Shown here one piece after another: positions 1 through 64,000 of a DNA stretch of 64,000 bases. Origin of the DNA: Pseudobdellovibrionaceae bacterium (lineage in GTDB: Bacteria > Bdellovibrionota > Bdellovibrionia > Bdellovibrionales > UBA1609); assembly GCA_947444305.1 (NCBI GenBank), contig CANEZP010000003.1, positions 248,001-312,000 on the forward strand, written 5' to 3'. Each line of letters opens with the position of its first letter. Positions within the stretch are counted from its first letter, which is position 1. A program made the translations under genes and the position numbers. Under the pieces are notes generated by a model. It was not told where the DNA came from. It searched no databases and worked only from the letters and a program-made list of their open reading frames with translations.

Positions 1-622
1 GATATTCTAAACTGAGGCAAAGGTAGCCGGTCCCGACCACGGCCGAACCCAGCAAACCGCCCACGGACCCTTCCCAAGTTTTTTTGGGCGAGATCAAAGG
101 CATGAACTTATGCTTACCGAAAAAACGACCGGCAAAGTAAGCGAACGTATCACCCGCGAACACGACCAAAAGCATAAATAAGAATAGTTTACTGCCGTTT
201 TCAAGCTGGAGTAGGCGAATACAAAAATAAGGGAACAGCACGACGTACACCATTCCGAACGTGCCGATCGCGACGCTCGCGAGTAAAGCTTCGTTCGTGA
301 CTTTCCCCCTGGTAAGCCAGAGGCACGCGGCAAAAAATGCGGCGTTGCCGATGCCGAAAAAAACCATCCCTTGATCACCGAAGTAAAACATTGCGATGTA
401 AGTGAGTAAGCAAACGGCCCAGTAAGCGTGCGAGACCGCGTCGGGCATCTGTCCTAAGCGAAAAGCCATGCGCGTATATTCCCGGATGCTCAGTACGATG
501 ACGACCGTAACGGCCAACGTGAGCCCGGTCGTGCCGCCGTAAATTGCGACGCCCAACAAAAGAAGTCCCGCCGCTACGGCCGAGACGACGCGCTGAATGA
601 AAGCCGACTTATTGTCAGACAT
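1..622 (-). CDS. cdsA: Phosphatidate cytidylyltransferase, 3' end cut by window edge
   Basis: CdsA makes CDP-diacylglycerol from phosphatidate and CTP in the inner membrane, the first committed step to phospholipids. I translated about 207 residues from the ATG at 620-622. Several hydrophobic helices are visible, then GDTFAYFAGRFFGKH at about residues 157-171 and ISPKKTWEG at about 177-185, both typical of the family. The C-terminal signature region lies outside the window. It follows uppS by 26 bases on the same strand, the usual uppS-cdsA order. It is the last visible gene of the rpsB-tsf-pyrH-frr-uppS-cdsA cluster. Identity is secure; only the end is unknown. Confidence 0.93.
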   Translation of the reverse strand, partial: MSDNKSAFIQRVVSAVAAGLLLLGVAIYGGTTGLTLAVTVVIVLSIREYTRMAFRLGQMPDAVSHAYWAVCLLTYIAMFYFGDQGMVFFGIGNAAFFAACLWLTRGKVTNEALLASVAIGTFGMVYVVLFPYFCIRLLQLENGSKLFLFMLLVVFAGDTFAYFAGRFFGKHKFMPLISPKKTWEGSVGGLLGSAVVGTGYLCLSLEY

Positions 623-648
623 TTAAATTTTCCGATTCGGGGGCGCGG

Positions 649-1368
649 TTAACGCAGTTGGAGCTGATCGGTAGTCCGGCCGAAGCGGCGTTCACGGGCG
701 GAGTAGGAAGAAAGGATGCGGTGTAGATCTTCATTATTAAAATCAGGCCACGCCTTCGCTTCAAATTCAATCTCACTGTAGGCGGATTGCCATAAAAAGA
801 AATTGGAAATGCGCGACTCGCCACTAGTCCTGATAATGAGGTCGGGATCGGGAAGAAACGAAGACGGCAATAGACCGGCGACCAGTGCCTCGTCGACTTC
901 GTTTTCTTCGAGTAAACCCATTTTGACCTGGCGAGCAACTTCGCGGGCCATGAGCGTGATTTCCTGCCGACCGCCGTAGGAAAGCGCGAAGGTCAAAGTC
1001 ATACCCGTGTTCCCCGAAGTTTCCTCAACGGTGTCCATAACGACGCCCCGTACGGAAGCGGGTAAGCGGCCAACTTCGCCGATCACTTGAAAGCGGATGT
1101 TTTGGTCCATCAGCATCTTTTTTTCGCGGATCAGTTGCCGGCGTAACAAGAGCATGAGGAACGAAACTTCCTCGACCGGTCGAAACCAATTTTCGGTGCT
1201 GAAGGCAAAGAGAGTGAGGTACGGAACTTTCAGGCGGGCGCATTCTTCAATGACCGACTTCGCAATCTTCGCGCCACGGATGTGCCCGAAAATACGGTTG
1301 TGACGCCGGGCTTTTGCCCAGCGGCCATTACCGTCCATAATAATTGCGAGGTGTCTTGGTATCTTCAA
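649..1368 (-). CDS. uppS: Undecaprenyl diphosphate synthase (isoprenyl transferase)
   Basis: The cytosolic cis-prenyltransferase extends farnesyl diphosphate with isopentenyl units to C55 undecaprenyl diphosphate, the lipid carrier for peptidoglycan and O-antigen. The 239-residue length is normal. The diphosphate-binding motif MDGNGRWA lies at residues 11-18 with the catalytic Asp12, followed by a conserved GH/RGA segment. FSTENW lies near residue 56 and RTSGE, which contributes to isopentenyl diphosphate binding, near residue 180. It starts 14 bases after frr and precedes cdsA. IspA, which makes its farnesyl substrate, is encoded elsewhere in the window at 58.4 kb. The call is secure. Confidence 0.97.
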   Translation of the reverse strand: MKIPRHLAIIMDGNGRWAKARRHNRIFGHIRGAKIAKSVIEECARLKVPYLTLFAFSTENWFRPVEEVSFLMLLLRRQLIREKKMLMDQNIRFQVIGEVGRLPASVRGVVMDTVEETSGNTGMTLTFALSYGGRQEITLMAREVARQVKMGLLEENEVDEALVAGLLPSSFLPDPDLIIRTSGESRISNFFLWQSAYSEIEFEAKAWPDFNNEDLHRILSSYSARERRFGRTTDQLQLR

Positions 1369-1382
1369 AGCGCGGTCCCGGC

Positions 1383-1940
1383 TTACACCGTCATCAATTC
1401 TTTTTCTTTATCGACGGCCAGCTGATCGATTTTTTTGATGTAATCATCGGTCAGTTTTTGCACTTCTTCTTGCTGACGTTTGTTGTCGTCTTCGCTGATC
1501 GCTTTGTCTTTAAGCGAGGCTTTTAAACCGTCGTTGGCATCCCGGCGAATCATGCGGACGGCGACGCGCGCGTCTTCGCAGATCTTCTTAATGTTTTTAA
1601 CGAGGTCTTTACGACGGTCTTCGGTCAACTCGGGAACTTTAAGACGGATCACTTTGCCGTCGTTCATCGGGCTCATGCCCAAATCACTTTTTACGATCGC
1701 TTGTTCGATCTCTTTCAGGATGGAAGATTCCCAAGGGCTGATCAAGAAAGAGCGTGCATCGGGCGTACTAAGTGCCGAAACCTGATTTAGCGGAGTGGGC
1801 GTTCCGTAGTAATTGACCTTAATATTGTCGAGCATAGAAACGGCGGCGCGGCCGGTGCGAACTTTTTTAAGTTCACCGAGCAAATTCTGAACGGCTTTTT
1901 CCATGTTGTCTTTACTGGCCGTGGCGAGGGGGGATGCCAT
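1383..1940 (-). CDS. frr: Ribosome recycling factor
   Basis: RRF splits post-termination 70S ribosomes together with EF-G. The 185-residue length matches the family exactly. The N-terminal helix carries KVRTGRA, the segment that contacts 23S rRNA, followed by the domain II region YYGTPTPLNQ and the C-terminal helices around RRDAND and LTDDYIKKID. It lies 27 bases after pyrH and 14 before uppS on the same strand, a gene order widely conserved in bacteria. Nothing looks unusual in it. Confidence 0.98.
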   Translation of the reverse strand: MASPLATASKDNMEKAVQNLLGELKKVRTGRAAVSMLDNIKVNYYGTPTPLNQVSALSTPDARSFLISPWESSILKEIEQAIVKSDLGMSPMNDGKVIRLKVPELTEDRRKDLVKNIKKICEDARVAVRMIRRDANDGLKASLKDKAISEDDNKRQQEEVQKLTDDYIKKIDQLAVDKEKELMTV

Positions 1941-1967
1941 GCGTACTCTCCTGTTCTAATGGACCGT

Positions 1968-2678
1968 CTAGCGAACGGTCGTGCCGATTTTTTCGCCGCG
2001 AACGACGCGGGCGATATTGCCGGGCTTGTTGAGATTAAACGTGATGATCGGAAGTTTATTGTCCATGCAGAGGCTGATGGCCGTGGAATCCATGACCTGC
2101 AAACCTTGCTTAAGAACATCCATGTAAGTCAGTTGATCGTAAAATTTTGCGTCCGAATGTTTCTTCGGGTCTTTATCGTAAATGCCGTCGACGTTGGTCG
2201 CTTTCATGATGACGTCTGCATTGATTTCCATCGCGCGTAAGGAAGCTGCGGTATCGGTCGTGAAATACGGATTGCCGGTGCCGGCCGCGAAAATAACGAT
2301 GCGCTTTTTTTCGAGGTGACGAATCGCGCGGCGGCGAATGTAAGGCTCCGCAATTTGCGCCATGCTGATCGCCGATTGAACACGTGTCGAGATGCCGCGT
2401 TTTTCAAGTGCATCTTGCATCGCCATCGCGTTGATCACGGTACCGAGCATGCCCATGTAATCGGCGTTGGCCCGGTCCATACCCTGGGACGCTTGCGCGA
2501 CCCCGCGTACGAAATTACCGCCGCCGATCACGATGCCGATTTCAACATCGAGATCGAAAGCGGATTTAACGTCATCGGCAATTTGCCCGATGATTTCCGG
2601 ATTGATGCCCGCGTGGTGAGACCCCGCGAGGGCCTCACCACTGAGCTTCAGCATGATACGTTTAAATTTACTCTTCAT
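1968..2678 (-). CDS. pyrH: UMP kinase
   Basis: PyrH phosphorylates UMP to UDP with ATP, feeding pyrimidine and UDP-sugar synthesis in the cytoplasm. The protein has 236 residues, normal for this amino-acid-kinase-fold enzyme. It begins with [12 protein letters not shown], the phosphate-binding N-terminus. IGGGNFVRG follows at about residue 51 and the C-terminal nucleotide-binding stretch [12 protein letters not shown] at about 160. It is only three bases downstream of tsf and 27 bases upstream of frr. It is thus co-transcribed with translation factors, as in most bacteria. Confidence 0.98.
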
Positions 2679-2681
2679 GCC

Positions 2682-3335
2682 CTATTGTGCATTCATCGCG
2701 GCGGCAACTTCGGAAGCGAAATCTTCCTTTTTGCGCTCGATGCCTTCGCCAAGCTCGAAACGGGTGAAGCGGCGGATGACCAAGTTCTCACCGATCTTCG
2801 CGATCAACTCTTGTAAGACTTCCTGAACGGTTTTTTCAGGGTTCTTAACAAACTTTTGATCGAGCAAGCAGATGTCGGAAGCCCATTTTTTCAACTGGCC
2901 GTCCAAAATCTTTTCGAGAAACTCGGGCTTTTTGCCTTCTTCAACGGCCTTCGCCGCGAGAACAGATTTCTCTTTTTCGCGGGCGGCGGGGTCGATTTCA
3001 TTTTGGCTAACGAATTGCGGACCGAGAGCGGCGATGTGCATCGCGACGTCACGGCAGAAGTTTTGGAATTCTTCATTGCGTGCAACGAAGTCGGTTTCCG
3101 AATTCACTTCGAGCAAAACGCCGATGCGCCCGCCCGCGTGAATGTACGAAGTGACCATACCTTCGGCAGCTACGCGGCCGGCTTTTTTAGCGGCTTTGCT
3201 TAAGCCCTTGGCGCGGAGCCAGTCGACGGCCTTCTCAAGGTTACCTTGAGTTTCCTCAAGGGCCTTTTTGCAATCCATCATTCCGGCGCCGGTCTTCTCA
3301 CGCAATTCTTTTACTGAACCTGCAGTCACTGACAT
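2682..3335 (-). CDS. tsf: Elongation factor Ts
   Basis: EF-Ts exchanges GDP for GTP on EF-Tu. I take the start at 3335, giving 217 residues that begin MSVTAGSVKELREKTGAGMM, the expected EF-Ts N-terminus. An in-frame ATG at 3350 overlaps the rpsB stop. The sequence just after it (plus-strand 3344-3348) is a perfect GGAGG placed 8 bases before the 3335 ATG, so the longer start is unlikely. The TDFVARNE motif, part of the EF-Tu contact region, is present near residue 82. The protein is shorter than the E. coli form of about 283 residues, matching the short EF-Ts class. It lies directly downstream of rpsB. Confidence 0.97.
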   Translation of the reverse strand: MSVTAGSVKELREKTGAGMMDCKKALEETQGNLEKAVDWLRAKGLSKAAKKAGRVAAEGMVTSYIHAGGRIGVLLEVNSETDFVARNEEFQNFCRDVAMHIAALGPQFVSQNEIDPAAREKEKSVLAAKAVEEGKKPEFLEKILDGQLKKWASDICLLDQKFVKNPEKTVQEVLQELIAKIGENLVIRRFTRFELGEGIERKKEDFASEVAAAMNAQ

Positions 3336-3343
3336 GGTTTGCG

Positions 3344-3348
3344 CCTCC
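3344..3348 (-). promoter_or_regulatory. Ribosome binding site that decides the tsf start
   Basis: The complement reads GGAGG, eight bases upstream of the ATG at 3333-3335. It lies inside the apparent reading frame of the longer 3350 start. It therefore argues that translation begins at 3335. It lies within three bases of the rpsB stop codon, suggesting translational coupling. Confidence 0.75.
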
Positions 3349-3349
3349 A

Positions 3350-4393
3350 TTACTTTTTCTTCGACTTGGGCGTCGTGGTTTTAGCCGGGGCATCGGTCGT
3401 TGCCGGTGCATCGGACGGAGCGCCATCAACGGCTGGCGTGCTGTCGTTTTCGTCGGTCGCACCTTCGGTCGCGCTATCGGGAGCCGTTTGATCGAGTTCC
3501 ATCAGGATCTCAACGTCTTCGGCCGTACCGGCGGCAACGAGTTTGCGGCCTTTGTTCACTTTAGTCACGACAACCGCGGGTGCGGCAGGAGCTTCGGGAG
3601 CCGCGGCGGCACGGCGTGCGGCACCACGTTCAGAAGCATCTACGCGGCCCGGAGCGGGAACTTCGCGTTCTTTGCGATCGCCACCACCGGAAGCGCGCAC
3701 TTGCTCTTGCCATTTTTTCGAGCCTTCGAGGAAAGCTTCGGCAATCAAGTTTGCGAACAATTTGATCGAGCGGATCGCATCGTCGTTACCGGGGATCGGG
3801 TAATCGATGGCTTCGGGATCCACGTTCGTATCGGCGATACCGACGACCGGGATACCCAATTTTTTAGCTTCGAGAACGGCGATGTGCTCTTTGTTTAAAT
3901 CGACGACGAACATGCACGCGGGCGTGTCCTTCATGTCGCGGATACCATCAAGATATTCCATCAAGCGGCCGGCTTCTTTTTCCATTTTAGCGCGCTCTTT
4001 TTTCGAGAAGAACTCGAGCTCGCCTTTTTCGCGCATGTGATCGATTTTTTTCAAACGATCAACCGAAGATTTTACGGTTTGGAAATTCGTGAGCATGCCG
4101 CCGAGCCAGCGTTTAGTGACGTAGAACTGTCCGCATTTTGCCGCGGCTTCTTTAATCGGCTCAACCGCTTGTTTTTTAGTTCCGACGAAGATCAAGCGTC
4201 CACCGTTGGTGGCGATCTTCGTGACAAATTCAGCCGCCGTTTTGGCGCTGATCACCGATTTTTGTAAATCGATAATGTGGATACCGCCGCGATCCGTATA
4301 AACATACGGCTTCATCTTGGGGTTCCAACGTTGGGTTTGGTGTCCGAAGTGCACGCCCGCGTCGAGCATGTCCTTCATGGTTAGACTTGGCAT
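3350..4393 (-). CDS. rpsB: 30S ribosomal protein S2 with long C-terminal extension
   Basis: S2 is a late-assembling small-subunit protein. The first 235 or so residues are canonical, including HFGHQTQRWNPKM near residue 15, FVGTKKQA near 70, KRWLGGMLTNF near 93 and GIADTNVDPEAIDYPIPGND near 190. After that an extension of about 110 residues follows. It is rich in Ala, Pro, Asp, Glu and Thr, carries a short basic patch (KVNKGRKL), and ends in KSKKK. Usual S2 length is about 230-260, so 347 is long. The start has a perfect AGGAGG at plus 4401-4406, seven bases upstream. It leads the rpsB-tsf-pyrH-frr-uppS-cdsA cluster. The tail is probably disordered; its role is unknown. Confidence 0.97.
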   Translation of the reverse strand: MPSLTMKDMLDAGVHFGHQTQRWNPKMKPYVYTDRGGIHIIDLQKSVISAKTAAEFVTKIATNGGRLIFVGTKKQAVEPIKEAAAKCGQFYVTKRWLGGMLTNFQTVKSSVDRLKKIDHMREKGELEFFSKKERAKMEKEAGRLMEYLDGIRDMKDTPACMFVVDLNKEHIAVLEAKKLGIPVVGIADTNVDPEAIDYPIPGNDDAIRSIKLFANLIAEAFLEGSKKWQEQVRASGGGDRKEREVPAPGRVDASERGAARRAAAAPEAPAAPAVVVTKVNKGRKLVAAGTAEDVEILMELDQTAPDSATEGATDENDSTPAVDGAPSDAPATTDAPAKTTTPKSKKK

Positions 4394-4516
4394 AGATTGT
4401 CCTCCTGGTTAGCCGCCTCCCCGCATTGGGACTGTTCAAGATGAGCAGCACCAGGAATTCGCGAGAAGTGAGTCGTTTAATAATTGAGTCACTTTTGTGA
4501 CCCTTAGTTTGCGTTT

Positions 4517-4545
4517 GATATAGCCCGAAGGAGGGGGTGCGGCAA
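4517..4545 (-). promoter_or_regulatory. Candidate sigma-70 promoter for rpsB-tsf
   Basis: On the minus strand TTGCCG (4540-4545) is followed after exactly 17 bases by TATATC (4517-4522), about 125 bases upstream of the rpsB ATG. Between it and the gene lies a small inverted repeat, GTCAC-TTTT-GTGAC at 4488-4501. This could be part of an S2-responsive leader or an operator. Only the motif match supports the promoter. Confidence 0.4.
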
Positions 4546-4620
4546 GCCTCAAGTTTACGCAATAACGGCCGAAATCCCCGCGACCACCGGTTAACGCGGC
4601 GTGAGCCGGGTCAACGGATC

Positions 4621-5811
4621 TTAGTACTTCCCTTGCGAGGGGTGACGTTTCCACTGGTCAAGCCGGATCATCGAGTCGCGCTCGAGCCGGTAAAAGCCGT
4701 GGGGAGCTTGATTACTGGTCGTCATGAAGATGGTGACGTCGTACTTATTCTGCGGAAAAAGCCGGTAAATCATATGGCGGAAGAAATTCAGCTGGTGCAA
4801 GGCCTGGCTTCTGGACAGGAAGCTCATATCGATAATGTTGGTCAGGGAAATTGTGTAGCTACGGTACCCTAGCCGGTCCCCGTGGTCTTTCACTTTGCGC
4901 CAGAAAATTTCCGAGACGTAGTCGGTATGGGCGAGTTTCGCGGTCGCGTATAAGTTCCGGAAACGAGAGTAGGCTTCTTGCGAAGACAAAAATGAATCGT
5001 CGGGTCTAGCTTCGCCGGAAAACCCCTCTTCCTCCCTAAGCTGGGGCAAGTAGCGATCCGCGAAAGCCTGATTCAGTTCGCCTGCGCTATCGATATCATT
5101 GCCGCGGAGGACGCCGAACTCGTTGGGTTTCCGTTTTGAAGTTAAAGCGAAGTAATATTCGCGGACGGCAAGAAGCTCTTCACGACTGACGTTCTGCCGT
5201 TGCATCCACTCGTTTATATTTTTGACGCCGGCCTTGAAATTTTCCGCAGTCCGTTTCTTGTCCATCAGAAATTGTCCGACTTCAAACAGACTCGAGTTTC
5301 TCATTTCGACGGGAATCGGTATTCCCGAAATAAGCGAGAAGAATTCCGCGGGCGTTTGCGCGAGCCTTAGAATGGGCCGAAGGATAAAGTTCTGCGCGAT
5401 GAGCGGACCCGCGACGTGGTCCCCGATGATCAATTCTTTTGCGTGTTTGCGGGAAGCGATATCCCAGGCCGAATTCGTACCGAAACCGATGACCAGATCC
5501 GTGGGGGAGTCATCCCAAGGCAGGTTGTGCCAGTCGGCTTCGTTGGAGGCCGGGTAACCACCGTCGGCGTCCGTCCTCATTACGCCGTCATTGTAGAAAA
5601 GCGTTGGGGAAGTGAAGAACGCCGCGGCCAATGGCCCGTTCTGCGGATTGATCTGCTTGCGTGCGGTTAAAAGCGCGCGGCACATCTCCGTAACAGGATT
5701 TTGTTTTTCGCGCGCATTGTGGGCGAGGGCGGGTGCGCCCAACGTAAACGTGCCGAACGTAAACGTAAGGAGAAGAACGTATAGAAAGCGCAATTTCATT
5801 TGGGCGAGCAT
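4621..5811 (-). CDS. Exported protein, tandem paralogue family, copy 1
   Basis: 396 residues with a signal peptide of about 30 residues ending near PALAHN. It is clearly homologous to the next two genes. All three share FFTSP, FYNDGV/I, YPASNE or similar, DWH, PW-SPTD, GFGTNSAWD, AQNFILR, a long helical middle, SRFRNLYA-like segments, GYRSYTISLTNIID, and PHGFYR near the C-terminus. The GFGTNSAWD loop followed some residues later by an acidic residue (IIGDH) recalls a Rossmann-type nucleotide- or SAM-binding start, but I cannot name the enzyme. It might belong to the LIC_10091-type family; this is a weak recollection only. Likely periplasmic. It is the last of the three copies in transcription order. 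Confidence 0.85.
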   Translation of the reverse strand: MLAQMKLRFLYVLLLTFTFGTFTLGAPALAHNAREKQNPVTEMCRALLTARKQINPQNGPLAAAFFTSPTLFYNDGVMRTDADGGYPASNEADWHNLPWDDSPTDLVIGFGTNSAWDIASRKHAKELIIGDHVAGPLIAQNFILRPILRLAQTPAEFFSLISGIPIPVEMRNSSLFEVGQFLMDKKRTAENFKAGVKNINEWMQRQNVSREELLAVREYYFALTSKRKPNEFGVLRGNDIDSAGELNQAFADRYLPQLREEEGFSGEARPDDSFLSSQEAYSRFRNLYATAKLAHTDYVSEIFWRKVKDHGDRLGYRSYTISLTNIIDMSFLSRSQALHQLNFFRHMIYRLFPQNKYDVTIFMTTSNQAPHGFYRLERDSMIRLDQWKRHPSQGKY

Positions 5812-5872
5812 TTACGCTGTCGTGCATCAACCAACGGGGCGCCGTCAAGATTTTCGCGGGTTCCGCTAAATT

Positions 5873-7042
5873 TTACCGTTCGGCCGGTTCGGAGTAGCGG
5901 ATCCACTGTTCAGGCTTGATGACCGTGTCCCGCGCGATCCGGTAAAAGCCGTGTGGCATGCGATGACTCGTGGTCATGAAGAGGGTGACGTCGTATTCGT
6001 CCTTCGGAAAGAGCCGGTAGATCATCTGCCGGAAAAGATTGAGCTGGTGCATGGCGTGGCTCTTCGGCGAGAAAGTCGTGTCGATGATGTTGGTCAATGA
6101 AATGGTGTAGCTGCGATAACCTTTCTGGTCGCCGTAACGTTTCACCTTGCGATAAAATTCTTCCGAAGCGAAGTCCGTGTGAGCGTACTTCGCGTTTTCG
6201 TATAAAGCTTTGAAACGCGAGTAGGCTTCTTGCGATGACAAAAAAGAATCCTCGGGGTGAGTCGGCCCCTCGAAGCCGTCTTCCATTCTCAATTGAGGCA
6301 AGTAGCGCTGAGCGAAGAACCCTTGCAGATCACCGACCTGTTCAATGCCCGGCGCTCGGAGTACACCGGCCCGGTTGGGTGTCGGATTTGAAGCCAGCGT
6401 GACGTAATATCCGGCGAGGGCACGAAACTCGTTGCCGCTAATGCCCTGATTGAGCATCCACTTCAAAAGGCCTTCGACGTCGTCCCTATAATTATCAGAC
6501 TCTAAACCAACGAGGTATTCGCCCATTTCAAATAGACTCGCGTTTTTGCGGTCTTCGGAAAGCGGCGCTCCCGCGAGTACAGCCAAGAATTCGGCCGGCG
6601 TTTGGGCGAGCCGGAGGATCGGGCGCAAGATATAATTTTGCGCGATCAACGGGGCCGCGATGTGGTCCGCGATGATCAAGTCTTTTGCGCGCTTGCGGGC
6701 GGCAATATCCCAAGCCGAATTCGAACCGAAGCCGATCACCATATCCGTCGGCGAAGTGTCCCAAGGTGTGAGATGCCAGTCGTATTCATTCGAAGCCGGA
6801 AAACCCCCGTTGTACTCGGTTCGCATTACGCCGTCGTTATAGAAAAGCGCGGGGGAGGTGAAAAACGATCTCGCGAGCGGCCCGTTTTGCGGACCGATCT
6901 GCCGAAACGCGGTCAAAAGTGCGCGGCAAGTTTCGACCAGGGAGCGGGATTTTTCGCGCGAGCCGAGGCCGTAAGCCGGTGCGGTTAACACGAACGTCAG
7001 GAGAAAGATCACTAAGAAGCGCGATTTAAATTGTGCGAGCAT
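5873..7042 (-). CDS. Exported protein, tandem paralogue family, copy 2
   Basis: 389 residues, closest to copy 1. Both begin MLAQ, followed by a hydrophobic signal sequence (RFLVIFLLTFVLTAPA) and then the same order of motifs: GPLARSFFTSPALFYNDGV, DWHLTPWDTSPTD, GFGSNSAWDIA, LIIADH, LAQTPAEF, a helical middle, and SYTISLTNIID. The last 60 residues hold LFMTTSHRMPHGFYRI. The conserved MLAQ supports this start in both copies. Gaps of 61 bases to copy 1 and 45 bases to copy 3 suggest one transcript. The middle third (residues about 165-250) is the least conserved. The function is not recognised. Confidence 0.85.
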   Translation of the reverse strand: MLAQFKSRFLVIFLLTFVLTAPAYGLGSREKSRSLVETCRALLTAFRQIGPQNGPLARSFFTSPALFYNDGVMRTEYNGGFPASNEYDWHLTPWDTSPTDMVIGFGSNSAWDIAARKRAKDLIIADHIAAPLIAQNYILRPILRLAQTPAEFLAVLAGAPLSEDRKNASLFEMGEYLVGLESDNYRDDVEGLLKWMLNQGISGNEFRALAGYYVTLASNPTPNRAGVLRAPGIEQVGDLQGFFAQRYLPQLRMEDGFEGPTHPEDSFLSSQEAYSRFKALYENAKYAHTDFASEEFYRKVKRYGDQKGYRSYTISLTNIIDTTFSPKSHAMHQLNLFRQMIYRLFPKDEYDVTLFMTTSHRMPHGFYRIARDTVIKPEQWIRYSEPAER

Positions 7043-7087
7043 TGACGAGTTCGTGCATCGGCCACCGCCTTGCCGTCAAGGGGCTTT

Positions 7088-8233
7088 TCATCGTTCGTCG
7101 CTACGTATCCACTCGTCTTCATTGATGGGAGTGTCCCGCTCGAAGCGGAGAAAACCGTGCGGGTTGCGATCGTTGGTCGTGAGGAAGATGACGACCTCGT
7201 AAGCGGGGGCAGGAAAGATTTGATTAATCATTGCCCGGTACCGCCCGAGAGACTCGATCGCTTCGCTTTTGCTATCGGCGTTCGCGTCTAAAATATTTGA
7301 AAGCGAAAACGTGTAGCGGCGATACCCGCGCTCATCGCCGTGGCTTTTTAGCGAACGGTAAAAGTCTTCCGAGAGATAATCGGTCTGCGCGTAGAGACTG
7401 GAAGCGTACAGAGAACGAAAGCGAGTGAACGCGGCGGGGGAGGCCAGGAACGAATCTTTGGTCCTTGCCGTGGCGGGGACGAAGCCGGTGCTCTTACGAT
7501 ACTGGGGCAAATAACGTGACACAAAGAACTGAATGATAGGGCCATTGAGATGTGCATTCTTACTTCGCAGAACGCCGAATTGATCTAAAGGTGAAGGTGT
7601 AATGAGCGCCACGTAATATTCGGCGACGGCCTGAAGCTCATCGCTGCTCGCGCCCCCGGTCATCATCAGATTAAGTGCTTCGCGCATACCCATGGCGATC
7701 TCGTCGATCGTCCGGTCGGTTTGATATTTCATAAGATATTTTCCGAACTGCGTGAGGGTATCGCCGCGGTGATCACCGGGAAGATCGATACCGGCTAACA
7801 GTGCTAGAAAGTGCGCGGGAGTTTCCGCGAAGCGAAGGATCGTGCGAAGGATAAAATTTTGCGCGATGAGCGGGCCGGCCGCGTGATCGGCGATCATCAA
7901 GAGCTTCGCGTCTTTCCGCAAAGCAAGATCCCAAGCCGAGTTTGTACCGAAGCCGACGAGTACGTCGGTGGGCGAAGTGTCCCAAGGCGTTTTGTGCCAA
8001 TCGTACTCGTTCGAAGCGTAGAACGGGTAGGCGGTCTGCCTATAAATGCCGTCGTTGAAAAATAAGTTCGGTGAACTGAAAAACGCGGGCGCGAGCGGAC
8101 CGTTGCCGCGGCCCAACTGTTCGGGCGATGCGAGCACCGAACTGCAAATGGCCGAGCCGGCTCGCGATTGGTGCGCGATCGCGGGCCCGGAAATTGCCAG
8201 GGCAACGAGGTAGATAAATAAGCGAGTGATCAT
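7088..8233 (-). CDS. Exported protein, tandem paralogue family, copy 3
   Basis: 381 residues and the most divergent of the triplet. The signal peptide MITRLFIYLVALAISGPAIA is followed by the shared motifs GPLAPAFFSSPNLFFNDGI, DWHKTPWDTSPTD, GFGTNSAWDLA, LMIADH, a helical centre, YRRYTFSLSNILD and a C-terminal block with LTTNDRNPHGFLRFERD. It lies first in transcription order. The region upstream (8234-8310) is short and shows no terminator, so read-through from the propeller-protein gene is possible. The conserved aromatic, Asp and Gly positions across all three copies suggest one fold and a retained activity or ligand. No function can be named. Confidence 0.83.
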   Translation of the reverse strand: MITRLFIYLVALAISGPAIAHQSRAGSAICSSVLASPEQLGRGNGPLAPAFFSSPNLFFNDGIYRQTAYPFYASNEYDWHKTPWDTSPTDVLVGFGTNSAWDLALRKDAKLLMIADHAAGPLIAQNFILRTILRFAETPAHFLALLAGIDLPGDHRGDTLTQFGKYLMKYQTDRTIDEIAMGMREALNLMMTGGASSDELQAVAEYYVALITPSPLDQFGVLRSKNAHLNGPIIQFFVSRYLPQYRKSTGFVPATARTKDSFLASPAAFTRFRSLYASSLYAQTDYLSEDFYRSLKSHGDERGYRRYTFSLSNILDANADSKSEAIESLGRYRAMINQIFPAPAYEVVIFLTTNDRNPHGFLRFERDTPINEDEWIRSDER

Positions 8234-8310
8234 TCAATGGTCGTGCAATGGAAGAGCGTACAGCGTCAACTACTTAGCTAAATCGATTATTTAATGCAAA
8301 TTGGCCGGGT

Positions 8311-9507
8311 TCATCGGGTAACGGGCTGGGCCTGCGCTTTTCTTACTAAACAGACCGAAGCGGGCAACGCAGAATTTTGTTGGAGCTGCTGACAAGTTTG
8401 ATCGTTGATGCGGCCGCCGATCGCTAATTTGTCGTTATCGTCGAAGATAATCATACGACCGAAACACGTTCTGATCCACAGATCACCGATCGACAGGGCG
8501 GCTTTCGCGGCGGCGCTACCCACTTCGGGAATCACGCTCGGATCGAGAATGACTAATTCATTTTGCCTGGATTCTTCGGGGCGGCCGCGCGTGTACATAA
8601 CTAAGCCGTCGGGGCGAAACCCTTGGTACAAAATCGGTTCACCGGGAATCGAAAGCGTGCGGCTTTTGCCGTCGGAAATATTGGCGAGCTCGACGGTTGG
8701 GTAAGTAAAAATGCCGAAAGATTTTTGATCGGTAAACACGATCCGCTTACTCGCCGGATCGAACTGTACCTTGTTGGTTTGACGTTCAAGATCTAAAATC
8801 TTGGTGCAATGGGCATCCGGCATTTTAAGCCGGTAAAGAACCGTATGGCCTGATTCACTATCGAGCGTGGAAATCATTTGCCCGTCGGGTGAGAGGACGG
8901 GCATCTCCCAAGAAAGTCTACGGCGGTCGACGTTTGCGCACGCGGGAACCGAGTCTTTGGTGGCCTTCGTGAACCGATAGCCTAAGTGTAAGGTTTCGCG
9001 AACGGAATATTCCTGAATCAGACCCTGTTTCTCGCCGGTGAGAACGCGGTAAGTGGTGCGATCACCCTTCTTTTCCGTGATACCGACGGATTGGTAATAA
9101 CCGTTGTGCTTGCGGTCCGTGAAGATCATCGGCGAGAAACGGCCGGTCTTGCTCATCGCAAAAGTGCTGAAGAATCGAGTCGGGTTAGGTTGAATGATGA
9201 AGGTGCCGTCGGGAGTCGGGGTTGGATCGATATCGCCTAGAATCCAGCTTTCACCGGTCGTAAGATCGTGCATCCGGCCGCCGGTGCCGCCCCATTCGGT
9301 GGAAGTCATGAGATGGTCGTTGACCGCCCTCATCCAGTAGCCGGTTCCGGTAAACGCAATTACTTTTTGGCCGCGATCGAAACGGTCAAAGCCGCAGAGT
9401 ATGTTCGCTCGCGCTTTTAAATTCGGAATGGTCTGCGCGGTGGCGGTCCCAAAACATAGGAGCGCGTGGAAAGTGCAGATCAATAACGAGCGGGAAAAAG
9501 TTTTCAC
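8311..9507 (-). CDS. Exported beta-propeller-like protein (TolB/WD40-like)
   Basis: I start it at the GTG of 9505-9507, whose GTGA overlaps the TGA of the preceding gene (coupled start). This gives 398 residues beginning with a clean signal peptide (FSRSLLICTFHALLCFGTATA). A longer ATG start at 9543 would put 12 extra residues inside the upstream gene. The mature part shows repeated blade-like units, for example PVLSPDGQMISTLDSESG, VQFDPASKRIVFTD and QGFRPDGLVMYTRG, as in TolB-like propellers. Cysteines near both ends could form a disulfide. It probably acts in the periplasm or outside. The partner is unknown; the coupled upstream lipoprotein is the obvious candidate. Confidence 0.75.
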   Translation of the reverse strand: MKTFSRSLLICTFHALLCFGTATAQTIPNLKARANILCGFDRFDRGQKVIAFTGTGYWMRAVNDHLMTSTEWGGTGGRMHDLTTGESWILGDIDPTPTPDGTFIIQPNPTRFFSTFAMSKTGRFSPMIFTDRKHNGYYQSVGITEKKGDRTTYRVLTGEKQGLIQEYSVRETLHLGYRFTKATKDSVPACANVDRRRLSWEMPVLSPDGQMISTLDSESGHTVLYRLKMPDAHCTKILDLERQTNKVQFDPASKRIVFTDQKSFGIFTYPTVELANISDGKSRTLSIPGEPILYQGFRPDGLVMYTRGRPEESRQNELVILDPSVIPEVGSAAAKAALSIGDLWIRTCFGRMIIFDDNDKLAIGGRINDQTCQQLQQNSALPASVCLVRKAQAQPVTR

Positions 9508-10034
9508 CCGGCGACCCGCCGGATAGTTTTGCGCTTGAACCAACTTAGGTACTCAGCCGTTTCTTTGTAACCGACCAGCGTGCGCGGAGAGAGTTTTCCA
9601 TCGGAAAAATAGATGACCGTGGGGAAGTGCATGGTCATCCGCGCTTTGATCAGCGCGCTTGCCGCGAGGTAATCGAATTCGACCGGGTTTTGCGTCGTTG
9701 CCTGTGCCAGGCCCGCAGGGTCCATGTACTTAGCCCGTTGGTCCACGAGCACGGTTAGCGGCAACTCAGCCTGCGCGGCGGCAGCTTTGATGTGCTCGAG
9801 CGCTTTTACCGAAAGGGGCATGGCCGGTGACCAAACGAAGATAGCGCCTTGGGACTGCGTCTTCAGCAGAACTTCTAAGCGTTCGTCCGTAAAATCGCGC
9901 GCATCCTGGGCCGGGTTTTCGGCAGCTGCGGCTGCGTCGGCGGCGGGTGCGCGGTCCGTGAAACGTTCAATCGGGGGACTGGATTCGCACGCCGCCAGCA
10001 GAGCTAATGTGAAGAAAGCGGTTCTGCAAATCAA
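9504..10034 (-). CDS. Thioredoxin-fold-like lipoprotein without active-site cysteines
   Basis: The frame is open further upstream but would run deep into the flavoprotein gene. The TTG at 10032-10034 gives MICRTAFFTLALLAAC, a good lipoprotein signal with lipobox LAAC, one base past the upstream TAA and with GAAGAG as a plausible ribosome site. An Ala-rich linker follows. A domain near residues 55-170 then has IFVWSPAMPLS where thioredoxins carry WCxxC, VLVDQ, and HFPTVIYFSDGK with the cis-Pro position. That pattern suggests a thioredoxin-like fold that lost its redox cysteines. The start is inferred; type and fold are moderately supported. Confidence 0.6.
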   Translation of the reverse strand: MICRTAFFTLALLAACESSPPIERFTDRAPAADAAAAAENPAQDARDFTDERLEVLLKTQSQGAIFVWSPAMPLSVKALEHIKAAAAQAELPLTVLVDQRAKYMDPAGLAQATTQNPVEFDYLAASALIKARMTMHFPTVIYFSDGKLSPRTLVGYKETAEYLSWFKRKTIRRVAG

Positions 10035-10035
10035 A

Positions 10036-11130
10036 TTAGAACTCTTCGGCCGCGCCCGATTCACGCGTAGATTTGGGAGCCGGTGTTCCGCCGAGAACGA
10101 TCGATTGCAAATCACGCACGAGCTCGAGCGAACCGACCTCACCACCCTGGTTGCCGAGGATGTGCGAACCCAAAAATAAATTCGAAATTTCGGGGAAACG
10201 GAAATTGTCTTTAGTTTTTAAAGTCTGCTGCCCCATTGCGTTCGGTTGCATAAAAATCTTTTCGGGAACGGGCGTATCGAAAGCCGTGGGCCAAGCGCGT
10301 TTAAGTTGGCGTTTGATGTGGCGGATGCATTGGCCGATGAATTCGTGTTCGGCTTCACGTTCGCCGGGCACTAACGTCATCCAGCGTGAAACGTTGCCGA
10401 AGACGCGGCCGACGACCGGCTCAAATTCTTTGGCGGAGTGGGTGAACACGCGAATTGAAGAATCGTCGGTTAAAGGGGTTTCGTGTTGCAATTCAAGCAG
10501 CACGGCCGTCCACACCTGCATTTTCGCTAAGCGGGTGCGGTTCTTCGCGTTGAGCCCTTCACCTTCGATGAAATTATTCAGGAAGGATGGGTGAGGCGTG
10601 AACACCACGCGCTCGGCTTTGATAGATTTATCACCGTTGTAAATGACTTCGGACACCTTGCCGTCTTCGACTTTGATGTTGGTGACCTCGGCCATGGTTT
10701 GCGCTTCGAACGGAAGTTGTTCGACCAAAACGCGAACGACATGTTCAAGACCGGGTTCAATCACGATGTCATGGGCGTGACTGTACTGAGCGAGTTCACT
10801 GATCGATTGGAAATTGACGTCACCGAAGCCGGTGAAGGGACGCCAGCGGCCCTCGTCGTAAAGCTGCGGGCGGTGATCGCGCACTTCAAAATTGATCGGT
10901 AGGGGAGAAACACTTTTGACCCATTCGAGCAGGGCCACGTTTTCGGTCGTAGCCGGAATGAAATCGAGGCCGGTCGACGCGTAAGTGTTTGAACCGGTAC
11001 GGCGCGAGCGCCCGCCGAGTTCGGGCCGCGCTTCTAAAAGTGCGACGCGCTGGCCGGCGTGATGCAATCTGTGCGCAAGGAAAAGGCCGGTAAGGCCGCT
11101 ACCGATAATCAAGGTGTCGATTGAATTCAT
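10036..11130 (-). CDS. FAD-dependent oxidoreductase (amine oxidase / protoporphyrinogen oxidase-like)
   Basis: 364 residues. The N-terminus has the dinucleotide-binding fold DTLIIGSGLTGLFLAHRL at residues 5-22. VALLEARPELGGRSRR follows, the Glu and GGR motif that binds FAD in the amine-oxidase and phytoene-desaturase superfamily. The C-terminal half has a flavin-contact-like block LFLGSHILGNQGGEVGSLEL at about 315-335. It is somewhat short compared with the roughly 430-480 residues usual in this superfamily. No signal peptide, so cytoplasmic. It is transcribed just ahead of the thioredoxin-like lipoprotein. The substrate cannot be read from sequence. Confidence 0.85.
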   Translation of the reverse strand: MNSIDTLIIGSGLTGLFLAHRLHHAGQRVALLEARPELGGRSRRTGSNTYASTGLDFIPATTENVALLEWVKSVSPLPINFEVRDHRPQLYDEGRWRPFTGFGDVNFQSISELAQYSHAHDIVIEPGLEHVVRVLVEQLPFEAQTMAEVTNIKVEDGKVSEVIYNGDKSIKAERVVFTPHPSFLNNFIEGEGLNAKNRTRLAKMQVWTAVLLELQHETPLTDDSSIRVFTHSAKEFEPVVGRVFGNVSRWMTLVPGEREAEHEFIGQCIRHIKRQLKRAWPTAFDTPVPEKIFMQPNAMGQQTLKTKDNFRFPEISNLFLGSHILGNQGGEVGSLELVRDLQSIVLGGTPAPKSTRESGAAEEF

Positions 11131-11178
11131 GGATTTAAAACACCAATTTTAGCTTGCGAATTCAAGCTTTAAATACCG

Positions 11179-12036
11179 TCACAGGCTCTTAACCACGTGG
11201 CTGATCCGCGTGAGCAGCCAACGCGCGGCCCGGGATTTGAGTTGACTCTGCCCGATCCAGCGCGCGACCGGCGGCGAGATTCGGTAGTAACCATAGATCA
11301 TCCGGCGGCCGAGGTGGGAACGGCGCAGTTTCTCATCGCGAAACGCGCGCAACACCGTAAGTTCGACCGCGTAAGGCTGGCCGTTGAACGCGGCATCCGC
11401 GACGAAGCACGGTCCGCGCCGTGATTTCACCAAGCGCAAGAATTGGCGCATGATCGCGGGATTTTTAGAAGTGCGCTGAAATAGTTCGGCCTTCTTTACG
11501 ATGTCGGGATAAATCGTGCTGAACGGTAAAAATTCGGAACACTTGCGGGCCGCTGAGCCCATGCGCTCACCGTAGCGCGGGCTCGTGTCGTAAATCCTCA
11601 TCAAATCCCAATAGACGGAAGCGACGACCGTCAATTCCTTAGACCGGTTGGAGTTGTTGAAGATCGCGGGGGATAGTTCGCCTTTTTTTTTGTTGTGCAC
11701 AACTTCGAGAACGCGCAAATATTTTTCGTATTGAACGGCGGCTTCCGAATAAGCCTTCTGGGACATCAGCCCGCGCGCGTTTTTGATCAGGTGCACGCGG
11801 TTCTTCCACATCATCATTTTGTTTTTTTCGCGCAGCTCGCGTTCCATGCGGAGCTTCAAGCCCTGGGATACGTGCCCGGCCATTTTATCGAAGCAACTAG
11901 CGCAAACTTTTTCGGGAACTTCACCCGCTTCGCCCGCGTTGTTCAACGACAGACGCATGCCCGCGTCGATCTTAATAAAATTATCGTTGAGGACCCCGCA
12001 TTTAGGGCAAGGACCTGCCTCTGTAACCGACGACAT
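11179..12036 (-). CDS. Zinc-ribbon protein with C-terminal CFI-box domain
   Basis: 285 residues. The N-terminus has a zinc-ribbon pair: CPKCG at residues 9-13 and CASC at about 45-48. A basic helical region (MERELREKNKMMMWKNRVHL) and a TPR-like helical stretch (AYSEAAVQYEKYLRVLEVV) follow. The last 65 residues fit the CFI-box C-terminal domain: CFVADAAFNG, VLRAFRDEKLRRSHLGRR, YGYYRISPPVARWI. That domain caps many otherwise unrelated proteins in this part of the bacterial tree; its role is unknown. The gene lies 8 bases after priA and ends the galU-14 kb-priA transcript. It might act with ribosomes or nucleic acid, but this is only suggested by the zinc ribbon. Confidence 0.8.
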   Translation of the reverse strand: MSSVTEAGPCPKCGVLNDNFIKIDAGMRLSLNNAGEAGEVPEKVCASCFDKMAGHVSQGLKLRMERELREKNKMMMWKNRVHLIKNARGLMSQKAYSEAAVQYEKYLRVLEVVHNKKKGELSPAIFNNSNRSKELTVVASVYWDLMRIYDTSPRYGERMGSAARKCSEFLPFSTIYPDIVKKAELFQRTSKNPAIMRQFLRLVKSRRGPCFVADAAFNGQPYAVELTVLRAFRDEKLRRSHLGRRMIYGYYRISPPVARWIGQSQLKSRAARWLLTRISHVVKSL

Positions 12037-12044
12037 ATTCTATA

Positions 12045-14078
12045 TTAAAGCATTGCGAACGGGTCGATGTCGACCTGGACCTTGGTCCCCGAGGGCACCC
12101 AAGATTCATCGCCCAGCAATTGCCGGCAGAAGTGATTTAGCTTCTGGGCCGAGTCGCATTTGACCATGACGTGATAGCGGTATTTATTGCGCAGCTTAAA
12201 CAGCGGTGCCGGTGCCGGACCTAAAATCATCATGTTTTGCGAATAGGCTTCGAATTGTTTTTGCATGGCCTTCGAGCGCTGGACTAGACGGTCGGCGGTT
12301 TGCTTGCCTACGTCGGCGCTCGCACTTTGAATACGGAACATCGCCATACGCCAAATGGGTGGGTAAAGAAGATCGGCGCGCTCTTGCAATTCAAATTCGG
12401 CGAAGCCGCGAAAGTCGCCCTTCACCGTGTACTGGATGCTAATGTGTTCGGGATTGTAAGTTTGAATCACCACCCGCCCGGCGCTTTGCCTCCCGCTGCG
12501 TCCGCTCATTTGCGTAAGCAATTGGAAGCTGCGTTCGCTCGCGCGAAAGTCGGGCCAGTGAAAGCCGACGTCGGCCAGCACGAGGCCGACCAAATTTAAT
12601 TTTTGAAAGTCGAGACCCTTCGCGATCATTTGCGTGCCGATCAGTAGATCGACGTTGTGCTGTTCGACGTCTTCGATCACTTTTTCAAGTTGTTCGCGCG
12701 ATTGCACTTCGTCGCGGTCGGCACGCGCGATGCGGATGGCCGGGAACAAGCCGAGCATATCTTGTTCGATGCGCTCGGTGCCTAAACCCAGCGGCTGCAT
12801 GGGAAACTCTTTGCACGACGGGCACATCTCGGTGAGTTGATCGGTGAATTCGCAAAAGTGACAAACTAAATGCGTACGCCCGTGCACGGTTAGCGTTACG
12901 GAACAGTTCGGACATTCGGCGGTGTAGCCGCAGCCGTGGCACTGCGCTGTTTGCGCGACTCCGCGCCGGTTCAGGAACAATGCCGCTTGCTCCTTTTTCT
13001 CAAACACGTGCTGAAGTTCGGCGTAAAGTTGGTCCGATAGCCAGAACGGTAAACCCGAAGGTGTGTCCTTACGTTCTTTTGTGACTTCGCGGAGGTCGAC
13101 GACCTCGATCGAAGGCATCTCGCGATCGAGTACGCGCGACTTCATCGTGTGCAAGTGATAGCGGCCGGTCAGTGCGTTGTTCCAGCTTTCGAGCGAAGGC
13201 GTGGCCGAGCCGAGCACGATCGGAATATTCAACGTGCGCGCGAGAACGATGGCGGCATCGCGCGCGTGGTATTTTAATTGTTCGTCTTGTTTATAGCTGG
13301 GCTCATGCTCTTCGTCCAAAACGATCACGCCGAGATTCGGGACCGGACAGAACAGCGCCGAGCGTGCGCCGATCAAGATACGGCGCTCGCCACTGACGAC
13401 GCTCCACCACTGATTGGTTTTTTCGCGCGGGGTGAGGTGCGAATGCAAGACCGCGATCATCCCCGGGAAGCGGCGTGAAAAGCGGTCGAGCAATTGCGGC
13501 GTCAGCGATATTTCAGGAACGAGCACGAGGCCTTGTTTACCCTCGGCCAAAACTTTTTCGAGGAGGCTTAGGTACACTTCGGTCTTACCCGAACCGGTTA
13601 CGCCGTGGAGCAAGTGCACGCTGAACTCAGGTTTTTCGGTTATGCTTTTTAAAACCGCCATTTGTTCAAACGTGAGCGTGGGCGGCCCGGCTCGTTCCGT
13701 GTAATCTTTGACCGCGGCCGACTTTGTCGATTTCCGTTTAGTCTTGCGCGAGAGCGGCGGGAACACCGTTTCGACCACCAGGCCCAGCGGGTGCAGATAA
13801 TATTGCGCCATCCACTCGAGCCAATCCATGTAGCCTTGCGGGATGGCCGGGCGTTCTTCGTCGGGGCCGATCACCGGCTTCAATTTAATTTCCACGTCGG
13901 CGGGGCGATCGGTATTTTTTAAAACGACGCCGTTGACCGAGCGGCGGCCGAGCGGAACTTTGACCGCTTGGCCTCGCTTTAAGATCATGCCCGATTCGGG
14001 CGGTAGGTAAGTGAGCGCACCTAAAGGCGCATCGACCGCGATCAGGTAGGGCCGGTTCGTGGCCTCATCAAGGTTCAC
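12045..14078 (-). CDS. priA: Primosomal protein N' (replication restart helicase)
   Basis: PriA reloads the replisome at stalled forks. The 677 residues cover an N-terminal DNA-binding region, then a helicase core: Walker A GVTGSGKTEVY near residue 160, DEEHE near 255, and GSATPSLESW near 290. An inserted zinc module carries CHGCGYTAECPNC and further CHFC and CPSC pairs at about 385-435. The late motifs LIGTQMIAKGLDF and QMSGRSGR follow. Eight zinc-binding cysteines are present. Its start overlaps the preceding exported-protein gene by four bases (14075-14078). The identity is certain. Confidence 0.98.
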   Translation of the reverse strand: MNLDEATNRPYLIAVDAPLGALTYLPPESGMILKRGQAVKVPLGRRSVNGVVLKNTDRPADVEIKLKPVIGPDEERPAIPQGYMDWLEWMAQYYLHPLGLVVETVFPPLSRKTKRKSTKSAAVKDYTERAGPPTLTFEQMAVLKSITEKPEFSVHLLHGVTGSGKTEVYLSLLEKVLAEGKQGLVLVPEISLTPQLLDRFSRRFPGMIAVLHSHLTPREKTNQWWSVVSGERRILIGARSALFCPVPNLGVIVLDEEHEPSYKQDEQLKYHARDAAIVLARTLNIPIVLGSATPSLESWNNALTGRYHLHTMKSRVLDREMPSIEVVDLREVTKERKDTPSGLPFWLSDQLYAELQHVFEKKEQAALFLNRRGVAQTAQCHGCGYTAECPNCSVTLTVHGRTHLVCHFCEFTDQLTEMCPSCKEFPMQPLGLGTERIEQDMLGLFPAIRIARADRDEVQSREQLEKVIEDVEQHNVDLLIGTQMIAKGLDFQKLNLVGLVLADVGFHWPDFRASERSFQLLTQMSGRSGRQSAGRVVIQTYNPEHISIQYTVKGDFRGFAEFELQERADLLYPPIWRMAMFRIQSASADVGKQTADRLVQRSKAMQKQFEAYSQNMMILGPAPAPLFKLRNKYRYHVMVKCDSAQKLNHFCRQLLGDESWVPSGTKVQVDIDPFAML

Positions 14079-14941
14079 CGGAATCTCGAATAGAATTCGC
14101 GCAAAGCGTCCGAGTCGGGCAGTTTCAAGGCGTTCGCGGGCCCGAGCGAACCGGTTTTGAAACGGTTGTCGGCGGCGGTCAATTTACCGAGTGACTTTAC
14201 CGAGGTGACGTTAACGCTTACATTGAAGGTGCCGAAGTTGTACGTTAGCGCGCGTGGGTACCACATCTTGTCGTCGAACTTGGCGTAGTTATCCGCTTTC
14301 ATCACGGCTTGCGAAGCGCCGCGGAATTTGCGCACGACGAACTGATCTTGCTCGATCCAAATTGTGGGACCGATGCCTACCGTGGGCGAAATCCCGATCG
14401 CGTAATTAACCGCACCGCCCGAACGGGACAAGCGCACGAAGCTGACCGGCTCGTACTTTGCCGCGCCGTCGGTTTCGATGGGCCCGCGATCACGTAGAGA
14501 TTCCGAAGGGGCGACTTTCAAGTTCACTAAGCGCGAGCGCAGATATTTGCTGCTGCGAAAATGCAAAAGTGGCTCAAGCCAGTCTTCACCTAAGCGCTGG
14601 TTTTTAAGCGCGGTGCCGCTAATAAAAGATTTTTGCGCGCCTTCAAAAATAATGGTGCCTTGAACCAAACCGCGCAGCGGGCCGCGGCCCTCGATCGTCA
14701 CGCGCATGTTGTTTTCGTTCAGCACGGTCCAAGTTTCTTTAACCGTGTAGGATTCGGCATCACGGCGGAAAGTGACCTCTTGCTCAATTTGGTAACCGCC
14801 TTTGCCGTGTTGGTCCGCGGCGCGCGATGTGATGAGCGAATATTCGGGAATGTAAGCGAAGCTCACTGATGAGAACGTAAAACCCGATAGAATCAAACGC
14901 GCTAAGAAGTTTCGCGCTGCAAATCTCGTGAAGTTTTTCAT
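14075..14941 (-). CDS. Exported protein of unknown function
   Basis: 288 residues. A hydrophobic stretch at about 12-29 (FLARLILSGFTFSSVSFA) looks like a cleavable signal peptide. The mature protein is rich in alternating hydrophobic and polar residues with many beta-type segments (for example VTFRRDAESYTVKETWTV and ALTYNFGTFNVSVNVTSV). This suggests an all-beta periplasmic protein, loosely like LolA/LolB-type folds, but no diagnostic motif is visible. It sits directly after galU with no gap and overlaps the priA start by four bases, so it is in the same transcript. There is no functional link to either neighbour that I can see. Confidence 0.8.
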   Translation of the reverse strand: MKNFTRFAARNFLARLILSGFTFSSVSFAYIPEYSLITSRAADQHGKGGYQIEQEVTFRRDAESYTVKETWTVLNENNMRVTIEGRGPLRGLVQGTIIFEGAQKSFISGTALKNQRLGEDWLEPLLHFRSSKYLRSRLVNLKVAPSESLRDRGPIETDGAAKYEPVSFVRLSRSGGAVNYAIGISPTVGIGPTIWIEQDQFVVRKFRGASQAVMKADNYAKFDDKMWYPRALTYNFGTFNVSVNVTSVKSLGKLTAADNRFKTGSLGPANALKLPDSDALREFYSRFR

Positions 14942-15823
14942 TTACCGGCCTTTTGAGAATTTATCTTCGAGGTAGGCGCGGAACGGTCCGCTCAGCTCGG
15001 GATGTTGTAGTGCAAGTTCGACGTTGGCTTTTAAAAATCCTAATTTGTCACCGGCGTCGAAGCGTTGCGCATCGATCACGGTGGCCATCATACCTTCTTG
15101 TTTAGCCAAGGCCGTCATGGCGTCGGTGAGTTGAATCTCGCCGTTTTTGCCGGGTTTGGTTTTTTGCAAAATTTTAAAAATGGCCGGGGTGAAAACGTAG
15201 CGGCCGGGTAACGCTAAGGTGCTGGGTGCACTCTTGACCGAAGGTTTTTCAACCACGGCTTTGACCTTCCACAGATTCTTTTTGACCGCTTCGACGTCGA
15301 CGATGCCGTACTTCGAAACTTCGCTTTTCGCGACTTCGATCACGGCGACGGTGGATAAGTCTGTGGATTCGGCGATTTTGTTTAATTGCGCGATGCCCGA
15401 GGGTTTGCCCTTAGGGGTAATCATGATTTCGTCGCCGAGGAGAACCGCGAAAGGTTCGCTGCCCGCGACGGGCATGGCGCACATGACCGCGTGGCCTAAA
15501 CCCAGCGCCTGCTGCTGGCGGATACTAATGACCGTCAAACCTTTACGCAGCTCGCGCACCTGTTTAAGCAAGTCGGCCTTGCCGGTTTTTTCGATGAGTT
15601 CTTCGACCTCGTAGGAAACATCGAAAAAATCTTCAATCGCGGTTTTGCCGCGGCCGGCGATCAGAATCAGTTCTTCTATACCGGCCGAAACGAGCTCTTC
15701 GACGTTATAGAGCAACGTGGGCTTATCGACGATGGGCAAAAGTTCTTTGGGAACGGTCTTCGTCGCGGGGAGAAATCGGGTGCCGAGGCCGGCTGCGGGT
15801 ATAACGGCTTTACGGATCTTCAT
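14942..15823 (-). CDS. galU: UTP-glucose-1-phosphate uridylyltransferase
   Basis: GalU makes UDP-glucose for surface polysaccharide and trehalose or glycogen-type pathways. The start is the ATG at 15821-15823, giving MKIRKAVIPAAGLGTRFLPA, the standard N-terminus. A longer open frame to 16015 carries no family similarity and overlaps the divergent gene, so I exclude it. The motif TKTVPKELLPIVDKP lies at about residues 20-34, and LGLGHAVMCA and AVLLGDEIM lie near 105-130. A length of 293 is normal. It leads the galU-exported protein-priA-CFI-box operon and is divergent from the FQNC protein gene. Confidence 0.97.
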   Translation of the reverse strand: MKIRKAVIPAAGLGTRFLPATKTVPKELLPIVDKPTLLYNVEELVSAGIEELILIAGRGKTAIEDFFDVSYEVEELIEKTGKADLLKQVRELRKGLTVISIRQQQALGLGHAVMCAMPVAGSEPFAVLLGDEIMITPKGKPSGIAQLNKIAESTDLSTVAVIEVAKSEVSKYGIVDVEAVKKNLWKVKAVVEKPSVKSAPSTLALPGRYVFTPAIFKILQKTKPGKNGEIQLTDAMTALAKQEGMMATVIDAQRFDAGDKLGFLKANVELALQHPELSGPFRAYLEDKFSKGR

Positions 15824-15953
15824 CGCCCTCAAGATTCCACATTTGAGACACTTTTCGCAAACAAATAGTTGCACCGATCCTTCATACTTTAGTGCAGGTT
15901 TCCGATACGTTTTAAGACAGTTGTCCGGCATTCGTCCTTGGAGGTGTCCTATC

Positions 15954-17180
15954 ATGTCCCAAAGTCTCAAAATGAGACACGTGCTTATCGTGTCGTGCGT
16001 TGGACTCATCCTCACCTTCCAAAACTGCTCGCAAGCCGCGTTCGACGGTGAGGGCGAGAATGAAGAATCCTCCTACGAATCCACTTTGCCTTTTGCTTAC
16101 TCCGCAAGAATTGACACGATCGCTTACATGTCCTGCTCGGGCATGAGCGAAAATCCGCCCGACAAACGTGGTTACTTCACGCTTCGCGCCGGTGCTTACG
16201 GCGTGTGTAATCCGGCCGACGTCAATTGCTCGCCTTTTTCAAATCCGGTCGCCGGACTCTCGATGTCGACGGAATTCCGTAACGCGACCAAGTTTTACGA
16301 TAAAAAACAAAAGGCTCATTTGTTCTCGATGAGCGATAAGAACGCGAATACGTTTTTAAGTTTATCCATTCGGTCGGCGGGCAATTACCAATTGCCTTGG
16401 AAAGAGGGCAACCTCGCGGCCGGCGAAGAACTCGACGCTATGTTGCCGGCCTTGGATTCGACCGCCATCGCGGGACCGCTCGGTTTTTCGAGCGAAGGCC
16501 AGATGATGAATTACTTCCCCGGCTCGGGCACGCAGCGCCTTATGGAAGGCAGTCTTCGTTACTACAATTTCGAAAATACCGCGAAACTCACGCGCGACAC
16601 GCTCAACCAAAAAGAAGCGTTGATGGTCGTCGGCTTCTCGACCGCCGCCGATCCGCTCGAAGTCGGCTTACGTTCACCGGATCAGCCCGCAACGGGTACG
16701 CAATTGCCCACCAACCGCGCTTACGGCACCGGTTTTAATCTGCAATTCGAATTGCCGACCGGACCATCCGGCGTCCGCATGACCGCGGGTGAGCAACGTG
16801 CGCTCGGCACTTCTGCGGGCGTTGAAGAAATTAATCTAACGAACAATCAACCGACGGGCGCCAGCTGGGATTGTAACTACAATTATCAGTTTATGGTCGT
16901 CCGTCCCGAGGATAAGGCCGCGGGCCGCGTCGTCTGTAACGCGGTCGCCGACGTCTTCAATAACGCCACCGAGCAAGCGGCGCTCAACGCCGTTCGCCGC
17001 GTCTTGCGCGTTGAAGACTGGTTCGTTGACGTTGCCAATCGCTGCATAATGCCCAAGCGCACCGGCGACTACTGCTACGGCAATGTGCAAGGCCGAGCGA
17101 TCATGTACGGGCAAACATCCTGCATTAACGACGGCACCCGAATGTGCCCGCACGTCGTCAGCGTTTGCATTCGCCGTTAA
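15954..17180 (+). CDS. Exported FQNC-motif protein of unknown function
   Basis: 408 residues from the ATG at 15954, which has GGAGG at 15940-15944, nine bases upstream. The N-terminus has a hydrophobic stretch (VLIVSCVGLILTFQNCSQAA) ending in FQNC, a lipobox-like cysteine with unusual flanking residues (Gln, Asn instead of small residues). The mature part is Asn-, Gly- and Ser-rich, with about ten cysteines. Several are clustered in the last 60 residues (CIMPKRTGDYCYG, SCINDGTRMCPHVVSVC), suggesting disulfide bonds. The same FQNC end is seen in the 61 kb gene. Function unknown; probably a surface or periplasmic lipoprotein. Confidence 0.8.
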   Translation: MSQSLKMRHVLIVSCVGLILTFQNCSQAAFDGEGENEESSYESTLPFAYSARIDTIAYMSCSGMSENPPDKRGYFTLRAGAYGVCNPADVNCSPFSNPVAGLSMSTEFRNATKFYDKKQKAHLFSMSDKNANTFLSLSIRSAGNYQLPWKEGNLAAGEELDAMLPALDSTAIAGPLGFSSEGQMMNYFPGSGTQRLMEGSLRYYNFENTAKLTRDTLNQKEALMVVGFSTAADPLEVGLRSPDQPATGTQLPTNRAYGTGFNLQFELPTGPSGVRMTAGEQRALGTSAGVEEINLTNNQPTGASWDCNYNYQFMVVRPEDKAAGRVVCNAVADVFNNATEQAALNAVRRVLRVEDWFVDVANRCIMPKRTGDYCYGNVQGRAIMYGQTSCINDGTRMCPHVVSVCIRR

Positions 17181-17201
17181 GCTCCCATACCTTCTCGGGG
17201 C

Positions 17202-18059
17202 ATGAGAGCTACATTACTTTTCGCAATCCTTTTTCTTTCATCCATCACGCACGCCGAATTTTTTAAAGGACCGATGTCCTCCGCCATGGGCGGTACCGGG
17301 CGTGCGGGGATAAATTCTTCCGAGGGCGCCTTTCTCAACCCGGCGGTCATTCCGCTCATTAAGAATTACGAGTTCATCGGTTTTTTCCGCGACGGTGACA
17401 TCGGGCAAGGGCAGCACCGGCAAGGTTGGGCACTCGGGGTGGTCGACAACAGCGAAGATGTTTTCTTCCCCGGCGCGGCTCACTACGGGCGCATCCGCGA
17501 TACCGGGCGTTCACCGGCCGGTATTAACGGCGAAATCTGGCACGTGGCGGGCGCGTTTCTTTATAAAGATATCCTTTCGTTCGGCGCCTCCGCCTACCGT
17601 GTGCAGTACAAATCCAAAGGTGACCGGGCGTACACGCAATGGAACGGATCTTTGGGCGTCGTTGCCTTAGTGAATGATTTGATTTCGGTCGCTTACGTCT
17701 ACGACAACGTCGCGCGGCCCGGATCCGCGACGCCGGTGGCTTTGCGCGAAGATCCAAAGCACTCGCTCGGATTCTTCGGCCGGGTCGGCGATCTCATGTC
17801 CTTTCGCGCCGATCTGACCCGCGAAATGGAGTTTAATCCCGACGGGCGCCTGACTTACATGGCCGGGGTGGAAACCAAAACGTCGGATTGGTTCATGTTT
17901 CGCCTAGGCTACCGCTTGGACGATCTTCGCCAGCAGCGCGTCGCTACCGCGGGCTTAGGATTCAACGGACCTCGCTTAAAAGTGGATTACGCGATCGAAA
18001 AGAACCTGGAAGGCACTTCTGGCGCGCTGCATAGCGTTGACTTGAGGATACCCTTTTGA
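17202..18059 (+). CDS. Outer-membrane beta-barrel protein (PorV/FadL-like)
   Basis: 285 residues with signal peptide MRATLLFAILFLSSITHA. Right after it comes SSAMGGTGRAGINSSEGAFLNPA, an arrangement typical of PorV/UPF0164- and FadL-type barrels, where small residues and an Asn-Pro form the N-terminal plug or hatch. The rest is alternating strands with aromatic girdles (for example WHVAGAFLYKDILSFGASAYRVQY). The chain ends in Phe (DLRIPF), the C-terminal Phe typical of BAM substrates. It starts 21 bases after the FQNC gene, so the two are likely co-transcribed. The cargo or role is unknown. Confidence 0.75.
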   Translation: MRATLLFAILFLSSITHAEFFKGPMSSAMGGTGRAGINSSEGAFLNPAVIPLIKNYEFIGFFRDGDIGQGQHRQGWALGVVDNSEDVFFPGAAHYGRIRDTGRSPAGINGEIWHVAGAFLYKDILSFGASAYRVQYKSKGDRAYTQWNGSLGVVALVNDLISVAYVYDNVARPGSATPVALREDPKHSLGFFGRVGDLMSFRADLTREMEFNPDGRLTYMAGVETKTSDWFMFRLGYRLDDLRQQRVATAGLGFNGPRLKVDYAIEKNLEGTSGALHSVDLRIPF

Positions 18060-18121
18060 TAGCTTCGCCCACTTCTTAAGCACTTATATTTTTTAGCACT
18101 TTATACCTGGAGACTGACACC

Positions 18122-18253
18122 ATGGCTTCAAAAACCAAAAAAACTGAATTCCGCCGCCGCCGTAAAAAAGGGGCTTCCGGTAAAAAACGTAAAGCCGAAA
18201 ACCGCAACACCGGCACCACGCTTTCGCAAAAAGAACTCTTCGGCGACGCGTAG
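18122..18253 (+). CDS. Small basic protein (43 residues)
   Basis: A short frame missed by ordinary length cut-offs: ATG at 18122, stop TAG at 18251, with TGGAGA nine bases upstream as a ribosome site. It encodes MASKTKKTEFRRRRKKGASG and then a second basic stretch KKRKAENRNTGTTLSQ, ending KELFGDA. Nearly half of the first 26 residues are Lys or Arg, while the tail is neutral to acidic. Such proteins are usually nucleic-acid or ribosome associated. I believe similar small KELF-ending proteins occur in related bacteria, but I cannot check this. A hairpin and two terminators follow directly, which fits an independent short transcript. Confidence 0.75.
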   Translation: MASKTKKTEFRRRRKKGASGKKRKAENRNTGTTLSQKELFGDA

Positions 18254-18268
18254 GTCTTCTGATGTTGC

Positions 18269-18288
18269 GCGCGCCAGGTTTGGCGCGC
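18269..18288 (+). terminator. GC-rich hairpin after the small basic protein gene
   Basis: A perfect 8-bp stem GCGCGCCA / TGGCGCGC with loop GGTT begins 15 bases past the stop of the 43-residue gene. No run of T follows, so it may be a stabilising 3' hairpin rather than a complete terminator. Confidence 0.5.
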
Positions 18289-18294
18289 TCTGTC

Positions 18295-18363
18295 TCCTGA
18301 AATGAAAAAGCCGGCAGTTGCCGGCTCCTGAAATGAAAAAGCCGGCAGTTGCCGGCTTTCTTA
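18295..18363. terminator. Tandemly duplicated bidirectional terminator
   Basis: A 31-bp unit occurs twice without a gap (18295-18325 and 18326-18356). Each unit contains AAAAAGCCGGC-AGTT-GCCGGCT, a perfect 7-bp stem preceded by A5; the second copy is followed by TTTCTT. The A and T flanks let each copy work in both directions. It lies between the plus-strand small-protein gene and the convergent tonB gene. The exact duplication is unusual. Confidence 0.8.
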
Positions 18364-18383
18364 GTTTCTACTCTCGTTGGGTA

Positions 18384-19289
18384 TTAGTTGTCCGATTGGG
18401 CGTTACGTAGTTTGGAGGGGGCTTGTGAGGCCATGCCCTTCAAGCTGAAAGCCACCGGGTGGCGCGCCCAGCCCTCCTGGCCGGGCACGAATTTAAATTG
18501 CGCCACCGCGCGAGCCGCTTCCTGGTCCAAATCCTTATGGCCGGAACTTTTCGTAATCTGCAAATCAGCAACTTTTCCATCTTTAGTAACTCGGTAAAGC
18601 AATTCGACTTGGCCTTGGCGTGCTTCACGACGTGCCGTGAGCGGGTACGCGGGCGATTTGTTGCCCGGATTTTGTTTCAAGTCCAAGTACGAAACCGCAC
18701 CGGCTTGGGTAGCTCCGCCCTGAGCGGCGGCCGCGCCGTTAGCGGGCGTTCCTGCCGAGGCCGTTTCCGATTCGCTATTTGAATCTTCGCCTTTGCCGGC
18801 GGGCTCTTGCGCGGGCGTGGGGTCTTCGGCTTTAGCGTCTTCGCTGGTCGCTTCGGTACTTTCATCCGAATCGGAAGCGGCCACTGCGCTGGGGGCGGGC
18901 ATCGTCGTTACGCTTTCTTCGATTTGCGGATCAAGCTGTTCGGTGCTCGCTTGCGGAACCGATTCTTTTTTAGGGAGCTCGGTGACTTTTTGCATCGGCG
19001 CTTTTTCAACGCGCGTTTTGCGCATCGAAGACTTTGCCAACTTCAAAGGTTTAGGCTCAGGCACCGGCGCCGGCGCAACGGGCGCGGGCAAGGGGGCTTG
19101 AACTTCCGCAACCGGTGCGGGCGCGCCGGCGGGCGCCGACTCAATCCCGGGGGTTTCGGCGGCGTTGCCGATTTGCACTTCGATCTCTTGACCTTCCGGC
19201 TTCGAAATCTGCGAAGGCGAAATGGCGATCGCGGCGATGGCAAGAGCGTGCACGAACACCGAAAGAATTAAAAAGAAACTTGAACGCAT
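18384..19289 (-). CDS. TonB-family energy-transducing protein
   Basis: 301 residues. A single N-terminal membrane anchor (residues about 4-24, FFLILSVFVHALAIAAIAI) is followed by a long Pro-, Ala- and Glu-rich periplasm-spanning linker (about 30-195). The C-terminal TonB domain lies at about 205-285, with YPLTARREARQGQVELLYRV, VADLQITKSSGHKDLDQEAA and FKFVPG. Such proteins transmit ExbBD energy to outer-membrane receptors. No exbB or exbD is adjacent. It ends convergent with the small basic protein gene across the duplicated terminator. I give no symbol because several TonB paralogues are usual in such genomes. Confidence 0.9.
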   Translation of the reverse strand: MRSSFFLILSVFVHALAIAAIAISPSQISKPEGQEIEVQIGNAAETPGIESAPAGAPAPVAEVQAPLPAPVAPAPVPEPKPLKLAKSSMRKTRVEKAPMQKVTELPKKESVPQASTEQLDPQIEESVTTMPAPSAVAASDSDESTEATSEDAKAEDPTPAQEPAGKGEDSNSESETASAGTPANGAAAAQGGATQAGAVSYLDLKQNPGNKSPAYPLTARREARQGQVELLYRVTKDGKVADLQITKSSGHKDLDQEAARAVAQFKFVPGQEGWARHPVAFSLKGMASQAPSKLRNAQSDN

Positions 19290-19481
19290 TTAGGATTCCT
19301 TTCCCAAACCTGAATTTTCAAACGAGTCAGGCAGCCCGTTAACCTTATACAATCCGAATGCCGCAGCGGCCCTGCGCCAGCTTAGCTGCCGCCTGAAAGA
19401 CATTCAGACCGAAGCCCAAAAGCGGCACCTGCTCCTGGTCTTGCCAAAAGGACCGGTGGATTCGAGAATAGAAGGATGAAA

Positions 19482-19967
19482 ATGAATCGTACCGGGGCCC
19501 ACCTCCACGTTTCGCTCGAAGGAGCGATCGGTGAGAACACCCCCATGTTCACCCTCCCCATGGAAAACACCCAAGAGTTAACCCTGGATTTAGGCAAAGT
19601 GACCTACATCAATTCGATCGGCGTGCGGCAATGGATCTTGTGGACGCTTAAAATCCCGCCGGATTGCGCGGTGAAGATGGTGAATTGTCCTTTCGTATTT
19701 TCGTCGCAGGCGAGCATGGTGGTTGGGTTCATGACGAAGAACATGACGATGGAATCGTTGTGGCTGCCTTACGCTTGCGAGAATTGTAAGTTCGAAGACA
19801 GCTACCTTGCTAAGCGAGGTACGGATTATGAATACCCTTCGGCCGGCCAGCCTTCGCGGGTCTCGATTCCTGAGCAAAAAACTTGCCCTAAATGCAAGAC
19901 CGACAATCTCGAAACGGATTTCCTGCGCGACAAAGTGTTTAAATTTTTGAATCTCGCTAGGCTGTAG
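19482..19967 (+). CDS. STAS-like domain protein with C-terminal zinc ribbon
   Basis: 161 residues from the ATG at 19482; an ATG at 19476 leaves no room for the AAGG ribosome site. Residues about 5-90 look like a STAS (anti-sigma antagonist) fold: HLHVSLEGAIGE, then LTLDLGKVTYINSIGVRQWI, which matches the strand-helix around the usual phosphorylatable Ser (here Ser in INSIG). The C-terminal third has CENC and CPKC pairs about 40 residues apart, a likely zinc ribbon. The two together suggest a regulator acting by protein contacts. Its 3' end overlaps the convergent nagZ by 11 bases. Confidence 0.75.
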   Translation: MNRTGAHLHVSLEGAIGENTPMFTLPMENTQELTLDLGKVTYINSIGVRQWILWTLKIPPDCAVKMVNCPFVFSSQASMVVGFMTKNMTMESLWLPYACENCKFEDSYLAKRGTDYEYPSAGQPSRVSIPEQKTCPKCKTDNLETDFLRDKVFKFLNLARL

Positions 19968-21087
19968 TGAGCAAGTCGGCGGGGACGGCACCGGCCGTGA
20001 TCGCCGCGCTCAGGCGTTCGTGATCCGGGTTACCGATCACGGCCTTTGCTTTTGCGAGGTCGACCGGGTCCGGCTCTTTAAGAACGTCTTTTTTAAGCGT
20101 GACCACACGATTGTAGCTCTCATCGATTTGTTTAGCCGAGAGACGATGATCTTTCACGGCTTTCGCGATGGCATCCAACGCAATTTGCGGATGATCAAAT
20201 TTATTACAGTAAAGAAGAATGTCGTTGCCGGCTTCGAGCGCGCGTACCGGAATTTCTTCGACGCTGAAGTTCGAGGCAAGGGCGCCCATATCCAAGTCGT
20301 CGGTTACGACGAGCTGTTTGTAACGCATCTCTTCGCGTAACATCTTCTTAATGAAGATCTCCGATAACGTAACCGGGTACTTAGGATCGATTTTAGAAAA
20401 TTGAATATGCGCGGTCATTACCATGTCGAGGCGCGCGCGAAAAACTTTCTTAAATGGGACGAGCTCGACCGAACGCAGCCGTTCAATGTCGGTATCTTCG
20501 ATGGGTAATGCTTCGTGAGAGTCGGTCAATGTGTTGCCGTGGCCGGGGAAATGTTTGGCGCACGGGATGACACCGCTCTTGATCAGACCGCGAACTAGAG
20601 CCGATGCGATTTTCGCTACCTGTTCGGGATCGCTGCTTAACGCGCGATCGCCGATCACTTCGTTTTTCGGATTGGTGAAGACATCCACGCAGGGCGCGAA
20701 ATCGAGATTGATGCCGACGGCGCGCATCTCGGCGCCCATGCACATCGCGAGCTTAAACGCGACCGAAGTCGAGTCAAGCTTTCCCACCGTGGCCATGGGC
20801 GGCCATTTCGTGAAGCCATTTTTAAGACGGGCGACGCGGCCACCTTCCTGATCGATGCCGATAAATAGAGGAAGTTTGTCGCGAGTCTTGTGCCGGGTCG
20901 CTTGAATCTGCGTGCATAGCGCGTGAACTTGCTCGGGCGATTCGATGTTGCGCGCGAACAGAACGACGCCGCCGATGTTGTTCGTAATGATGAACTCGGC
21001 TTCGTCCTGGGTAAGAGTCTTGCCGCGTATGCCTATGATGAGGAGCTGCCCGATTTTGTCGATCATTTCCCTAATTGCATCATTCAC
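19957..21087 (-). CDS. nagZ: Beta-N-acetylhexosaminidase (murein recycling)
   Basis: NagZ removes N-acetylglucosamine from 1,6-anhydro-muropeptides in the cytoplasm. The 376-residue protein has the family 3 signature KHFPGHGNTLTDSHEALP at about 175-192, which supplies the mobile acid/base His, and VTDDLDMGAL at about 262 with the nucleophile Asp. GIDQEGGRVARL lies near 73. No signal peptide is seen, as expected. It follows two peptide-type ABC permease genes without a gap, which suggests uptake of muropeptides or murein peptides is co-expressed. It overlaps the STAS gene end to end. Confidence 0.95.
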   Translation of the reverse strand: MNDAIREMIDKIGQLLIIGIRGKTLTQDEAEFIITNNIGGVVLFARNIESPEQVHALCTQIQATRHKTRDKLPLFIGIDQEGGRVARLKNGFTKWPPMATVGKLDSTSVAFKLAMCMGAEMRAVGINLDFAPCVDVFTNPKNEVIGDRALSSDPEQVAKIASALVRGLIKSGVIPCAKHFPGHGNTLTDSHEALPIEDTDIERLRSVELVPFKKVFRARLDMVMTAHIQFSKIDPKYPVTLSEIFIKKMLREEMRYKQLVVTDDLDMGALASNFSVEEIPVRALEAGNDILLYCNKFDHPQIALDAIAKAVKDHRLSAKQIDESYNRVVTLKKDVLKEPDPVDLAKAKAVIGNPDHERLSAAITAGAVPADLLTTA

Positions 21088-21897
21088 TTAAGATGAAATC
21101 AATCCCCGACGTGGGTCGAGTACGTCACGTAAACCGTCACCGAGCAGATTAAATCCTAAGACCAGCAACATGATGGCGAAGCCCGGCGCAAAGCTCACGT
21201 GCGGCGCCTCCGACAAAACACGGCGGCCCGAACTTAAGAGGCTGCCCCAAGTCGGCAAAGAAGGCGGAACACCTAGACCAAGGAAACTCAATCCGCTCTC
21301 CGCGATGATGGTCGCGGCCATCGCGAACGTGGCTTGCACGATGAGCAAGCCCAGTAAGTTGGGCCAAATGTGCAGGGCGGTGATCCGCCACGCACCGGCG
21401 CCCACCGCGCGCGCGGCTTGAACATGTTCACGCTCTTTAAGATGCAAAACTTCACCGCGTACTAATCGAGCGAAGCCGGTCCAAGAAGTGAACGACAAAG
21501 CAAAGATAAGATTGCCGAGCGAAGGACCGAGCATCGCCACGAAAGCGAGGGCGATTAAAAAGCCCGGGAAAGCGTAAAACATATCCACGAAACGCATGAT
21601 CACGTGGTCGGTCCACCCGCCGGCGTAACCCGCCCATGATCCGATCAACAGTCCGATGATGACGCTAATGCCGACGACGCTAAAAGAAACGCCGAGGCTC
21701 ACCCGCGCGCCAAAGATGACCTTGCTTAAAACATCCGAACCGTTCTCGTCGAGGCCGAACCAGTGTTGGAGGCCCGGGCCTTGTAAGCGATCGGCTAAGG
21801 ACATGCCGTGCGGATCGGCCGGCGCGATCCACGGCGCGGTGAGGGCGATCAATGCCATGCCGATGACGATCACTAGGCCGAAGCTAATCTTTTTCAT
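21088..21897 (-). CDS. Peptide-type ABC transporter permease (DppC/OppC family)
   Basis: 269 residues from the ATG at 21895-21897, which overlaps the upstream permease stop as ATGA; the longer frame to 21975 is rejected. The start gives MKKISFGLVIVIGMALIALT, the first membrane helix. APADPHGMSLADRLQGP and HWFGLDENGSDVLSKVIFGAR follow, the loop typical of DppC. The ATPase-docking EAA segment EHVQAARAVGAGAWRI lies at about residue 165. About six helices in total. No binding protein or ATPase gene is adjacent, so it must use subunits encoded elsewhere. Cargo is probably a di- or oligopeptide; nagZ next door hints at murein peptides. Confidence 0.92.
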   Translation of the reverse strand: MKKISFGLVIVIGMALIALTAPWIAPADPHGMSLADRLQGPGLQHWFGLDENGSDVLSKVIFGARVSLGVSFSVVGISVIIGLLIGSWAGYAGGWTDHVIMRFVDMFYAFPGFLIALAFVAMLGPSLGNLIFALSFTSWTGFARLVRGEVLHLKEREHVQAARAVGAGAWRITALHIWPNLLGLLIVQATFAMAATIIAESGLSFLGLGVPPSLPTWGSLLSSGRRVLSEAPHVSFAPGFAIMLLVLGFNLLGDGLRDVLDPRRGLISS

Positions 21898-22820
21898 CTC
21901 GAGTCCATTCGCACACGCGGATTGACGACGCCGTACATGACGTCGCCTAACACATTCACCAACACGTAGATGCACGCGACCATTAAGATGCAGGCTTGCA
22001 CGACCGGATAGTCGCGGCGTTGGATAGCGCTAAAAAGCAGCGTGCCGATGCCGGGCCAATCGAAAATAGTTTCGGTAATCACCGTTCCGGTAAGCAGCGC
22101 GCCTAGCTGCAAACTCACGATCGTCACGATCGGGATTAGCGCATTTCTCAAGGCATGTTTAAAATAAATTCCTCGCTCGCCCAGACCTTTCGAACGCGCG
22201 GTGCGGATGTAGTCTTCGTTAAGGACTTCGCGCACCGACGCGCGGGTCATGCGCGTAATCACCGCGCCGAGGGGTAGCGCTAAACTTAATCCGGGCAAGA
22301 TGACCGAAAGAAAGCCGTCACGTTCACTTACGGGAAGCAAATCCATTTGGATGGCGAAGACGTAGACCAAAACGGGGCCTAGAAAAACGGCGGGCACGCT
22401 CATTCCCAGTAGGCCCATGATTTCGGCCGACCAACCCCACCCCGAACGCGGGCGCACGGCCGCCATCACCCCGAGCGGCATGCCCCAGAGAAGAGCGAAG
22501 ATTAGCGCCACGATTGAGAGTTGCAAAGTGGCCGGGAAATGATTGCGAATCTCGGCGCCGACGGGTTCGCGGGTCACGAGTGAGCGTCCAAATTCGAAGC
22601 GCGTTAGCTGCCCGAGGTATTTTACGTATTGCTCGGGCAGAGGTTTATCCAAACCTAATTCCCGGCGCAGGCTATCGCGGTCCGCCTGAGCCTCTTGCTC
22701 ACCCAACATCAAATCGACTGGATCTCCTGGAACAAGATGAATCAGTAAAAAAGCGAGCGTAGCGACGCCGAGGAGAGAGGGTAGCGTGATTGCGAATCGG
22801 CGAAGCGTGTAGCGCAGCAA
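21894..22820 (-). CDS. Peptide-type ABC transporter permease (DppB/OppB family)
   Basis: 308 residues. The N-terminus MLRYTLRRFAITLPSLLGVA and the LVPGDPVDLMLGE segment are characteristic of DppB/OppB proteins. The periplasmic loop has GLDKPLPEQYVKYLGQL, and the EAA loop is YIRTARSKGLGERGIYFKHA at about 205-225. IPIVTIVSLQLGALLTGTVI and ETIFDWPGIG follow. It pairs with the OppC-like gene by a four-base overlap. It begins directly after the exported-protein gene at 22.8 kb. Together these four genes with nagZ form one operon. The transported substrate cannot be read from sequence. Confidence 0.93.
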   Translation of the reverse strand: MLRYTLRRFAITLPSLLGVATLAFLLIHLVPGDPVDLMLGEQEAQADRDSLRRELGLDKPLPEQYVKYLGQLTRFEFGRSLVTREPVGAEIRNHFPATLQLSIVALIFALLWGMPLGVMAAVRPRSGWGWSAEIMGLLGMSVPAVFLGPVLVYVFAIQMDLLPVSERDGFLSVILPGLSLALPLGAVITRMTRASVREVLNEDYIRTARSKGLGERGIYFKHALRNALIPIVTIVSLQLGALLTGTVITETIFDWPGIGTLLFSAIQRRDYPVVQACILMVACIYVLVNVLGDVMYGVVNPRVRMDSR

Positions 22821-23615
22821 TCATTTTTCTTTCGCTAAAATATTTGCGGTTCCCGCGGGCATGCCGCCGAACAAAGCGATCAAAGTTTTATTCGGCACAA
22901 TGTGGCCTTCGGTGGCGATTGAAGCTGACGTAACGAGCGTGGTCTTTACGTTTTTAGCGGGCGATGTATTTCCTAATACGTCGCCGCGAACGTTCTTCTC
23001 CGGATCTTTTGCATCCTTAACCACGCCGACGACCGACACAAACTTTTCACCCTTAAACGAATTTAGAATTCGGTAAGCTTCGTAGGTACCCTTCGGCTCT
23101 TTTGATTCGATCAGGGCCTTGCCGTTATACGAAGCGCCGTCTTCTTCGGCGACCGCGCTGTATTGAAAGGCTTGATTCAATTCTAACTTTTTTTGCAACA
23201 TCAGGTAGGTAAGGAAACTGCTGAAGAACGTGCCCTTCGGAATTTTGTGCGTTTCGGTTTTCAATTTTTTTCCGTCGGCGATTTTTAGCGTCATGGTCTC
23301 GCCCTTGAAGCTGCCGTCGATCGTTTTGATTTCCGCACCGGATGCCGACGTGTACTGATAACTTATGGGTTGGAACTTATCGTTTGATTTCGCCTTCAAA
23401 CTTTCTTGCGAAATCTTATCGCCGATTTTTAATCGCATGAACGATGTGGCTTCGAAGGTTTTATCTTTAGGCTCGAAGGCGTAACGCTGAATTGCGTAGC
23501 CGATATGTTGGTCGGACAACTCAACCTTGTAGTAACCCTCGAACATGGTCTCGGCCGCGAAAGCGGCTACTGGACTAAAGAATAGGACGAGACTTACCAA
23601 AAGTAGATTTGCCAT
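22821..23615 (-). CDS. Exported protein of unknown function upstream of peptide permeases
   Basis: 264 residues from the ATG at 23613-23615 (GGAAA nine bases upstream), giving signal peptide MANLLLVSLVLFFSPVAAFA. The frame is open further 5' but would overlap the divergent gene. The mature protein is beta-rich and lysine-rich (for example FEGYYKVELSDQHIGYAIQR and KIGDKISQESLKAKSNDKFQ), ending in a basic tail. There are no cysteines in the mature part and no recognised motif. It is not a typical peptide-binding protein (those are about 500 residues), though its operon position before the permease pair would fit an accessory periplasmic component. Confidence 0.75.
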   Translation of the reverse strand: MANLLLVSLVLFFSPVAAFAAETMFEGYYKVELSDQHIGYAIQRYAFEPKDKTFEATSFMRLKIGDKISQESLKAKSNDKFQPISYQYTSASGAEIKTIDGSFKGETMTLKIADGKKLKTETHKIPKGTFFSSFLTYLMLQKKLELNQAFQYSAVAEEDGASYNGKALIESKEPKGTYEAYRILNSFKGEKFVSVVGVVKDAKDPEKNVRGDVLGNTSPAKNVKTTLVTSASIATEGHIVPNKTLIALFGGMPAGTANILAKEK

Positions 23616-23661
23616 GAGATTAGTTTCCAAGCTAACGAAAACAGTGTCAAAATTTTTTATA

Positions 23662-25686
23662 ATGACTCTTGCCGATAGAAGTCCACGCCGGTGGAAAACG
23701 CTCCTTAATAACCGTGGCCAAGCCGCGATCTTCATCGCTTTGATTTTCAACGTATTGTTCGTGTTCTTCGCGATGGCGATCAACATCGCTTTGGTGGTGC
23801 ACGATAAGATTAATCTGCAAAACTCGGCTGACCTCGCCGCCTACTACGCGGCCGCAAAACAAGCCGAGATGCTGAACGTGATCGCGCATCAGAATTACCA
23901 AATACGCCAGAGTTATAAACTTCTCGCGTGGCGCTACCACGTGCTGGGCACGATGGGACTTTACCAACAAGAACCCAGCCCGGTTTGGACGGGGAACGTA
24001 AGTGATACGGAATACTCGCAAGGGCGAAGGCCTTCCCTGTGCGTAACGTACAAACCGACTTGGCAGGAAGTTCCCGACAACGAGAACTTGTGTAACCGAC
24101 CGAACCTTCGCATTCCGCCGCTGCCCGAAGTTAAGGTCATCGCCGGATTCTTGGGCATCAATCACGGGATCGCCGCGCTCTCACGTCAATTGCGTTTGCA
24201 ATTCGATATTCAGTGCCAACGCTTGGGCGCGTACAACTGGTGGTTCGCGATGAGCATCTTACACGCATACCGGCTGGACCAGCGTAACCGTAAGCAAGTC
24301 ATTTACGGCATCGCGAAGAATCTATCGGGCGGCAAAGACGGCGACTTTCTCGACCTCGACGGCAGCTCGGTGGCCGCGGGCGCGCGACAGACTTTTCTGA
24401 AAAACCTAACCTTCGCCAACCGGCAGTCCTTCGAGACGGGCGGCGGTGAATTCAAGATGATGAATTCATTAGAAGGCATCGACGCGAAAGAATGGCTGCC
24501 CGAGATTCCGATTACGCCGACTTTGATTTACACCGACGTAAATAACGAGCCGGGCTGCAACGCCGATTCGCAGCCGATCTCGAATTTGCCGCAGCGGCCT
24601 GGGGCGCGCGATGTCCTTAACCAACCCTTCCCGCAAGGTCTGCAGGCTTCGAACTTGTTCGTTTGGAAAGACGTGAACGTGCTCGCCGATTCGGACTATC
24701 AATTCTCTATCGGCGTTGAGAAAAATCCCTGGTACATGCCCTATATGGGAATCCGCGTGAAGACGACTCCGCGTGAAATTTTTTTTCCGTTCGGTTCGGG
24801 GCTAGAGATGAGCGCACGTAGCTTCGCTAAACCTTTCGGTGGCCGAATAGGCCCGTGGTACCAATCCCGTTGGGACCGCGGCTCAAAGACATCGACCGGG
24901 GATTTAGTCGACGGCTTGATGGCCCCGCGCGTATCGGGCACGAACAGCGCCGACGATACACGTCGTTTACCGAACTACTCGCGCTACCCGGGCGATACGC
25001 TCGGACTCGCTTCGAACCTCGCGATCAACTCGCTTGCGGGCTTAGCCTCGCTCGGAATTAGTTACGATAGCTACAAAAATATCAAAGAGGACATCACGAC
25101 CGGTTCGCCCAACGATATTCTCGCGTGGGACGGCGGCAGCGGTACGGGACCCGAAGTTCGCAATTTCGAAATCGCGGCGTTGGCGCCGGATTTATTCGAC
25201 ATCACGTACTATTCGATCGAGCCGAATTTTTCGAAGAACTATTTCGAGAAATTAAAAGCCAACAAAACCGCGCTCGGGATTCCGTTCGACACGCCGGTGC
25301 GTCCCGATCTTGGCCATAACGGCTCAACCATCCCGGACTACAGCGTGCAGCAACAAATGGCGCTCGCGAAGTCGCGCGGGATACAGAAAAACGAAGCGTA
25401 TTATTTTGTGCGCGACAAAACACATTTGCTCACGGCCTGGTTGCCGGGGGTAGGCGCTTACAATTACGAAGTTGATGAATCGATGAAGAACTTCGGCCGG
25501 TGCGCCATGCCCGACGACGCGCTGAAATTTAAAAATCCCGGTTCGTGCGTGGCGGGCGGCGGGCGTACGGGCTATTCGGTGAAGATGGTTAGTCGCGACG
25601 CTCTGCTGTCGGCGCAGCACAAGATCGGCGGCGGGGCCGCGCCAAGCTCGATCCTCAATCCACCGAAGACCAACGACGGCTGGTAA
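23662..25686 (+). CDS. TadG-like pilus-assembly-type protein
   Basis: 674 residues from the ATG at 23662. After a short basic start comes NNRGQAAIFIALIFNVLFVF, then a transmembrane helix and HDKINLQNSADLAAYYAA. This is the pattern of the TadG/TadE N-terminal domain (Gly-Gln-Ala, helix, Lys...LQ.AAD.AA). The long remainder is periplasmic, Asn-, Gly- and Pro-rich, and has no recognised domain. No other tad/flp genes are adjacent. It is divergent from the permease operon and ends four bases before the convergent LspA-like gene. A role in pilus or surface attachment is inferred from the N-terminal domain only. Confidence 0.7.
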   Translation: MTLADRSPRRWKTLLNNRGQAAIFIALIFNVLFVFFAMAINIALVVHDKINLQNSADLAAYYAAAKQAEMLNVIAHQNYQIRQSYKLLAWRYHVLGTMGLYQQEPSPVWTGNVSDTEYSQGRRPSLCVTYKPTWQEVPDNENLCNRPNLRIPPLPEVKVIAGFLGINHGIAALSRQLRLQFDIQCQRLGAYNWWFAMSILHAYRLDQRNRKQVIYGIAKNLSGGKDGDFLDLDGSSVAAGARQTFLKNLTFANRQSFETGGGEFKMMNSLEGIDAKEWLPEIPITPTLIYTDVNNEPGCNADSQPISNLPQRPGARDVLNQPFPQGLQASNLFVWKDVNVLADSDYQFSIGVEKNPWYMPYMGIRVKTTPREIFFPFGSGLEMSARSFAKPFGGRIGPWYQSRWDRGSKTSTGDLVDGLMAPRVSGTNSADDTRRLPNYSRYPGDTLGLASNLAINSLAGLASLGISYDSYKNIKEDITTGSPNDILAWDGGSGTGPEVRNFEIAALAPDLFDITYYSIEPNFSKNYFEKLKANKTALGIPFDTPVRPDLGHNGSTIPDYSVQQQMALAKSRGIQKNEAYYFVRDKTHLLTAWLPGVGAYNYEVDESMKNFGRCAMPDDALKFKNPGSCVAGGGRTGYSVKMVSRDALLSAQHKIGGGAAPSSILNPPKTNDGW

Positions 25687-25689
25687 TCA

Positions 25690-26568
25690 CTACGATTTAA
25701 TTTTACGACGGATATTCTCGTGCAGGCTCTCAAGCTCACCGACGAAGTCGTCACCTTTGCGGAGTTTCAGAGCGGGATGGTCTTTAGCGGGCTCATCTAA
25801 CACGGCCTGAAGCGAAGCCGAAAATTTAAGAAGGGCGCCGGCGGTGCGGTGTGAAATCGCGATGCCGCATAACCAACAGACGACGCTCAAGCTAAGATAG
25901 GCGCCCAGCGACGTGACCGCGAAAAGAATCAGCAGAGGATTGACTCCGTTCCCGCCGAAGTTCCAAGCGTGCCCGCTCGGCCCGTAGGTGATGAGACCGC
26001 TCAAGAACATCGGGATAAATCCGATCGTCATGGCGGTTTGCAGATAAAGGCAAAAGCGTAATTGATATTTGCGATTCACGAGTAAGTGCGCTCGTCGCTC
26101 ACGCTTGCTGACCGACTTCCAAATAAAAACGATGCTGTAGACCACGATCATGTAGCCCACGACTTGCGCAACGTCCGCCAGGTTGAAGAACGGAGTTTGG
26201 ATCCCGAACATTTTTATCCCGATGAAGTCATGGACAAAGCCGTTGAGGGCACGATCGGTCGCGTTTGCCATGAAGCCCGCCGCGAGCATCAAGAAACCGA
26301 ACGGCAGTAGCTTGAACATCTTCGGCAAAAATATTTGGGTTGAGATGGCCGAGATGAGGAACACCGAAGCGAAGATGCTGCTGGTGATCGAAAGTGCCCC
26401 GAACGGTAGTTCTCTACCAATGTTAAGAACCATCCCTAAATTCTTAACAAGCGTGAGTTGAAACGGGCCGAACGCTAACGGTTGCGGATCGAACAACGTA
26501 ATGACCGCGACGTACTTCGTAATGAAATCAAGAGTTAAAATGAGAATCACGAGTAGGGCCGCGTACAT
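25690..26568 (-). CDS. Signal peptidase II (LspA)-like domain fused to HAMP-type membrane module
   Basis: 292 residues, almost twice the usual 160 of LspA. Residues about 1-150 resemble LspA: LDFITKYVAV in the first helix, LVKNLGMVLN, then ANATDR near 107, FVHDFIG near 115 and FNLADVAQVVG near 132. The Asp in HDFI and the Asp in NLAD correspond to the catalytic pair. After that come two further helices (YLQTAMTIGFIPMFLSGLI and a second near 215-240). A cytoplasmic segment GIAISHRTAGALLKFSASLQ...LKLRKGDDF...ENIRRKI follows, which looks like the HAMP-type linker of many sensor proteins in this group. Substrate handling or sensing is open. Neighbours give no clue. Confidence 0.75.
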   Translation of the reverse strand: MYAALLVILILTLDFITKYVAVITLFDPQPLAFGPFQLTLVKNLGMVLNIGRELPFGALSITSSIFASVFLISAISTQIFLPKMFKLLPFGFLMLAAGFMANATDRALNGFVHDFIGIKMFGIQTPFFNLADVAQVVGYMIVVYSIVFIWKSVSKRERRAHLLVNRKYQLRFCLYLQTAMTIGFIPMFLSGLITYGPSGHAWNFGGNGVNPLLILFAVTSLGAYLSLSVVCWLCGIAISHRTAGALLKFSASLQAVLDEPAKDHPALKLRKGDDFVGELESLHENIRRKIKS

Positions 26569-26702
26569 GATTAGTTATCGGCCGCTTGGCACGATCCTGA
26601 AACGCCGGTCTAAAACATATATTTTCGAAAGCGCTCATTAATCCCGGAAATACTGCCGAACATTTGACGTCGGGTTTATCCGGCATGAACACGGAGCAAT
26701 TG

Positions 26703-28085
26703 ATGTTTGGACAAGTGGGACGTTGGAGCAAGATAGCAATCGGTACGGCGGCGTTGACCGTGCCCGTAGCCGCGATGGTTCTTTTTCAGAACTTCAGCCG
26801 GGTAACGAACGTTACCGAGTTTGAAAGCCTACGGATGGCCGATCCGAATTTGTACGCCTCGATGGTGACCTTAGAAGACCGTCTCATTCCGGTGCGCAAT
26901 AATCCGCAATCTTGCATGATCGATCGTCTCGAAGCCGAATCGGATAACCTCGATGCGCGCGCCAAGATATTAGCTTCGGCTTTGTCGATGCCGATGGCCC
27001 CGCCTCCCGTGAAGGCCGTCTACACGTTACTCAACGACGCGGAATCGAAACTCGCCGTCATCAATACGATCCGTTCGAATACGACGACGCTTTCCTATTA
27101 CGTAATGGACATTACGTCCGAGACGCCCCCCGCGGTTCCTAGCATGGAACCTTTGAAGCCCTTCGTACTAAAAGTTTTGGGATCGGGCGAAATCGGTCTC
27201 GTCGTGATCGACAATTCGCCCTATCAGCGTGGCCCCGCCACCATCCGCATCGACTTAGACCCCGCAGGTCCGCAGGCGCGGATCGTGAACGCAATCGGTG
27301 TTTCACGCATGCCCATCATGTTCCAAGGCATGGTCGGCCGTATTCACCAGCTTCCTCCGCCGCCCAACGGCTTTAAACTCTCGAGCCGCGCGCACGCGAA
27401 GGCTTCACTGAGCATTGCACTGTCGAGCTTGGCCGGCCAGGGCAGCCTTTCGTGTGACGACGCCAAGTTCTGGTCGTGGCGCCTCATCGCTCCCGGCGGC
27501 AGTTACTCCCTTTCGACTCCGTCATCGGCGAGTGCTTTCGATCCCGCAAAACGATGCGAAGTCGCGAGCATGACGTCACGTAATGTCCTTACATCGAATC
27601 AGGCAAGCATCGAAGCGTGCCGCGCTTACGCACGTTCTTTGTCACCGTTCTTCTTACGCCACGGCGAGCTTTTGCCCACCGGTCGCGTAAATTATGACGT
27701 TCGTTACGCCGGCCAATCGATTCCGCCGTACGCGATGCTGAATTGCTCGGTGCTCGGAACGAACGGCGCCGTTCGCTTGATCGGTCAGTATCCTGAGCCG
27801 AATGTTTTGGATTGTTTAAATAACGGTTCGATGGCGGGCAACTCGATGCCGCCCGAGCTCGCGGTTAGCCTGACCTTCGGAACAGCGAAATTACTCGGTA
27901 AAGGTCTATGCAGTCTTTACGACGTGAAAGGTGGCTTGTTGAAGTCCATCGCCCAGCCGTCGGAGCAGGAATGTTACCGCTACGCCGACCAGACGTACAT
28001 GATGCCGCCGGCGACGTACGTACCCGGTTGGATGCCGCCCGAGCGCCCGGCGCAAGTGATCTACGGCTTCCGTCGTATTCGCTAA
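26703..28085 (+). CDS. Exported protein of unknown function (FQNF relative of FQNC proteins)
   Basis: 460 residues from the ATG at 26703, preceded by GGAG at a spacing of 6; two ATGs slightly upstream lack this. The N-terminus has a membrane segment (IAIGTAALTVPVAAMVLFQN) ending FQNF, where two other genes in the window have FQNC. The mature part has several cysteines (for example QSCMIDRLEAE, LSCDDAKFW, CEVASM, IEACRAYA), a Pro-Ser-rich stretch and a conserved-looking C-terminus GFRRIR. It could remain membrane-anchored because no cleavage site is obvious. A good terminator follows. Function unknown. Confidence 0.78.
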   Translation: MFGQVGRWSKIAIGTAALTVPVAAMVLFQNFSRVTNVTEFESLRMADPNLYASMVTLEDRLIPVRNNPQSCMIDRLEAESDNLDARAKILASALSMPMAPPPVKAVYTLLNDAESKLAVINTIRSNTTTLSYYVMDITSETPPAVPSMEPLKPFVLKVLGSGEIGLVVIDNSPYQRGPATIRIDLDPAGPQARIVNAIGVSRMPIMFQGMVGRIHQLPPPPNGFKLSSRAHAKASLSIALSSLAGQGSLSCDDAKFWSWRLIAPGGSYSLSTPSSASAFDPAKRCEVASMTSRNVLTSNQASIEACRAYARSLSPFFLRHGELLPTGRVNYDVRYAGQSIPPYAMLNCSVLGTNGAVRLIGQYPEPNVLDCLNNGSMAGNSMPPELAVSLTFGTAKLLGKGLCSLYDVKGGLLKSIAQPSEQECYRYADQTYMMPPATYVPGWMPPERPAQVIYGFRRIR

Positions 28086-28105
28086 ATTATTCATTCATTT
28101 GAAAT

Positions 28106-28137
28106 GAAAAAAGACCGCATCGGCGGTCTTTTTTTTT
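28106..28137. terminator. Rho-independent terminator, usable in both directions
   Basis: Stem AAGACCGC / GCGGTCTT with loop ATCG (28111-28130) is flanked by A on the left and nine T on the right. It lies between the plus-strand 26.7 kb gene and the convergent 28.2-30.0 kb gene and can end both transcripts. Confidence 0.9.
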
Positions 28138-28158
28138 GGTCTTAGCTCATGTCGGCGA

Positions 28159-30042
28159 TCAATCCATGACGATGCGTCTTTGTCCGGTCGCCAACTCGAT
28201 GAATGACGGTACGCTTTCGCGCGGAAATTCTACCGGCGTAATCAATTCCATATTGCCGGTCATCGGCAAACCATTGAAGTACGAATCCGCGTTTTTATAA
28301 TCACCGAAGGGCATAACGCGGTTGTTGTGTTCGGCGCGGATACCTTTACGGATTCCGTAAAACAGCGCCGAGACTTCACCTTCGCCGCGCATAACCTTGT
28401 TCAGCGATTGGGTCAGGCCGTCGCACTCCATCATCGTCGTGTCTTTGCAGCGCTCGAAAACGTGAGCGTAGATTTCTGGAATTTCGATTATGCCGTTATC
28501 TTTCCTATCGCATACGTAGAAACCTTTGTTGCCGTCCTTCGGTGTGTCACTCAAGAAGGAAGGCTCATCATCTAGCGCGCGAACCTCAAGGCATTGTTGC
28601 GAACCGGTGGTCGGAATTTTAAAGATGACGTAGTTGAAATCCAAAGAATCGGCCATGCTCGCAACGCCGGTTTCGGAACGCGATCGACTGTTGCCTACGG
28701 AAATGCTGTGGCTGAACGCGATACCGACCAAGTCCAAAACCTTACTAACAAAATCCGGCGGTTTGATGTTTACCGAGCTGAACGTATCGCGTGAAACGCT
28801 ACGATTGGCCATGAAATTAGACATAAGAGTGTAGGCGAGCGGCTTTTGTGCGATGCGCTCTACCTTACCGGTTATGGCTTGACCAACATGCACCACTCTT
28901 GAAAGGCGCATGTATTTTTCAGGATTGAACATGCACCAGCGAATGTAATTCGGACGCTGAAAGCTGGATTGGTAAGCGGATAACTGCGTGCAAAGACTTT
29001 TTAATACATTTCGTTGTCCATCTTCGAAATGGATCATTCCAAGCTCTCGGGATTCAAGGGTCTTGCGAATAAACGGAACCAAGGCCGTGACCTCTGGATC
29101 GTCAATTTGAAAGGACGTAAGCCGATTTTTTTGCGCGTGCATTTCCGGCGTGTTGATAACTCGGGGTTGAAGAGCCTGACGATTTTTTAAGAGCTGTGCT
29201 TTCGCGATGTATTTTGCCAGTGAGCCACCGAGGAACGCTTGTTCTTCGTCGCTAAGGTCGTCGGCATCGCCCGACTTGCCGCCGCTAGGTTGGTAGGGCA
29301 GAAACGGCATTTCGACGAGGTAAGTTTTGTAGCCGGGACGCGGTTCGAGAATAGAGTTTTGGCTGTCCGGTTCGCCACGCTGATCCAAGTTAATACAGCG
29401 TACGGGCCGTCCGTTGTGTACGCAGCCATCTTCTTTCAAGGGAATGAACTCGACGAACAAGTGATTTTTAACCGAAGTCGCCTCGATATCATTGAACCGC
29501 AGCGAAATCTTTTTGCCGAACGAAGCATTCGAAACTTTTAAGAACATCGAAGTTGAAGTGACGTAACGTTCGAGTTGATTCTGCTTTCTCGATTTGCCCG
29601 AGCCGGCCGTTTTGATTACCGCAATCTGTAATTGGTACCAACCCTCGGGCACGCCCATCCCGCGGCCTTGCGCGGTTCGTGCGTTAAGATCAAAGTTAAA
29701 CGAATAATTGTACTGCATTCCGATCTTCAGATCCGATTGCAAGTAGGCTTCTACAGAGTTTGTTTGCATGGAATACGAAATCGAACGCGGCCAAAGGTGT
29801 CCGACCTGATCCAATTGGCCGTCGGGAATCTGGCCGGGAGTGATGACGGTTTGGTAAGTAAAAGACTGGTGTGAGCTCATCGCCGGGGCTTGAACGTAAT
29901 GGTATTCGTAAGTCTGGCCCGAATTTCCGGACGGGGCGCTGCGGGCCGAAGCCGGTTGCAGCGTTCCCAGCGTCAACGAAAGAATAAGGAGTTGCGAGAA
30001 GCTCCGTAACTTTAATGATGTCTGTCTACCGAAATTTGTCAT
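28159..30042 (-). CDS. Large exported protein of unknown function
   Basis: 627 residues with a signal peptide (LKLRSFSQLLILSLTLGTLQ, cleavage near PASARSA). The first half holds beta-rich segments and basic loops; about residues 225-245 carry a CVHNGRPVRC pair. The second half has an acidic helix (DDLSDEEQAFLGGSLAKYIA), a CTQ...CMF pair and later paired cysteines (CLEVRALDDE, VCDRKDNG, RCKDTTMMECDG). It ends SFIELATGQRRIVMD. No family motif is recognised. It is divergent from the first trypsin-like gene with about 95 bases between, and converges on the 26.7 kb gene. Probably periplasmic or surface. Confidence 0.78.
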   Translation of the reverse strand: MTNFGRQTSLKLRSFSQLLILSLTLGTLQPASARSAPSGNSGQTYEYHYVQAPAMSSHQSFTYQTVITPGQIPDGQLDQVGHLWPRSISYSMQTNSVEAYLQSDLKIGMQYNYSFNFDLNARTAQGRGMGVPEGWYQLQIAVIKTAGSGKSRKQNQLERYVTSTSMFLKVSNASFGKKISLRFNDIEATSVKNHLFVEFIPLKEDGCVHNGRPVRCINLDQRGEPDSQNSILEPRPGYKTYLVEMPFLPYQPSGGKSGDADDLSDEEQAFLGGSLAKYIAKAQLLKNRQALQPRVINTPEMHAQKNRLTSFQIDDPEVTALVPFIRKTLESRELGMIHFEDGQRNVLKSLCTQLSAYQSSFQRPNYIRWCMFNPEKYMRLSRVVHVGQAITGKVERIAQKPLAYTLMSNFMANRSVSRDTFSSVNIKPPDFVSKVLDLVGIAFSHSISVGNSRSRSETGVASMADSLDFNYVIFKIPTTGSQQCLEVRALDDEPSFLSDTPKDGNKGFYVCDRKDNGIIEIPEIYAHVFERCKDTTMMECDGLTQSLNKVMRGEGEVSALFYGIRKGIRAEHNNRVMPFGDYKNADSYFNGLPMTGNMELITPVEFPRESVPSFIELATGQRRIVMD

Positions 30043-30137
30043 ATGCGTCCCGGCTTAAACTTCAATGCATCCTGCATCGAATACGAGCTGTTTACGCAAT
30101 CGTGATGCCTAGCACGGAAGGTGCTTAATGCTTCTGT

Positions 30138-30968
30138 ATGCGCAAAGCTTGTATTGTTTTCTTGGCGGTGACAATTCTCGGTATCCCGGTGGGACCCGCG
30201 GTGTTGGCCAATGTGATCGGCGCGGATGACCGCGTGCTGATAACCGCCGCGTACACCAACATGGGAATGGACACGGTAGATATGCTCCGTATCCGCCAAT
30301 CTACAGGCTTTGTTTATTGTCCCGGTACCGTTCACCAAAATCCGGCCCGCACTTCGGGTGCCGTCATTAACGACAACCGTGTTGTCGTGACCAACGCCCA
30401 CAGCTTCATCGACGAATCGGGCCGCCCGCGCGAACCTTTGGATCAATGTTATTTCGTAAGCCAAGGTGTCGTTCCCGAAATCCGCTATTTCGATTTTAAC
30501 GCCGGCTTCGTGCATCCCGAAAAATGGTGGGCGAATAAATACGTGAACGACTGGGCCGTCGTTCGCTTGAAACAACCTTTGATGTACGGTCGCGCCTTCC
30601 CGATCGCGCCCGCATCGGATTTGACCGAAGGCCGCTCGTTCATCATGGTCTCGGCCAAACCCCGCCGCGTGTGGGCGCCCTTCCCGATGGAAGAACCGGT
30701 CGTCCAGACCTGCGGCGTACGCAAGATCTTCCCGGCCTCTTTGGAACATAAAACGGTTTTTTACAGCGACTGTGACGTCAGCCCCGGCGCCTCCGGCTCG
30801 GTCGGTCTGGTTTCGATCAACGGACGCCTAAACGCCTTCAGCGTGGTCAGCGGCAGCGGCCCCACCTCAATGGACGGCGCCCCTTACAGCGAATCTACGG
30901 AAAGCCACTCCTTCCACACCGCCTACCGCGACGACCTCCTCACGGCGATTCTGCGGTTGAGTAAGTAG
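30138..30968 (+). CDS. Secreted trypsin-like serine protease, copy 1
   Basis: 276 residues with signal peptide MRKACIVFLAVTILGIPVGP...LA. The mature chain begins NVIGADDR. The family triad is visible: His in VVVTNAHSFID (about residue 94), Asp in VNDWAVVRL (about 139) and Ser in CDVSPGASGS (about 216). YSDCDVSPGASGSVG is the oxyanion-hole region. Cysteines at FVYCPG, DQCYFV, QTCGV and SDCD could form two disulfides. It is the most divergent of four paralogues within 6 kb, and unlike them has core-like GC. Secreted proteases suit a predatory or scavenging life, but this is inference. The activity itself is well supported. Confidence 0.85.
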   Translation: MRKACIVFLAVTILGIPVGPAVLANVIGADDRVLITAAYTNMGMDTVDMLRIRQSTGFVYCPGTVHQNPARTSGAVINDNRVVVTNAHSFIDESGRPREPLDQCYFVSQGVVPEIRYFDFNAGFVHPEKWWANKYVNDWAVVRLKQPLMYGRAFPIAPASDLTEGRSFIMVSAKPRRVWAPFPMEEPVVQTCGVRKIFPASLEHKTVFYSDCDVSPGASGSVGLVSINGRLNAFSVVSGSGPTSMDGAPYSESTESHSFHTAYRDDLLTAILRLSK

Positions 30969-30974
30969 CTTTTA

Positions 30975-31841
30975 TTATTTCAGTGTGTCAGCGCAGATCG
31001 AGCGAATCTTCGCCTCGAACGTAGCAGGGGACTGGATAACAGCGTCCATTAGAAGCAGCTCATTTTGTAAACGTGCGATCGGGCTGTCGCTACGTAAGGC
31101 GTTCGCACCAAGCGCTATCGCGTAGAGCCGAACAGCATCCCGGTTTACTTCATCACGCATTGGAGCCAGAGCTTCGATGGCGAGGTCCGCGGCACGGCGC
31201 CGGTCAAATTCTTCAAGGCGCTCTCGCAGCTTGCAGAGGTGGTCCGAAATAAATTTATGTCTCGGATGTTGAGAGCCGGTCACCAAAGCTTCTATTCGCG
31301 CGAGCGAGGACTTTGCGACACCAATTTCGGGTGCGAGATACTCGGTTGAGCGGGGCACCGGCGTCCGCTTCTTGAGCCCGCGATCTACAATTTGTGTATC
31401 CGCAACGAAGAAATTTTTAAATGTAATAGCGACCGGTGACGATCCTAAGAGACAAACCAGGTCTAACGCATCGATCGACGTCGCGCTTGATGGAAGCGGA
31501 AAATCAACGAGTGCAAAAACGATTTCGGTACCGGTGTCAAAGCCGACCAGGAGAGTATCGAACACCTCGAACCCACAAACCCAGGCGGCTTTTCCATTGA
31601 GGTAAAATCCACCATCGGCGGCGCTCGCCTTAATCCCCGCGCCCGAGGGTTGTGCAAGATGAGTCGTGGCTAACCCACAAAGTTTTTCGTTGGCTTTGAA
31701 GGAGTCGAAGGCGGGACCATATGTGCGAAGCCAATCCGGAAGCGTGCCGAGTCTTTCCACGGCGGCGAGATGCTGCCAGTACAAAAAAGACAGTGTGATA
31801 GACGACCCAAAAAGCCTTTCGAGATGTTCGTTCTCGAAAGA
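30975..31841 (-). pseudogene. N-terminally truncated acyl-CoA dehydrogenase-like remnant
   Basis: The frame upstream of about 31841 is only the reverse reading of the neighbouring reductase. From there on, a recognisable acyl-CoA dehydrogenase-type sequence appears: FGSSITLSFLYWQHLAAVER, LCGLATTHLAQPSGAGIKAS, FYLNGKAAWVCGF, and a C-terminal helical half ending SICADTLK. About 289 residues remain. The N-terminal helical domain of roughly 80-100 residues is missing, and no start codon lies at the junction. The reductase loses its C-terminus at the same point, so a deletion fused two genes. I treat this as decayed. It ends six bases from the convergent protease gene. Confidence 0.75.
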
Positions 31842-32515
31842 TTGGGGAGGGTGGCGGCCCATACGATGGTCTCCGCACCTTTGGAAACTTCTCTCTTCGC
31901 CGCGGTTCCGCCCATGCGAGTTTTGACCCAACCGGGGCACACCGAATTGATCAACACGTTCTTGCCTTTTAATTCATCGGCAAAAATTCTCGTGAGCGCA
32001 TTGAGTGAAACCTTCGATAAGCGGTACGCGGGCCGGCCGCCGTTCATATCCGAAAGTTGGCCATCGCCGCTCGACACGTTAACCACGCGGCCATAATTAT
32101 TTTTGATCATCGCGGGCACAAAGGCTTGGCAAAGCTGGAGCGGCCCTAAGGTATTTGTCGCAAAAGTTTTCACGATGTTCGAAGCTTTAGCCTTGAAAAC
32201 CGATCGGTCGCCGAGACCATCAGCCGCCGGCATCGGATCAAGAAAAATAGCGGCGTTATTCACGAGCACATCGATCTGCCCGAAACGGGAGTGAAGGGAC
32301 GTGGCTAATTTATCGATTTGTTCCTGGTCGGAAACATCCAATTCGGCGGCTTCCGCCGTCATGCCCTGCGCGGTTAGCTCGGCCGCGGCTTTTTTCCCAA
32401 GATCGATATCACGGGCCCCAACCAAAACGGTGTACCCAAGCGCGCCAAGCTGGCGGCAAACTTCAAATCCAATCCCACGATTCCCACCGGTCACCAAAGC
32501 TACTTTAGATTTCAT
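31670..32515 (-). CDS. Short-chain dehydrogenase/reductase with replaced C-terminus
   Basis: Starts at the ATG of 32513-32515 (AAGGA upstream). The cofactor motif TGGNRGIG lies at residues 9-16, NNAA at about 85, the catalytic Ser in VNVSSGD and YxxxK in AYRLSK at about 165, then CPGWVKTRMGG. The family usually ends about 20 residues past ETIVWAATLP with a Gly/Phe-rich tail. Here, after ATLPNLS (about 31838), the frame runs into the acyl-CoA dehydrogenase remnant read in the wrong frame until 31670. The NADPH-binding and catalytic residues are intact, so it might still work. Resembles carbonyl reductase-type enzymes. The last 54 residues are not native. Confidence 0.7.
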   Translation of the reverse strand: MKSKVALVTGGNRGIGFEVCRQLGALGYTVLVGARDIDLGKKAAAELTAQGMTAEAAELDVSDQEQIDKLATSLHSRFGQIDVLVNNAAIFLDPMPAADGLGDRSVFKAKASNIVKTFATNTLGPLQLCQAFVPAMIKNNYGRVVNVSSGDGQLSDMNGGRPAYRLSKVSLNALTRIFADELKGKNVLINSVCPGWVKTRMGGTAAKREVSKGAETIVWAATLPNLSRTNISKGFLGRLSHCLFCTGSISPPWKDSARFRIGFAHMVPPSTPSKPTKNFVG

Positions 32516-32679
32516 TAATCTGATTATCCTTAATAGAAGCCATTCGGTCACCCCTTAGCTTTGGTTTCCGGCGGGTGCCCGGTGTGGGTTCATTACTGTC
32601 CAAAGATTAAACAGAACGTGTTGCTGTTCCCGCCCAGAAGGGAGTAGAAGCAGGCTCGGATTCTGCTAATAGGTTGGGT

Positions 32680-33606
32680 ATGCCAGTCGAACATTATTTT
32701 ACCAAGTTTTTATTAGTTGCCAGTTTCGCGGTTTCGGCCTGGGCGCAGGCAAGTGTAATTGGTAAAGATGATCGGCAAATTCTATCTAAGAATCTCCAAG
32801 TTGTGAAATTCTCCCTGGCCGAAAGGGAACAAGCGATGAGATGCACCGGGTTCATCTATTGTCCTCAGGGTACCGAAGGGCCAGCGATGCAATCAGCCGG
32901 TGCAATTTGTCCACTGGGTTACCGGGATTCTAAACTTTCGTGCGATGCGGATCGATTAGCTACGGCTGGTCACATGTTTGTAAATGAAAAAACTAACCAA
33001 ATGATTCCGGCATTAGAACTTTGTGAGTTTAGGAGCTATCGCGGACACGTTTCGAAACTAATTATCGATGATATAAAAGTGCTAAGTTCCGAGCCTGCGT
33101 ATAATCCTCGGATTAATTTACGAGCGGATAAATTAGTCGTGCGACTAGAGAAGCCGATTATAAACTGTAACCCTTATGATCTCGCCGATTTGATCGGACC
33201 TCTTCCCGCCGGTACCGAAGTCATCGCGCTTACTCATGCCCAGCGCGATCAGAACAGGAGGAGATTCACCGGCAGCGAGCCGTTAGCGTTCCCATGTAAA
33301 ATAATGAAATCTTTCACTCCTAACGGTGGCGGCCCATCGGCGTATTACAGCGATTGTGATGTGAACGGCGTCGGTTCGGGCGGCTTCTTGCTCGCGAGAT
33401 CAAGCTCTCAATCACTCGTTGTGACGAGCATAATTGGCGGATCGGGAGATGAAATACAAAATGGTCTTCCATATAACGAAGAAACAAAAAATAGGACAGT
33501 TTCCACAGGTGTCGATGCGGATTTTCTTGAGCTAGCCGCAGCCCCGGGAATTCGAGTAGAGCTCAGATATTTCCCAGGCCAACGAGTGCAGCAGCCCCTT
33601 CAATGA
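32680..33606 (+). CDS. Secreted trypsin-like serine protease, copy 2
   Basis: 308 residues from the ATG at 32680; a TTG two codons earlier is less likely. Signal peptide FTKFLLVASFAVSAWAQA, then SVIGKDDRQILSKNL. His in LATAGHMFVNEK, Asp in LRADKLVVRLEKP and Ser in VNGVGSGGFLL mark the catalytic triad. Cysteine pairs include MRCTG/YCPQG, AICP, LSCDADR, ELCEF, NCNPYD, FPCKI and SDCD, so several disulfides are likely. It is followed 16 bases later by copy 3. Base composition is visibly more AT-rich than the neighbouring core genes. Confidence 0.85.
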   Translation: MPVEHYFTKFLLVASFAVSAWAQASVIGKDDRQILSKNLQVVKFSLAEREQAMRCTGFIYCPQGTEGPAMQSAGAICPLGYRDSKLSCDADRLATAGHMFVNEKTNQMIPALELCEFRSYRGHVSKLIIDDIKVLSSEPAYNPRINLRADKLVVRLEKPIINCNPYDLADLIGPLPAGTEVIALTHAQRDQNRRRFTGSEPLAFPCKIMKSFTPNGGGPSAYYSDCDVNGVGSGGFLLARSSSQSLVVTSIIGGSGDEIQNGLPYNEETKNRTVSTGVDADFLELAAAPGIRVELRYFPGQRVQQPLQ

Positions 33607-33622
33607 AAATGGAAGATGCAAA

Positions 33623-34516
33623 ATGAAATCAACAAATTTTTTATCTCTGACGTTGCTGCTTGTGTCGGGACTGGCATTTGCCGGTGTAATCGGCGAGGAC
33701 GACCGGAAGCTACTTTCTAAAAGCACCGTGGGATTAAGTCTTACCGAACACGAGCAAGCGATGCGCTGCACGGGACACGTATATTGCCCTGGTGGGAGAG
33801 GTTCAGCAAAGATGCAATCCGCTGGGGCAATTTGTGCCCCGGGTGACCGATCAGCCCAAGGAATCTGCGCGGCGGACCGTTTAGCAACCGTACGACACTT
33901 ATTTGTCGATGAAAAAACACACAGGTTTATTCCTAAACTTGAGAAGTGTGAGTTTCAGAACTACCGTGGACATGTTTCGACGCTTGTCACCGGCGACATC
34001 ACCGTCGATGTACCTTCGATTGAAAACAATAATCCACACAAGGCGGGCCGCGCGGACAAAGTGGTCGTTCGACTCCTAAAACCGATCCCGGGTTGTGATC
34101 CGTACGATCTTCCTGACATTACAGCACCGCCTTCGGAGAACTCGGATCTCATTGCTCTCACCCATGTCCAAGAAGACCATGAAGGAATTTACGACGGAAA
34201 AGAACCCTTAGCTTACCCCTGCCAGGTTACCCGTGTATTCACGAGCTTGGACGGTAACCCTGCGTTGTTCTATAGCAATTGCGATGCAACGGGCTTGGCG
34301 TCTGGAGGATTTAACCTTACACGCAATAGAGATAATAGATTGGCCGTATCGGGAATGTTTTTGAGAGCGGGTGGAGTTCATAAGAACGGATGGCCTTATA
34401 GCGAGGCAACCGATGGTACGAAGCATTTCACCTTATCGATAAGCACGGACGGGGCTTTCTTGCGCATGGCAAGGCATCCTGGGGAACCGTCGAGCGTTAA
34501 TAAACTCGAAAAGTAA
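33623..34516 (+). CDS. Secreted trypsin-like serine protease, copy 3
   Basis: 297 residues. Signal peptide MKSTNFLSLTLLLVSGLAFA and mature start GVIGEDDRKLLSK. Triad: His in LATVRHLFVDEK, Asp in GRADKVVVRLLKP, Ser in CDATGLASGGFNL. The usual Gly two residues before the Ser is Leu here (GLASGG instead of GxSGG with Gly-Asp-Ser), so the oxyanion hole or activity may differ. The cysteine pattern matches copies 2 and 4. The ribosome site is GGA about 11 bases upstream. It is probably co-transcribed with copy 2 and shares its low GC. Still likely to be a secreted protease, but of the four the most suspect as a pseudoenzyme. Confidence 0.8.
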   Translation: MKSTNFLSLTLLLVSGLAFAGVIGEDDRKLLSKSTVGLSLTEHEQAMRCTGHVYCPGGRGSAKMQSAGAICAPGDRSAQGICAADRLATVRHLFVDEKTHRFIPKLEKCEFQNYRGHVSTLVTGDITVDVPSIENNNPHKAGRADKVVVRLLKPIPGCDPYDLPDITAPPSENSDLIALTHVQEDHEGIYDGKEPLAYPCQVTRVFTSLDGNPALFYSNCDATGLASGGFNLTRNRDNRLAVSGMFLRAGGVHKNGWPYSEATDGTKHFTLSISTDGAFLRMARHPGEPSSVNKLEK

Positions 34517-34682
34517 CACCGGCTAAATCTTCAAATAACCGCAGGATACGCCACTTCCTGTCTAAAAATTTGACAGTCAGGCTGGCTTAGCTTCTCTAAA
34601 AGAGAGTAGAACTGGGCATAAGAACTGCTACTGTTAGTGATGGGTTCTTGATAATGATTTCGTGTACTGGGGCTTAAAGCGT

Positions 34683-35711
34683 ATGAAGGTTCAGATATTT
34701 ATTCAAATCGCGGTGATGTTGAGTGCCACCTGCACTTTTGCACTACCGGTGACGAATATTACGCCTCCGGTAGAGGACACCCAGTCCGGTGAATGTTCAC
34801 GGGATTATCAAGACTCCTATCGCGATCTTATTCATCACACGAGTTTCATGGGCAAAGATGATCGTAAGGTTCTTTCAAAAAACTTAGAAGTTGTTAAGTT
34901 TTCAGCTGCGGAGCAAGAACAAGCGTTGCGTTGCTCGGGAGAAATTTTCTGTCCTGGTGGGAACGACGGGTTGGGTTCGCAACAATCCGGCGGGTCGATT
35001 TGTCCGGTAGGAGCCCGATCATCAGGGGGCCATTGCAGTGCGGACCGGATCGCAACGGTTGCTCACTTATTTGTTGATCGAAAGACCAACCGCTTTATTC
35101 CTAAATTAGAAACCTGTGAATTCAGAAACTATCGAGGACACGTCTCTAAATTGGAGATCAAAGATTTAAAATCGATAGATCCAACAGTTGATTCAAAGAA
35201 TCCGCATAAAAACATGCGCTCAGATAAGATCGTGATTCATCTTAAAAAACCGATTCCCGGGTGTGATCCCTATGATATCGCTGATGCCAGTGATGTGCCT
35301 GAGCGGACGACCGAGGTCATCGCTTTGACGAACACCCAAGAAGATCAAGCCGGCACCGTCGACGGATCTGAACCGCAAGCTTACGCCTGCAATGTCACCC
35401 GCTCCTTCGCTGCAAAAGAAGGAAGTGCCGGGATTTTCTATAGTGATTGCGATGTGAATCCAGGCGGGTCTGGCGGGTTTGCACTTGTACGTAAGAAGGA
35501 CAATCGACTGTCGCTTGCTGGAATGTTTATCCGCATCGGTGCAATGGAACTGAATGGTCAAGCTTACGACGAATCCAAGAAGAACTACACGATTGCGGTA
35601 GGAACAAATGCCGATTTTGTAAGGATGGCGGCTAACCCCGGTAAACAGCCGGACACAGCTCCATCGAGAATCGATGCATCTAATCTTCGTCCAGCCTCAA
35701 GCGGGAAGTAG
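34683..35711 (+). CDS. Secreted trypsin-like serine protease, copy 4
   Basis: 342 residues from the ATG at 34683 rather than the GTG at 34662. Signal peptide MKVQIFIQIAVMLSATCTFA, then a 35-residue insert (VTNITPPVEDTQSGECSRD...) before the family mature start FMGKDDRKVLSKNL. Triad: His in IATVAHLFVDRK, Asp in MRSDKIVIHLKKP, Ser in DVNPGGSGGFALV, a textbook GxSGG. Conserved cysteines are in LRCSG/FCPGG, SICP, HCSADR, ETCEF, GCDPYD, YACNV and SDCD. A Pro/Ser-rich tail ends the chain. A leader element similar to that of copy 2 (AGAGTAGAA...AACTGCTACT) precedes it. AT-richer than the surrounding core. Confidence 0.85.
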   Translation: MKVQIFIQIAVMLSATCTFALPVTNITPPVEDTQSGECSRDYQDSYRDLIHHTSFMGKDDRKVLSKNLEVVKFSAAEQEQALRCSGEIFCPGGNDGLGSQQSGGSICPVGARSSGGHCSADRIATVAHLFVDRKTNRFIPKLETCEFRNYRGHVSKLEIKDLKSIDPTVDSKNPHKNMRSDKIVIHLKKPIPGCDPYDIADASDVPERTTEVIALTNTQEDQAGTVDGSEPQAYACNVTRSFAAKEGSAGIFYSDCDVNPGGSGGFALVRKKDNRLSLAGMFIRIGAMELNGQAYDESKKNYTIAVGTNADFVRMAANPGKQPDTAPSRIDASNLRPASSGK

Positions 35712-35807
35712 ATCCGTATCAATTCGAGACATCTCTCGAATTAATTTTTTAAGACATCACTATACTTTAGTCTAAAGAGTTTCTCAAAAAGCGACGATAA
35801 GACATTG

Positions 35808-37682
35808 ATGCTTAATAAATCAATTCGGCGGTTTGGCTTAATCGCCTTATTAATCCTTTGTTCAAAAACCTTCGGCGCGGACACCAGCGCTGTTTTCACG
35901 GAGTGTCTAAACAAAGAATTGGAATCGCTTAAAAATATTTGCGTTGCATTGGCAAATCGTGAAGCAAATGCTTCGAGTAATCCCGGATCAGGTTCAGATG
36001 AAGAAACTAGTCAGGGAAGTGTCCTAGAGTGCATGAGAACAAACAAAGAGCGGGTTGAAAAGTCTGCTCAAAGAAAATGTACGGATCTCGCGCGGCGACA
36101 ACAGGAAGAAAATCTAAGACGAACGGAGCCTGCGGCAGACCCGGCTGCAGAACCGGTAGATACGAACACTATCGCAAACACCGCCTGCATACCTGGCCCT
36201 AACAAAGTTTGTCCGAAAAAAACTGTACCATTGCCGGTATCACGTCCGAGAGATTTAGCTAGGCCAACTACCCCTAAGCAAAATCCGCCACGGCCATCAC
36301 CATCACCATCACCATCACCCGAGCCGCAAAAAAAGCAAGAGCCTGCGCAAGCAAACAAGCCTGCCGCCAAGAAGAACACTCCACCGACACAAGCCGATAA
36401 AAACAATCGGCAGGCCGTGGATTCGGCGCAGAGGACTACGCCGCAGCCTTCGTCGAATGCGAGTGGTGAGGCGAATTCCGACGTTCAGCTTTGTGAGAAT
36501 TCGTTTAGTTCGGCGAACAAGTGTTGCGGGAACCCTAAGGCTTGCGTGAATGAACTTAGTCGGCAAGAGCAGCAGCAGTTCGCGCAGCTCAACGCGATGA
36601 CCAATCAGGCGCCGCCGACGGATTCGCAAGGTCTCAATAATTATTGCCAGCAGATGCAGGGTCTCGGTGGTTCGGGTGGGGAAGTGAACTCGAGTCTCGC
36701 CGGTCTTTGCAATAGCAAGCAGATGTCATGCTCGCTCGTTTGTTCGCAGCTTTCGGATAAATACCAAACGCTGCTGTCGAACTGCAACGGCTGCGACAGC
36801 CAAAACATTTACCAAAATGCTTACCAACAAATTTCGGGACGGATCTCGAGCTGCAATGCGCTCGCGAGTCGCGTGACGCAGATTTCGAACCAAGCGATCG
36901 GCTCGGCTTCTTCGGCGGGCTACGGCGACCTTTGCAGTAGCGTCGCTTCGTCTGCGCCACAATCCCAAGGAGGCGCGGGGGCTACGCCGGCCTCGGCCAC
37001 CGGTCCGGTCCCGAACCAAGGCGTGGGCGATGATCGCTTCGCGCAGAGTTGTACTGCGGATCCCACATCGCCCGCGTGCCGTGCGATCAATGCGCAAGGG
37101 GCGCAGCTGGGCTCGGCCGCGTTCGGTACCGGCGATCCGCCGTCGGATAAGAAAAGCAAATCGAAGTTCAACTTACCCGATGACAATAGCCTGACCGAAA
37201 AATCTTTCTTCAGCCAAGCGGTCGAACCCGCGGCGGTGAAGACCGGGACGATCGCGAATAATTCCGGCGGCGGCATACCGGGTGGCGGCGGCGAGACGTC
37301 GGCAAAGCTCGGTAGCAATTCACGACCTGCACCTTCGGCCGGGGCGCCCGGTTACACGACCGACATCCTTCAAGGCAATCAGGGCGAGGGCGGTTACTCG
37401 GCACCTTACCAACCGAACAACTCGCACGACGGGCAGCAAGCGGGGAGCGGGTACCTTCCGCAGAACGCACGTGCTGGAAGCGGAGGCGGCACGGGTCGCG
37501 ACGGCATGCTCGGTACGGACTTAAGACAGTTTCTCCCGGGCGGAAGTCGAGATCCGCAACGTCGAATCGCGGGCGTGGGCCGGCGATCCGAGATCAACGC
37601 AAAAGAAGAAGACATCTGGCGCATTATTTCGAGTAAAATGGATGAAAAGTGCAAACTCGGGATCCTTTTGGGTTGCCGGTAA
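35808..37682 (+). CDS. Exported low-complexity Cys-, Gln- and Ser-rich protein
   Basis: 624 residues from the ATG at 35808 (a TTG lies just before). Signal peptide IRRFGLIALLILCSKTFG. The first 210 residues are Lys/Asn-rich with a (Ser-Pro)4 run and lower GC. From about residue 225 the composition shifts to the GC-rich core style, with Gln- and Cys-rich segments (CENSFSSANKCCGNPKAC, CNSKQMSCSLVCSQLS) and a Gly-rich tail ending CKLGILLGCR. The gene thus looks like a mosaic whose front belongs to the AT-rich segment. No domain is recognised. It is followed 13 bases later by another exported low-complexity gene, so the two likely work together. Confidence 0.75.
   Translation: MLNKSIRRFGLIALLILCSKTFGADTSAVFTECLNKELESLKNICVALANREANASSNPGSGSDEETSQGSVLECMRTNKERVEKSAQRKCTDLARRQQEENLRRTEPAADPAAEPVDTNTIANTACIPGPNKVCPKKTVPLPVSRPRDLARPTTPKQNPPRPSPSPSPSPEPQKKQEPAQANKPAAKKNTPPTQADKNNRQAVDSAQRTTPQPSSNASGEANSDVQLCENSFSSANKCCGNPKACVNELSRQEQQQFAQLNAMTNQAPPTDSQGLNNYCQQMQGLGGSGGEVNSSLAGLCNSKQMSCSLVCSQLSDKYQTLLSNCNGCDSQNIYQNAYQQISGRISSCNALASRVTQISNQAIGSASSAGYGDLCSSVASSAPQSQGGAGATPASATGPVPNQGVGDDRFAQSCTADPTSPACRAINAQGAQLGSAAFGTGDPPSDKKSKSKFNLPDDNSLTEKSFFSQAVEPAAVKTGTIANNSGGGIPGGGGETSAKLGSNSRPAPSAGAPGYTTDILQGNQGEGGYSAPYQPNNSHDGQQAGSGYLPQNARAGSGGGTGRDGMLGTDLRQFLPGGSRDPQRRIAGVGRRSEINAKEEDIWRIISSKMDEKCKLGILLGCR
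36295..36318 (+). repeat. Hexanucleotide microsatellite (CATCAC)4 inside coding sequence
   Basis: Four perfect CATCAC units encode the (Ser-Pro)4 run of the low-complexity protein. The repeat stays in frame for any whole number of units, so slippage would lengthen or shorten the linker without breaking the gene. Confidence 0.85.
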
Positions 37683-37695
37683 ACGAAGGGTATTT

Positions 37696-38679
37696 ATGAA
37701 AAACATTTTCGCACTCACGATGGCGTTTCTTTACGCCTCGGCCGCGTTCGCGGAAGCGGATTTGAATCCTAATATTTTCAACGTGCCCGCGACCAATAGC
37801 GGAACAACCGCTACCAGAGAAATCGTCTCTCCCGGAACGACGGGAACCAAAGCCGCCGGCGTGCCGGTCATGACCGGCTCGATCAACCCGGGCGCGAAAG
37901 AGGGCAAAGATTCGCAAAAAGGCGGTTCGGGTGCGAACGCGGCGATCGGTGCGGCATTGATGGCCGCGGGCGCGGCGATGATGGCGAGTCCGCCGACGAT
38001 TCCGCCGGGCGTGGCGCTCATGGCGATGGGTATGCTCGCGATGATGCAATCGAAAGAAGATAGCGGAGCCGCGAACGAGTCGGCCGCGACGGGAATGGCA
38101 TCCAACGTGAACGACGGAAAACTAGGCACGCCGACCGATCCCACGGGCAGCAGCGCATTCGCGGACGCAAAAATCAAAGAAGGCCAGGCGAAGTTAGCCG
38201 AGGCCGGTTACAAAATGACGTCGAAAGGTTTGACCGCTCCGGATGGAACGTTCACGCCGGCAAAAGCATTCGATTCACCGTCGTCGATGGCAGCGTCGGG
38301 CATGTCACCTTCTTCAATCGCGGCCGTGCAAGCCGCGTTGGCCGATGCGCAAGGCGGGGCGATGAACGGCGCGCGCGTATCCTCCGTGGGCGTGAATTCA
38401 GGCGGCGGCGGCGGGTTAACCGAGGGTGATAGCAACGGTTCGTCGGCTTCAGATTCGGGCAACAGCAATCCTTTCGGATTGGGCGCCGATCAAAAGCGTT
38501 CGATGGTCGCCGGTAAGACCGTTATGTTCGACGGCGAGCCGATCGGCGTTCGTGGGCAAAATATTTTCGATATGGTTCACACGGCTTACCAAAAGAAACG
38601 CGACGGCAAACATTTCATCGAAGGTGAAGTCGACGTCTCTACCCGTATGCCCGCGAGCGTAAAGCCTTCCCGTAAATAG
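37696..38679 (+). CDS. Exported Ala/Gly/Met-rich protein of unknown function
   Basis: 327 residues from the ATG at 37696, seven bases after AAGGG; the earlier ATG at 37642 lies inside the previous gene. Signal peptide MKNIFALTMAFLYASAAFA. An unusual hydrophobic stretch (ANAAIGAALMAAGAAMMASP and VALMAMGMLAMMQS) of small residues and Met lies at about 75-115 and could insert into a membrane. The second half holds KLAEAGYKMTSKGLTAPDG and a Ser-rich region, then a conserved-looking end FDMVHTAYQKKRDGKHFIEG. It follows the low-complexity gene at a short gap and converges on murU. Function unknown. Confidence 0.75.
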   Translation: MKNIFALTMAFLYASAAFAEADLNPNIFNVPATNSGTTATREIVSPGTTGTKAAGVPVMTGSINPGAKEGKDSQKGGSGANAAIGAALMAAGAAMMASPPTIPPGVALMAMGMLAMMQSKEDSGAANESAATGMASNVNDGKLGTPTDPTGSSAFADAKIKEGQAKLAEAGYKMTSKGLTAPDGTFTPAKAFDSPSSMAASGMSPSSIAAVQAALADAQGGAMNGARVSSVGVNSGGGGGLTEGDSNGSSASDSGNSNPFGLGADQKRSMVAGKTVMFDGEPIGVRGQNIFDMVHTAYQKKRDGKHFIEGEVDVSTRMPASVKPSRK

Positions 38680-38690
38680 CCGGCGCGATA

Positions 38691-39659
38691 TTAAATCAAA
38701 ACCTGATTTAGAACTTGAGTCTCCGGAGCGATGATCGTTCCGGGAAGCAGCACGCTGTTCTCGAGCGTTGCGCCCGCGCCCACTACGCAATCGTCCCCGA
38801 TCACTTGGAAACCCGAGAGCGTTCCTTCGATGCGTGCGTTGTCGGCGATGAGCTGCATTCCGTTGAGCTCACTCGCGGGGGCAAGCTTGCTTAAGATATC
38901 GCGCACGCAGCGGCCGTAGGCCGACGGTGTTCGCGTAAATTCTAAACATTCTTTCGTAGCGGCAAGGTATTCGGCGGCGTTGCCTGTCTCGTACCACTTC
39001 ATGTTGTCGACGCGGAACCCGTAGGCTTTTTCCTTGCCCGAAGTGATTGCCGGTTCGACGACGTCGTATAAGATGTTGCTATTGCCTTCGGGTAGGTAGT
39101 CCCAAATGCGCTTGGATAAAATCATGTAAGAAGCGTAATGCAAACATTCCGCGTGATCGCGCTTAGGCGCTTTGCCGAAATTCACGATCTCGCCGGCGTT
39201 ATCCATCCATACGCCGGGCAGGCGGGTGCCGACACCCTCGAGCGGGCAAACGAGCATCGTGCAGAGCGAATCTTTCTTCTCGTGAAAGATCAGCATTTGT
39301 TCAAGCACGTCGGGATACTCGCAAAGAATAACTCCGTCGCCGTTAGCCACCACGAAGTTGCGGTCGCCTTCGAGCAGCGGCCGCGCGTTCCAGATTCCGC
39401 CGCCCGCGCCTAAGATCTGCGCCTCGTGCGAAAAATGCAAAGGCATGGCCGGGTCGATCACGTGCATGGCGGCGTGGCGGATGGTGTCGGGAAGATAGTG
39501 CGTGTTGAAGACAAGCTGGCTTAAGCCCAGCGTATTCAGCCAATAATAAGGATAACCCAGCATCGGGATGTTGAGAAACTCAACCGCGGGTTTCGCCTTC
39601 TTTAAAGTCAGTGGTCGTAGTCGTTCGCCGAGGCCGGCCGATAGAATTAGACCGCGCAT
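38691..39659 (-). CDS. murU: Nucleotidyltransferase, probable MurNAc-1-phosphate uridylyltransferase
   Basis: 322 residues. N-terminal nucleotidyltransferase signature LILSAGLGERLRPLTLKKAKPAVEFLNIPM at about 4-33 (GxGxRxxPxT...KP). VANGDG lies near 103, the metal-binding Asp segment. A C-terminal extension has left-handed-helix-like repeats (LIADNARIEGTLSGFQVIGD). The start overlaps the kinase gene by 13 bases. Such a kinase-nucleotidyltransferase pair is AmgK-MurU, which converts recovered MurNAc to UDP-MurNAc without de novo synthesis. By sequence alone a mannose-1-phosphate guanylyltransferase is the alternative; the operon partner favours MurU. Confidence 0.75.
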   Translation of the reverse strand: MRGLILSAGLGERLRPLTLKKAKPAVEFLNIPMLGYPYYWLNTLGLSQLVFNTHYLPDTIRHAAMHVIDPAMPLHFSHEAQILGAGGGIWNARPLLEGDRNFVVANGDGVILCEYPDVLEQMLIFHEKKDSLCTMLVCPLEGVGTRLPGVWMDNAGEIVNFGKAPKRDHAECLHYASYMILSKRIWDYLPEGNSNILYDVVEPAITSGKEKAYGFRVDNMKWYETGNAAEYLAATKECLEFTRTPSAYGRCVRDILSKLAPASELNGMQLIADNARIEGTLSGFQVIGDDCVVGAGATLENSVLLPGTIIAPETQVLNQVLI

Positions 39660-40684
39660 ACCTGCTCGTAATTTCTCGACATCAAATCACCGTCGTTCAC
39701 GATCCGCGTGAAGAGCGGAAACTTGCCGTTCTCTTGCAAAATGCGACCGACGAGGTTGACCGTATTCCCGATGTATTTAAGGTAGCGTGTGTCGTTACGC
39801 ATGTTCAGGAAGCTCGCGAAACTACCGCACGCTTTAAAACAACGCTGGATCACTTGTAGCTGGAAGATATCTTCGAAGTCGGGACGGATGCAGCCTTTGG
39901 GGCCGACCTCGCGCGCCTTCGCGATGTAATCGTCTTTTACCGTTTGGATCGAAGCGGGTGACATGTTGACGTAAGAGTCATGCACCAAGCTGACGAGATC
40001 GTACTGAACGGGGCCAAGTCGCGCGTCTTGAAAATCGATCACGCACATTTTGCCGTGTTTGAGCATGAGGTTGCGTGAGTGGTAATCGCGGTGACAAACG
40101 AATTTCGGCTGTTGGTGCAGGGTTTCGCAGAGCGTATGAAACTCCTTTTGCAGAGCCGCGGCCTCTTTTTCGTTAAGATTAACGCCGCCGACTTTCTCGA
40201 GGAAGTGTTCGCGAGCGTAGTTCATCTCCCACATGAATTTCGCCGTATCGAACATGATCTGCTGGCAAACCGACGGCGGTTCGACGGGTCTCGAAGCGTT
40301 GAAGTGAATTTTTATGATCTCGTCGATGGCTTGGCCGTAGTCGGGCATCGCCGCTTCTTGATTTTGGTTTTCCCAGAATTTGCGCTCTAACGTAAGATCG
40401 CCCAAGTCTTCGAGCAACACGACACCGAGTTCCGGCGCGAAAGCTTCAACTTTCGGCACGCGGACTTCGCTCTTCGCGAAATGATTGAGCACGTTCAAGA
40501 ACGGATAATTGTCGGGATCGGTGAACGGCTCCCAATACATAAGCACGCGCACTTGGTCGTTGAAGACGATGCGAAAATATTTGCGCGAAGAAGCGTCGCC
40601 GGCCAACTGGATACTTTCGAAATCTTTTGTTCCGGTGTTCTTAGCGATGAATGCATTGATATCGTCGGGCAAAGCTGTCGACAC
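39647..40684 (-). CDS. amgK: Aminoglycoside-phosphotransferase-fold sugar kinase, probable AmgK
   Basis: 345 residues. The protein-kinase-like fold is shown by GDASSRKYFRI at about 28-38 (nucleotide loop), the catalytic loop CHRDYHSRNLMLKHGKMCV near 205 and IDFQDARLGPVQYDLVSL near 227. AmgK phosphorylates N-acetylmuramate (and GlcNAc) at the anomeric carbon for cell-wall recycling. The direct overlap with a MurU-type nucleotidyltransferase, and the IDFQDAR motif, fit this rather than homoserine or choline kinases. The preceding gene at 40.7 kb ends 46 bases earlier on the same strand. Substrate is inferred, not proven. Confidence 0.78.
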   Translation of the reverse strand: MSTALPDDINAFIAKNTGTKDFESIQLAGDASSRKYFRIVFNDQVRVLMYWEPFTDPDNYPFLNVLNHFAKSEVRVPKVEAFAPELGVVLLEDLGDLTLERKFWENQNQEAAMPDYGQAIDEIIKIHFNASRPVEPPSVCQQIMFDTAKFMWEMNYAREHFLEKVGGVNLNEKEAAALQKEFHTLCETLHQQPKFVCHRDYHSRNLMLKHGKMCVIDFQDARLGPVQYDLVSLVHDSYVNMSPASIQTVKDDYIAKAREVGPKGCIRPDFEDIFQLQVIQRCFKACGSFASFLNMRNDTRYLKYIGNTVNLVGRILQENGKFPLFTRIVNDGDLMSRNYEQVCAV

Positions 40685-40729
40685 GAATCCTCCGGATAGC
40701 TAAGGCCGCTCGTGCGGCCGTACCCATCA

Positions 40730-41467
40730 TTATGTCGGGGATTCGGAAAGACTGTCGAGAAAATAGTGGATCAAGCCTTGCTCTTTGTACTCGGTGAAAG
40801 GCTTGGTCAATTTAATATACGCACGCGAGAGTAGATTTAAAAATTCTAAATTAATCCCCGCTTCGGTACGCAATTGCGAGAAAGGAACCGTCGATCCGAC
40901 CATCAACAGCGGGCGCTGTAACGACTCGATATCCATGAGCTGGCGTAAGGTATCTTGCTCGGCCGCGGTGAGATCTAAAATGCACGGCACGAAAAGGCTG
41001 ATCGCACCCATCGCGAGTAAATCAGGTAGCGAAGTACGGCTCTTTTTATCGATATCCCGAAGCTCCATGAATGCGTAACGCCGGCTCTGCGAATGCAGCT
41101 CCATCGCCATTTTATGAATTTCGGAGATGTACTTTGATTCGATCAGGCAATCCAGACGCAAGATCCAGCGCTTATCATTGACGTCGGCAAAGGCGTTCGG
41201 CCGGCGTACCTGCGGTGGCCTGCGCATGGGGATGACGTTCGAAGGCACTTCCTCCTGCATGGTGGAGACTTGGGTCTCCAACAAGCGAAGCGAATCGCGA
41301 TCCGACTCCAGCTCACGGGCCGAGGCGAGCAAACCTTCTAAGGCTTCTCGCACGGAGGCGGTCCGCTCCTTGGGTAAGGGCGTGGACTTCAGTTTCTCTT
41401 CAAAATAAGCCTTAAGCTCTTCCGCAGAACGCAAGAGACGGCCTTGTTCTTCATTATTATTTTTCAT
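40730..41467 (-). CDS. Degenerate sigma-54-activator-like protein of unknown function
   Basis: 245 residues, no signal peptide. The N-terminal 95 residues form a charged, helical, coiled-coil-like stretch with a proline linker (RRPPQVRRPNAF). The remainder recalls the central part of an NtrC-type AAA+ domain: LLAMGAISLFVPCILDL in place of the GTLFLDEI strand, TAAEQDTLRQLMD for the following helix, then RPLLMVGSTVPFSQLRTEAG for the sensor I strand, and LLSRAYIKLTKPF for the segment before the lid. No Walker A, GAFTGA or HTH can be found. It lies 107 bases downstream of an intact activator (41.6-43.1 kb). It might be an adaptor or decoy for it; this is inference. Confidence 0.65.
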   Translation of the reverse strand: MKNNNEEQGRLLRSAEELKAYFEEKLKSTPLPKERTASVREALEGLLASARELESDRDSLRLLETQVSTMQEEVPSNVIPMRRPPQVRRPNAFADVNDKRWILRLDCLIESKYISEIHKMAMELHSQSRRYAFMELRDIDKKSRTSLPDLLAMGAISLFVPCILDLTAAEQDTLRQLMDIESLQRPLLMVGSTVPFSQLRTEAGINLEFLNLLSRAYIKLTKPFTEYKEQGLIHYFLDSLSESPT

Positions 41468-41520
41468 TTATAACCAACCGGGTGGTGGCTATTACAAAGG
41501 ATGTGCCTAGGAGGGGGAGA

Positions 41521-41550
41521 AACTAAAAGGCCCTGGGGATACCAGGGCCT
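41521..41550 (-). terminator. Rho-independent terminator of the sigma-54 activator gene
   Basis: Perfect 9-bp stem AGGCCCTGG / CCAGGGCCT with a five-base loop (41528-41550). On the minus strand it is followed by TTTTAGTTT. It lies 25 bases past the activator stop and separates it from the 40.7 kb gene. Confidence 0.88.
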
Positions 41551-41574
41551 CGTGATGCATAATCAAAGCTGTAA

Positions 41575-43140
41575 TTATTTTAACATTTTGCGTTTATCAA
41601 GACCGTACTTTTCGACCTTCATGATGAGGCCGGCACGGCTGATTCCGAGCTCTTTCGCCAACTTGGATTTGTTCCAACCCGTGCGGCGTAAGCCCTCGCG
41701 AATCATCTCGCGTTCGAGATCTTCCAAAGCATCTTTCAGTTTGCCGTGGAGGCGAGCGCCTTGAACCTTGGTCTTATCGCCGAGTTCCAAGATCTTGGGC
41801 GACAACATGTCGGCCGTGATTTTGGTCTCTGCGCCTGCCAATACGATCAAGCGTTCCATCTCGTTTTGCAATTCACGAACGTTACCCGGCCAAGCGTAGT
41901 CGTAGAGCTTTTCTAGCGCGCGCTTAGTGAGGATCTTCTTCGCGGTGCCGGGGGAGTTATTGTTTTGCGATTTGTTCAGGAAGAACTCCGCCAAGAAGGG
42001 GATATCTTCCTTACGATCACGCAAAGCCGGGACCTGAATGTTGATGACGTTCAAACGATAGTACAAATCTTCACGGAACGTGCCGGCTTCAACCATTTCT
42101 TTGAGGTTACGGTTGGTTGCCGCGACGATACGAACATCGACGCGTTTGCCTTCGACGGCTCCCACAGGGATGAAGGTACCTTCTTGCAAGACGCGAAGGA
42201 GTTTTACCTGCATGGTCGGCGAGGTATCACCGATCTCATCCAGGAAGAACGTGCCTTTGTCGGCCATTTCGAACAAACCTTTTTTATCACGAATGGCGCC
42301 TGTGAAAGAGCCCTTCACGTGTCCGAACAATTCCGATTCCAACAAGTTGTCGTTGAAGGCCGAGCAGTTCTGAATGATGAACGGTTTGTCTTTGCGCAAA
42401 GAATTGTAGTGGATCGCTTTCGCGATCAATTCTTTACCGGTACCGTTTTCGCCACCGATGAGTACGGTCGAATCGGCGCCTTTAATCTTATCGAGCATGC
42501 TGTAGAGCGACTGCATCGGCTTCGATTTACCGATCATGTTGTCGTACTTGTAGCGTGAACCCAATTCTTTGTTCAGTTCTTTGATGCGATTTTCGCGTGA
42601 GGTGATCTCCAAGTGAAGGGTCACAACTTCTTGCGCGACGAGTTCTACTAGCTCGAGGAAATGTTCGCGGTCTTGATCGTCGATGAACGAGATCTTGCCG
42701 ATCGCTTTATCGATCGTATCGCCGCTGGCGCCGAAGATGGCCATGCGCTCGCGAACTTCCGAGATGCGGTTAACGGCGGCGCGGTCTTTCATGAAGCCCA
42801 TCGCGACGACGCAACCCATGAAGTCGTTTTCGATCGTGATCGGAATGATCGCCATGTCGAAACCGGCGGTATCCCATTTTTTGATCGAGTAGCGGTTGCC
42901 GCTGGTGCGAATTTCCTCGAGAGTTTTCGCGACGGTGTCACTCAGCGATGTAATCGAAGTGTCTTTGCTCAAGAAGGTGCTGACGGCGGGATTACAGAAA
43001 GCCATGCCGGATTTCATGTCATTGCCGCGCAGTTGTCCGCGTTCGTCGGTGAAGATCACATCGATGTTCCACCACGAATTTAAGATCTGCTTAAGCTTCT
43101 TGATAACATGTATGTGTTCGAACTCATCCCAATTGATCAT
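41575..43140 (-). CDS. Sigma-54-dependent Fis-family transcription activator
   Basis: 521 residues. The N-terminal 190 residues (VIFTDERGQLRGNDMKSGMA, WDTAGFDMAIIPITIENDF) resemble a PocR/GAF-type ligand sensor, ending in a coiled helix before the AAA+ core. Walker A GGENGTGKELIAKAIH lies near 240, ESELFGHVKGSFTGA (sigma-54 contact) near 278, Walker B GTFFLDEIGD near 305, and the sensor ATNRNLKEM near 346. The C-terminus has a Fis-type helix-turn-helix SKLAKELGISRAGLIMKVEK. Such proteins bind upstream of -24/-12 promoters and need ATP hydrolysis. It probably responds to a small molecule through the front domain. It is divergent from the 43.4 kb gene, a possible target. Confidence 0.93.
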   Translation of the reverse strand: MINWDEFEHIHVIKKLKQILNSWWNIDVIFTDERGQLRGNDMKSGMAFCNPAVSTFLSKDTSITSLSDTVAKTLEEIRTSGNRYSIKKWDTAGFDMAIIPITIENDFMGCVVAMGFMKDRAAVNRISEVRERMAIFGASGDTIDKAIGKISFIDDQDREHFLELVELVAQEVVTLHLEITSRENRIKELNKELGSRYKYDNMIGKSKPMQSLYSMLDKIKGADSTVLIGGENGTGKELIAKAIHYNSLRKDKPFIIQNCSAFNDNLLESELFGHVKGSFTGAIRDKKGLFEMADKGTFFLDEIGDTSPTMQVKLLRVLQEGTFIPVGAVEGKRVDVRIVAATNRNLKEMVEAGTFREDLYYRLNVINIQVPALRDRKEDIPFLAEFFLNKSQNNNSPGTAKKILTKRALEKLYDYAWPGNVRELQNEMERLIVLAGAETKITADMLSPKILELGDKTKVQGARLHGKLKDALEDLEREMIREGLRRTGWNKSKLAKELGISRAGLIMKVEKYGLDKRKMLK

Positions 43141-43369
43141 TTTTTTCGACTCCTCTGAAAACTGCCTACTTTCTTATCGTCAAAGTTTTGGACAACTTGA
43201 GGCGAGCTAAGAAATTCCGATTGGCGGGGCAGTTATATATAGTCTACGCGTGTGTACGAGTTGCGAAATGAATCATTTTGTCGGATCGTTAAGTCTAGAT
43301 CTTGGGCGCGAAATTGCTGCCCAAACTTCGCACAGGGCTAACGTCCAGTGCCTAAACAACGGAGATATT

Positions 43370-43786
43370 ATGCGTGGAATTGCAAAAGGTCCGGTCCTGT
43401 TTGTCCTGTTCGCGATCGTTGCGACCGGGATTGTACTGGCCTATTCGATGTACACCAATAATCCTTTGCCGTACTCGCAAATGCCGGGAGTTTATAAATG
43501 TGACGGCTTCGGTTTACCCGACGCTACGTTCCCGCGTATTTGGATCACCCCTGAGATGAACGTAAAAGGCGTTGCCGACGGCAAACAGTTTAACGTCGGC
43601 CGTTTAGCGCCGTTAGAAAAAGGTGCCGAGATGGAATACTCAATGGAAGCGGTCCACTTCTCAAGTTTCGCGCTGGATCCATTCTTCGCTCCGCGCCTGG
43701 CGGTGTTTAAAAATTCTTTGATGATCTCGGCCCGCAAAGGCGAACAAGAATTCAGCGTCACCTGCGAAAAAATCGCGCAGGATTAG
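43370..43786 (+). CDS. Membrane-anchored exported protein of unknown function
   Basis: 138 residues from the ATG at 43370 (GGAG nine bases before). An uncleaved-looking helix GPVLFVLFAIVATGIVLAYS at residues about 8-27 is followed by a soluble domain with YKCDGFGLPDATFPRIWITP near residue 45 and VTCEKIAQD at the very end. The two cysteines may pair. Middle segments such as EYSMEAVHFSSFALDP suggest a small beta fold. It lies divergent from the sigma-54 activator and ends at an unusual inverted repeat. No family recognised. An activator target is possible but I cannot identify a convincing -24/-12 site between them. Confidence 0.75.
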   Translation: MRGIAKGPVLFVLFAIVATGIVLAYSMYTNNPLPYSQMPGVYKCDGFGLPDATFPRIWITPEMNVKGVADGKQFNVGRLAPLEKGAEMEYSMEAVHFSSFALDPFFAPRLAVFKNSLMISARKGEQEFSVTCEKIAQD

Positions 43787-43800
43787 GGCGCATCTTGGAG

Positions 43801-43906
43801 AGGCGTCGAAATGAACAAATCAGGCTCGTAAGAAAATTTACTGCAGATGAAGTTGCGTACATTCGACGGCGAGGCCAATTTGTTCATTTCGACGCCTTTT
43901 GTTTTT
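43801..43906 (+). terminator. Long-arm inverted repeat with T-tract, alternative pairings
   Basis: Perfect 20-base arms at 43801-43820 and 43878-43897 enclose a 57-base spacer and are followed by TTTTGTTTTT. This would end the plus-strand 43.4 kb transcript. Inside the spacer, CATTCGACG (about 43860-43868) imitates the right arm CATTTCGACG, so the left arm could pair with either. The loop is much longer than in ordinary terminators. A mobile-element origin or a small RNA are alternatives. Confidence 0.55.
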
Positions 43907-43910
43907 GCCC

Positions 43911-44408
43911 TTAGTTAGAAACGGTAGCCGAGTAGCCCGTCGCGCAGGATTTGTCGGCGTTGTTGTAGACGGGTTTCCAATTGAGCGTTTGGGTTGTTGC
44001 GTACACTTGGGCCGGGGTGTCCGTGCAGTTGGCGCGGCCCTTCATTATGAATTGTAAGCGGGTAGAGTTGGGCGTGCCGTCGGGGTTGAAGAACATTTCG
44101 TTCATCGCCGGGTTGCCGTCGACCCGCAAAAGAACGGTGACTGCATTCGCGGTGCGAACGGTAAGGTACGAACTATTGTCGGTGCCCGAAGTACATTCGT
44201 TGACGACCGGCATGCCGTTGACCGAAGCCGAGAGTTTGGCGGGAATTGCGCCGGCCGAATATTGAATGGCGATCGTGGATTGATAAACTCCCGAGCCGCA
44301 GAGTTTACCGTTACCCCCGTCGCCTTCTCCCTTCGCCGCTTCGGGCAAGTTTTCCATGCAGCCGGTGGTCATAACAAAGAGTGCTAAAAGCGCGATGTGT
44401 ATTTTCAT
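43911..44408 (-). CDS. Small lipoprotein of unknown function
   Basis: 165 residues from the ATG at 44406-44408. MKIHIALLALFVMTTGCMEN is a lipoprotein signal with TTGC as lipobox. The next residues (AAKGEGDGGNGKLCGSG) form a flexible Gly-rich linker, and the mature domain is beta-rich with Thr and Asn and three further cysteines (NECTS, NCTDTP, SCATG). It is 18 bases after mnmH on the same strand and ends at the inverted repeat. No family is recognised. It may be the last gene of the PBP1A-uvrA-msbA-selD-mnmH run. Confidence 0.78.
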   Translation of the reverse strand: MKIHIALLALFVMTTGCMENLPEAAKGEGDGGNGKLCGSGVYQSTIAIQYSAGAIPAKLSASVNGMPVVNECTSGTDNSSYLTVRTANAVTVLLRVDGNPAMNEMFFNPDGTPNSTRLQFIMKGRANCTDTPAQVYATTQTLNWKPVYNNADKSCATGYSATVSN

Positions 44409-44426
44409 AAATTGAAAGTACATTGC

Positions 44427-45488
44427 CTAAAATTTAGAGGCGAGTCCAGTTCGAATAAATTCGCGGCACTCGGCGCGGCTGCCGCGGAAGGCGAAATGCG
44501 GATCACGACGCCGCAGCGTCTCCCGATAAAGAGGATCGTAATATGATTCTAATAGTTTTTTAATCCACGCATGGTGTTCGTTGTTCGCGATTAAATCCAA
44601 AACGATCTTCGTATTTACCCCGCCGAGCTTTTTCGAAATTGCGGTGACGGCCTTCGCGTAGCGCGGAAGCGTTTGCGCGGGGTCACCGGCTTTCACGATG
44701 TACTCTTGATAAATATTTTCTACGCGTGACTCGAGGTTCTCTTCGATCATGATCACGGGTTGCGTACGAAGCGTTTCAAATAATTCATCTTGCAGCGCGA
44801 GTTTGCCGATCATGCGGCTTTCATCTTCGATGACGACGGGGCGCGACGGATACTGTACGGCGATTTTCATCAGCTCAAAAGCCAAATGATTCTCGAAAGT
44901 CACCTGCGATGGTTGCGGCGTACGGAAGGCGCCGAAGGCCGAGCCGCGATGATTCGCCAGCGCTTCAAGATTCAAGGTCGGAGTATAAGCCGCCGTTTCA
45001 AGCAGCAACTCGGTTTTGCCGCTACCGGTTGGTCCGCTAACTACGTAATAGGAATTCGCGGCGCTGAGACTTTTTAAGCGTTCGATAAAAAATGTACGCG
45101 CGGCCTTGAAACCGCCTTCGATCAATGGCCGCCCCACGCCGCTCTCCTTAATCCATTCTCTAGAGATTTGCGAACGCAGGCCGCCGCGAAAACAGTAGAT
45201 AACGGCCTCGGGATTGTCGTTAAGGTGGGCACGCCACGCGGCGACGCGCGCGGTTTTGCGTTCTTCGTGAACGAGCCGGTGCCCAAGTTCGATCGCGGCC
45301 GCTTGCCCGCGTGTCTTATATTCCGTACCCACGGCCGCGCGTTCCTCGTCGTTTAATAACGGCAGATTAACGGCGCCGGGCAGGTGACCGGCCGCGAATT
45401 CAACCGGGGCCCGAACGTCGATCAGTGGAGTTTGTTTAAGGAAGAGTTCGTTATAACCGGAAGGCCCGACGTCCGACGGGAACATCAA
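44427..45488 (-). CDS. mnmH: tRNA 2-selenouridine synthase
   Basis: MnmH (SelU) replaces sulfur by selenium in 2-thiouridine at tRNA position 34. 353 residues. A rhodanese domain in the first 130 residues has DVRAPVEFAAGHLPGA and the loop YCFRGGLRSQ holding the catalytic Cys near 99. A P-loop domain follows, with VVSGPTGSGKTELLLE at about 148-163. AVNLPLLNDEERAAVGT and IEDESRMIG are also typical. It overlaps selD by four bases, so selenophosphate supply and use are coupled. There is no sign of truncation. Confidence 0.96.
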   Translation of the reverse strand: MMFPSDVGPSGYNELFLKQTPLIDVRAPVEFAAGHLPGAVNLPLLNDEERAAVGTEYKTRGQAAAIELGHRLVHEERKTARVAAWRAHLNDNPEAVIYCFRGGLRSQISREWIKESGVGRPLIEGGFKAARTFFIERLKSLSAANSYYVVSGPTGSGKTELLLETAAYTPTLNLEALANHRGSAFGAFRTPQPSQVTFENHLAFELMKIAVQYPSRPVVIEDESRMIGKLALQDELFETLRTQPVIMIEENLESRVENIYQEYIVKAGDPAQTLPRYAKAVTAISKKLGGVNTKIVLDLIANNEHHAWIKKLLESYYDPLYRETLRRRDPHFAFRGSRAECREFIRTGLASKF

Positions 45489-46546
45489 GCTTCGAAATAA
45501 AGGCGTTTAGTGCCGGCGGCCGTGACCTCGCCGATGACGGACGTACGTGGAAATGCCGTTTGCAGACGCGAGCAAATGATTGAACTCATCGCCGGATCAA
45601 CGCTAAGCAAAAGCCCGCCGCTCGTTTGAGGATCGTGCAACAACAGTTCTTGAAAATGATCGAGGCCCGAAGTCTCGAGCGCGGCGGCGGTATATTCGCG
45701 ATTGCTTCGATGCGCTTTGGTTAGGAAGCCCGCGCCGAGCATCTTTAAAGCGTTCTCGAGAATCGGCAATTTTGTGAATTGAAAACGCAGCGAAACGTCG
45801 CTGGCCATTGCCAATTGCATGGCGTGCCCGGAAAGTCCAAAACCCGTAATGTCGGTGGCCGCGTGAACGGCGCCGGCCTCTTCTTGGCTAAGGTGATCGA
45901 TCACGTTGTTAATCGTCGCCATGCTGGCCACGGCTTCGCCGATCGCTTCTTCGCTGAGTTCGCGCCGCTTTAGCGCCGCCGTAAGGGTGCCGGTACCGAG
46001 ACCCTTCGTCAGGATAAGGTGATCGCCGGCCTTCGCGCCCGCGTTTGTCCAAATTTTCTCGGGGTGTACGAAACCGGTGACCGAGAGGCCGAACTTCAAA
46101 GTGTCGTCATCGATCGAATGTCCACCGACGAAGTTGGCCTTAGCCTCGGCTACTTTGTCGCTCGCACCTTGCATGACCTGCACGATCACGTCGGGTGACA
46201 TCGTCGCTAAAGGGAATGCCAGGATACCCATGGCCGTGACCGGGCGCCCGCCCATTGCGTACACGTCACTGAGCGCGTTGGCCGCCGCCACTTGCCCGAA
46301 CAGCGAAGGGGTATCAAGAATCGGCGTGAAAAAATCTAACGTCTGAACCATCGCGACTTCGGGCGTAACGCGGTAAACGCCCGCGTCGTCAAAGTGGCGG
46401 CCGTCGACCAGCAAAGCTTCGTGCGGCGTGGGGAATTGCACCTGCGCTAAAATTTTCCGAAGTTCGCTCGCCGAGACTTTGGCGGCGCAGCCGCCCTTTT
46501 GAACCGTCTCGGTTAACGGAATGTCGGAGCGAGGTTGACCGCTCAT
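45485..46546 (-). CDS. selD: Selenide, water dikinase (selenophosphate synthetase)
   Basis: SelD makes selenophosphate from selenide and ATP. 353 residues. QKGGCAAKVSASEL at 16-29 holds the catalytic Cys (a cysteine form, not selenocysteine, as no in-frame TGA lies here) and the conserved Lys three residues on. QTLDFFTPILDTPSLFGQVA and ANALSDVYAMGG follow. A C-terminal QTSGGLLLSV near 315 is also typical. Its start overlaps the msbA stop region by four bases and its end overlaps mnmH. No selA, selB or tRNA-Sec gene is seen in the window, so tRNA modification appears to be the use. Confidence 0.96.
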   Translation of the reverse strand: MSGQPRSDIPLTETVQKGGCAAKVSASELRKILAQVQFPTPHEALLVDGRHFDDAGVYRVTPEVAMVQTLDFFTPILDTPSLFGQVAAANALSDVYAMGGRPVTAMGILAFPLATMSPDVIVQVMQGASDKVAEAKANFVGGHSIDDDTLKFGLSVTGFVHPEKIWTNAGAKAGDHLILTKGLGTGTLTAALKRRELSEEAIGEAVASMATINNVIDHLSQEEAGAVHAATDITGFGLSGHAMQLAMASDVSLRFQFTKLPILENALKMLGAGFLTKAHRSNREYTAAALETSGLDHFQELLLHDPQTSGGLLLSVDPAMSSIICSRLQTAFPRTSVIGEVTAAGTKRLYFEA

Positions 46547-48264
46547 AAACGCGACTGCAGCTGGAAGAATTTATGGTAGGCGCCTTTTTGCACCATGAGT
46601 TCGTTGTGCGTGCCTTCTTCGATGATAACACCTTTGTCCATGACCAAGATGCGGTCGCATTTAGAGATGGTCGACAGACGGTGCGCAATTACGAGTGCGG
46701 TACGCCCGCGCATCAATGAATCTAAACCTTTTTGCACTTCAAGTTCGCTTTCGGAATCGAGGGCGCTGGTCGCTTCGTCCAGAATCAGGATAGGCGCGTT
46801 TTTAAAAATTGCGCGCGCGATGCTGATCCTTTGTTTTTCGCCGCCCGAAAAACGGGCGCCGCGTTCGCCGACCTTGGCTTGGTAGCCGTCGGGGTTCTGC
46901 CGGATGAACTGATCGGCGTTCGCGAGCTTCGAAGCGGATTCGACCTCGGCTACCGTTTTGTTGAAATCGCCGGACCAGATGTTTTTCTCAACCGTGTCGG
47001 AAAACAAGAAGACGTCTTGCGTGACCAGCGCCACTTTCGAACGTAGGTCCGCCAGCTTCATTTCGTCGATCGGCACGCCGCCGATCAAGATCTCGCCCTT
47101 TGTGGGGTCGAAGAAGCGGGGCAGTAAATTGATTAACGTCGATTTGCCCGCGCCGCTCGATCCGACGAGCGCCACTTGTTCCCCGCGGCGGATTTTTAAA
47201 TTCAACGAACGCAGCACTTCCGTATCTTCGTAGCGGAAGGTGACGTTGCGGAACTCAATCTCGTTCCAGTGTTCGGGAAAAGGTTTGGCATTTTCAATCT
47301 CGGGCACGATGCGGGTTTCGTCGAGTATGGATTTCAAACGCTCGATCGCCACGGCCGATTGTTGGATCTTGATGAACGCACCCTGAACTTTACGGACCGA
47401 ATCCGAAAGCAAACCTACGGAGACGATAAAGCTTAAGAAATCACCGACGCCGAGGTGATTCTTGATCGCCTGTTGACCGATGTAGATGAGCAGTAAGGCG
47501 ACGAAGACCGCGCTAACAGTTTCCGAGACGGGACCCGAGGCTTCTTCACGCGAGATGGCTTTGGCGCGCGACTTTAAAAAGTCTTGCGCTTTGTTTTCGA
47601 ATCGCTCGCGCATCTCACGCTGCAAATTGAAAGATTGAACGACGCGCGTACCGTCCAAAGATTCTTTCAAAATCTGCGTCAGGTCTTCCATCGTCTCGAG
47701 ATTGTATTTCGAGTATTTGCGAACGCTTCGCGCGAACGAACGTAAGATCAAAGTGATCAGCGGCGTACCCGCCATGACGAACAAAGTCAGGCGCCAATCG
47801 AGGTACATCAAGTAGCCGAACATAAAGACGGCCATGAACGGTTCACGAACCGCGTCGGCAATTTTGACGAAGCCGCTTTGGATCACGCCCACGTCATTCA
47901 ACATGCGTGAGATCAAGCCGCCCGTGCCGCCGCCGAAATTTTGAAAGAAGCCTAGATTCAAAGTCAGGTATTTATTCATGAGCTTACGCCGCATGTTCAA
48001 GCCGACAAGTTCGGCAACGACGAGCATCCAATAAAGGTGAAAGTAACGAAGAGCCGCGGCCCCGATCCAAACGCACGCGATCGCGATGGGAATTTGGTAC
48101 GCCTTAACGGTGTCGCCGGATTTCCAAACTTCGGGTAAACGACCCAGCAATTCCGGGGTCAGCGCCTTGGTGGCGCTGATCAGAATACCGAAGAACAAAA
48201 CCAAGAGTAGCCGCTTGCGGTGCAGCTTCATCTCGGGCCATAACATTTTCCAGATTAGCGCCAT
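46543..48264 (-). CDS. msbA: MsbA-type ABC exporter, probable lipid A flippase
   Basis: 573 residues: a membrane domain of about six helices (residues about 1-300), then the ATPase. Walker A LVGSSGAGKSTLINLLPRFF lies near 365-385, the Q-loop TQDVFLFSDTVEKNI near 417, the signature ARFSGGEKQRISIARAIFKN near 470 and Walker B ILILDEATSALDSESE near 492, with His in IAHRLSTI. Half-transporters of this class export lipid A or drugs. The position directly after uvrA and before selD is of no help to substrate. It starts 51 bases after uvrA. Lipid A export is the default assignment. Confidence 0.85.
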   Translation of the reverse strand: MALIWKMLWPEMKLHRKRLLLVLFFGILISATKALTPELLGRLPEVWKSGDTVKAYQIPIAIACVWIGAAALRYFHLYWMLVVAELVGLNMRRKLMNKYLTLNLGFFQNFGGGTGGLISRMLNDVGVIQSGFVKIADAVREPFMAVFMFGYLMYLDWRLTLFVMAGTPLITLILRSFARSVRKYSKYNLETMEDLTQILKESLDGTRVVQSFNLQREMRERFENKAQDFLKSRAKAISREEASGPVSETVSAVFVALLLIYIGQQAIKNHLGVGDFLSFIVSVGLLSDSVRKVQGAFIKIQQSAVAIERLKSILDETRIVPEIENAKPFPEHWNEIEFRNVTFRYEDTEVLRSLNLKIRRGEQVALVGSSGAGKSTLINLLPRFFDPTKGEILIGGVPIDEMKLADLRSKVALVTQDVFLFSDTVEKNIWSGDFNKTVAEVESASKLANADQFIRQNPDGYQAKVGERGARFSGGEKQRISIARAIFKNAPILILDEATSALDSESELEVQKGLDSLMRGRTALVIAHRLSTISKCDRILVMDKGVIIEEGTHNELMVQKGAYHKFFQLQSRL

Positions 48265-48315
48265 ACGCTCCTTAAGAGCCTTATGGATTAATCCGAATGC
48301 CCAATGATTTCAAGG

Positions 48316-51201
48316 CTAAACGCTGCGCTTAGCCGGCGTCAGTTCGTCGATGTAAGCTTTCAAATATTTGCCCGTATGCGACGTCATGGCCTGCTTCATC
48401 AGATCCGCAGGCGTTCCGCGAGCAAGGATTTGCCCGCCCTTCTCACCCGCTTCGGGTCCAATATCGATGACGTAATCCGAGTGCTTGATGACTTCCAAGT
48501 TGTGCTCGACCAACAAAACCGTGCTGCCGGCTTCGACCAAGCGATTCAAGACTTTGAGCAACAGATGTACTTCGCGGAAATGCAGGCCGGTCGTCGGTTC
48601 ATCCAAGATGTAGAGGGTCCGCTGTTGGGTCGCGCCCGAAAGTTCGCGCGCCAACTTCATGCGCTGCGATTCGCCGCCGCTAAGAGTGTTCGCGCTCTGG
48701 CCCAGCTGAAGGTAATCGAGCCCGACCTCTTTCAAAACGGATAAAGGCCTGCGCACGTTCGGGTAAGCGACGAAAAATTCCATCGCTTCGGTGACCGTCA
48801 TGGCTAGGATCTCCGCCATGTTTTTATGCTTGTACTTCACTTCCAAAATTTCGGGGCGGTAGCGCTTACCGTCGCACGCGTCGCATTTGATTTCGATGTC
48901 GTCCATGAACAACATGTCGATGGACTCGTACCCCAAACCTTTGCAAACGTTGCAGCGGCCGCCGTCAACGTTCAACGAGAACGTACCCGCGTTGTAACCG
49001 CGCGCTTTCGCTTCCGGTGACGAAGCCATGATCGTGCGGATCGAGTCGAACATTTTTAAGTAAGTGAGCGGATTCGAACGCGCCGTTTTACCGATCGCGC
49101 TTTGATCGATCATCACGACGCCTTTGATCTGCTCCATGCCCTTAACGGATTTGTACGGCATGCCGGGCAAGTATTCGACGCCGAGGTGGCGCGCGACCGC
49201 GGGGTAAATTGTTTTTGTTACTAAGGTCGATTTGCCCGAGCCGCTTACGCCGGTCACGGTAATCAGGCGATTGAGCGGGATGTCGATGTCGACGTCTTTC
49301 AGGTTATGGCCTTTACAGCCCTTGAAGGACAAAACGTATTTGAATTCTTCGATCTCGACGGGGCGGGCTTCGCGGTCTTTTTCCGAAGGCTCGCCCGCGC
49401 GCATGTAACCGGCGGTTAACGATTGGGGCGCGGCCAAAAAGGGTTCGCTCTCGCCGGTGAAGATGACTTCTCCACCGAGATGTCCACTGCCCGGGCCCAT
49501 TTCGATCACGTGCGTGGCGTTGCGAATCACGTCGGGATCATGTTCAACGACGACCAACGTGTTGCCGAGTTCGCGCAAGGATTTGAGGATGCCGATCAAA
49601 CGTTCGGTATCGCGCGGATGCAAGCCTACGGTCGGTTCATCCAGCACGTACAGAGTTTGCGACAAGCCCATGCCGAGCTGGTTGGCCAATTGCAATCGCT
49701 GGAATTCGCCGCCGCTCAAAGTTTTGGTCGGGCGCTCGGTCGTTAAGTAGCCGACGCCGACGTCATTGAGGTAGCGCAAGCGTTCGCGCAACTGGCGCAG
49801 CGGCTCTTCGCACACTTCGGCTTCGTACTCGGTTAATTCAATGTCTTTGATGAAGGAATAAAGATCTTCGATCGTCATTGCGCCGAGATCGCCCACGTTC
49901 TTGCCGCGAATTAAAACTTTAAGCGCTTCGGGTTTCAGGCGCGCACCTTTGCAGGTCGGGCAGATGAAAGGACTTTTGAAGCGTGAGATAAACACGCGCA
50001 CGTGCATCTTATATTTTTTGGTGTCGAGGTATTCGAACAACCCGTTGATGCCGTAGAAGTCGTCGTTACCCTTCCACACGAGCTGCTTCTGCTTTTCGGT
50101 AAGTTCATCCCACGCGACGTCCATCGGGATCTTTTGTTTTTTAGCGAAGGCTTTGAGCATGCGGCGATCTTCGGCCGCCGACGGCATCGCGAAGGGTGCG
50201 ACGGCGCCTTGATTCAAAGTCAAACCGGGATTAGGCACGATCTTGCCCGGATCAAGCGTAAGAATATTGCCGAAGCCGTTGCAATCGGGGCACGCGCCAA
50301 CGGGCGAGTTAAATGAGAACATCGCCGAGGTGATCGGCGGGAATTTGTAAGCGCAAACCGAACACGAATTGTCCTCGGAAAACAACATGCGACGGCCGTC
50401 GAGAAGGAGCGCCTCGGCCTGAGGGGCCAAGAATACCTTGGTGAATTTCATCGAGGCGGTAAAAGCCTGCGCCATCGAATCGATGATGCGTGATTTGTCT
50501 TCGTCGTTGAAGGCCAAGCGATCAATGACCAAAAAAAACTCGGACTTCGGCACGCCTTTTTTGACGAAGACAGGATCATCTAAGTCCATCACTTCGCCGA
50601 CCGAAACGCGCGCGAACATTTGCCCGGGCGTCCAGTCAATCTTGCCCGAGTTCTTCTTCGCTACGTAAATGCGGCGGTAGCCTTCGGCCTTCATTAACGC
50701 GAAAAGTTTTTTCTCGTTCGCGATGCGGTCTTCGGCGGGCACGCGAACCAAAATGTATCCGCGTTCGCCTTTGAACTGTTCGACCGCGCGGTCGGTGGCC
50801 GAAGTCGGTGAGTCGACGCAAAGGGGAATGTCGTGCACGGGGCAAAACGCTTTACCGATCTTCTCGAACAGCAAGCGCATGTAATCGACCAACTCGGTGG
50901 TCGTTCCAACGGTCGAGCGTGAGCCTTTAACGGAATTTTTTTGTTCGATCGAAATCGCGGGCGGGATGTTCTCGATGCCTTCGAGATCGGGCTTCGGCGC
51001 CTTGTTCAAAAACTGGCGCGCGTAAGATGATAAACTTTCGATGTAACGGCGTTGGCCTTCGGCGTACAAAGTTTCAAACGCTAGAGAACTTTTGCCGGAA
51101 CCGCTCGGACCGCAAATCACGGTGAAGGATCCGATCGGTATGTCTACTTCCACGCCTTTAAGGTTGTTTTGCTTAATACCCCAGGCGTGAATCGACTTCA
51201 T
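48316..51201 (-). CDS. uvrA: Excinuclease ABC subunit A
   Basis: UvrA finds DNA damage and loads UvrB in nucleotide excision repair. 961 residues, normal. Two ATPase modules: the first Walker A GPSGSGKSSLAFETLYAEGQ near 32 and LSGGEFQRLQLANQLG near 485, the second VTGVSGSGKSTLVTKTIYP near 640 and LSGGESQRMKLARELS near 825. Zinc pairs at CSVCAYKF and CPDCNG, and at CNVCKG and CDACDG. The gene starts inside the PBP1A stop by four bases, an uncommon pairing. The chain ends shortly after LARGTPADL. The identity is certain. Confidence 0.98.
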   Translation of the reverse strand: MKSIHAWGIKQNNLKGVEVDIPIGSFTVICGPSGSGKSSLAFETLYAEGQRRYIESLSSYARQFLNKAPKPDLEGIENIPPAISIEQKNSVKGSRSTVGTTTELVDYMRLLFEKIGKAFCPVHDIPLCVDSPTSATDRAVEQFKGERGYILVRVPAEDRIANEKKLFALMKAEGYRRIYVAKKNSGKIDWTPGQMFARVSVGEVMDLDDPVFVKKGVPKSEFFLVIDRLAFNDEDKSRIIDSMAQAFTASMKFTKVFLAPQAEALLLDGRRMLFSEDNSCSVCAYKFPPITSAMFSFNSPVGACPDCNGFGNILTLDPGKIVPNPGLTLNQGAVAPFAMPSAAEDRRMLKAFAKKQKIPMDVAWDELTEKQKQLVWKGNDDFYGINGLFEYLDTKKYKMHVRVFISRFKSPFICPTCKGARLKPEALKVLIRGKNVGDLGAMTIEDLYSFIKDIELTEYEAEVCEEPLRQLRERLRYLNDVGVGYLTTERPTKTLSGGEFQRLQLANQLGMGLSQTLYVLDEPTVGLHPRDTERLIGILKSLRELGNTLVVVEHDPDVIRNATHVIEMGPGSGHLGGEVIFTGESEPFLAAPQSLTAGYMRAGEPSEKDREARPVEIEEFKYVLSFKGCKGHNLKDVDIDIPLNRLITVTGVSGSGKSTLVTKTIYPAVARHLGVEYLPGMPYKSVKGMEQIKGVVMIDQSAIGKTARSNPLTYLKMFDSIRTIMASSPEAKARGYNAGTFSLNVDGGRCNVCKGLGYESIDMLFMDDIEIKCDACDGKRYRPEILEVKYKHKNMAEILAMTVTEAMEFFVAYPNVRRPLSVLKEVGLDYLQLGQSANTLSGGESQRMKLARELSGATQQRTLYILDEPTTGLHFREVHLLLKVLNRLVEAGSTVLLVEHNLEVIKHSDYVIDIGPEAGEKGGQILARGTPADLMKQAMTSHTGKYLKAYIDELTPAKRSV

Positions 51202-53945
51202 TCAGACATATCCTCTTTATAAAAGTTTTTATCTTGATCGACGTTCGTTGGGTTTGCGGCTGACCCCGGCTCAGTCCCGTCGATAAAGGCTTGGCGAACG
51301 ACGGCCTTCGAGCCCCCTCCCACCAATTGTCCCGTTTCGTTGTCGATGTTCGCGAACACGACGCCGTCGGGCACGGGAAAGCCTCGTGGAGGCAATCCTT
51401 CGTGAGCTACTTTCATATATTCCAACCAAATGGGCAACGCCGCTTTTCCACCAGTTTCGCTACGTCCAAGGGAGCGCTCCTCGTCGAAGCCGACCCACAC
51501 GCCGGCCACAATGTCGGGGGTATACCCCATGAACCATGCGTCGTAAAACGCCGTAGTCGAACCGGTTTTGCCGGCGACCGGGCGGCCCAGTGCCCGTGCC
51601 GCGCCCGCCGTGCCGTTCGGTTCATCGACGACGCCCTGAAGGATCGTGGTCAAAACGTAGGCGGTGGCGGGTTTGAGCAACTGATCTTTGTCGCTGAAAT
51701 AAAGCGGTGGAGTTTTTTTATTCGGCTCGGCGGATTTGAGCGCGTCTTGGCGGCGCTGTTCGAATTCCTCTTCGATGCGGCCGAGTTCGGTTTTGAAACG
51801 TGTATCGAGGCCGATGTTCTTCGCGATCTCTTTATTTTCGGAATCCAAAACTTTGCGGATGATCACGGGGCTAAGCGAGCGGCCAAGGCGACCGATCACG
51901 CCGAACGCGCGGGTCATTTCGTAAAGCGTGACCGAGCTTGAACCCAGCGCGAGAGTGAAATCCATATTCAGCGGCGAAAAGATTCCCATGCGGCGTGCGT
52001 ACTGCGCGGCCCAATCGACGCCCACGTGCTCGATCACTTTTACGGTCGGTACGTTGAGCGAGCGGATCAAAGCGTTGCGGAATAAAATATCTCCGCCGAA
52101 TTTGTTGGAGATATTTTTCGGGCGCCAGGTTTTGGTTTGTGGCTCTTTGTCTTTGCCCTTAGCGGCCGTCTTGCTGCTCTTCTTCGCGTTGCCTTTTTCG
52201 TCGGTGTCTTGACCTTCTTCGATTTCTTCATCGTAGACGACCGGCGCGTCGATGATCGGGGTGGCCGGCGTGTAGTCTTTGTCGAGGGCGCTTAAGTAAA
52301 CGAAGGCTTTGAAACTCGATCCGGTTTGACGGGCCGCCTGCCAAGCGCGATTGAATTTAGAGCGCACGAAATCGTAACCACCGACGAGCGTGATGACGTC
52401 TTGGGTTCTTTCGTCGATCGCGAGCAGCGCGCCTTCGACGATCGGTTCTTGCTCAAGTTGAAGTTCGGCGTGCGTTTTGAAATCAGGCAGTTCGATCTTC
52501 GGGGCGGGCTTGCCCTTCGGTTTCTTGCCTTTGCTTTCTTCGGTTAACAATTTGGTGATGCGTTCGGATTTAAATTCGTTCGAAACGACTTTGACGAGAA
52601 TTACGTCGCCCACCTTGAGGGCAACCGACGGTTTCTTAAGAAGCGCGTCTTCCGAGCGTACGTTCGCGTCGGGCTTGCGCGCCCACGCCATGGTTTCAAG
52701 ATCGATCAAACCTTTGTTTTCACCGAAGCGCACGAACACGAGGCCTGAGGTATCGTCGACTTTCGTCACTACGCCGTCGACGATTTTGTTGAGCGGTAGG
52801 TAAGCGGGGAGTACGGGAAGGGTCGCGCCTTGCTCATCTTTGCCGGTCAAGTTCAATGGGCCGCGTGGGTTGAAGGTGCCGTCGGGTTTAAGGATCCGTT
52901 CGGGGCTCGCTTCGTCCATGATTTTATTGCGCGACTCTAGGAGGAACTCGGCCACCTGTTGCGGCTCGGTGATGTTCTTCGCGGGGCCGCGGTAACCTTG
53001 GCGTTTATCCAGCGTGCGCAAACCGGCTTGCACTTGCTCCTGGCCGGCGACTTGTTTTTTCAGATCGAGACCGGTGTAAACTTTCACGCCCTTGTCGAGC
53101 ACGAGGCTTTCGCCGATTTCGCTCACGAGAAGTTGGCGCACGGTCTCGAGGTAGGACGGAGCGAGCTCCTGGAAGTTTTGCAGCACGAAAAGTTTAACGG
53201 GATCTTGGATGAACTTTTCGGCGTCGTCTTTCGTGATGTAACCGACGTCGGCCATGCGACGAAGCACGTAGCGTTGCCGCTCTTTAGCGCTGCTCGGATT
53301 GTGAATCGGTGAGTAACGGCTAGGCGCTTGCGGCAGGCCCGCGAGAATCGCGGCTTCGGGGACGGTCAGGTCTTTCAAATCTTTGCGGTAGTAAACTTGC
53401 GCGGCGGCACCGACCCCGTGCGCGCCCTGGCCTAAATAAATTTGATTGAGGTAAAGGAACAGAATTTCTTCCTTTTTGAGAACCTCTTCCATCCGCCAGG
53501 TGAGCAGGATCTCTTTGACCTTCCGGGTGTACGTCTTCTCGTTGTTTTGCAGGATGATCGCACGCGCCACCTGTTGCGTGATCGTCGAACCACCCTGCGA
53601 TTTCTTGCCCGATTTTACGTTGGCGAAAACGGCGCGCATGATCGCGAAGTAATTGATCCCGGTGTGTTTAAAAAAGGTGTCATCTTCCGCCGCGACGAAA
53701 GCTTGCACCACCGTTTTTGGGATTTGGTCGTAAGGAACTAGGATCCGCTTTTCCCGGAAGAATTCGCCGATCTTTTTATTGTTCCGGTCGTAGACTTCGG
53801 TCACAAGCAGCGGTTTGTAATCCGCCATGCCGATGACGTCCGGCAATTCCGAGTTGAGCTTCATCACCACCGCACCGACGGCCGCCAGCCCGGTCAGCAT
53901 AACGACGACGAGCGCGACCAGCACATACTTCAACGAAAATTTCAT
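51198..53945 (-). CDS. mrcA: Penicillin-binding protein 1A (bifunctional)
   Basis: 915 residues from the ATG at 53943-53945; an upstream ATG at 53978 lacks support. A short membrane anchor (VLVALVVVMLTGLAAVGAVV) is followed by the transglycosylase domain: EDDTFFKHTGINYFAIMRA near 80 with the catalytic Glu, GGSTITQQVAR near 115. The middle holds an OB-like insert. The transpeptidase part has TGSSFKAFVYLSAL with the nucleophile Ser near 555, SLNVPT (SxN) near 635 and AGKTGST near 810. Polymerises and crosslinks peptidoglycan in the periplasm. A Lys/Gly-rich stretch near 595 (KGNAKKSSKTAAKGKDK) is an unusual insert. It starts the run down to mnmH. Confidence 0.93.
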   Translation of the reverse strand: MKFSLKYVLVALVVVMLTGLAAVGAVVMKLNSELPDVIGMADYKPLLVTEVYDRNNKKIGEFFREKRILVPYDQIPKTVVQAFVAAEDDTFFKHTGINYFAIMRAVFANVKSGKKSQGGSTITQQVARAIILQNNEKTYTRKVKEILLTWRMEEVLKKEEILFLYLNQIYLGQGAHGVGAAAQVYYRKDLKDLTVPEAAILAGLPQAPSRYSPIHNPSSAKERQRYVLRRMADVGYITKDDAEKFIQDPVKLFVLQNFQELAPSYLETVRQLLVSEIGESLVLDKGVKVYTGLDLKKQVAGQEQVQAGLRTLDKRQGYRGPAKNITEPQQVAEFLLESRNKIMDEASPERILKPDGTFNPRGPLNLTGKDEQGATLPVLPAYLPLNKIVDGVVTKVDDTSGLVFVRFGENKGLIDLETMAWARKPDANVRSEDALLKKPSVALKVGDVILVKVVSNEFKSERITKLLTEESKGKKPKGKPAPKIELPDFKTHAELQLEQEPIVEGALLAIDERTQDVITLVGGYDFVRSKFNRAWQAARQTGSSFKAFVYLSALDKDYTPATPIIDAPVVYDEEIEEGQDTDEKGNAKKSSKTAAKGKDKEPQTKTWRPKNISNKFGGDILFRNALIRSLNVPTVKVIEHVGVDWAAQYARRMGIFSPLNMDFTLALGSSSVTLYEMTRAFGVIGRLGRSLSPVIIRKVLDSENKEIAKNIGLDTRFKTELGRIEEEFEQRRQDALKSAEPNKKTPPLYFSDKDQLLKPATAYVLTTILQGVVDEPNGTAGAARALGRPVAGKTGSTTAFYDAWFMGYTPDIVAGVWVGFDEERSLGRSETGGKAALPIWLEYMKVAHEGLPPRGFPVPDGVVFANIDNETGQLVGGGSKAVVRQAFIDGTEPGSAANPTNVDQDKNFYKEDMSE

Positions 53946-54035
53946 GGATATTCCCCTGTGAACCAAAGAGTTTATCATACGGTTCGGGGTGTGATCAGGC
54001 TACAAGAATGCACCGCGGGGAGCGGGGGTAACATA

Positions 54036-54057
54036 ACGGCGGCCGGGTGACCGCCGT
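54036..54057 (-). terminator. Probable terminator of the coiled-coil protein gene
   Basis: A perfect 7-bp stem ACGGCGG / CCGCCGT with an eight-base loop lies 10 bases after the stop of the 54-56 kb gene. On the minus strand it is followed by TATGTT, a poor T-tract. A second role as a partial barrier before PBP1A is possible. Confidence 0.5.
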
Positions 54058-54067
54058 GGGCCCTGAG

Positions 54068-55912
54068 TTAGCGTGGGGTAGTGGTTTCTCGAACGCCCTC
54101 GCCACCATTGGTCGTAGTGCCTCCAGGAACTGGATTTGCCAACGCACGGGTTTCCGGAGCAATAGGATCGGCAAGAAACTTCTCGCGATCCGATTCTGTT
54201 AGCTGTCCGATGGAGTGCAGGAACTCAACCGCAGTCTTATTTAATTCTGGATTGATAGGGTCATTGCTCCCGCCTTGCGATTCATAGCATTGAACAATGT
54301 TTTCGGCTGCAGTAACTAATCCGCCGTAGGTCTCGCCTAAAGTTTTGGCGGCTTCTTTGCCACCAACGCCGTTCGATTTTTCCCGCTTCAGATTCAGATA
54401 TGCTCTTAAATTCTCAATACGTTTTTGCTCATCGTTAAGTTCTTGTTGAGAATCCGCGTACTCTGTAGCTAGAGCCTGGTTTTTTGTTGCCAGTTGCTTC
54501 TGAGCAGTTGCTACTTCGGCCTGAAGTTGCTGATGCTGAGTGGCCGCGTTCTGTTGTGCTTGAATCATTTCCTCGTTTGCTTCGCGTGCACTTCGACACA
54601 TTTCAGTTTCGCCCGACGGCACTCCGGCCTGGGTCGCGGGAGCGGCACAGCCGCTTTTACTCATAACTTGATTAATACTATCTTCTAGGCGTCGCCGGTC
54701 CTGCCGAGCGACCTGGATCGCTGAGTCAATCCCACGGACGGTAGATTCGTAGATATTTCGAGCGTTGGTTTTAGCCTCTCTGGTAGGTCGACTTTTCAGG
54801 CAACGGGTATAATAAACGTCCGCAACTTTTTCCCAAGCCGCTCGACTACTCACACCCACGCTGTTCATCATTTTATTGAAATCGCCGGAAGGTTTGCCCT
54901 TCGCGATGGATGCCATTTTAGCAGTCTGACGTGCGGCCACCTGCTGAGATGCCGAAGCGTGACAGTTGAGCTCAATCCCAGTTTTCGCTTCGGATAATTT
55001 TACCTCGGCATCTACCTTATTTAGTTCATACTGCCTAATTTGCGCGTCAACCTTATCCATTTCGCCGCGTGCCTGCGCCATCTTAGCAACCGCTTGTTGC
55101 TCTTCACCGGATTTTTTCTTTTTTATTTCTAATACTTCTTTTGCAAATTCTTTCTGCAACTCGGCCGATTTTCTTTGTGCTTCGTTTTGTTTCTCGGCCG
55201 CTTTGTCTTGTGCCTCGGTCCCTTTATTCATCAGTTCGGGCATCTTCTTCTTTGCGTCCTTAACCCGTTCTTGCGCTTTCTCAAGTTGTTTTTCATAACG
55301 TTCGGTATCGTCCGGATCCTCGTGTGGGCAAAGCTCCAAGCGTTTTTTGGCCTGGCCGATGTCAATCATGCCTGCACTTTGCGTGGTGGCGGAAAGACGA
55401 TCGGAACGACCGCCTTCGCTGCAACGATATTTGGCGCTTGCGTCTTCAGAAACTCCTTTGTTCAAACACTGGCAGCGATTTTTGCTCCACGAACAAGCTA
55501 TGGAACCCTCTTTACCCGAGTCTGTCGGATTGTCGCTGTCCAGGCCTGCATTGCTACACGCTCCCCCGAACTTCCCTTTTGCTTTGGTGAATTCACCTTT
55601 CGCATCTCGGCAAGTTTCCCCCGAAGCGGTACCTCCGCCCTTCATATCGCGACGGCATTTGACCCAGTTGTTATAAGCTTGATCGTAAGATTTTTTAAGC
55701 GCCGTTCGATTAGAATCAGTTGCGTGCTTTAATGCTTCCGTGGTGGAGAGTTTGCTAGCCGTTTCGCCGTCGCAATCGGTCTCGCGAGCATTTCCAAGTG
55801 CTAATGCCGCAGGCGTGGCTGGTGCTTGCGCATAAGCAGGAGAGGTTAAGGCGCCGAACGCGGCGAACGCTACGGCCACTTTGAAAACAACCGTCTCAAT
55901 CTTAGACATCAT
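54068..55912 (-). CDS. Exported coiled-coil protein of unknown function
   Basis: 614 residues from the ATG at 55912, with AAGGAGGG about seven bases upstream. Signal peptide VAVAFAAFGALTSPAYAQA. A Cys-rich N-terminal part (about 45-190: VKCRRDMKGGG, ETCRDAKGEF, CSNAG, CSWSKNRCQCLN, RCSEGGR) is followed by long charged helices (ERYEKQLEKAQERVKDAKKK and AEKQNEAQRKSAELQKEFAK) and a second coiled coil near 460-530. The chain ends in Gly/Thr-rich TTTNGGEGVRETTTPR. Codon use is more AT-rich than that of PBP1A next door. It is reminiscent of secreted adhesins or surface fibres, but no family is recognised. Confidence 0.78.
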   Translation of the reverse strand: MMSKIETVVFKVAVAFAAFGALTSPAYAQAPATPAALALGNARETDCDGETASKLSTTEALKHATDSNRTALKKSYDQAYNNWVKCRRDMKGGGTASGETCRDAKGEFTKAKGKFGGACSNAGLDSDNPTDSGKEGSIACSWSKNRCQCLNKGVSEDASAKYRCSEGGRSDRLSATTQSAGMIDIGQAKKRLELCPHEDPDDTERYEKQLEKAQERVKDAKKKMPELMNKGTEAQDKAAEKQNEAQRKSAELQKEFAKEVLEIKKKKSGEEQQAVAKMAQARGEMDKVDAQIRQYELNKVDAEVKLSEAKTGIELNCHASASQQVAARQTAKMASIAKGKPSGDFNKMMNSVGVSSRAAWEKVADVYYTRCLKSRPTREAKTNARNIYESTVRGIDSAIQVARQDRRRLEDSINQVMSKSGCAAPATQAGVPSGETEMCRSAREANEEMIQAQQNAATQHQQLQAEVATAQKQLATKNQALATEYADSQQELNDEQKRIENLRAYLNLKREKSNGVGGKEAAKTLGETYGGLVTAAENIVQCYESQGGSNDPINPELNKTAVEFLHSIGQLTESDREKFLADPIAPETRALANPVPGGTTTNGGEGVRETTTPR

Positions 55913-56094
55913 AAACCAACCCTCCTTGAGGGGACGCGGATAGCATTACAAATCAGCAACTCGGGTGCCAATTTTTGTTCCTAGGTATCATCTCATTTTG
56001 AGACAGTTTTTAGGCGAGCGGTAGTCGTGAGAGATGCGAGCTAGGCGAAGGCACAGGGAAACTTAAAATTAGGCCAGCGGCGTTCGCTCGAGAA
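55913..56094. other. Intergenic stretch with a short palindrome, otherwise featureless
   Basis: Promoter region of the coiled-coil gene. TCTCATTTTGAGA at 55991-56003 is a palindrome with a three-base centre. The same sequence occurs in the first codons of the 15.95 kb gene. I see no gene or RNA here. No mobile-element end is visible. Confidence 0.5.
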
Positions 56095-56154
56095 TCCTGG
56101 GAGTGGGGGGTACTTCTGGGAGTGGGGAGCGCCTCCAGCAGTGGGGAGCGCTTT
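56095..56154. repeat. Three tandem 20-bp imperfect repeats
   Basis: Units at 56095-56114, 56115-56134 and 56135-56154 share the core (C/A)TGGG/CAGC-AGTGGGGAGCGC with changes at the edges, most of it purine-rich. They sit just beyond the terminator of the 6S RNA gene and upstream of the coiled-coil gene. Function unknown; they could bind a regulator in array or be slippage products. Confidence 0.7.
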
Positions 56155-56156
56155 TA

Positions 56157-56328
56157 AAAAAAAGCTGTGGGTCTGAGTGATCCAAGTAAACCCGTGGAAC
56201 TAATGCGGGTGAACGTGATAGCAACTTTAGGCTTCTCACTCAGTTAAGGTGAGCTTGCACACCATCGCCAGGGACATCCCCCTAAATATATTCTTGTAGG
56301 GTTTACTTTTGTCATCAGCCCACAGAAC
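56157..56328 (-). ncRNA. ssrS: 6S RNA
   Basis: 6S RNA binds sigma-70 RNA polymerase by mimicking an open promoter. On the minus strand, the span CTGTGGG...CCCACAG (arms at 56319-56325 and 56165-56171) closes about 161 nt. The helix continues with CTGA/TCAG and a perfect 10-bp stem (56299-56308 with 56184-56193). A large bubble follows, then an apical stem-loop. The segment GAGAAGCCTAAAGTTGC (plus 56222-56238) and CACGTTCACC nearby match the conserved GAGAAGCCUUAAA...CAUUCACC of enterobacterial 6S, as I remember it. Eight T (minus strand) follow the closing stem as terminator. GATATCC upstream (56337-56344) might be the -10. Ends are approximate. Confidence 0.85.
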
Positions 56329-56516
56329 TGATCACAGGATATCAGGTTTTTTTCGCAAATCCACAGGCATCATTTCACGTGCCGGTACATTTATTCGAAG
56401 AATTGGAACTTCGTCCTGTCGCGTGATGAGAAAACCTTCCGAAAAGAGTTGCGTAGTATAAATTACGAAGCTCGCGAAAGCGGGCGGAGCCCTTACCGAA
56501 GCTTCGGAGCCCTCGC

Positions 56517-56729
56517 ATGACCCCCGAAAAGTTAGACTTGATTTTCCCCTTCTTTGTTTTCATGTACGGCGCCACGATGACCCTCGTGTTGCATCACCCG
56601 TTTTTCGTGCAGCTGAGCGAACAGCGCCTTCCGGGAACGGTAGTTACTCAGATACGAAGTCACCGTGGGCTAGCCCTGGTCTGCCTGGCGGTCGGCTCGA
56701 TCTGGTCGACGCAAAATCTTTGGCTTTAA
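56517..56729 (+). CDS. Small membrane protein of unknown function
   Basis: 70 residues, ATG at 56517 with GGAG eight bases before. Two hydrophobic helices: LIFPFFVFMYGATMTLVLH at about 8-26 and GLALVCLAVGSIWSTQNLWL at about 50-69, joined by a polar loop HPFFVQLSEQRLPGTVVTQI. The overall pattern (short N-terminus, two helices, Arg-rich loop RSHRG) suggests an inner-membrane protein with both ends on the same side. It ends 28 bases before xseA and may be its first operon partner. Possibly conserved in relatives, though I cannot check. Coding is plausible, not certain. Confidence 0.7.
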   Translation: MTPEKLDLIFPFFVFMYGATMTLVLHHPFFVQLSEQRLPGTVVTQIRSHRGLALVCLAVGSIWSTQNLWL

Positions 56730-56757
56730 GAGGCTAATGGGCTAGGTTTTGCCCCTT

Positions 56758-58125
56758 ATGGAGCAAACCTCAATGGACTTCGATGCCGTCGACCGGCCGG
56801 AGCCGACCCAGCCTAAAATTCTCTCGGTTTCGGACGTCAACCGAGCCGTGAAGACCACGCTCGAAGGTGGCTTCAAAGTTTTGTGGATGAAGGGTGAACT
56901 TTCCAACTTCAAACCGCATTCTTCCGGTCACTGGTATTTTTCTTTAAAAGATTCGAAAGCGCAAATCAGCGCCGTTATGTTTAAAGGCTTCAACCAAGGC
57001 ATTAAATTCAAACCGCGCGACGGCATGGAAGTGATCGTGCGCGGCAAAATTACGGTGTACGAACCGCGCGGCAATTACCAAATCTTTTGCGAGATGATGG
57101 AGCCCGTCGGCGCCGGCGCTTTGCAAATGGCGTTTGAGCAGCTCAAGAAAAAGTTAGAAGCCGAGGGTTTGTTTGCTTCCTCACGCAAGCGTCCCATTCC
57201 CCTTTTGCCGAAGCACGTGGCCGTGGTCACGTCGGCGACGGGCGCAGCGATTCGCGATATCATTCATATTCTAAACCGGCGTTTTAAAGGTTTGCACGTC
57301 ACCGTCGTTCCGACCGTCGTGCAGGGTGAGGCGGCGGCGCCGCAAATCGTAAAAGCTTTAGAGCTCGCGCAAAAATTAAAAGACGTCGACGTGATCATCT
57401 GCGGGCGCGGCGGCGGTTCAACCGAAGATATGTGGTGCTTCAATGACGAGCGTGTCGCGCGCGCGATCGCCGCGGCCCGGGTGCCCGTGATCTCGGCCGT
57501 CGGGCACGAGATTGATTTCACCATCGCCGATTTCGTCGCCGATCTTCGCGCACCGACACCTTCCGCGGCGGCCGAGCTGGTCAGCCGGAACGCGCAAGAA
57601 ATCTGCGAGACGATCACGCTCAATAAAAAAAGATTATGGCGGGTGTGGACCCACAAAGAACAGGTTCTGAAGCAAAGGGTATTTCAGCTTAGTAAACGCT
57701 TGGTCGATCCGAAGCGACGACTGCAAGATCTTTCGCTCCGGTGTGATGAGCTGACCCAACGATTAGAATCTAACACGCTCCGGTATTTCGAACGGCGGGA
57801 GCAGGCGGTCAAAATTTTGCTTACGCGGTTGCCTTCGCCCCGCGAAGTGATCTTACGGCTCGCGCAAGAGATCAGCATGATGCGCACGCAGTTTGAAGCG
57901 CACGCCCTTCGCGTGATCGAAATGCGCAAAGCGCAGTTGTCGCATTTGGCCGGCATGCTCGATTCGCTTTCGCCGCTTAAGGTCGTTGAACGCGGGTTTT
58001 CGATCGCCCGCAAGGAAGGCAAACTCATCAAGGCCGCCTCGCAATTACAAAGCGGGGACGTGGTCGAACTGCAGTTTTCCAAAGGCAAAGCCGAAGCAAA
58101 AATTGAAAAGGTTATTCAGAATTAG
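56758..58125 (+). CDS. xseA: Exodeoxyribonuclease VII large subunit
   Basis: XseA and XseB form a nuclease degrading single-stranded DNA. 455 residues from the ATG at 56758; an ATG at 56773 with GGAG upstream is an alternative. The N-terminal OB domain has VSDVNRAVKTTLEGGFKVLW and GELSNFKPHSSGHWYFSLKD near 35-55. The catalytic core has VTSATGAAIRDI near 160 and CGRGGGSTEDMW near 215, followed by AVGHEIDFTIADFVADLRAP near 243. A coiled coil and the C-terminal VERGFSIARK finish it. It begins the xseA-xseB-ispA-tlyA run. Confidence 0.96.
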   Translation: MEQTSMDFDAVDRPEPTQPKILSVSDVNRAVKTTLEGGFKVLWMKGELSNFKPHSSGHWYFSLKDSKAQISAVMFKGFNQGIKFKPRDGMEVIVRGKITVYEPRGNYQIFCEMMEPVGAGALQMAFEQLKKKLEAEGLFASSRKRPIPLLPKHVAVVTSATGAAIRDIIHILNRRFKGLHVTVVPTVVQGEAAAPQIVKALELAQKLKDVDVIICGRGGGSTEDMWCFNDERVARAIAAARVPVISAVGHEIDFTIADFVADLRAPTPSAAAELVSRNAQEICETITLNKKRLWRVWTHKEQVLKQRVFQLSKRLVDPKRRLQDLSLRCDELTQRLESNTLRYFERREQAVKILLTRLPSPREVILRLAQEISMMRTQFEAHALRVIEMRKAQLSHLAGMLDSLSPLKVVERGFSIARKEGKLIKAASQLQSGDVVELQFSKGKAEAKIEKVIQN

Positions 58126-58166
58126 CATTAGCCAAACCGGGTTTGAAACCGGCAGCAGGAGAACGT

Positions 58167-58388
58167 ATGGATTTCGAAAAAAAATTATCCCGCCTCGAAG
58201 AGATTGTCATGAAGATGGAAGGCGGGGATCTCACCTTAGAAGACTCGCTTAAATTTTTTGAAGAAGGCGTTAAGCTATCGCGCGAGTGCAATACACAGTT
58301 GGCGCAGGCCGAACAAAAAGTGAAACTGCTTTTGAGCGTCGATGCGAACGGTAAGGCCGAAACCGAAGACTTCCAGATTAAGGAATAA
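58167..58388 (+). CDS. xseB: Exodeoxyribonuclease VII small subunit
   Basis: 73 residues from the ATG at 58167 with GGAG six bases before; the longer TTG start at 58143 is not needed. The sequence MDFEKKLSRLEEIVMKMEGG and LTLEDSLKFFEEGVKLSREC is the standard XseB pattern of two helices, and the length is usual. It lies 41 bases after xseA and three bases before ispA, whose TTG start is next. No irregularities. Confidence 0.95.
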   Translation: MDFEKKLSRLEEIVMKMEGGDLTLEDSLKFFEEGVKLSRECNTQLAQAEQKVKLLLSVDANGKAETEDFQIKE

Positions 58389-58391
58389 GTT

Positions 58392-59237
58392 TTGTTTAAC
58401 GAGATTTTTAAAACCGAGCTGAAGCTTATCGATCTTCACCTTCGGTCATTGTTCAATACGCCGCCCGACTCGGGCACCGATCTACCGGTTGAGTTGCACC
58501 GGCTTTATGAAAGCATGGCGTACAGCGTGTTCTCGGAAGGTAAGCGATTCCGGCCGCTCCTCTCGGTGCTGACCGCGAAGGCGCTCAACAAAGAACCCGA
58601 ACAAGTGTTGCCGCTCGCGGCCGCCGTCGAGTTGATTCATACCTATTCGCTTATCCACGACGATTTGCCGTGCATGGACGACGACGATTTTCGCCGCGGT
58701 CAGCCGACCAATCACCGCGTGTTCGGCGAGGCCGGCGCGCTGCTCGCGGGTGACGCTTTGTTGACGATGTCCTTCGGTATCCTTGCGCAATCGCCTTCAC
58801 CACGCGCGGCGCAGGCGGTGGCTTTGCTTTCCGAAGCGGCCGGCCCGCGCGGGATGGTCGGCGGCCAAGTCATGGACGTCGATGCGCAAAATCCGGGTAA
58901 ACTTTTGCTCGAAGATATTCATAAACGCAAAACGGGACGGCTCATTCAAGTCTCCGTCGAAGCGGCGGGTGTTTTGTGTGACGCACCTAAAACTCAGGTT
59001 CAAGCACTGCGGGCCTACGGTGAGCAGCTCGGCCTAGCGTTTCAATTAGCCGACGACATTCAGGATTTCGATCCCGCCAAACCCGAGAAGGTGAGCTTCG
59101 CTTCACTTCTCGGGAACGACGAGACCTTACGCTTACTGAATGAGACATCACAAAAAGCACTCGACGCGCTGGCCGACTTTTCATCGACCGCCGACGGTTT
59201 GCGCGAAATGGTGAGATTGAACCGCGACCGGGTATGA
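58392..59237 (+). CDS. ispA: Farnesyl diphosphate synthase (polyprenyl synthetase)
   Basis: Builds farnesyl diphosphate for quinones and undecaprenol. 281 residues from a TTG start (58392-58394) with AAGGA eight bases upstream; no ATG is near. The first Asp-rich motif DDLPCMDDDDFRRGQPTNH lies near 95, the second DDIQDFD near 225, and GKRFRPLL near 52. Normal length for short-chain trans-prenyl synthases. Its product feeds uppS, encoded at 0.6 kb. It overlaps tlyA by four bases. The often co-located dxs is absent here. Confidence 0.95.
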   Translation: MFNEIFKTELKLIDLHLRSLFNTPPDSGTDLPVELHRLYESMAYSVFSEGKRFRPLLSVLTAKALNKEPEQVLPLAAAVELIHTYSLIHDDLPCMDDDDFRRGQPTNHRVFGEAGALLAGDALLTMSFGILAQSPSPRAAQAVALLSEAAGPRGMVGGQVMDVDAQNPGKLLLEDIHKRKTGRLIQVSVEAAGVLCDAPKTQVQALRAYGEQLGLAFQLADDIQDFDPAKPEKVSFASLLGNDETLRLLNETSQKALDALADFSSTADGLREMVRLNRDRV

Positions 59238-59998
59238 AGACTCAACAACAAGGCCGTCTCGATCAGGTCCTCGTCGAATTGGGTCTGGCCCCGACGCGTT
59301 CGAAAGCCCAACAATTGATCGAAGCCGGTGACGTCGAAGTGTTCGCGCGCGGTGAATGGCGCCAAACTTCGCAGGCCAGTTTGATCGTCGCAAAATCCTC
59401 CGGGATTTTACGGGTGAAAGAAAATACGGAGATTTTAAAATACGTCTCGCGCGGCGGATTGAAGCTCGAAGGGGCGCTTAACCACTTGGGCTTGAACGTC
59501 GAAGGCCGGCGATGCTTAGATCTCGGCATCTCGACCGGAGGCTTCGCCGACTGTTTGTTGAAAAACGGTGCGGCCGAGGTTTGCGGCGTCGACGTCGGGC
59601 ACGGGCAATTGCATCCGCAACTTGCGTCGGACGGGCGGGTAAAACTTTTCGAGGGCGTGAACGTAAAGGACGTTCGTAAGCACGCCGCGATTATGGATTG
59701 GCTGAATGGCGGCGTAGACCTTTGCGTGGCCGATCTTTCCTTCATTTCATTACTGAGCGTGGTTCATGAGATCAAGGCGCTGTTGCCGGCGCGCACTCAA
59801 TTTCTTGGTCTGGTAAAACCGCAATTCGAATTAGGCGCGGCCGCCTTGAACAAATCCGGCGTCGTTGCCGATCATTCTCTATTCACGGATCTCGAAGCGA
59901 AAGCGCTTCAAGCCTTGCCGGGCGCGCAATTCTTCGCGAGTCCCATAACGGGACAAGACGGCAACGTCGAGTTCTTCCTCTACTCGAACGGCCGCTAA
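59234..59998 (+). CDS. tlyA: TlyA-family rRNA 2'-O-methyltransferase
   Basis: 254 residues. An S4 RNA-binding domain occupies the first 65 residues (RLDQVLVELGLAPTRSKAQQ and LIEAGDVEV). The FtsJ-like methyltransferase follows, with KYVSRGGLKLEGAL, motif I CLDLGISTGGFADCLL near 90-105, GVDVGHGQL near 115, and VADLSFISLLSV near 165. TlyA methylates cytidines in 16S/23S rRNA in several bacteria; in others the role is unproven. Its ATG overlaps the ispA stop, ending a four-gene run. The older annotation hemolysin is misleading. Confidence 0.94.
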   Translation: MKTQQQGRLDQVLVELGLAPTRSKAQQLIEAGDVEVFARGEWRQTSQASLIVAKSSGILRVKENTEILKYVSRGGLKLEGALNHLGLNVEGRRCLDLGISTGGFADCLLKNGAAEVCGVDVGHGQLHPQLASDGRVKLFEGVNVKDVRKHAAIMDWLNGGVDLCVADLSFISLLSVVHEIKALLPARTQFLGLVKPQFELGAAALNKSGVVADHSLFTDLEAKALQALPGAQFFASPITGQDGNVEFFLYSNGR

Positions 59999-60063
59999 AC
60001 CCGCCGGATTTGTCAGTACGCGATTCCTCCCCTTCGTCGCACAATGATTGAAATGGGGGATTC

Positions 60064-60552
60064 ATGAAAAACGTATTGTTGGTGTTGTTAGCGGTCGTAG
60101 GTTTTCAAGCGTCGGCAGGTTCGACGGATATGCATTTGCAATTAGACGGCATCGAATCCTACGACGAGAAAGCCATCCGCGGCCCCTTCGAAATTTTAGC
60201 CTGGAGCTGGGGCACGTCGGCCCCGAGCGGTTCGCCCGAGAAAGGTGAATCGGCGAGTGGCGTGCAAGATCTTTCGCTGACCAAATACATTGGTTCGGAA
60301 TCACCGCACATTATGAAGCTGATCTCGATGCGCAAAACGATCAAGCGGGTCACGCTGACGATTACGAATTCAAACAAGATGATCATCATCCTGAAAGACG
60401 CTCGGTTCACGCACCAGTCGATGGGTGGTTCCGGCGGCGAAGACCGTTTGACCGAGAACGTGACGTTGTCATTTAGCGAAATTGAGTTCCAAACTTCATT
60501 CAAGGTCGAAGGCAAAGATCAATTGTCGTCGGCCGTCATTCAAGGTCAGTAA
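60064..60552 (+). CDS. Hcp-like protein with signal peptide
   Basis: 162 residues. MKNVLLVLLAVVGFQASAGS is a clear Sec signal peptide. The mature part matches the Hcp/type VI tube family: MHLQLDGIE, FEILAWSWGTSAPSG, LSLTKYIGSESPHIMKLIS, RVTLTITNSNKM, FTHQSMGGSGGEDRLTENVT, LSFSEIEFQT. Ordinary Hcp carries no signal peptide because it is pushed through the T6SS from the cytoplasm. No other T6SS genes are near. It is followed 23 bases later by a second Hcp copy. Possibly a surface or periplasmic assembly using the Hcp ring fold. The fold assignment is good; the location is inferred from the signal. Confidence 0.82.
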   Translation: MKNVLLVLLAVVGFQASAGSTDMHLQLDGIESYDEKAIRGPFEILAWSWGTSAPSGSPEKGESASGVQDLSLTKYIGSESPHIMKLISMRKTIKRVTLTITNSNKMIIILKDARFTHQSMGGSGGEDRLTENVTLSFSEIEFQTSFKVEGKDQLSSAVIQGQ

Positions 60553-60575
60553 TCTAAATCTTAGCGGGAGTTTTT

Positions 60576-60995
60576 ATGAAGCAACGCAACGGCACCACGA
60601 TGACTTTGTTACTAGAGTACCTTGATGAGCAAGAGCCGAAATCTTTGAAGCTCCCGATCGATATCTTAGCCTGGAGCTGGGGTAGTGCGGGACCCAAAGC
60701 TCTGCAGGAACTTTCACTAACTAAGTATATCGGCGTGGAAAGCCCTCATATAATGAAGATGATTTCTACCCAGCAGAAAATCAAGCAAGTCACCATGACG
60801 GCCGAAAACGAGAACACCATCACGCTTGTTTTAAAAAATGCTTACTTCACCCACCAGAGCATGGGTGGTTCGGGCGGCGAAGAACGTTTGACCGAAAACG
60901 TGACGCTCGCGTTTTCAGAAGTTGAAATGAGAACGAGCTTCGTGATTTCCGAAGTGACTCAAACGAGTAAAGCCAGCGTCAGCAACGAAGAATAA
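60576..60995 (+). CDS. Hcp-like protein without signal peptide
   Basis: 139 residues, ATG at 60576 after GGGAG. Close to the previous gene from LLLEYLD onwards: IDILAWSWGSAGPKALQELS, LTKYIGVESPHIMKMISTQQ, FTHQSMGGSGGEERLTENVT, LAFSEVEMRTSF. It lacks the export signal, so one copy seems exported and the other cytoplasmic. A short Ser-rich tail ends it. They probably arose by tandem duplication. A T6SS tube role requires baseplate genes not seen in this window. Confidence 0.82.
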   Translation: MKQRNGTTMTLLLEYLDEQEPKSLKLPIDILAWSWGSAGPKALQELSLTKYIGVESPHIMKMISTQQKIKQVTMTAENENTITLVLKNAYFTHQSMGGSGGEERLTENVTLAFSEVEMRTSFVISEVTQTSKASVSNEE

Positions 60996-61081
60996 CGTCT
61001 CAAAAATAGATTAGCCGGGCCATTCCTAGGTGAGTGGCCGGGTGTTCGATAAGCTATATAAGTCTCACCGGGGGGTAAGTC

Positions 61082-61975
61082 TTGAAGGATTTCGTTTGGC
61101 GCACGGGCGCGATTGCATTGTTTGGTCTGACCTTCATTCTACCTTTCCAAAACTGCGCAAAACTTTCTTCGCTAAAAGGCGGAGAAGCTTCCTCGAGCAG
61201 CCACGGCGTTCCGCACATCATGCGAACTTCGTCGGTTGAATCTTTGAACACCGACATCAACTTCCGCGTGTTTGACGAACGACTTTCGACCTCGGCGCTA
61301 TTCAATTGGACTTTCAAGTTGGATAACGTCGCTTCCGGCTGCGCGCCGAAAACGGCCTCAAACGCGTCGACTTTTATTTTGAATTGTTCGGCTCCCGGCA
61401 GCTTAAAGGTGACGGTTGAGATTACCGACGCCGGCGTGACGCAAAGCTTGTCGTACTCGACAATCTTGCAGACTCCGTCGAGCGGGAACGAAATCCCGAT
61501 GGACGTCGTTTTCGAAATTCCGAACGGCACCGGCGATGCTTCTTGGAATACCGCCGCGACGCGGGTTGAAACATTCGTCGGTCAAAAGCTGAAACTTAAG
61601 AACATGGATTCGGGCAATCACCAGCTACACACGAACGGCAAACCCTGCCCGCACGGGAACTCGATCGCGCCGGGTGCCACGGTGGATTGCGTGATCTCGC
61701 AGGCTTACAATCCGACCGCCGACGGTACGGTTTACGATCACGACGACGGAACGACCGCGCGTTTCAACCTCATCGCTTATAACGGTGCGACGCTTTACGC
61801 ACAAAATTGTGCCGGCTGCCATACGGCGCTTGCGACGAGCACCGTTCCGATGGCGAAGGTTTCGTCGATTCTCGCCGCCCGCTCGAGTAAGCCCGCCATG
61901 ATGGGCAACGCCGCTGTACAGGCCTTGACCCGCCGGCAAATCGAAGCGATCTCCTACGCCCTCGGCGCCCGCTAG
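61082..61975 (+). CDS. FQNC lipoprotein-like protein with cupredoxin and cytochrome c-type domains
   Basis: 297 residues from a TTG at 61082, with GGGGG six bases upstream; no suitable ATG exists. The N-terminal membrane segment (GAIALFGLTFILPFQNC) ends in FQNC as in the 16 kb protein. A beta-sandwich-like region (45-140) follows. Then a cupredoxin-like stretch at about 155-225 has VGQKLKLKNMDSGNHQLHTN, CPHGNSIAPG and VYDHDDGT (possible copper ligands His, Cys, His). A C-terminal cytochrome c-type segment carries the heme motif CAGCH near 247 and an axial Met later. Suggests an electron-transfer protein tethered to a membrane. Confidence 0.78.
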   Translation: MKDFVWRTGAIALFGLTFILPFQNCAKLSSLKGGEASSSSHGVPHIMRTSSVESLNTDINFRVFDERLSTSALFNWTFKLDNVASGCAPKTASNASTFILNCSAPGSLKVTVEITDAGVTQSLSYSTILQTPSSGNEIPMDVVFEIPNGTGDASWNTAATRVETFVGQKLKLKNMDSGNHQLHTNGKPCPHGNSIAPGATVDCVISQAYNPTADGTVYDHDDGTTARFNLIAYNGATLYAQNCAGCHTALATSTVPMAKVSSILAARSSKPAMMGNAAVQALTRRQIEAISYALGAR

Positions 61976-62036
61976 CTTACAGACGCTACTAGTCATCAAT
62001 GTTTTAAGGGCGAATTCTCCTCTATAACCGAAGCTT

Positions 62037-63026
62037 ATGAAAAATGCTTCGGTCCTTCTCATCTTGATGTCTTTCTTTGTATTCGCCGGGTGTCGTACGA
62101 CACCGCCACCCGCGAAACGGCCGCCGCCCAAATTGGGGGCTCGTCCGCCCATCGGGCTTCCCCCTTCTTCGCAAACGATCGATGACGAACCGGATATTCC
62201 GCCGCCCGTCGTTCCGCCCGCGCAGCCGGAGGAAACTTTTCGTCCGCCTCCTCCGCAGGTCGCGCGCAAAGTCGCCGTCATTCTCGGGCCAGGCGGAAGC
62301 AAATCTTTCGCGCACGTCGGCGTATTGAAAGCCTTGCAGCAACAACGCATCCCCATCGAAAAAGTAGTCGGTTTAGAATGGGGAGCTTTGATGGGCGGCC
62401 TATTCGCGATCAAGGGTACGACCCACGATGTGGAATGGAAGCTATATAAAATGGAGCAGCAGAACTTGCTGCAACCGAAGGGTTTCTTCTCGCGCAAGGG
62501 CGAAGAAAATTCGCTCAGCGTAATGGATGGCTTTTTCAACGACGTGTTCGGCCGCGAGGAGATCAGCAAGGCAAAGTTGCCGTTCGCTTGTCCGTCGCGC
62601 TCGATCAACGGCGGCGTAATCGCTTGGCAAAAGAGCGGCCCGTTCAAAGACGCGGTTAAACGGTGCCTGAGTTTCCCGCCGGTGTTCAAAGCGCAGGGCA
62701 CCTTCATCGCGGGGGCTTCGCAAGCGACCGAAGCGGTCGAGATGCTGATCAAAGAAGGATACAACGTGATCATCCTCGTCAACGTGTTGGGATCGGCGAT
62801 GCCGGTCGCGCAAGACGCCTTACGGGATAATTTGAACTATGTTATTCTTTGGCAGGAAATTAAACGCTCGATCTACGAGACGTCGCGATTGAACATCGAT
62901 ACCATCAACGTGGATACGAGCTCGGTGCCCATGACGAATTTTGCCGCCAAAAAAGATTTGATCTCGGCGGGCGAGGCCGCGGGCACTAAGTCCGCCGCCG
63001 CGTTGATTACTAAGTACGGATTTTAA
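62037..63026 (+). CDS. Patatin-like lipoprotein with missing catalytic residues
   Basis: 329 residues. MKNASVLLILMSFFVFAGCR is a lipoprotein signal (FAGC). A Pro-rich linker of about 55 residues is followed by a patatin fold: VAVILGPGGSKSFAHVGVLK at about 80-99 (glycine-rich oxyanion loop), then VVGLEWGALMGGLFA where the nucleophile elbow GxSxG should be; Glu-Trp replaces Ser. The second catalytic site, normally DG(G/A), reads AGASQAT. Both residues of the Ser-Asp dyad are absent, so it is probably not a hydrolase. It follows the FQNC cytochrome protein by 61 bases. Confidence 0.82.
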   Translation: MKNASVLLILMSFFVFAGCRTTPPPAKRPPPKLGARPPIGLPPSSQTIDDEPDIPPPVVPPAQPEETFRPPPPQVARKVAVILGPGGSKSFAHVGVLKALQQQRIPIEKVVGLEWGALMGGLFAIKGTTHDVEWKLYKMEQQNLLQPKGFFSRKGEENSLSVMDGFFNDVFGREEISKAKLPFACPSRSINGGVIAWQKSGPFKDAVKRCLSFPPVFKAQGTFIAGASQATEAVEMLIKEGYNVIILVNVLGSAMPVAQDALRDNLNYVILWQEIKRSIYETSRLNIDTINVDTSSVPMTNFAAKKDLISAGEAAGTKSAAALITKYGF

Positions 63027-63050
63027 AGAACACGGATTCTGAAGGGAATT

Positions 63051-64000
63051 ATGAGAAAAGCGCGCATCAATACCGATTACTACAAAGCCCGCCGCCGTAA
63101 GTTGGCGCAACTGATCCCGAACTGCGCGCTCGTGTTGCCCGCGTGGCCCGAATACATTCGCAATGCCGATTCGCACCACAACTACCGGCCCGAATCTAAT
63201 CTTTACTACCTGACCGGTTTCGAAGAACCCGAATCGTGTTTAATTTTCCGGCCCGGCCAAAATCCCGAGACGGTCATGTTCGTACGGCAAAAAAACGTCG
63301 AGCGCGAAACTTGGGACGGCTTCCGCTTCGGCGTCGACGGCGCGCGCGAAGTTTACGGTTACGACAAAGTCTACGCTTGGGAAGAGTTCGACAAGGTCGC
63401 GCCCGAACTTCTGCGTTCGAGCGAGCGCATTTACTATTCCATGTTCCGCAACAAAGAGTTCGATGAGAAATTCGGCAAGATGATGATCGCGCTCAACGGC
63501 TGGCGCCCTCGTTACGGTTTAGGTTTGCCGCCCGTCGAAGACGCTAATTCTTTATTGGCCGAACTCCGCATCCGTAAGACCGAAGAAGAAGCCGATCAAA
63601 TGCGTAAAGCTTCGGTGATCAGCGCCGAAGGTCACATCGAAATGATGAAGGCCACGAAAGTGGGCATCGGCGAGCGCGCTTTGCACGGCACATTCTTAAA
63701 AGCCGTCATGGAGCGCGGCGCGATGGGTGAGGCTTACGGCGGCATCGTCGCGAGCGGTAACAACGCAACAACCTTGCACTATCGATTCAACGACGCCACT
63801 TGCGAAGACGGGCAACTATTGCTCGTCGATTGCGGGGCCGAGTACCTTTACTACAGCGGTGACATCACTCGCTGCTGGCCCGTAAACGGCAAATTCTCGG
63901 CCGTGCAGAAGCGCGTTTACAATAAAATCTTGAAGGTACAAAAAGATCTGTGCGCCATGGTGAAACCCGGCGTGCCGCATATCGAACTGCAGAAGTTCAC
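63051..64000 (+). CDS. pepP: Xaa-Pro aminopeptidase, 3' end cut by window edge
   Basis: Aminopeptidase P cleaves N-terminal residues before proline. About 316 codons are in the window from the ATG at 63051 (AAGGGA upstream). The N-terminal domain has NADSHHNYRPESNLYYLTGF near 40, typical of PepP. The pita-bread catalytic domain starts near 175: ELRIRKTEEEADQMRKAS, GGIVASGNNATTLHY near 230, then metal-ligand Asp in LLVDCGAEY and YSGDITR near 265-275. The last His and Glu ligands lie beyond the edge. Cytoplasmic enzyme, 24 bases after the dead patatin gene. Confidence 0.93.
   Translation, partial: MRKARINTDYYKARRRKLAQLIPNCALVLPAWPEYIRNADSHHNYRPESNLYYLTGFEEPESCLIFRPGQNPETVMFVRQKNVERETWDGFRFGVDGAREVYGYDKVYAWEEFDKVAPELLRSSERIYYSMFRNKEFDEKFGKMMIALNGWRPRYGLGLPPVEDANSLLAELRIRKTEEEADQMRKASVISAEGHIEMMKATKVGIGERALHGTFLKAVMERGAMGEAYGGIVASGNNATTLHYRFNDATCEDGQLLLVDCGAEYLYYSGDITRCWPVNGKFSAVQKRVYNKILKVQKDLCAMVKPGVPHIELQKF

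Follow-up and report, generated by a model that had tools for sequence, protein, structure and literature searches.

Genes and features at the locus

The window (the whole stretch of DNA that was analysed, 64,000 nucleotides of contig CANEZP010000003.1 from a Pseudobdellovibrionaceae bacterium, hereafter G000) carries on its minus strand a 292-aa reading frame, complete from ATG to stop, that encodes a protein (P0001) with an LspA-like N-terminal half and a HAMP-like C-terminal half. The frame ends 3 bases from a convergent gene (23545-25686). The features considered below are as follows.

15717..17180, + strand: predicted FQNC-type lipoprotein, box at 16017, possible substrate of the fusion class (census and pattern)
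25690..26568, - strand: LspA-HAMP-like fusion, 292 aa (P0001), divergent paralogue (ORF, Pfam, alignment, model, tree)
25696..25743, - strand: second HAMP-like helix, residues 276-291, after the connector LRKGDDF (models)
25795..25944, - strand: sixth membrane helix running into the first HAMP-like helix, residues 209-258, holding SHRTAG (models; structure matches to WalK and HAMP)
25987..26073, - strand: fifth helix, residues 166-194, presumed membrane helix (model)
26125..26553, - strand: LspA (Peptidase_A8) domain, residues 6-148 (Pfam; fold match to 6ryp/6ryo/5dir, Z 16-18)
26173..26175, - strand: codon of Asp132 at a catalytic position (NLAD; alignment)
26227..26229, - strand: codon of Asp114 at a catalytic position (VHDFI; alignment)
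26664..28085, + strand: divergent neighbour and possible partner, with an N-terminal hydrophobic stretch followed by FQNFSR (ORF, homology search)
26784..26795, + strand: FQNF motif, an FQNC-type box with Phe for Cys (pattern search)
61082..61975, + strand: predicted FQNC-type lipoprotein, box at 61145, possible substrate of the fusion class (pattern)

The LspA domain

Residues 6-148 of P0001 span the whole Pfam Peptidase_A8 model (PF01252; 1.8e-18, 67.6 bits against a gathering cut-off of 25). This is the LspA profile match that the initial annotation had called for, and together with the retention of D114 and D132 it bears out the proposed LspA-like domain with both catalytic Asp positions. 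We take D114 and D132 to be the LspA catalytic pair, in agreement with the alignment to 6ryo, the LspA that is also the nearest solved sequence (9e-8). Against the NCBIfam lspA equivalog (TIGR00077) the protein scores 43.4 bits, below the cut-off of 73.95; P0001 is a member of the Peptidase_A8 family that is not filed as a standard LspA. Its predicted structure (pLDDT 83), for which an alignment of 31 fusions was used, has LspA-part helices up to residue 152 and superposes on the LspA structures 6ryp, 6ryo and 5dir with Z scores of 16-18 (Foldseek 3.5e-6 to 6ryp). In an alignment with 21 standard LspA proteins of the phylum, D14, K18, N43, G45, G98, N102, D105, R106, D114, N129, A131, D132 and G138 are kept in P0001, and R59 and G101, nearly invariant in those proteins, are changed.

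The HAMP-like C-terminal half

HAMP domains follow a membrane helix with a helix - connector - helix arrangement. Models of the whole protein and of its C-terminal part both place such an arrangement straight after a membrane helix in P0001, and the motif SHRTAG...LRKGDDF within it is common to P0001 and 30 homologues that are 28-35% identical over their full length. The HAMP profile search suggested in the initial annotation came back empty: P0001 does not reach the Pfam HAMP (PF00672) cut-off, the NCBIfam search likewise returned no HAMP, HAMP is absent among the 25 of 30 families shown for the 31 fusions in Pfam at E<=10, and the C-terminal model gave no Foldseek match at E<=0.001. Since Pfam HAMP is not reached, the term "HAMP-like" as used here refers to bridging proteins and fold comparison.

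Two stand-alone proteins provide the bridge. L125, a 172-codon frame of the same genome (FSHRVFGP...LRKDDEL), exceeds the Pfam HAMP cut-off (1.4e-8), as does L107, a two-helix deltaproteobacterial protein (1.4e-5, 25.8 against 25 bits) that was retrieved by the C-terminal profile of the fusions themselves. Both share with the fusion the order TM - short loop - TM - SHRxxGP...LRKxDEL hairpin, but they are small separate proteins lacking the LspA domain. An hhalign comparison of the C-terminal profile of the fusions with HAMPs of the same genome gave 86% with L125 included, 8% with L125 left out, and 0.2% for a reversed-column control. The C-terminal model (residues 162-292) aligns over 123 residues with the TM-HAMP part of a WalK-type sensor kinase (9a5d; rmsd 2.8, Z 7.1, a range that the tool calls a possibly common arrangement), and it matches HAMP structure 2y0t over 45 of 52 residues (rmsd 2.4) with a low Z of 5.2; these ranked first and third in a comparison of only 14 chains, all Z values being low. 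Unlike WalK, the fusion has no kinase or other output domain. These comparisons support the C-terminal half as a two-helix HAMP-like module, HAMP by resemblance and not by Pfam. The HAMP-type module named in the initial annotation thus stands as two helices and a HAMP-like hairpin, but not as a Pfam HAMP, and the same qualification attaches to the proposed fusion, the architecture of which is real and widespread in the order. The same genome also holds a single long frame (1862 codons, G000:C1:236746-239940) with 12 tandem HAMP matches.

Distribution and conserved neighbourhood

Three Peptidase_A8 genes are present in G000: a standard LspA of 181 aa on contig C10, adjoining ileS-like and lgt-like genes (identified by eye), a fusion of 311 aa on contig C20, and the window copy. 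The second, standard-length lspA for which the initial annotation proposed to look does therefore exist, and because G000 holds both this gene and another fusion, P0001 is not the sole lspA with a C-terminal half devoid of HAMP similarity that the annotation had named as its counter-case. Matches to P0001 occur in 53 of 58 close relatives, fusions and non-fusions together. A search through 290 genomes of the phylum with the 31-fusion alignment (tallies counted from the result table) found the fusion in 87/95 sampled Bdellovibrionales genomes and in both genomes of another order of the same class (2/2) at E<1e-100, and in more diverged form in 52/193 remaining Bdellovibrionota genomes at E<1e-30; the order was recognised as Bdellovibrionales through its named relatives. 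The C-terminal profile alone retrieved 55 loci among named genomes, 53 of them full-length matches; most are labelled Bdellovibrionales, Bdellovibrionaceae, Bdellovibrio or Oligoflexia, and they include Bdellovibrio bacteriovorus strain kdesi (L090). Two Deltaproteobacteria match the HAMP-like end alone, one of them being the stand-alone form L107. A pattern parsed 44 of the 53 full-length loci as complete fusions, the other nine not being read singly, and the 31 fusions used for the structure prediction were drawn from those parsed. One metagenome bin, whose record is titled Streptomyces griseus (L082), contains the fusion and neighbourhood typical of Bdellovibrionales and is probably mislabelled.

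In alignment, the active-site residues are kept in nearly all fusion copies. The architecture, these conserved residues and the conservation across the phylum are direct observations. Set beside standard LspA (6ryo, 6ryp, 5dir), P0001 has the same fold, the same two catalytic Asp and nearly every invariant residue. It differs by about 130 extra residues that comprise two more helices and the HAMP-like hairpin, by a score below the NCBIfam lspA equivalog cut-off, and by its coexistence with a standard LspA. The conserved fusions differ further in the residue three positions after the second Asp, which is Ile in 21/21 standard LspA proteins and Gln in 18/18 conserved fusions. A second non-fused LspA clade (L350, L351, L352, L354, L364) occupies a tree branch separate from standard LspA, so that some relatives carry three LspA types.

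The gene neighbourhood of the conserved fusion is stable across 61 loci. Clusters 1 (46 loci) and 3 (38 loci) are divergent from it, clusters 4 (26 loci) and 6 (14 loci) precede it on the same strand, and cluster 2 (43 loci) follows it. By eye, the conserved neighbours are a PBP4-type carboxypeptidase, a lytic transglycosylase, a peptide-binding protein (Pfam SBP_bac_5), a response regulator-GGDEF protein and a DnaQ-like exonuclease.

Some fusions are longer (485-657 aa, L132-L135) and carry extra C-terminal parts. Signalling output domains were considered for these and rejected: by eye the extra parts are fused neighbours, namely a CLTCH protein and, in L135, a peroxiredoxin-like protein. For instance, the fusions at L133:2963-4921, L134:264-2237 and L132:1630-3594 continue into the CLTCH protein to give three-part chains of 652-657 aa, and a chain that joins the hairpin to a protein presumably bound for export would have to be cleaved or to contain an internal signal.

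Atypical lipoboxes beside fusions outside the order

The textbook lipobox is [LV][ASTVI][GAS]C (PMC8689077, in the part of that paper available). Thirty-six neighbourhoods, almost without exception those of diverged fusions from outside Bdellovibrionales, were scanned for genes in which a hydrophobic stretch leads into a box with N, H or Q at -1. Twenty genes were flagged and one, L221 (GYQNC), was added by eye, with the result that 21/36 loci present a partner lipobox of the form [FY][NTQ][NHQ]C beside the fusion; the other 15 show no atypical box, some of them ending at contig ends. ORFs directly adjacent to a flagged fusion have an atypical box in 15/61 cases and a standard box in 1/61, and the other ORFs of these neighbourhoods have 5/96 of each. 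The fusion was missed by the pattern in L146, L226, L233, L234 and L238, the neighbours of which were counted as "other"; among the five atypical boxes of this category, that of L234 is directly adjacent to the fusion and those of L133, L138, L230 and L237 lie two genes away.

With signal peptides removed, the 21 partners fall into six families (12, 4, 2, 1, 1 and 1 members) that show no mutual BLASTP similarity at 1e-4. What is new here is that LspA-HAMP fusions outside the order adjoin lipoproteins with non-textbook lipoboxes from six unrelated families; this linkage, too, is directly observed. The largest family has an invariant CxxCH. Homologues of this partner were sought in 129 genomes of the f18 family, and all 28 readable N-termini, from 30 loci given, have N, H or Q at -1, in a search whose pattern also permitted G, A and S. 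Among the 96 f18 genomes that were also part of the 290-genome search, fusion and partner occur together in 27, the fusion alone in 14 and the partner alone in 2, and 53 have neither (Fisher 1.7e-11, uncorrected for phylogeny). In one partner-only genome (G270) the fusion is truncated by a contig end, and the other (G222) has no fusion, only stand-alone HAMP-like proteins. The CxxCH lipoprotein belongs to a conserved block at the diverged fusion, often with a CLTCHYNP protein and others (L136, L139, L140, L219, L223, L224, L225, L227, L229, L232, L234 and L236), which looks like an electron-transfer or surface system.

A lipobox census covered about 400 kb per genome, other letters at -1 serving as a measure of noise. 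G126, which has the fusion, yielded 39 candidates (26 G/A/S, 4 H, 1 N), and its believable H boxes (YNHC, YTHC, YNHC) lie at 105.1-113.9 kb, within 5 kb of the fusion at 109.5-110.3 kb. In G064, a genome of the same genus with no fusion detected, 13 candidates (6 G/A/S) included zero N/H/Q in about 400 kb. The census of G050 gave 31 candidates (26 G/A/S, 1 N), and that of G000 gave 35 (22 G/A/S, 4 N), the N boxes being FQNC three times and FTNC once.

The FQNC class in Bdellovibrionales

FQNC boxes were sought as a DNA pattern of two NTN codons followed by FQNC, with the reversed pattern as control. In G000 all matches (4/4) are N-terminal after a hydrophobic stretch; predicted FQNC lipoproteins of this genome lie at C9:53579, C10:85112, C10:108208 and C13:59032 (L148-L151). 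Of 144 genomes searched, the 37 from the order gave 206 matches against 43 for the control, and the 107 others of the phylum gave 119 against 87. Four of 30 loci inspected from this search are N-terminal, all four in the order. A phylum-wide FQNC class is unsupported, with matches near control level outside the order and N-terminal loci all from within it. A second set, from order genomes that lack the full fusion and from G021 and G030, passed the N-terminal test at 16 of 30 loci inspected.

Order genomes without the full fusion gave the following FQNC counts, with the control in brackets: G020 0 (1), G031 0 (0), G032 0 (0), G033 1 (3), G016 1 (2), G293 0 (0), G054 6 (0) and G266 7 (2); the fragmented G021 gave 7 (2), and G030 gave 2 (0). 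Reduced genomes with no FQNC excess either lack the fusion (G020, G032, G033) or have eroded LspA motifs (G016, G031). In the latter two, fusion-length proteins (L372 and L371, respectively) have lost the N-x-G and GN motifs of LspA and are possibly pseudo-enzymes, judging by sequence; that of G016 sits behind a peptide-binding-like gene, as at the conserved locus. Fusion and FQNC proteins thus tend to disappear together. A strict dependence of FQNC on the fusion is rejected, as far as assemblies go, by G054 and G266, in which FQNC is present, with at least one N-terminal match each, and no fusion is found in the assemblies. It should be noted that no FQNC gene lies beside the conserved fusion of Bdellovibrionales, and that FQNC alone need not require a special enzyme, since lipoproteins of Leptospira often have Asn at -1 according to the available part of PMC2063517.

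A proposed specialised second signal peptidase II and its alternatives

The best explanation, to which we give about an even chance of being correct, is that LspA-HAMP serves Bdellovibrionota as an additional, specialised signal peptidase II for lipoproteins with atypical lipoboxes. It would work alongside standard LspA and cut precursors in which the Cys is preceded by a bulky polar residue ([FY][QTN][NHQ]C, in Bdellovibrionales FQNC). Cleavage would proceed by the usual LspA aspartate pair, and the two extra helices and the HAMP-like hairpin may keep the enzyme dimeric and adjust or gate what it does; we infer substrate choice, dimerisation and regulation from the comparisons above. That the fusions apparently travel with rule-breaking lipoboxes suggests a separate, specialised lipoprotein pathway, and a specialised peptidase is favoured because six unrelated atypical-box families adjoin fusions, because fusion and partner co-occur in f18 and because FQNC is in excess in the order. 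It is not proven, because G054 and G266 keep FQNC with no fusion detected; in these, standard LspA may cut FQNC. Also counted against it are the partner without a fusion in G222, the 14 fusion genomes of f18 that lack the CxxCH partner, the 15/36 neighbourhoods with no atypical box, the position of the conserved fusion away from FQNC genes, the frequent Asn at -1 in Leptospira, and the lack of a Cys in the neighbour of the window copy. The suggestion in the initial annotation of a repurposed protease fits the linked, predicted atypical substrates and the extra LspA copy.

The persistence of FQNC proteins in G054 and G266, the commonness of Asn at -1 in Leptospira and the retention of both Asp and most invariant LspA residues would also be expected of a general back-up LspA, which would cut ordinary lipoproteins, the atypical boxes reflecting a relaxed taste of the phylum and its LspA. 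We consider such redundancy unlikely but worth keeping in view; the close association of the fusion with six unrelated atypical-box families, the co-occurrence in f18 and the zero atypical boxes in 400 kb of G064 argue against it. The HAMP-like module, together with a gene that by eye resembles a response regulator/GGDEF protein and lies near the fusion in 14/61 loci, would suit a receptor whose LspA part senses prolipoproteins or LspA inhibitors and whose HAMP-like part signals to a separate cytoplasmic partner, e.g. that adjacent regulator. This reading seems to us improbable: in none of the 31 aligned fusions is the HAMP-like part followed by an output domain, the regulator gene is missing at most loci, and active-site residues are kept in nearly all copies. 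The coupling of lipoprotein processing to signalling proposed in the initial annotation accordingly found no backing beyond that one neighbouring gene.

Additional LspA copies are also known from producers of LspA inhibitors (PMC8689077, PMC9943842), and a resistance role has been proposed for lspA3/lspA4 of Myxococcus. By analogy, the fusion could be an inhibitor-insensitive LspA that shields the predator from globomycin- or myxovirescin-like antibiotics. Like the fusion, Myxococcus lspA3/4 and globF of the globomycin cluster are second LspA proteins besides a housekeeping one, but they reportedly lie within antibiotic clusters, and the available parts of the same two papers mention no HAMP-like tail. 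The near-universal presence of the fusion in the order and its conserved neighbourhood, with no biosynthetic genes noticed beside it, make protection from antibiotics a very improbable role.

No description of an LspA-HAMP fusion, nor a study of Bdellovibrio LspA, was found in the literature searched, as far as the texts were available. The usual view of LspA is that of a single enzyme acting on a single textbook lipobox. If the specialised peptidase is real, two parallel routes of lipoprotein maturation would exist in one cell in a phylum known for its predators, prediction tools that expect G/A/S at -1, as in the textbook box, would overlook one class of surface proteins in relatives of Bdellovibrio, and a second LspA class would bear on drugs directed at LspA.

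The window copy and its FQNF neighbour

The window copy is only about 30% identical to the conserved fusions and sits on a long branch (1.35) of the tree, in which all fusions fall on one side against standard LspA (support 93, not starred). A second odd paralogue occurs in G002, a genome of the same genus (L038:2693-3637; 28% identity to P0001 over 204 residues), and both proteins have A for G101 and have lost R59. Constraining the window copy and L038 together gave a tree 11 log units better with a p-AU of 0.68, so that neither grouping, with or without L038, is established. Sequence features suggest that the window copy is a fast-diverged paralogue that is probably still active.

The protein encoded at 26664-28085 has no homologue in 57 relatives and no Pfam match. 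LspA cuts before a lipidated Cys (PMC8689077, available part), and since this Cys is absent the protein cannot be a normal LspA substrate; Phe in its place would mean that the protein is not cleaved, that it blocks the enzyme as a pseudo-substrate, or that the specificity is new. As a class marker in G000, FQNF was rejected, the motif at 26784-26795 being the only one of seven pattern matches that closes an N-terminal hydrophobic stretch. Most likely, the window copy acts on this neighbour or is controlled by it. It is possible, at somewhat less than even chance, that the window copy alone is decaying or inactive and that the FQNF of its neighbour is a coincidence or a plain membrane anchor, which would be compatible with a specialised peptidase in the rest of the family. 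The long branch, the loss of R59 and G101 and the lack of homologues of the neighbour point to decay, but the frame is intact and the catalytic residues are kept, and the G002 paralogue likewise adjoins an FQNF protein. A bolder and improbable proposal is that the window copy and the G002 paralogue, as peptidases of the LspA fold, have shifted to an FQN-F signal devoid of Cys; as signal peptidases II they would recognise FQN itself with no need of a lipidated Cys, each paired one-to-one with the adjacent gene. Each of the two does adjoin a protein with a hydrophobic N-terminal stretch ending in LFQNF[ST]R, and the two neighbours are alike in that motif only, over 10 residues.

Follow-up and report, generated by a model that had tools for sequence, protein, structure and literature searches.

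Two adjacent Hcp-fold genes, here called copy 1 and copy 2, lie on the plus strand near the end of the window (the whole stretch of DNA analysed, 64,000 nucleotides), each with a Shine-Dalgarno-like site ahead of it and with a gene for a cytochrome-c-domain protein next in line. The tandem Hcp-like reading frames reported in a preliminary description of this DNA were both recovered at exactly the coordinates given there, which are listed with the other features in Table 1. The sole Pfam match of either protein was PF05638 (T6SS_HCP; E-value 5.4e-12 for copy 1 and 8.3e-08 for copy 2), with both copies above the curated cut-off of 23.5 bits. A similarity of copy 2 to HAD hydrolases (E 0.087) was under the cut-off and was discarded as a chance match. 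The top PDB sequence match of both was P. aeruginosa Hcp1 (1y12; 4e-20 for copy 1 and 4e-15 for copy 2), the best matches among the nearest homologues in genome_contigs were about 40% identical to the window Hcps, and the two copies share 53-55% identity. AlphaFold2 models of the copies gave the whole Hcp fold in both cases, with Z of about 15-17 to some fifteen solved Hcps and a beta-barrel of eight to nine strands plus one main helix. An alignment including the window copies contained 24 invariant Hcp core columns. The family matches and the complete modelled fold agree with the earlier statement that both copies keep the Hcp core. A scan for sigma-70 promoters and terminators around both genes returned nothing exceeding chance.

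Table 1. Features of the Hcp-fold gene pair and its surroundings (positions in the window)
Feature	Position	Strand	Details
Shine-Dalgarno-like GGGGGA, gene 1	60055..60060	+	from sequence
Hcp-fold gene 1 (copy 1)	60064..60552	+	162 aa precursor, 144 aa mature; PF05638 46.6 bits; AlphaFold2 pLDDT 79, Z 15 to Hcp structures
Predicted Sec signal peptide of copy 1, MKNVLLVLLAVVGFQASA	60064..60117	+	predicted cleavage before G19; hydropathy 3.3, n-region K, AxA site
Loop L2,3, copy 1	60214..60264	+	18 aa between landmarks; the nine closest T6SS Hcps compared have 21 aa; pLDDT <50 there
Tight turn replacing loop L4,5, copy 1	60367..60375	+	7 aa between landmarks; 10-20 in the other Hcps compared, with one exception
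Shine-Dalgarno-like GGGAG, gene 2	60566..60570	+	inside the 23-nt intergenic gap; from sequence
Hcp-fold gene 2 (copy 2)	60576..60995	+	139 aa, without signal peptide; PF05638 33 bits; AlphaFold2 pLDDT 83, Z up to 17.0
Deleted or short loop L2,3, copy 2	60684..60704	+	8 aa between landmarks; from alignment
Tight turn replacing loop L4,5, copy 2	60807..60815	+	7 aa between landmarks
Cytochrome-c-domain protein gene	61082..61975	+	PF00034 25.1 bits, cut-off 21.3; N-terminus hydrophobic, perhaps a lipoprotein; gene 3 of the lineage-specific insertion

Copy 1 begins with MKNVLLVLLAVVGFQASA/GST; this N-terminus combines a lysine in the n-region, a 10-residue window with a mean hydropathy of 3.3 and an A-x-A site, and is called a Sec signal peptide by a rule based on hydropathy and cleavage site, not by SignalP. 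Its signal-like score was matched by 98 of 200,000 base shuffles of the same stretch and at 9 of the 1,626 ATGs of the window, genuine secreted genes being among these nine. The start of the mature protein (GSTDMHLQ...) aligns with that of ordinary Hcps (MAVDMFIK...), so that it lines up with the canonical Met1 and the signal peptide is an addition ahead of the normal Hcp start. The frame of copy 2 opens just six codons upstream of its own ATG, leaving no room for a signal peptide. The preliminary description had assigned a Sec signal peptide to the first copy and none to the second, and both assignments stand. This exact pair has been seen in a single genome. The next in-frame ATG of copy 1, at codon 23 (M23), might suggest a mis-called start, with the signal peptide being translated intergenic DNA, but we consider this barely credible: GGGGGA precedes codon 1 and no comparable Shine-Dalgarno-like site precedes M23, such a signal-like score is seldom reached by chance, and initiation at M23 would lose residues that align to the canonical Hcp N-terminus.

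Other secreted-looking proteins are encoded elsewhere in the window. Three consecutive ORFs, 381-396 aa long and alike at their starts, lie on the minus strand at 4621-8233, and three ORFs with a V-I-G-x-D-D-R motif past the signal peptide lie on the plus strand at 30138-34516; two of each group were tested and had no Pfam match. A predicted exported, coiled-coil-like protein of 614 aa (54068-55912, minus strand) also had no Pfam match.

T6SS genes are many and clustered. None was found near the pair, as the preliminary description had said, and genome-wide profile searches for TssC (PF05943), TssB (PF05591), TssK (PF05936) and VgrG/GPD (PF05954) gave no match in this draft genome (4.17 Mb, 29 contigs, 97.46% complete), while an E. 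coli control was positive in every marker search. In the reverse control, TssC was present in all eight tested T6SS-type genomes that hold the nearest homologues. The genome therefore offers a functional T6SS tube subunit neither the sheath TssB/TssC nor the baseplate TssK nor the spike VgrG, and copy 1 carries a signal peptide where a functional tube subunit is cytoplasmic and without one; copy 2 has none. That a T6SS or another contractile system was overlooked in an unassembled part or through divergence, with these proteins as its tube, seems very improbable to us. The draft is incomplete and the search covered four markers, TssB, TssC, TssK and VgrG, but T6SS genes are numerous and clustered, all four markers are absent, and Sec export would take copy 1 out of the cytoplasm, the site of tube building.

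In EAEC Hcp1, loop L4,5 together with the C-terminus forms the ring-to-ring contacts (PMC3925092); in B. pseudomallei Hcp1 such contacts come from loop L2,3, mutation of which stops hexamers from stacking into dodecamers (PMC4650826). The window Hcps lack the full-length L2,3, L4,5 and C-terminus of a T6SS tube subunit: both loops are shortened to the extents given in Table 1, where the hairpin is assigned to L4,5 via the alignment and loop lengths depend on it, and the C-terminal tails of both copies extend 21-22 aa past the landmark, where the nine closest T6SS Hcps compared have tails of 28-30 aa. Trimmed stacking elements on an intact ring body make a free ring more probable than a long tube, and the simplest reading of the sequences is a ring that would not polymerise into a T6SS-type tube. 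Reuse as a "ring or tube" had been proposed before; the three shortened stacking elements favour the ring and make the tube less likely.

Of the 47 genomes in the family, 1 has the pair, and no close orthologues were found in the remaining 46. Four relatives, among them a member of the same genus, have a patatin-like lipoprotein gene directly after tlyA; in the window genome, hcp1, hcp2 and the cytochrome-c-domain gene sit between these two. In the tree the copies are sisters with 100/100 support, within a clade of T6SS Hcps and exported Hcps, which makes duplication in place most likely. Between the copies dN was 0.50 and dS 1.87 (NG86), a dN/dS of about 0.27, which indicates purifying selection on both. 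A mobile origin was not borne out: no relative was found on viral contigs, and the plasmid matches were Hcps of <40% identity, most of them carrying the annotation of a T6SS tube protein.

Beyond the family, PF05638 scored over the cut-off in 3 of 369 genomes of the same phylum (probably Bdellovibrionota, judging by gene content), the window genome included; two further Hcp-like matches (G304, G329) had internal stops, were under the cut-off and were rejected. All three Hcp-bearing genomes hold at least one signal-peptide Hcp and none holds TssC. The other two (G031, G367) have single exported Hcps, which fall with Verrucomicrobiota proteins in a wholly exported clade (support 100/97). Among Verrucomicrobiota, Hcp occurred in 33 of 388 genomes. 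By the same hydropathy and cleavage-site rule, signal-peptide Hcps were present in 18 of these, 17 without TssC, and the remaining 15 had only Hcps without a signal peptide, 13 with TssC, TssC being the single T6SS marker used there. The association between signal peptide and TssC in Verrucomicrobiota and the three genomes of the window's phylum gave a Fisher p of about 6e-7, to be taken as a guide only since related genomes are not independent. Counted by ORF in the same set, signal-peptide Hcps numbered 42 in TssC-negative and 3 in TssC-positive genomes, and Hcps without a signal peptide 6 and 17, respectively. The sole TssC-positive genome with signal-peptide Hcps (G372) encodes a plain Hcp and separate signal-peptide Hcps. 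No signal peptide was found among 80 further T6SS-type Hcps from genome_contigs. On the Hcp tree, the labels exported and T6SS require at least three changes, on starred branches, indicating that Hcp export was gained or lost several times. Copy 1 belongs to the exported class, defined by a Sec signal peptide ahead of the Hcp domain and by the absence of TssC from the genome; copy 2, with 139 aa and no signal peptide, does not fit the exported second tandem Hcp, which often has a C-terminal extension. The absence of TssB, TssC, TssK and VgrG together with the signal-peptide/no-TssC association in independent genomes gives good support to the earlier suggestion that Hcp is reused here outside a T6SS. 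Separately, genome G611, which gave no TssC match, has at locus L140 two tandem Hcp genes that both lack a signal peptide, possibly a non-exported orphan pair.

Occurrence in 1 of 47 family genomes and trimmed loops might also mark an orphan Hcp gained by horizontal transfer and now decaying or without a selected function, its signal peptide being incidental. We hold this to be a distinctly unlikely account, as both frames are intact and have Shine-Dalgarno-like sites, the dN/dS between the copies is low, the 24 core columns are invariant and signal-peptide Hcps recur in TssC-negative genomes.

Many exported Hcps of Verrucomicrobiota are paired, a short first protein preceding a longer second one and most having their own signal peptide. 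TSP3, Ig-like and cadherin domains are typical of surface proteins, and three of four scanned second members carry TSP3 repeats or Ig-like and cadherin domains C-terminal to the Hcp domain. The L2,3 loop of the second member was shorter in 12 and longer in 1 of 16 aligned pairs (sign test p 0.003), the pairs not all being independent, and the window pair has the same difference (18 residues in copy 1 and 8 in copy 2). At five of these tandem exported pairs (L129, L133, L138, L136, L131), a methyltransferase-like gene for about 490-550 aa lies directly downstream; the three such neighbours tested had MTS and DUF7059/DUF7782-like matches, and at these Verrucomicrobiota loci the exported Hcp pair and the methyltransferase-like gene form a conserved three-gene unit.

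The common loop difference raises the question of whether copies 1 and 2 build one extracytoplasmic assembly, as an exported hetero-ring or a capped short stack in which the trimmed copy 2 would be the end ring or an alternate subunit. The Verrucomicrobiota pairs, common as they are, may assemble likewise, their long second members bear surface-type domains, and a solved Bacteroides fragilis Hcp2-Hcp3 heterohexamer (9vne) is among the structure matches of both window copies. We nevertheless rate a joint assembly as unlikely for the window pair, as copy 2 has neither a signal peptide nor a C-terminal extension, folded partners are not co-carried by Sec, and the loop comparison depends on the alignment and on pairs that are partly non-independent.

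Taking these results together, we think it fairly probable that the pair is an Hcp-fold ring protein that has departed from the T6SS, with copy 1 an exported free ring and copy 2 most likely cytoplasmic. Judged by sequence, a T6SS-type Hcp gene gained a Sec signal peptide and was, most likely, duplicated in place; the pair now lies with the cytochrome-c-domain gene in a conserved block of housekeeping genes, and the genome has no TssB, TssC, TssK or VgrG. The ring state, localisation, cargo and function of these proteins we infer from sequence. Copy 1 would be exported by Sec, cleaved after A18 and assembled as a free ring, either periplasmic or on the far side of the outer membrane. Hcp rings bind effectors as a scaffold or chaperone, and the exported ring of copy 1 may likewise be a cargo-binding scaffold or chaperone. 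Copy 2 would most likely be a cytoplasmic, sub-functionalised ring, and could be a partner of copy 1 only if exported by a route invisible in the sequence. The preliminary description had envisaged a periplasmic or surface assembly in an invasive lifestyle: the former is the natural reading of the copy 1 signal peptide but, as a joint assembly, conflicts with the lack of an export signal on copy 2, and the invasive lifestyle found no support.

A wider and more tentative proposal, which we regard as possible but less than even in likelihood, is that Sec-exported Hcp rings, often in tandem as a stacking-competent and a loop-trimmed member, constitute an extracytoplasmic ring machine independent of the T6SS, which evolved repeatedly in T6SS-less bacteria. 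Hcp serves as a hallmark of type VI secretion, and the recurrence of exported Hcps in machine-less genomes means that Hcp alone is no marker of a T6SS. The protein family is known and its use outside the T6SS is new; we found no account of Sec-exported Hcps in T6SS-less genomes, or of tandem pairs, in the open-access literature. Exported Hcps seem to represent a second, so far unnoticed use of a familiar protein, in which the tail-tube fold would have been recruited more than once for an extracytoplasmic job, and they provide an evolutionary test of the capabilities of the Hcp ring in the absence of sheath, baseplate and spike.

Compared with known systems, the window Hcps share with T6SS Hcps the Pfam family, the full fold and the DLSLTKY and GGSG..DRLTENVTL motifs, with 33-36% identity to a solved structure and about 40% to the nearest homologues. 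They differ in the signal peptide of copy 1, the shorter L4,5 and C-terminal tail of both copies, the nearly deleted L2,3 of copy 2 and the absence of TssB, TssC, TssK and VgrG from the genome. Phage-tail and extracellular contractile injection tube proteins show a distant fold likeness (Z about 8.5-10, against 15-17 for Hcp), and no tail gene cluster lies beside the window pair. Hcp domains with a PEP-CTERM sorting signal were spotted in, then removed from, a large Hcp survey and were not analysed there (PMC8262886), so databases do contain exported Hcps; they too are Hcp domains on exported proteins, whereas the window proteins have no PEP-CTERM match in Pfam. The exported Hcps of G031 and G367 resemble copy 1 in their Sec signal peptide and in the absence of TssC from their genomes, but they are single genes in a separate clade with untrimmed loops. 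The exported Verrucomicrobiota Hcps share with the window pair the Sec signal peptide, the tandem order, the absence of TssC and, usually, the shorter L2,3 of the second member; their pairs are not sister to the window pair in the tree, and their second members usually have the signal peptide and long C-terminal extension that copy 2 lacks.
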